Shown: positions 1 through 15,396 of the stretch, in pieces
Numbering within the stretch: position 1 is the stretch's first letter
How the letters are laid out: each line of letters begins with the position of its first letter
From: Micrococcales bacterium
Lineage (GTDB): Bacteria; Actinomycetota; Actinomycetes; Actinomycetales; Dermatophilaceae
DNA length: 15,396 nt
Assembly: GCA_030537915.1 (NCBI GenBank)
Contig: JAUNUZ010000007.1
Coordinates: 1-15,396 of the forward strand
Reading direction: 5' to 3'
Translations under genes and position numbers: made by a program
The notes under the pieces: model-generated
What the model was told of the DNA's origin: nothing
What the model saw: only the letters and a program-made list of their open reading frames with translations
Databases searched by the model: none

Positions 1-46
1 GCCGCAGGAGAACGCCTGTCCGCGCGCGGCTGGGGAGACCCCGTGA
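1..46 (+). CDS. 3' end of an upstream gene, probably azlC
   Basis: The frame running from base 2 ends at a TGA at 44-46 and encodes a tail ending in GETP. Its stop overlaps the GTG start of the next gene in a GTGA arrangement, the usual layout of azlC followed by azlD. AzlC is the large subunit of a branched-chain amino acid exporter. Only about 14 codons lie in the window, so the identity rests on the neighbour and the overlap, not on any visible domain. Confidence 0.45.
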   Translation, partial: PQENACPRAAGETP

Positions 47-366
47 GCACCTGGACCGCAGTCCTGCTTGGCTGCGCGCTCGCCTACGCGCTCAAGATCG
101 CTGGATACGTCGTGCCGCACCGCGTCCTGCGGGCGCCACGCGTCATGTCGGTGACTGCGCTGTTGCCGGTCGCGCTGCTCGCCGCCCTCGTCGGCGTGCA
201 GACGTTCGTCGGGAGCGCTGACGCGGCCGAGACAGTTGTCATCGATTCCCGCGCGGTCGCCGTCGCCGTCGCCGTCGTCGCGTTGTGGCGACGGGTCCCC
301 TTTGTGTTCGTCGTCATCCTGGGCGCTGGGACGGCGGCGTTGTTGCGCGCTGCCGGCTGGTCCTGA
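43..366 (+). CDS. azlD: AzlD-family branched-chain amino acid transport protein
   Basis: A 107-residue, very hydrophobic protein of the usual AzlD length (about 100-110). It shows about four membrane segments: roughly residues 5-23, 34-55, 67-82 and 86-103. The segment order and the KIAGYVVPHRVL stretch after the first helix fit AzlD. The family is the small subunit that, with AzlC, exports leucine, isoleucine, valine or analogues across the cytoplasmic membrane. The GTG start at 43 is preceded by GGAG at 34-37 with a 5-base spacer and overlaps the stop of the preceding frame, so the pair is probably translationally coupled. Family assignment is good; substrate is inferred from the family only. 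Confidence 0.75.
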   Translation: MSTWTAVLLGCALAYALKIAGYVVPHRVLRAPRVMSVTALLPVALLAALVGVQTFVGSADAAETVVIDSRAVAVAVAVVALWRRVPFVFVVILGAGTAALLRAAGWS

Positions 367-496
367 AGGCCGCCTCAGTATTAGCTGCGGACACATCTAC
401 ATATCGAAATGCGGCATTCGCACGTGTGGTCTAGAAATGTCGCGTCTGCGGGTTTAGCCTCGCGGCGACCCATAGGCCCCCGAGGAAGCTGCCCCC

Positions 497-2779
497 ATGT
501 CACTCGACAGCGACGTCCAAAAGATTCAAACGGATCCTGACCAGCCCCCGGTGGCCGTCGTCGAGCGTGACGCGCTCTCGGGCAGAGCCAAGATCGTCTT
601 CCTCGTCCTCGCGGTTCTCGCCGCGACCGGCTGGACGATGCTGGCCATCGTCCGCGGCGAACACGTGAGCTCGATGTGGTTCGTGCTCGCGGCGGTGGGT
701 AGCTACTTCCTCGCCCTACGCTTCTACGCTCGGCTCATCGAGCGCAAGATCCTCAAACCGGACGACACGCGCGCGACCCCGGCCGAACTCAACGACAACG
801 GCAAGGACTTCATGCCGACGGACCGCCGGGTCCTCTTCGGTCACCACTTCGCCGCGATCTCCGGGGCCGGGCCGCTCGTCGGGCCGGTCCTGGCCGCGCA
901 GATGGGATACCTGCCCGGCACGCTATGGATCATCTTCGGCGTGATCTTCGCCGGGGCGGTGCAGGACTACATGGTGCTGCACTTCTCCATCCGCCGGAAC
1001 GGGCGCAGCCTCGGACAGATGGCCCGCGAGGAGCTTGGCCCGATCGGTGGCTGGGCAGCCATTGTCGGCGTGCTGACGATCATGATCATCATCATCGCCG
1101 TGCTCGGCGTCGTCATCATCGGCGCCCTGGCGGAGAGCCCGTGGGCGGTCTTCTCCATCTCGATGACGATTCCGATCGCATTGCTCATGGGCATCTACCT
1201 GCGCGTCGTGCGCCCCGGTGCGATCAGTGAGGTCTCGATCATCGGCGTTGCACTGCTCTTCCTGGCGATCATCGGGGGCAAGTGGGTCGCGGACTCGGCC
1301 ACGCTGGCCCCGATCTTCACGCTGAGCAAACCGAGCCTGGCGATCTACCTGTCGCTCTACGGTTTCGCGGCCTCGGTCCTGCCGGTATGGCTGCTACTCG
1401 CCCCGCGGGACTACCTGTCGACGTTCATGAAGGTCGGCACGATCATCGCGCTGGCCCTCGGCATCCTCCTGGTCAACCCCGAGATCAAAATGCCGGCCCT
1501 CACACACTTCGCGCTCGACGGCACGGGCCCCGCCTTCGCAGGACAACTCTTCCCGTTCCTCTTCATCACCATCGCCTGCGGGGCGATCTCGGGCTTCCAC
1601 GCCCTGATCTCCTCGGGCACGACACCCAAGCTCATCGAGAAGGAGACCCAAGCCCGGCTCATCGGCTACGGCGGCATGCTCACCGAGAGCTTCGTCGCGA
1701 TAATGGCCCTCGTCGCCGCGTGCATCCTCGATCAGCACCTCTACTTCGCGATGAACGCCCCCGCCGGCGCCACCGGTGGTGGAGCTGCGATCCCGACCCC
1801 CCAGACGGCCGCCGCCTATACGAACGGGCTCAACCTCGTGAGCCAGGGCGGCCAGCTGCTGCCGCCGATCGACCCGAGTCTGTTCAGCCAGGCCGCCACC
1901 GATATTGGCGAGAAGTCGATCATTTCGCGCACCGGTGGCGCGCCGACGCTGGCCATGGGCATGGCTGAGGTCATGCACCGGATCCCGCTGCTGGGCGACA
2001 AGGCGTTTTGGTACCACTTCGCCGTCATGTTCGAGGCGCTCTTCATCCTCACCACGATCGACGCAGGCACCCGCGTGGCGCGTTTCATGCTCTCCGACAC
2101 CATCGGCAACATCCCCGGCCTGCACAAGTTCAAGGATGCCAGCTGGCGGGTCGGTGCCTGGGTGTGCTCGGCGATCGTCGTGCTCGCCTGGGGGTCGATC
2201 CTCTACATGGGCGTCACAGACCCGCTCGGCGGCATCAACATGCTCTTCCCGCTCTTCGGGATCGCCAACCAGTTGCTGGCCGCCATCGCCCTGTGCGTCG
2301 TCTTCACGATCACCATGAAGAAGGCTCTCTTCACCTGGGCCTGGATACCGGGGATCCCGCTGTTCTTCGTCCTGATCGTGACGATGGCGGCCTCCTTCCA
2401 GAAGATCTTCAGTTCCGACCCCAAGATCGGCTACTGGACCCTGCGCAACGCCGCGATCGCAGCCAAGGAGGCTGGCAAGACCAGCTTCCAAACGGCCAAG
2501 ACGCCCGAGGAGATCGACGTCGTCATCCGCAACACCCTCGTCCAGGGCAGTCTGTCGATCGTCTACGCCGTGCTCGTGCTCATCGTCTTCGCCACGGCGA
2601 TGTGGATGTCGGCCAAGGCATTCCGCGCCGGCGGCATGCCGACCAGCGAGGACGAGCACACGGACTCCCACATCTTCTCGCCGCGCAGCTTCGCGCCCTC
2701 GCACGCGGAGAAGGAGGTCCTGAAGGAGTGGAGTGACGCCGGGCTCGACCCGACCCCCGTCGGCCGCCCGCACGGATGA
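497..2779 (+). CDS. cstA: CstA-family pyruvate/peptide transporter (carbon starvation protein A)
   Basis: A 760-residue polytopic membrane protein, in the normal CstA range (about 690-760). The family hallmark is clear: GHHFAAISGAGPLVGP begins near residue 115 and is followed by AVQDYMVL around residues 154-161. After a soluble N-terminal stretch of about 35 residues there are many hydrophobic segments to about residue 710, then a polar cytoplasmic tail. Members of the family (CstA, BtsT) import pyruvate, and CstA has also been linked to peptide use during carbon starvation in enterobacteria. AGGA at 483-486 precedes the ATG. The stop (2777-2779) is followed within 120 bases by ybdD, the usual partner. 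The 130 bases upstream hold the promoter, but I see no convincing -35/-10 pair; TGTG at 425-428 is at most a half-site for a CRP/GlxR-type regulator. Pyruvate fits the nifJ gene further downstream. Confidence 0.93.
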   Translation: MSLDSDVQKIQTDPDQPPVAVVERDALSGRAKIVFLVLAVLAATGWTMLAIVRGEHVSSMWFVLAAVGSYFLALRFYARLIERKILKPDDTRATPAELNDNGKDFMPTDRRVLFGHHFAAISGAGPLVGPVLAAQMGYLPGTLWIIFGVIFAGAVQDYMVLHFSIRRNGRSLGQMAREELGPIGGWAAIVGVLTIMIIIIAVLGVVIIGALAESPWAVFSISMTIPIALLMGIYLRVVRPGAISEVSIIGVALLFLAIIGGKWVADSATLAPIFTLSKPSLAIYLSLYGFAASVLPVWLLLAPRDYLSTFMKVGTIIALALGILLVNPEIKMPALTHFALDGTGPAFAGQLFPFLFITIACGAISGFHALISSGTTPKLIEKETQARLIGYGGMLTESFVAIMALVAACILDQHLYFAMNAPAGATGGGAAIPTPQTAAAYTNGLNLVSQGGQLLPPIDPSLFSQAATDIGEKSIISRTGGAPTLAMGMAEVMHRIPLLGDKAFWYHFAVMFEALFILTTIDAGTRVARFMLSDTIGNIPGLHKFKDASWRVGAWVCSAIVVLAWGSILYMGVTDPLGGINMLFPLFGIANQLLAAIALCVVFTITMKKALFTWAWIPGIPLFFVLIVTMAASFQKIFSSDPKIGYWTLRNAAIAAKEAGKTSFQTAKTPEEIDVVIRNTLVQGSLSIVYAVLVLIVFATAMWMSAKAFRAGGMPTSEDEHTDSHIFSPRSFAPSHAEKEVLKEWSDAGLDPTPVGRPHG

Positions 2780-2898
2780 TGGACGCGACCTGTCCGACTC
2801 CGCAGGGCAATTCGCTACCCCCGCGGGCGCCGGAGCCCATCGCGGCTTCGGCACCTGAAGGCATTTCCACCGACGCGCCCAGGGCGCATGATGGAGCT

Positions 2899-3102
2899 AT
2901 GACCAAGGTGCTCGCTTCCGCTCGCCGGACCATCGGTGCGCTGCGCTGGTACTGGCGAGGGGTGACCGGCGCGGACGCCTACGAGCGGTACGTCGAGTAC
3001 CTACAGCGGACATGTCCCGACGCGCTCGTACCGAGCCAGAAGCAGTTCTGGCGTGACAAGTACGAGGACATGGAGCGCAACCCCAAGGCGCGCTGCTGCT
3101 GA
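2899..3102 (+). CDS. ybdD: YbdD/YjiX-family small protein, CstA partner
   Basis: A 67-residue protein that matches the YbdD/YjiX family (formerly DUF466): a basic N-terminus, the WYWRGVTGADAYERYVEY stretch, and a conserved ending in ARCC. Members almost always lie directly after a cstA/btsT gene, as here, and are thought to assist the transporter; the mechanism is unknown to me. The start is uncertain. ATG 2899 gives the standard family length, but the nearest GGAG (2893-2896) is only 2 bases away. An in-frame ATG at 2776 overlaps the cstA stop as ATGA and would add 41 Pro/Ala-rich residues that do not look like the family. GTG 2908 has GGAG at a better distance (11 bases) but trims three residues. 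Confidence 0.85.
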   Translation: MTKVLASARRTIGALRWYWRGVTGADAYERYVEYLQRTCPDALVPSQKQFWRDKYEDMERNPKARCC

Positions 3103-3135
3103 CCCCGTCCTGTCCCGCGCGTTTCTCGGCGAAGG

Positions 3136-3172
3136 GCTCCCCCGGAAGGAAGGTGGGGCGGCCGGGGCGAGC
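3136..3172. terminator. Possible bidirectional terminator hairpin between ybdD and dapB
   Basis: GCTCCCCCGG (3136-3145) pairs with CCGGGGCGAGC (3162-3172): ten base pairs with one bulged C (3168) and a 16-base loop. It lies between the convergent stops at 3102 and 3184. There is no T-tract on either side, which is common in high-GC actinobacteria. It could be chance pairing in GC-rich DNA. Confidence 0.4.
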
Positions 3173-3183
3173 TGTGACACTCC

Positions 3184-5436
<2,253 letters not shown>

Positions 5437-5451
5437 CCGCCAGAAGACCAC

Positions 5452-5468
5452 ATGCCCGCCCCGGGCAT
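5452..5468. terminator. Short hairpin just after the symporter stop
   Basis: ATGCCCG (5452-5458) and CGGGCAT (5462-5468) form a perfect 7-bp stem with a CCC loop, starting 16 bases after the symporter stop codon. There is no T-tract. It may be a first terminator or RNA-stabilising element ahead of the stronger hairpin at 5486. Confidence 0.45.
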
Positions 5469-5485
5469 TCGCGGCACAAGCCAGC

Positions 5486-5514
5486 GGCCTCGCACCCACG
5501 TTGGGTGCGAGGCC
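5486..5514. terminator. Strong bidirectional hairpin between convergent genes
   Basis: GGCCTCGCACCCA (5486-5498) pairs perfectly with TGGGTGCGAGGCC (5502-5514): a 13-bp stem with a 3-base CGT loop. It sits between the symporter stop at 5436 and the stop of the minus-strand small membrane protein at 5547, so it can serve both. It lacks a T-tract on either strand, as many actinobacterial terminators do. Confidence 0.8.
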
Positions 5515-5546
5515 GTCGGGCTGTAGCAGCGTTGATCCGCGACCGC

Positions 5547-5822
5547 CTAGTGGTGCATCGGCGGGAGGTCGGGGTCGGCCTCGATGTGGTCGGGCACCAC
5601 GATCGGACGGAGCCTGGCCCACGTCATGAATGCCGCCCCCACGACGAGCAGCCCTAGGCCGCACCACAGGTTGGCGTTGATGCCACCCGTCTTCTCGGAC
5701 GCCCCGTGGCCGAGCATGGACGCGCCGACGAGCAGCACGCCGTAGATGGACAGGAGCAGGCCGATGATGTTGCGGATGTCGAATGCTCCGGCAGTGTGCC
5801 GACCGGATGTGTTCTCAGACAT
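5547..5822 (-). CDS. Small two-helix membrane protein, possible symporter subunit
   Basis: A 91-residue protein I cannot assign to a named family. It has a short polar N-terminus, a hydrophobic segment at about residues 18-39, a polar loop, a second segment at about 51-68, and a cytoplasmic-looking tail ending in two histidines. It starts 12 bases after the stop of the sodium:solute symporter gene and has the best Shine-Dalgarno in the window (GGAGG, 5-base spacer), so both come from one transcript. Small two-helix partners are known for other members of this transporter superfamily (for example DUF485 with ActP, DUF997/YhdT with PanF). A similar accessory role is an inference from position and topology only. 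Confidence 0.75.
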   Translation of the reverse strand: MSENTSGRHTAGAFDIRNIIGLLLSIYGVLLVGASMLGHGASEKTGGINANLWCGLGLLVVGAAFMTWARLRPIVVPDHIEADPDLPPMHH

Positions 5823-5827
5823 TAATG

Positions 5828-5832
5828 CCTCC
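5828..5832 (-). promoter_or_regulatory. Strong Shine-Dalgarno of the small membrane protein
   Basis: GGAGG on the minus strand, 5 bases ahead of the ATG at 5822 and only two bases past the stop codon (5835-5837) of the symporter gene. It fixes the start and suggests efficient translation from the shared transcript. Confidence 0.75.
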
Positions 5833-5834
5833 GA

Positions 5835-7574
5835 TCAGAACAGGATGTTGAGGATGAGGACCATGCCCAGCGCGATCAATGCCAGTGGCACGGTGCGCTG
5901 AACAAGGGGCAAGGTCGCCTCGTGCGGATCGACGAGGTCCTCCTTGGGTGTCTCGGAGTAGACGAGACCCTTGAGCTCGGCCGACGTCTTCGGGGTAGTC
6001 GCCAGCGACACGACGATACTCACGACGATATCCACCACGAAAGCCGTCGAAGCGGCGACGAAGGCCAGTCCCTGGCCCGGGAGTGTGAAGATTCCCCCGA
6101 AGGTCGACGCACTCCACAGCGCCACCGCGGAAAGCGTGCCGGCGACGAGGCCGGCCCAGCCGGCCGTCGATGTCATGCGCTTCCAGAACATGCCGAGGAT
6201 GAAGGTCGCGAACAATGGCGCATTGAAGAACCCGAAGAGCGTCTGTAGGTAGTCCATGATGTTGCCGAAGTTGCCCGCGATGAGCGCTGTGAAGATCGCG
6301 ATGACCGTTGCACCGACCGTGGCCAGTCGACCGATCCCCAGGTAGTAGGAATCCTCGCGATCCTTGATGACATACGTCTGCCAGAGGTCGAAGCTGAAGA
6401 CCGTGTTGAAGGCGGAGATGTTGGCAGCCATACCCGCCATGAAGGCGGCGAGCAGACCGGTGATCGCGAGACCGAGCATGCCGTTCGGCAGGACGTCGCG
6501 CATGAGGTAGAGCAGAGCGTCGTTGTACTTCACGCCCGTCCCCGTGGCACCGCCCGGGACGGCCTCGCCACCCTTGAGCCGGAAGATCTCCGAGACCAGG
6601 ACCGCCGCCACCATGCCCGGCACGATGGTGATGAACGGCACGAACATCTTGGGGAACGCACCGATGATCGGGGTCTTGCGGGCCGCGGAGATCGAGTTGC
6701 TCGCCATGGCGCGCTGGACCTCGACGAAGTTCGTCGTCCAGTAGCCGAAGGAAAGGACGAAGCCGAGACCGAAGACGATACCGACGACAGACCAGAACGG
6801 GTTGTCGAAGCCGGAGAGCGCCTGGCCCGGCCACGAGTTCAATTGCTCAGCTGCCGGCGTGACTCCGGGGTTCGAGTCTGCGAAGGCGGTGATCTTGTCC
6901 TCCATGCCGCTCCACCCGCCGACGCGGTGCAGACCGAGGAGCGTCAATGGAAGTAGCGCGGCGACGATGACGAAGAACTGCAGGACTTCGTTATAGATAG
7001 CCGCCGACAGACCGCCCAGAGTGATGTAGGACAACACGATGGCTGCTGCGATGATCAGCGCCAGCCATTGCGGCCAGCCGAGCAGGGCATGGACGATCGA
7101 GGCGAGCAGATAGAGATTGACCCCGGCAATGAGCAACTGCGCCAACGCGAAGCTCAAGGAGTTGACCAGGTGGGCACCCGGGCCGAAACGGCGGAGCATG
7201 AACTCGGGCACCGAACGGACCTTCGAACCGTAATAGAACGGCATCATGACGACGCCGAGGAAGAGCATCGCGGGAATTGCGCCGACCCAGAAGTAGTGGA
7301 CCGTCGGCATGCCGAACTCGGCGCCGGTCGCCGACATGCCCATGATCTCCACGGCGCCGAGGTTGGCCGAGATGAACGCCAGACCCGTCACCCAGGCGGG
7401 CAGGGAGCGGCCGGAGAGGAAGAAGTCGATCGAGCTCGACACCGATCGGCGTGCCATGAGGCCGATGCCCAGCACGAAGGCGAAGTAGATGAGGATGAAC
7501 ACGTAGTCCAGCGGGTTCGCCTGGATCAGGGTGTCTTGCGTCGCGACCAGCGCGGGGAGGGGTAGGGCGTTCAT
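5835..7574 (-). CDS. Sodium:solute symporter (SSS/SLC5 family)
   Basis: A 579-residue membrane protein with about 14 hydrophobic segments. Family marks include FFLSGRSLPAWVTGLAFISANLG cut around residues 51-73, the GGLSAAIYNEVLQFF stretch at about 187-201 (compare GGLxAVxYTDxxQ in SGLTs), and YWTTNFVEVQRAMAS, which recalls the YWxxNQxxxQRxLA motif of sugar symporters. The protein should use a sodium gradient to import a small solute. Substrate cannot be read from sequence; sugar-type, monocarboxylate and other organic solutes are all possible. GGAG lies 5-6 bases before the ATG. It is followed at once by the 91-residue membrane protein, and it diverges from the oxidoreductase operon starting at 7851, which suggests shared control. 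Confidence 0.9.
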   Translation of the reverse strand: MNALPLPALVATQDTLIQANPLDYVFILIYFAFVLGIGLMARRSVSSSIDFFLSGRSLPAWVTGLAFISANLGAVEIMGMSATGAEFGMPTVHYFWVGAIPAMLFLGVVMMPFYYGSKVRSVPEFMLRRFGPGAHLVNSLSFALAQLLIAGVNLYLLASIVHALLGWPQWLALIIAAAIVLSYITLGGLSAAIYNEVLQFFVIVAALLPLTLLGLHRVGGWSGMEDKITAFADSNPGVTPAAEQLNSWPGQALSGFDNPFWSVVGIVFGLGFVLSFGYWTTNFVEVQRAMASNSISAARKTPIIGAFPKMFVPFITIVPGMVAAVLVSEIFRLKGGEAVPGGATGTGVKYNDALLYLMRDVLPNGMLGLAITGLLAAFMAGMAANISAFNTVFSFDLWQTYVIKDREDSYYLGIGRLATVGATVIAIFTALIAGNFGNIMDYLQTLFGFFNAPLFATFILGMFWKRMTSTAGWAGLVAGTLSAVALWSASTFGGIFTLPGQGLAFVAASTAFVVDIVVSIVVSLATTPKTSAELKGLVYSETPKEDLVDPHEATLPLVQRTVPLALIALGMVLILNILF

Positions 7575-7628
7575 AGGTTCTCCGAGACGTCATCGGCCTG
7601 GGCGTGTGGCAGCAGCTGTGCGGACAGG

Positions 7629-7634
7629 AATATA
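7629..7634 (-). promoter_or_regulatory. Candidate -10 element for the symporter operon
   Basis: TATATT on the minus strand is an unusually good -10 hexamer for this GC-rich DNA. It would place the transcription start about 45-50 bases ahead of the symporter ATG at 7574. No matching -35 is clear, so an activator or extended contacts would be needed. Confidence 0.4.
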
Positions 7635-7678
7635 CGCCACCTGAACAGAACCAGCCCGCCAGTGCGGGACCGAGCTCA

Positions 7679-7702
7679 CAAGGTGTCCGAAAGGTGACCT
7701 TG
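7679..7702. promoter_or_regulatory. Operator-like element in the divergent control region
   Basis: The core AAGGTGACCTT (7691-7701) is a perfect inverted repeat around a central G. A second AAGGTG (7680-7685) lies 11 bases upstream, about one helical turn, giving AAGGTGTCC followed by AAGGTGACC as direct repeats. The element is 105 bases from the symporter start and about 150 bases from the oxidoreductase start, upstream of the candidate symporter -10. A GGT-ACC half-site pair is typical of FadR-type GntR regulators, though with a different spacing. No regulator gene is in the window. The rest of 7575-7850 shows no gene. Confidence 0.45.
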
Positions 7703-7850
7703 AGTGCCCCTGAGCCCGGTCGAATCGAACGGGGCGCGAGGCGATCGAAGATTGCGCGGGCCCTAGGTCCCTGCCGTCGGTCGGGTCGACGGCTACGGTT
7801 CGAATCACGGAGAACGCCAATGACAACGGACCGACGAGGACGGGGATCTG

Positions 7851-9509
7851 ATGTCTGCTGCGACGCGAGGTATTGCTGGCGCCGGTCGAGACGACATCAC
7901 GCAATTGCCCGACCTGGCGGGATCGACCGGTCGGGTCGCCCCGGTCCGGGACCGGATGCCGATCTATGTCGATCTGCTGCCGCCGTGCAACGCGGGGTGC
8001 CCTGCCGGGGAGAACATCCAGGAGTGGCTGCGCCTCATCAAGGCCGGAGACGAGCAGGCCGCCTGGCGCCAACTGACCAGCGACAACCCGTTCCCTGCAA
8101 TCCTCGGTCGCGTCTGCTACCACCCGTGCGAGACGGCCTGCAATCGCGCTGGGCTTGACTCAGCCGTGTCGATCCACGGAGTCGAGCGCTACCTGGGCGA
8201 CCGGGCGCTGGAGAGCGGGTGGCGCTTCGAGATGCCCATCCGGCGCTCAGGGCGGCGCGTGCTCATTGTCGGCGCCGGACCCTCCGGGCTATCGGCCGCC
8301 TACCACCTGGCGCGCCTGGGACATGAGGTCGAGATCCGGGACGGCTCACCGCAGCCCGGCGGCATGATGCGCTACGGCATCCCCGAGTACCGCCTCCCCC
8401 GTGACGTGCTCGACGGCGAGATCGGCCGCCTCCTGGACCTGGGCATCCGGATCGTCACTGACCACCCGGTGACGGACCTGCTCGCCGAGCAGACCGAGGG
8501 CGGCTTCGACGCGGTCTTCGTCGCGATCGGGGCGCACCTGTCCAAGCGAGTCGACATCCCCGCACGAGACGCCGGCAAGATCATCGACGCCGTGAGCTTC
8601 CTGCGGGATGTCGCGTCCGGAGGGCGCCCCATCCTCGGCCGACGCGTCGCTGTCTACGGGGGCGGCAACACCGCGATCGACGCGGCCCGCGTGGCCCGCC
8701 GCCTCGGCGTGGACGAGAGCATGGTCGTCTACCGACGGACCCAAGAGCAGATGCCGGCGAACCTCGAGGAGGCCGCGCAGGCCCAGCGCGAGGGCGTCAC
8801 GGTGAACTGGCTGCGCACCATCACCTCCGTCGACGACGCGCTCACCGTCGAGATCATGGAGCTGGACGAGCAGGGCCGACCCCAGGGGACCGGTCGCTTC
8901 GAGACCCTCCAGGCCGACACTGTCATCCTGGCGCTGGGCCAGGAGTCCGACTCCGGTTTCCTGCAGCAGATCCCCGGCCTGCACTTGGACGGCGATGTCG
9001 TGCAGGTCGACAAGACCTCGCTCATGACTGACGTGCCCGGCATCTTCGCCGGCGGCGACGCCGTGCCGAGCGAGCGAACCGTCACGGTCGGCGTCGGACA
9101 CGGCAAGCGTGCCGCGCGCAATATCGACGCCTGGCTCGAGTCGATCCCCTTGCAGGACGAGCCGAAGCATCCCGTCGTCCACCTGGCCGACCTGCACCTA
9201 TGGTACTTCGGCGATCACCACCGGCGCGACCAGCCCGAGCTGCCTGTGCACGCCCGCGTCAGCGACTTCGAGGAGGTCGTCGGCGGCCTGGGTGCCGCCG
9301 GAGCCCGCTACGAGGCGGCGCGCTGCCTCTCCTGCGGCAACTGCTTCGAGTGCGATGGCTGCCTCGGTGCGTGCCCCGAGGACGCGGTCATCAAGCTCGG
9401 GGTGGGACATCGCTACCGGTTCGACTACACCCGCTGCACCGGCTGCGGCTCCTGCTTCGAGCAGTGCCCCGTGCACGCCATAGAGATGATCCCCGAGACT
9501 CCGCGATGA
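7851..9509 (+). CDS. GltD/PreT-like FAD-dependent NAD(P)H oxidoreductase with C-terminal 2[4Fe-4S] ferredoxin domain
   Basis: A 552-residue protein of three parts. Residues about 40-115 are a helical iron-sulphur domain with Cys46, Cys50, Cys89, Cys93 and Cys97, as in glutamate synthase small subunit and dihydropyrimidine dehydrogenase. Residues about 130-455 are a tandem dinucleotide fold: GAGPSG at 141-146 for FAD, GGGNTA at 270-275 plus VVYRRTQEQMPA for NAD(P)H (the RR favours NADPH). The C-terminus has a cysteine-rich set, C492, C495, C498, C501, C504 and C508, then C529, C532, C535 and C539, enough for two [4Fe-4S] clusters. GGGG at 7842-7845 precedes the ATG. The stop overlaps the nifJ start as ATGA. 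No glutamate synthase large subunit is present, so it probably moves electrons between NifJ and NAD(P)H. This role is inferred from domains and coupling. Confidence 0.9.
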   Translation: MSAATRGIAGAGRDDITQLPDLAGSTGRVAPVRDRMPIYVDLLPPCNAGCPAGENIQEWLRLIKAGDEQAAWRQLTSDNPFPAILGRVCYHPCETACNRAGLDSAVSIHGVERYLGDRALESGWRFEMPIRRSGRRVLIVGAGPSGLSAAYHLARLGHEVEIRDGSPQPGGMMRYGIPEYRLPRDVLDGEIGRLLDLGIRIVTDHPVTDLLAEQTEGGFDAVFVAIGAHLSKRVDIPARDAGKIIDAVSFLRDVASGGRPILGRRVAVYGGGNTAIDAARVARRLGVDESMVVYRRTQEQMPANLEEAAQAQREGVTVNWLRTITSVDDALTVEIMELDEQGRPQGTGRFETLQADTVILALGQESDSGFLQQIPGLHLDGDVVQVDKTSLMTDVPGIFAGGDAVPSERTVTVGVGHGKRAARNIDAWLESIPLQDEPKHPVVHLADLHLWYFGDHHRRDQPELPVHARVSDFEEVVGGLGAAGARYEAARCLSCGNCFECDGCLGACPEDAVIKLGVGHRYRFDYTRCTGCGSCFEQCPVHAIEMIPETPR

Positions 9510-12500
9510 GCACCGACACCCACGTCGTCATCGACGGCAACGAGGCGGCCGCGTCGGTCGCCTACCGTCTCTGCGAGCTATGCAGCATCTACCCGATCAC
9601 GCCGTCCTCGACGATGGCAGAGTTGGCCGACGAGTGGTCGGCGCAGCACCGGCCCAACGTGTGGGGGTCCGTGCCAACGGTCGTGGAGATGCAGTCCGAG
9701 GGCGGCGCCGCCGGGGCGATTCACGGAGCGCTCCAGGGCGGGGCGCTGAGCACGACGTTCACGGCCTCCCAAGGCCTGCTCCTCATGATCCCCAACATGT
9801 ACAAGATTGCCGGCGAGCTGACCTCGACCGTCTTTCACGTCGCGGCCCGATCCCTGGCGACGCAGGCGCTGTCGATCTTCGGAGACCACCAGGACGTCAT
9901 GGCGGTCCGGCAGACGGGGTTCGCGCTGCTGGGCAGCGGGTCGGTCCAGGAGGCGCACGACCTGGCCGCGATCTCGCATCTGGCGACCATGCGCTCCCGC
10001 GTACCCTTTTTGCACTTCTTCGATGGCTTCCGCACGAGCCACGAGCTCTCGAGTATCGAGCTGATCACCGATGAGCAGCTGCGCGCCTTCGTGCCGACCC
10101 AGCTTGTGCGCGAGCACCGCGACCGGGCCCTGTCCCCTGCTAATCCCTTCATCCGGGGAACCGCCCACAACCCCGATACCTACTTCCAGGCCAGGGAGAG
10201 CGTCACCCCGTTCTATGCGGCGGTGCCCGGCATCGTGCGTGAGGCGATGGCCTCCTTTGCCGAGCTCACCGGCCGCAGCTACGACCTCGTGGAGTATGTC
10301 GGGGCGCCGGACGCGGACCGCATCATCGTCGTGATGGGCTCGGGTGCCCAGACCGTCCGCGCCGTCGTCGACCTGCTCATCGCGCGCGGCGAGAAAGTCG
10401 GGATGATCGCGATCCGGCTCTACCGGCCCTTCCCGGTCGCCGAGCTGCTGACTGCCATGCCCACCACGGGGGCGCGAGTGGCGGTCCTGGACCGGACCAA
10501 GGAGCCCGGCGCCGGCGGAGAACCCCTCTACCTCGACGTCGTGGCCGCTCTCGCCGAGTCCTTCTCCATGGGCCAGCGCGGCACGATGCCGCGGGTCATC
10601 GGCGGCCGCTACGGGCTCTCCAGCAAGGAGTTCACGCCCGGTATGGCCATGGCGGTTTTCGATGAGCTGGCAAGCGCCATCCCCAAGGCCCGCTTCACCG
10701 TCGGAATCAACGACGACGTGTCCGGCAGCTCACTCACCGTGACCGACGAGCCCGACGTGTTGCCGGCCGGGACCATCTCGGCGGTCTTCTACGGGCTGGG
10801 CAGCGACGGCACCGTCGGGGCCAACAAAAACACGATCAAGATCCTCGGGGACTCCGGCGACCTGCAAGCCCAGGGTTATTTCGTCTACGACAGCAAGAAG
10901 TCCGGCTCCCGCACGGTCTCCCACCTGCGTTTCGGGCCCGAGCCGATCCAGGCGCCCTACCTCATCGAGCGCGCCCACTTCATCGGCTGCCACCACATGT
11001 CGATCGCGCAGCGCGTCGACGTCCTGGAGCGAGCGGAGCCCGGCGCAGTCCTGCTACTCAACACACCGGTGGCCCCGCAAAAAGTCTGGGACACGCTGCC
11101 CGCCACCCTCCAGCTCGGGATCCTCGACAAGGGGATCCGCCTGTGGGTCATCGACGCCGGCCGCGTCGCGCGCGAGGCCGGGCTGGCAGGGCGCACCAAC
11201 ACCGTGCTGCAGACCTGCTTCTTCGCGATCTCTGACGTGCTCCCCGCAGACGAGGCGATCACCAAGGTGAAGGCCGCGATCGCCAAGACCTACGGGCGTC
11301 GCGGCGCCGAAGTCGTGGCCCGCAACGAGACCGCCGTCGACGCCGCGATCGGCGCCCTCCACCAGGTCGTCGTGCCGACCGGGCCGGACGCCCTCTCGGC
11401 CACCGCGGATCTGCTGCCGCCCGTGCCGATGGACGCCCCGGACTTCGTGCAGCGGGTCACCGCGCCGATGCTGGCCGGCCACGGCGACGACCTGCCGGTC
11501 AGCGCGCTGCCCGTCGACGGCACCTATCCCAGCGGCACGAGCGCCTATGAGAAGCGCGAGGTCTCCGACATCGTGGCAGCCTGGGACGCCGACGCCTGCA
11601 TCCAGTGTGGCAACTGCTCGATGGTTTGCCCGCACGCCGTGATCCGCAGTAAATATTATCCCGCGGCTGCCCTGGACGGCGCCCCCGACGGTTTCGAGTC
11701 GGCGCCGCTGGACGCCGTCGGGCTTCCCGACGCCCGCTACACCCTGCAGGTCTACGCCCAGGACTGCACCGGGTGTGGCCTCTGCGTCGAGGCCTGCCCG
11801 GTCAAGCCGCTCGGTCGGCCCAACCGGCGGGCCATCAACCTCGAGCCGTTGGCGCCGCGCCGCGACACCGAGATCGCCAATGTCGCGTTCTTCGAAACGA
11901 TCCCCGTCAACGACCGCAGCCGGGTCGACTTCGGGACGGTGCGCGGCACCCAATACCTGCAACCCCTCTTCGAGTTCTCCGGAGCGTGCAGCGGGTGCGG
12001 TGAGACGCCCTACGTGCGGCTGCTCACCCAACTGTTCGGGGATCGCGCCACCGTCGCGAACGCCACGGGATGCTCCTCGATTTACGGCGGCAACCTGCCG
12101 ACGACGCCGTGGACGACGAACGCCGAGGGGCGTGGACCGGCCTGGAGCAACTCGCTCTTCGAGGACAACGCCGAGTTCGGGCTCGGGCTGCGGATCGCCG
12201 CCGATCTGCAGACCGAGCTGGCGCGTACCCGGCTGCTCGCGCTGCGCGCGCAGATCGGCCCCGAGCTCGTCGATGCGATCCTGTCCGCTCCGCAGCTGCA
12301 CGAGAGCGAGCTGCAAGCCCAGCTACTTCGCCTGGACGAGCTGCGGGCGCGCCTGCCGGGCCTGGACGGACCGGCCGCGCAGGATCTGCGTAGTGTCGCC
12401 GATCACCTCGTGCGACGCAGCGTCTGGATCGTCGGCGGCGACGGCTGGGCCTACGACATCGGCTCCGGCGGCCTGGACCACGTGCTCGCCTCCGGGCGCA

Positions 12501-13096
12501 ACGTCAACGTGCTCGTCCTGGACACCGAGGTTTACTCCAACACCGGCGGACAGTCGAGCAAGTCGACCCCGATGGGCGCGGTCGCGAAATTCGCCGCGGC
12601 CGGGAAGGCCACGGCCAAGAAGGATCTCGCCCTCCAAGCGGCTGCCTACGGGCACGTTTACGTAGCTCGCGTCGCGATGGGAGCAGACCCGCAACAGACC
12701 CTCAAGGCGTTCCGCGAGGCCGAGGCCTACAACGGGCCGAGCCTGGTCATCGCCTACAGCCATTGCATCGCGCACGGCATCGACATGCGCACCGGCCTGG
12801 ATCAGCAGTACCGCGCGGTCAACAGCGGGCACTGGCCGCTCATGCGCTACAACCCGGTGATACGCGACCGCGGCGGCAACCCGTTCTTGCTGGACAGCCC
12901 CCGCCCTAGGCTCAAGCTGCGCGACTACCATTCCCGCGAGCTGCGCTTCCGGATGCTCGCGTCATCGGACCCGGCCGAGGCGGAGCGCCTGCAGGCCCTG
13001 GCGCAAGAGCAGGTAGATCGACGCTGGAACGAGTACGAGGATTTAGCGGCCCGCGGTGCCCGCGACTTTGCCGCCGACGCGCGAAGGGATACTTGA
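9506..13096 (+). CDS. nifJ: Pyruvate:ferredoxin (flavodoxin) oxidoreductase, NifJ type
   Basis: A 1196-residue single-chain enzyme that converts pyruvate and CoA to acetyl-CoA and CO2, passing two electrons to a low-potential carrier; it can run in reverse. All key residues of the Desulfovibrio africanus enzyme are found by eye: T32 in YPITPSS, E65, R115, ferredoxin-domain cysteines 698/701/704/708 and 754/757/760/764, and the proximal-cluster cysteines 828, 831, 856 and 1087, whose spacing (3, 25, 231) equals that of the Desulfovibrio enzyme. The thiamine diphosphate site shows GDGWAYDIG and N1012 in EVYSNTGGQSSKSTP. The extra C-terminal domain of the Desulfovibrio enzyme is missing. The start is the ATG inside ATGA with the preceding stop; a longer frame upstream is an overlap artefact. 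Codon 1180 is TTA. NifJ is uncommon in aerobic actinobacteria. Confidence 0.96.
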   Translation: MSTDTHVVIDGNEAAASVAYRLCELCSIYPITPSSTMAELADEWSAQHRPNVWGSVPTVVEMQSEGGAAGAIHGALQGGALSTTFTASQGLLLMIPNMYKIAGELTSTVFHVAARSLATQALSIFGDHQDVMAVRQTGFALLGSGSVQEAHDLAAISHLATMRSRVPFLHFFDGFRTSHELSSIELITDEQLRAFVPTQLVREHRDRALSPANPFIRGTAHNPDTYFQARESVTPFYAAVPGIVREAMASFAELTGRSYDLVEYVGAPDADRIIVVMGSGAQTVRAVVDLLIARGEKVGMIAIRLYRPFPVAELLTAMPTTGARVAVLDRTKEPGAGGEPLYLDVVAALAESFSMGQRGTMPRVIGGRYGLSSKEFTPGMAMAVFDELASAIPKARFTVGINDDVSGSSLTVTDEPDVLPAGTISAVFYGLGSDGTVGANKNTIKILGDSGDLQAQGYFVYDSKKSGSRTVSHLRFGPEPIQAPYLIERAHFIGCHHMSIAQRVDVLERAEPGAVLLLNTPVAPQKVWDTLPATLQLGILDKGIRLWVIDAGRVAREAGLAGRTNTVLQTCFFAISDVLPADEAITKVKAAIAKTYGRRGAEVVARNETAVDAAIGALHQVVVPTGPDALSATADLLPPVPMDAPDFVQRVTAPMLAGHGDDLPVSALPVDGTYPSGTSAYEKREVSDIVAAWDADACIQCGNCSMVCPHAVIRSKYYPAAALDGAPDGFESAPLDAVGLPDARYTLQVYAQDCTGCGLCVEACPVKPLGRPNRRAINLEPLAPRRDTEIANVAFFETIPVNDRSRVDFGTVRGTQYLQPLFEFSGACSGCGETPYVRLLTQLFGDRATVANATGCSSIYGGNLPTTPWTTNAEGRGPAWSNSLFEDNAEFGLGLRIAADLQTELARTRLLALRAQIGPELVDAILSAPQLHESELQAQLLRLDELRARLPGLDGPAAQDLRSVADHLVRRSVWIVGGDGWAYDIGSGGLDHVLASGRNVNVLVLDTEVYSNTGGQSSKSTPMGAVAKFAAAGKATAKKDLALQAAAYGHVYVARVAMGADPQQTLKAFREAEAYNGPSLVIAYSHCIAHGIDMRTGLDQQYRAVNSGHWPLMRYNPVIRDRGGNPFLLDSPRPRLKLRDYHSRELRFRMLASSDPAEAERLQALAQEQVDRRWNEYEDLAARGARDFAADARRDT

Positions 13097-14163
13097 TGGA
13101 ACTGACCGATACGGCACCGGGCACGAGGACCCCAAGCACGAGGACCCCGCCCAGCCTGACGACCCAGTACCTCGGGTTGTCGCTGCGCAACCCGATCGTG
13201 GCTTCGGCCGGGCCGCTGTCGCAGAGCATCGACGGCGTGACCGCTCTGCAGCGCGCCGGCGTCGGGGCGATCGTGCTCTACTCCCTCTTCGAGGAGCAGC
13301 TACGCCACGAGGCGGCGCGTGATGCCCTCCTCGAAGACGCGCATGCCGACTCCTTCGCCGAGTCGCTGTCGTACTTCCCGACTCCGCCGGCGGGGACCAG
13401 CGGTCTGACCTACCGCTATCTCAACCTCATCGAGCGGGCTGTCAGCGCGGTCGACGTGCCGATCATCGCGAGCCTCAACGGCTCGACGAGCGGCGGCTGG
13501 ACCAACTTCGCGCGCCAGATGCAGGACGCCGGTGCCTACGCCATCGAGCTCAACATCTATCTCGTGCCCGGTGACGTACAGATGAGCGGGCGGGAGGTCG
13601 AGGATAGGCACGTCGAGATCCTGCAGCGGGTCAAACAGGCCGTGACGATCCCCGTCGCGGTGAAGCTCTCGCCCTACCTGTCCTCCATCGGCGAGATGGC
13701 CCGCCGGCTCGACGACGCCCATGCGGACGGGCTCGTGCTCTTCAACCGCTTCGTGCAGCCGGAAGTCGACATCGAGAGCGTGACCGTCGCCTCGGGAGTG
13801 CAGCTGTCGGTGCCCTTCGAGGGACGCCTGCCCCGGACCTGGATCGCGGCCCTGCGCGGCAGAGTCTCCACGAGCTTGGCCGGCACCTCCGGCGTGGAGA
13901 CCTGGGAGGACGTCGCGCGCTACCTACTCGCGGGCGCGGATGTCGCGATGACGACGTCATCCTTGCTGCGGCACGGGCCGGAGCACGCCCGCACGCTGCT
14001 GGACGGGCTCTCGACCTGGCTGGAGCGCAAGGGATTCGCGGACGTAGCTGCCGCCCGCGGCCTGCTCGCAGTGCCCGCCGATGCCGATGCGACCGCCTAC
14101 GAGCGCGCCGGGTATGTGTCCGCGCTGGAGAAGGCCAAGCAGGTCTACGGCAATCTCGTCTGA
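13096..14163 (+). CDS. Dihydroorotate dehydrogenase-like FMN oxidoreductase, active-site variant
   Basis: A 355-residue TIM-barrel flavoprotein resembling class 1 dihydroorotate dehydrogenase and the FMN part of dihydropyrimidine dehydrogenase. Landmarks: LSLRNPIVASAGP at about 27-39, SLNGSTSGGW at 126-135, ELNIY at 151-155, K190 in VKLSPY, N217 in LFNRF, AGTSGVE at 262-268 and GADVAMTTSSLL near the end, the phosphate-binding region. The active-site residues differ: the Lys of VVTK is Tyr62, and the catalytic Cys motif SCPN is replaced by YLVP (155-158). It therefore should not make orotate. The ATG overlaps the nifJ stop (TGATG), with AAGGGA at 13084-13089. A 15-bp tandem duplication encodes TRTPS/TRTPP in the variable N-terminus. 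Substrate is unknown. Confidence 0.85.
   Translation: MELTDTAPGTRTPSTRTPPSLTTQYLGLSLRNPIVASAGPLSQSIDGVTALQRAGVGAIVLYSLFEEQLRHEAARDALLEDAHADSFAESLSYFPTPPAGTSGLTYRYLNLIERAVSAVDVPIIASLNGSTSGGWTNFARQMQDAGAYAIELNIYLVPGDVQMSGREVEDRHVEILQRVKQAVTIPVAVKLSPYLSSIGEMARRLDDAHADGLVLFNRFVQPEVDIESVTVASGVQLSVPFEGRLPRTWIAALRGRVSTSLAGTSGVETWEDVARYLLAGADVAMTTSSLLRHGPEHARTLLDGLSTWLERKGFADVAAARGLLAVPADADATAYERAGYVSALEKAKQVYGNLV
13121..13148 (+). repeat. Two-copy 15-bp tandem repeat in the N-terminal linker of the DHODH-like gene
   Basis: GCACGAGGACCCC occurs at 13121-13133 and again at 13136-13148, separated by AA. The 15-base period keeps the frame and repeats the residues TRTP. It lies before the conserved barrel begins, so copy number could vary without loss of the core fold. 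Confidence 0.8.
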
Positions 14164-14227
14164 GCCCGGCCGCGACATGCTCGGGTAGGGCGGGCTGAGC
14201 GCCCCGCACATCGACAGCGCGACCGGC

Positions 14228-15226
14228 CTACGCCAGCGGGCGCAGCTCGGCGTCCAGGAGCAGGGCCGAGACCTCGACCGTGCTGCCGGTCATGCGCACG
14301 CCGGCCAGCACCTCGCGCCAGGCGTTCATCGCACTCCACACCGAGGCCGGCACGAGTTTGGGCGCGAGCAGATACATGTCGCCACCGCCTTTTCCTTCGA
14401 TCCGGTCGGCGACGGGCCGCGGCCCGGGGCCGTCGATATGGTGGTATGTGTAGTCGAATCCGTCCATGGCGGCGTCCAATTCGCCTACGCACCGGCCATG
14501 CAGAACCTCGACAAGGATCCAGGGTCGGTACTCGGTGATGGTGCGCCGCGCGCCGCGTAGCACGGCTGGTTCGGTCGTCTCGGTGTCGATCTTCAGGAGG
14601 GTCGGCGCGATCCTCTTGGCTGCGCAGAAGGCATCGACCGTGGTGGTCGGCACGTCGATCCGCCGCTCGGACTCCCGGAAGTCGGGGTTGAGCGAGTTCG
14701 ACGCGTCCGAGGTGTTGGACAGGTAGAGCGTCAGAGTGCCGACCTCGGCCCCGACGGCCGTCTGCTCGACGCGCAGCGGCAGACGGCTCACCCTGGCCGA
14801 GCGCCGGGCCGCGGCGGCGATCCGGGGCGTGGGCTCGAAGGAGTAGACGGGTCCACGCCCGAGCGCGCACCCCAGCAGGCCGTAGAGCCCGACGTTCGCG
14901 CCGATGTCGAGCACCGCTCCCCCACGAGTGTGCTCGAGGAGCGCGAGGTAGAGGTCGAGCGCGTAGGGCTCGTACTTGCCCAGGCCGTACTTCGCGAGCG
15001 CCTTAGGGATGAAGAGCTCGTCCGGCGCCTCGATGGCAAAGGGCCGCAGCGCCGGGCGGAACCCGGCCGGGGCCCGCTGCTCGAACGACAGATGGCGCAG
15101 CTCGACCTTTCGCCCCAGCTGCTGCTCAACCAGCGGTCGAACCCTGCGACGCACCGACGACGGCACCCTCTGATGAAGGGACCGTCCCGCACGGACGGCA
15201 GCGTCGCGAATCAGCGCGGGGTTCAT
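14228..15226 (-). CDS. FkbM-family SAM-dependent methyltransferase
   Basis: A 332-residue protein with the FkbM methyltransferase domain (Methyltransf_21) at about residues 100-290. Visible motifs: the SAM-binding VLDIGANVGLYG at 105-116, SFEPTP at 129-134, and LKIDTETTEPAVLRGA at 211-226. Family members O-methylate sugars, lipids or natural products; the target here is unknown and no glycan or secondary-metabolite genes are nearby. I chose ATG 15226: TAGCGT ends 7 bases ahead of it, pointing to a leaderless mRNA. A GTG at 15235 and a GTG or ATG further upstream (frame open to 15307) are alternatives but lack a Shine-Dalgarno. It converges on the oxidoreductase operon, and the 64 bases between them show only a weak 5-bp stem. 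Confidence 0.85.
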   Translation of the reverse strand: MNPALIRDAAVRAGRSLHQRVPSSVRRRVRPLVEQQLGRKVELRHLSFEQRAPAGFRPALRPFAIEAPDELFIPKALAKYGLGKYEPYALDLYLALLEHTRGGAVLDIGANVGLYGLLGCALGRGPVYSFEPTPRIAAAARRSARVSRLPLRVEQTAVGAEVGTLTLYLSNTSDASNSLNPDFRESERRIDVPTTTVDAFCAAKRIAPTLLKIDTETTEPAVLRGARRTITEYRPWILVEVLHGRCVGELDAAMDGFDYTYHHIDGPGPRPVADRIEGKGGGDMYLLAPKLVPASVWSAMNAWREVLAGVRMTGSTVEVSALLLDAELRPLA

Positions 15227-15233
15227 GATGTCC

Positions 15234-15239
15234 ACGCTA
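15234..15239 (-). promoter_or_regulatory. Probable -10 element of a leaderless promoter for the FkbM gene
   Basis: TAGCGT on the minus strand is followed by seven bases (GGACATC) and the ATG at 15226, the same geometry as at dapB. A second TAGCGTGG lies at 15256-15263, 24 bases upstream, so the true promoter could be either copy. No Shine-Dalgarno is present. Confidence 0.5.
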
Positions 15240-15327
15240 ACGGCGACACCCCGGCCCACGCTAGCCGACGTGCGATCACCTGACGTTCGAAGCGCGGGCC
15301 GCGCCACCGGTGTTCGCGCAGGACAGC

Positions 15328-15365
15328 ACGAGGCCCCGACAGACGAGCGTGTGACGGGGCCTCGT
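15328..15365. terminator. Hairpin terminator near the right edge
   Basis: ACGAGGCCCCG (15328-15338) pairs perfectly with CGGGGCCTCGT (15355-15365): 11 bp with a 16-base loop. It lies upstream of the FkbM gene, so it most likely ends a gene entering from beyond the right edge, on the minus strand. No T-tract follows. Bases 15366-15396 show no gene start. Confidence 0.65.
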
Positions 15366-15396
15366 CGCGTCCGCGACCGTTAACAGTCAGTTCAAC

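Follow-up and report, generated by a model that had tools for sequence, protein, structure and literature searches.

A candidate pyruvate:NADP+ oxidoreductase of separate GltD-like and NifJ subunits, with a DHODH-like accessory, encoded by overlapping genes of a Micrococcales bacterium

The window, by which we mean the whole 15,396-nucleotide stretch of DNA analysed, carries three overlapping genes on the + strand. Judged by their sequences, it is fairly probable that the first two products, a GltD-like protein and NifJ, form a pyruvate:NADP+ oxidoreductase of separate subunits in which the GltD-like protein also replaces PorD; the DHODH-like product of the third gene may be a separate NifJ accessory. 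The gltD-like gene (gene 1, PRK12771 family) occupies positions 7851–9509 (+; 552 amino acids), nifJ (gene 2, TIGR02176) positions 9506–13096 (+; 1196 amino acids) and the DHODH-like gene (gene 3, dhod, PRK07565 family) positions 13096–14163 (+). The last encodes 355 amino acids counted from ATG; the list of open reading frames holds an alternative in-frame TTG start at 13093. The overlaps given in a preliminary description of this DNA were confirmed in the sequence: four bases (ATGA, 9506–9509, +) are shared by the gltD stop and the nifJ start, and one base (13096, +, within TGATG) by the nifJ stop and the dhod start. A promoter scan found no sigma-70-like promoter in 7400–14400, there were no Rfam matches at gathering thresholds, and no tRNA was found.

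By sequence, gene 2 encodes a standard pyruvate:ferredoxin (flavodoxin) oxidoreductase (PFOR). A profile scan found POR_N, PFOR_II, POR, EKR, Fer4 and TPP_enzyme_C domains, and the product passes the TIGR02176 cut-off of 911 at full length (1688 bits, residues 8–1181). PDB entries 6cin and 1b0p match it from residue 8 to 1181–1186. Two CxxCxxCxxxCP motifs (698–708 and 754–764) together with Cys 828, 831, 856 and 1087 make up a pattern that, judged against the Desulfovibrio PFOR, presumably fits three [4Fe-4S] clusters.

The gene 1 product contains Fer4_20, Pyr_redox_2 and Fer4 domains and scores 755 bits against PRK12771 (curated cut-off 516). It is probably a GltD-like NAD(P)/FAD iron-sulfur flavoprotein with a C-terminal PorD-like two-cluster ferredoxin. 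That the protein has its own two-cluster ferredoxin had been noted in the preliminary description, and a C-terminal dicluster domain is indeed present (9342–9467, +; Cys 498/501/504/508 and 529/532/535/539); the cluster content was, however, put too low. All 15 cysteines, those of the dicluster domain included, are invariant in 37 of 37 aligned sequences (the window plus 36 of 39 loci with all three genes; L052, L060 and L084 omitted). Together with one glutamate they are consistent with four [4Fe-4S] clusters arranged as in NfnB but permuted. In the N-terminal cluster region (residues 44–113; 7980–8189, +), Cys46, 50, 89, 93, 97 and Glu112, likewise invariant in 37/37, align with the NfnB ligands C47, C51, C90, C96, C100 and E117. 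For each of the eight NfnB ligands (proximal, three Cys and one Glu; distal, four Cys) the alignment offers a putative counterpart, and two of these have moved to the C-terminal side. The two lie in an Nfn N-terminal segment, likewise permuted, whose last residues are RCLSC (residues 468–495 with Cys492 and Cys495; 9252–9335, +). Its matches to the first domains of 4ylf and 5jca are weak when taken alone (i-Evalues 0.032 and 1.9); in a shuffle test none of 500 shuffles reached its score in any of the 37 rows, and it was the best-scoring segment in 74 of 74 comparisons. The nearest solved folds to the structure model are the GltD-like subunits of NfnABC and StnABC (9bov, 9n5v, 8oh5). Because the C-terminal ferredoxin is poorly modelled (pLDDT below 50), the evidence for shared cluster ligation comes from sequence.

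A YRR motif at residues 294–296 (8730–8738, +) is present in 37/37 sequences. This motif has been linked to NADP preference, with a putative contact to the NADP 2'-phosphate (PMC7596348), and StnC, the GltD-like subunit of StnABC, binds NADPH. By analogy with NfnB and DsrL-2, the sequence signs of the GltD-like protein thus favour an NADP(H) site. The ferredoxin domain is less PorD-like beside nifJ than in the por context. In the window it reaches 44 bits against TIGR02179 (PorD/KorD), below the cut-off of 60, and PorD_KorD was absent from the matches at 1e-12 of L180, another nifJ-adjoining gltD, whereas all three por-linked GltD ferredoxins scanned exceeded the PorD_KorD cut-off of 60.05 (L129, 61.7; L173, 63.9; L184, 60.7).

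The preliminary description had proposed searching genomes for the three-gene order, and the search found it conserved beyond this genome. Among 80 fetched loci from several phyla, 39 have the order gltD-nifJ-dhod, 23 have nifJ-dhod without gltD and 18 were too short to class; Propionibacteriaceae loci L051, L052, L054, L057 and L065 carry all three genes. Since the same order recurs across phyla, it is not due to chance. The dhod gene is preceded by nifJ in 79 of the 80 loci; in L048 no nifJ was found within 5.8 kb upstream. Matches to dhod without a nifJ link number 8 of 39 in Bacteroidota and 11 of 43 in Actinomycetota, and 7 of these 11 have a piece of nifJ adjoining or an end too near to tell.

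Each accessory also occurs by itself. In Pseudomonadota, gltD-nifJ stands without dhod at 19 of 19 testable loci (20 extended), and in eight gltD-nifJ genomes with dhod elsewhere, dhod follows a second nifJ in all eight. The gltD gene is also found after porC-porA-porB. In a survey that examined 42 of 71 strong-match places in Pseudomonadota (the 30 best-scoring loci plus 12 hand-picked), GltD at 48% identity or more adjoins a pyruvate oxidoreductase in 35 of 35 cases, 28 nifJ and 7 por. The four GltD matches above 700 bits in the Actinomycetota sample adjoin either nifJ (the window and G033) or porC-porA-porB (L129 and L130). Both accessories stand on one NifJ in the window and either alone in other bacteria. 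As each occurs without the other, and as gltD also follows porC-porA-porB, GltD and the DHODH-like protein are best described as independent partners of pyruvate oxidoreductase. In the NifJ tree, the three-gene sequences lie on one side of a branch whose support is just 75, and the DHODH tree requires three changes (both trees omit the 18 too-short loci and any with disrupted frames). Over 35 sequences, the pairwise distances of each protein correlate with those of the other two (r of 0.88–0.94).

According to the preferred reading, NifJ would cleave pyruvate with CoA and thiamine diphosphate, as expected from family membership alone, and its three [4Fe-4S] clusters would carry the electrons to the PorD-like ferredoxin that forms part of the GltD-like subunit. 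From there they would reach the distal cluster (Cys46, 97, 492, 495), the proximal cluster (Cys50, 89, 93, Glu112), FAD and finally NADP+, which would make free ferredoxin dispensable. The reverse process, NADPH-driven synthesis of pyruvate, is unlikely on known potentials unless coupled. The preliminary description, which is partly supported overall, had read the three genes as a complete path from pyruvate to NAD(P)H. Of this, the likely element is a built-in NAD(P) module, given that the GltD-ferredoxin protein adjoins NifJ or PorCAB, its ferredoxin is PorD-like and YRR is present; one obligate three-part path is not borne out, given gltD-nifJ without dhod and nifJ-dhod without gltD.

The role of gene 3 is less certain. 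Its product has a DHO_dh domain, passes PRK07565 (429 bits, cut-off 303) and appears from its sequence to be a TIM barrel that probably binds FMN and lacks the catalytic cysteine of DHODH. In an alignment of 64 sequences (the window and 63 of the 80 loci), N153, K190 and N217 are invariant (64/64), as are E89 and R218. Aligned counterparts of the first three are N127 and K164 in 1jub and, in 1ep1, the Asn within the MINT motif; we take these to be flavin- or ligand-contacting residues (FMN-contacting Asn, Lys). The five invariant residues suggest that a flavin site and a ligand pocket are retained. Cys130 of 1jub falls into a gap of the family, and column 156 is where the catalytic Cys of 1ep1 comes to lie; within columns 153–158, the loop that follows the ELN motif, the class 1 catalytic Cys is absent from 64/64 sequences, and Ser, the class 2 catalytic residue, occurs there in 5/64, the window not among them. 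Assignment to class 2 (quinone-linked) DHODH was rejected, as class 1 models score 92 and 84 bits and class 2 models at most 33. The top fold match of the structure model is DPD. A NifJ-DHODH fusion (P0090) was considered as a sign of contact and set aside, because its NifJ part contains scrambled, frameshift-like stretches.

It is possible, and we propose it tentatively, that this FMN barrel gives NifJ a second electron partner. A somewhat less probable alternative is that it is not a redox partner and helps to assemble, repair or protect NifJ. Loss of the catalytic Cys is in line with this, and so is the cysteine content (none in the window protein; none in 22/64 and one in 24/64 family members), which leaves no cluster leading to the flavin; moreover, NifJ often does without the protein, dhod being absent from 23 of 60 Actinomycetota genomes with nifJ. 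The invariance of the residues attributed to the flavin site and ligand pocket argues against it.

A more doubtful alternative concerns gene 1. NifJ might feed free ferredoxin or flavodoxin, the GltD-like protein being a stand-alone ferredoxin:NADP+ reductase merely made in step. NifJ is an ordinary full-length PFOR, and a comparison of 38 gltD-linked with 22 gltD-free sequences (22 of the 23 two-gene nifJ-dhod loci were taken in) revealed just five positions that differ at 90% in both groups; hence no dedicated GltD docking surface is evident on NifJ. Against mere co-expression, the ferredoxin is already fused to the reductase and is PorD-like after porCAB, and gltD stays paired with the oxidoreductase although the latter comes in two different subunit arrangements.

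Energy-coupled confurcation is improbable. Here the GltD FAD would merge low-potential electrons from pyruvate with higher-potential ones from the DHODH-like FMN, supplied by quinol or another donor, and pass them to NAD(P)+. Such a scheme has been put forward for Propionibacterium on the grounds that the genes are co-transcribed and equally regulated and that a nifJ knockout has a growth defect (PMC7650540, section 3.4.3). In its favour, the proximal cluster shares its Glu ligand with bifurcating NfnB, whereas StnC, which lost bifurcation, has Lys. However, no NfnA-like [2Fe-2S]/FAD partner was found among the nine window proteins scanned, and since gltD-nifJ and nifJ-dhod each occur alone, neither flavin site depends on the other. 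The closeness of the DHODH-like protein to class 1 is also contrary to the quinone argument made in that section of PMC7650540. Very improbable is the strongest form, in which all three proteins make one flavin-based energy-coupling complex whose GltD FAD confurcates pyruvate electrons (via NifJ) with those that the DHODH-like FMN takes from a substrate, so that one pyruvate and one donor molecule give two NADPH, the FMN barrel being a new non-pyrimidine catalytic family evolved as a PFOR partner.

The claim that the set lacked a known description did not hold, and the trio is not new to print. The Propionibacterium PFOR region comprises a glutamate synthase small chain-like protein with an extra ferredoxin site, nifJ1 and a DHODH-like gene, reported there as co-transcribed and co-regulated, for which a complex was proposed in 2020 (PMC7650540). 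The three annotations are those of the window, the likeness being drawn at the level of annotation; quinol confurcation is proposed in section 3.4.3 without an enzyme assay there, and other phyla are not treated in it. Within the limited literature collection searched, no paper was found for the exact nifJ/gltD/DHODH-like trio by name or for a bacterial pyruvate NADP+ oxidoreductase with PFOR. Excerpts of PMC8231444, PMC8360058 and PMC10434189 do not describe the trio; PMC8360058 discusses a FixABCX-type ferredoxin and quinol route in propionic acid bacteria, said there to be reconstituted from proteomics.

The GltD-like protein is built like DsrL, the NAD(P)H:acceptor oxidoreductase of DsrAB, which has an Nfn-like body and a C-terminal two-cluster ferredoxin, four [4Fe-4S] clusters by measurement and YRR tied to NADP preference, and which reduces NAD(P)+ from reduced methyl viologen (PMC7596348). 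DsrL differs in its sulfite reductase partner, a linker of about 100 amino acids and an N-terminal distal-cluster segment, and the DsrL definition given there excludes genes linked to pyruvate/ketoisovalerate oxidoreductases, whereas the window gene is linked directly to nifJ. The GltD-like subunits of NfnABC and StnABC are far longer and lack NifJ; StnC carries a NuoG-like domain in the same chain and has a bifurcating flavoprotein module as its partner. The cluster ligands of NfnAB appear to be matched, and its NfnA partner ([2Fe-2S], second FAD) is missing among the nine window proteins. Dihydropyrimidine dehydrogenase/PreTA unites a GltD-like FAD/NADPH unit with an FMN barrel and with ferredoxin clusters; in the window the ferredoxin sits on GltD, the catalytic Cys is missing from the FMN protein and NifJ is present in addition. 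The Azoarcus 2-oxoglutarate:NADP+ oxidoreductase likewise is a 2-oxoacid oxidoreductase with a GltD/Nfn-type subunit, and differs in its substrate, in being heteromeric and in having no DHODH-like gene. The Euglena-type pyruvate:NADP+ oxidoreductase, in which PFOR and a cytochrome P450 reductase domain share one chain, catalyses the overall reaction proposed here, and that domain is missing from the window NifJ. The 2-oxoglutarate enzyme is named in PMC10134865.

Public records name the DHODH-like family after a pyrimidine enzyme, although its members are without the catalytic residue and their genes mostly come after nifJ. PFOR is commonly presented as an enzyme that reduces ferredoxin. Were the GltD-PorD subunit to let it reduce NADP+ directly in Actinomycetota, methanotrophs and Competibacter-type bacteria, the oxidation of pyruvate there would yield NADPH and not reduced ferredoxin, and flux and energy models would change.

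The preliminary description placed three overlapping same-strand genes in the window, and this is confirmed: a GltD-like flavoprotein with a C-terminal ferredoxin (gltD; 7851–9509, + strand; PRK12771, 755 bits), NifJ (nifJ; 9506–13096, + strand; 1688 bits) and a DHODH-like protein (dhod; 13096–14163, + strand; PRK07565, 429 bits), all above cut-off and overlapping by 4 bases (genes 1 and 2) and 1 base (genes 2 and 3). The trio is a real, conserved and uncharacterised PFOR variant with a published forerunner.

A scan of named genomes returned at least 586 confirmed DHODH-like stretches, the best 80 of which were retained as loci (L numbers). nifJ lies directly 5' of dhod in 79 of these best 80; the sole exception, L070, starts within dhod. 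The complete order gltD-nifJ-dhod occurs in 39 of the 80, and 23 carry nifJ-dhod without gltD although at least 1.8 kb is present 5' of nifJ; the other 18 are too short for presence or absence of gltD to be told. The three-gene loci come from Actinomycetota, Alpha- and Gammaproteobacteria (Methylococcaceae, Competibacteraceae), Nitrospirota, Acidobacteriota, Verrucomicrobiota and Myxococcota, so the conserved order is not confined to this genome. With starts chosen mechanically, the 4-base gltD-nifJ overlap is found in 12 of the 39, all Actinomycetota. Sixteen loci derive from relatives of the window (one, L035, being the same place as L049): ten have all three genes, five have nifJ-dhod, and in L048 dhod is present with no nifJ found in about 5.8 kb upstream. 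L078, a Phycisphaerales-labelled contig with the trio, has its DHODH branch inside Competibacteraceae and may be mis-binned. In L099 (1853–7797), part of a second nifJ and another dhod come after nifJ-dhod, through either tandem duplication or a join in the assembly.

One change parts three-gene from two-gene forms in the NifJ tree (FastTree, support 75), and three are needed in the DHODH tree. Protein distances across 35 sequences correlate at 0.94 (GltD-NifJ), 0.88 (NifJ-DHODH) and 0.89 (GltD-DHODH). From the trees and these correlated distances, the set seems to move largely as a unit across phyla.

Whole-genome samples (G numbers) gave 43 dhod matches in 41 of 198 Actinomycetota genomes, 32 of them adjoining a nifJ match, with nifJ upstream in 26 and the order reversed in 6. 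The reversed cases (G075, G103, G126, G169, G201, G212; dhod upstream of nifJ, same strand) all belong to one actinomycetotal family, f26. Eight of the 11 matches without an adjacent nifJ match were inspected. Five have a nifJ piece 5' of dhod (L131, L132, L135, L137, L138), two end too near dhod for linkage to be judged (L133, L136), and in L134 a distant relative, 24% identical, is unlinked to nifJ. Beside dhod in L132, nifJ is reduced to two short pieces that lie in different frames, and its C-terminal part is absent; either the gene is broken or the assembly is at fault. Among 99 Bacteroidota genomes, 38 hold 39 dhod matches, 31 adjoining nifJ, and all 38 possess nifJ; G294, G279, G284 and G289 show extra partial NifJ-like reading frames beside a full nifJ. 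Co-occurrence of dhod and nifJ gave 2e-14 (Bacteroidota) and 7e-20 (Actinomycetota) in a Fisher test that ignores kinship. nifJ occurs without dhod in 23 of 60 actinomycetotal nifJ genomes.

PRK12771 matched at E 1e-195 or better in 64 of 249 Pseudomonadota genomes, at 71 places, of which 42 were inspected (the 30 best-scoring loci returned and 12 chosen by hand). At the 35 inspected places where the match shares 48% identity or more with the window protein, a pyruvate oxidoreductase is always adjacent: nifJ in 28 and por genes, which encode the other subunit layout, in 7. Neither stands beside the 7 matches at 37% or less. The latter kind, 32–37% identical (L171, a second copy; L172, L176, L177, L178, L179, L183), is possibly DsrL or another subfamily. 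Twenty from a set of 27 gltD-nifJ loci were extended (G274, among the 27, is a three-gene genome, L077). L185 is cut, and in all 19 that reach at least 2.1 kb past nifJ, dhod is absent beyond it; it was likewise not found in L180, over the 1 kb available. Among 20 genomes with gltD-nifJ lacking an adjacent dhod, 12 gave no dhod match at 1e-30, and in each of the other 8 dhod comes after a second nifJ. The best PRK12771 match in 22 nifJ-dhod genomes reached 575 bits, versus 737–773 in five three-gene genomes. GltD and the DHODH-like protein are thus independent partners of PFOR, and one obligate three-part path is not supported, in view of these 19 loci and of the nifJ-dhod loci without gltD.

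Two Actinomycetota genomes that gave no match to the NifJ family TIGR02176 have the GltD-like gene after porC-porA-porB (L129, where por was recognised by profile, and L130, by 60–71% similarity to the L129 proteins). In the por context the ferredoxin end exceeds the PorD_KorD cut-off in all three cases scanned (L129, L173, L184). Beside nifJ it falls below in the window (44 bits), and PorD_KorD was not listed at 1e-12 for the nifJ-adjacent protein of L180. Because the cut-off is passed beside por and not beside nifJ, this protein resembles a PorD subunit that has been joined to an NAD(P) reductase, with its ferredoxin diverged in the nifJ branch.

The source assembly, G000 (2.74 Mb, 525 contigs, 83% complete; the window is contig C63), has Piscicoccus, Gephyromycinifex, Kineosphaera and Austwickia among its nearest named relatives by protein. 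NifJ is probably not its sole pyruvate-oxidising route, since fragments of a pyruvate dehydrogenase E1 gene (G000:C152 and G000:C355, one above cut-off) are present as well, and G000:C429:6-389 carries the end of an alpha gene for a 2-oxoacid:acceptor oxidoreductase. Window 497–5433 encodes a CstA-like carbon starvation protein, DapB and a dicarboxylate symporter as well as a 108-aa ORF. Part of this neighbourhood also lies near the trio in the close relatives L033, L034 and L035, and local synteny therefore reaches beyond it. An SSF-family symporter gene followed by one for a 91-aa protein without a Pfam match (5550–5822 and 5838–7574, − strand) is kept in L034 (86% and 64%).

The preliminary description knew of no biochemical account of such a set. 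Section 3.4.3 of PMC7650540, however, already describes a Propionibacterium PFOR flanked by genes whose annotations read glutamate synthase small chain and DHODH, reports their co-transcription and co-regulation and growth crippled by PFOR knockout, and puts forward a confurcating complex with quinol. In the part of PMC7596348 at hand, DsrL-like genes linked to pyruvate/ketoisovalerate oxidoreductases are named solely for exclusion. GltD/Nfn relatives include a 2-oxoglutarate:NADP+ oxidoreductase subunit, according to the portion of PMC10134865 available, a precedent for reading the first two genes as a pyruvate:NADP+ oxidoreductase. We regard the NADP link as fairly likely; the complex itself is only a proposal. 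To what section 3.4.3 of PMC7650540 contains, the present analysis adds that both flanking genes occur with PFOR independently of each other, that the DHODH-like protein stands closer to class 1, and that PorCAB enzymes too are accompanied by the GltD protein.
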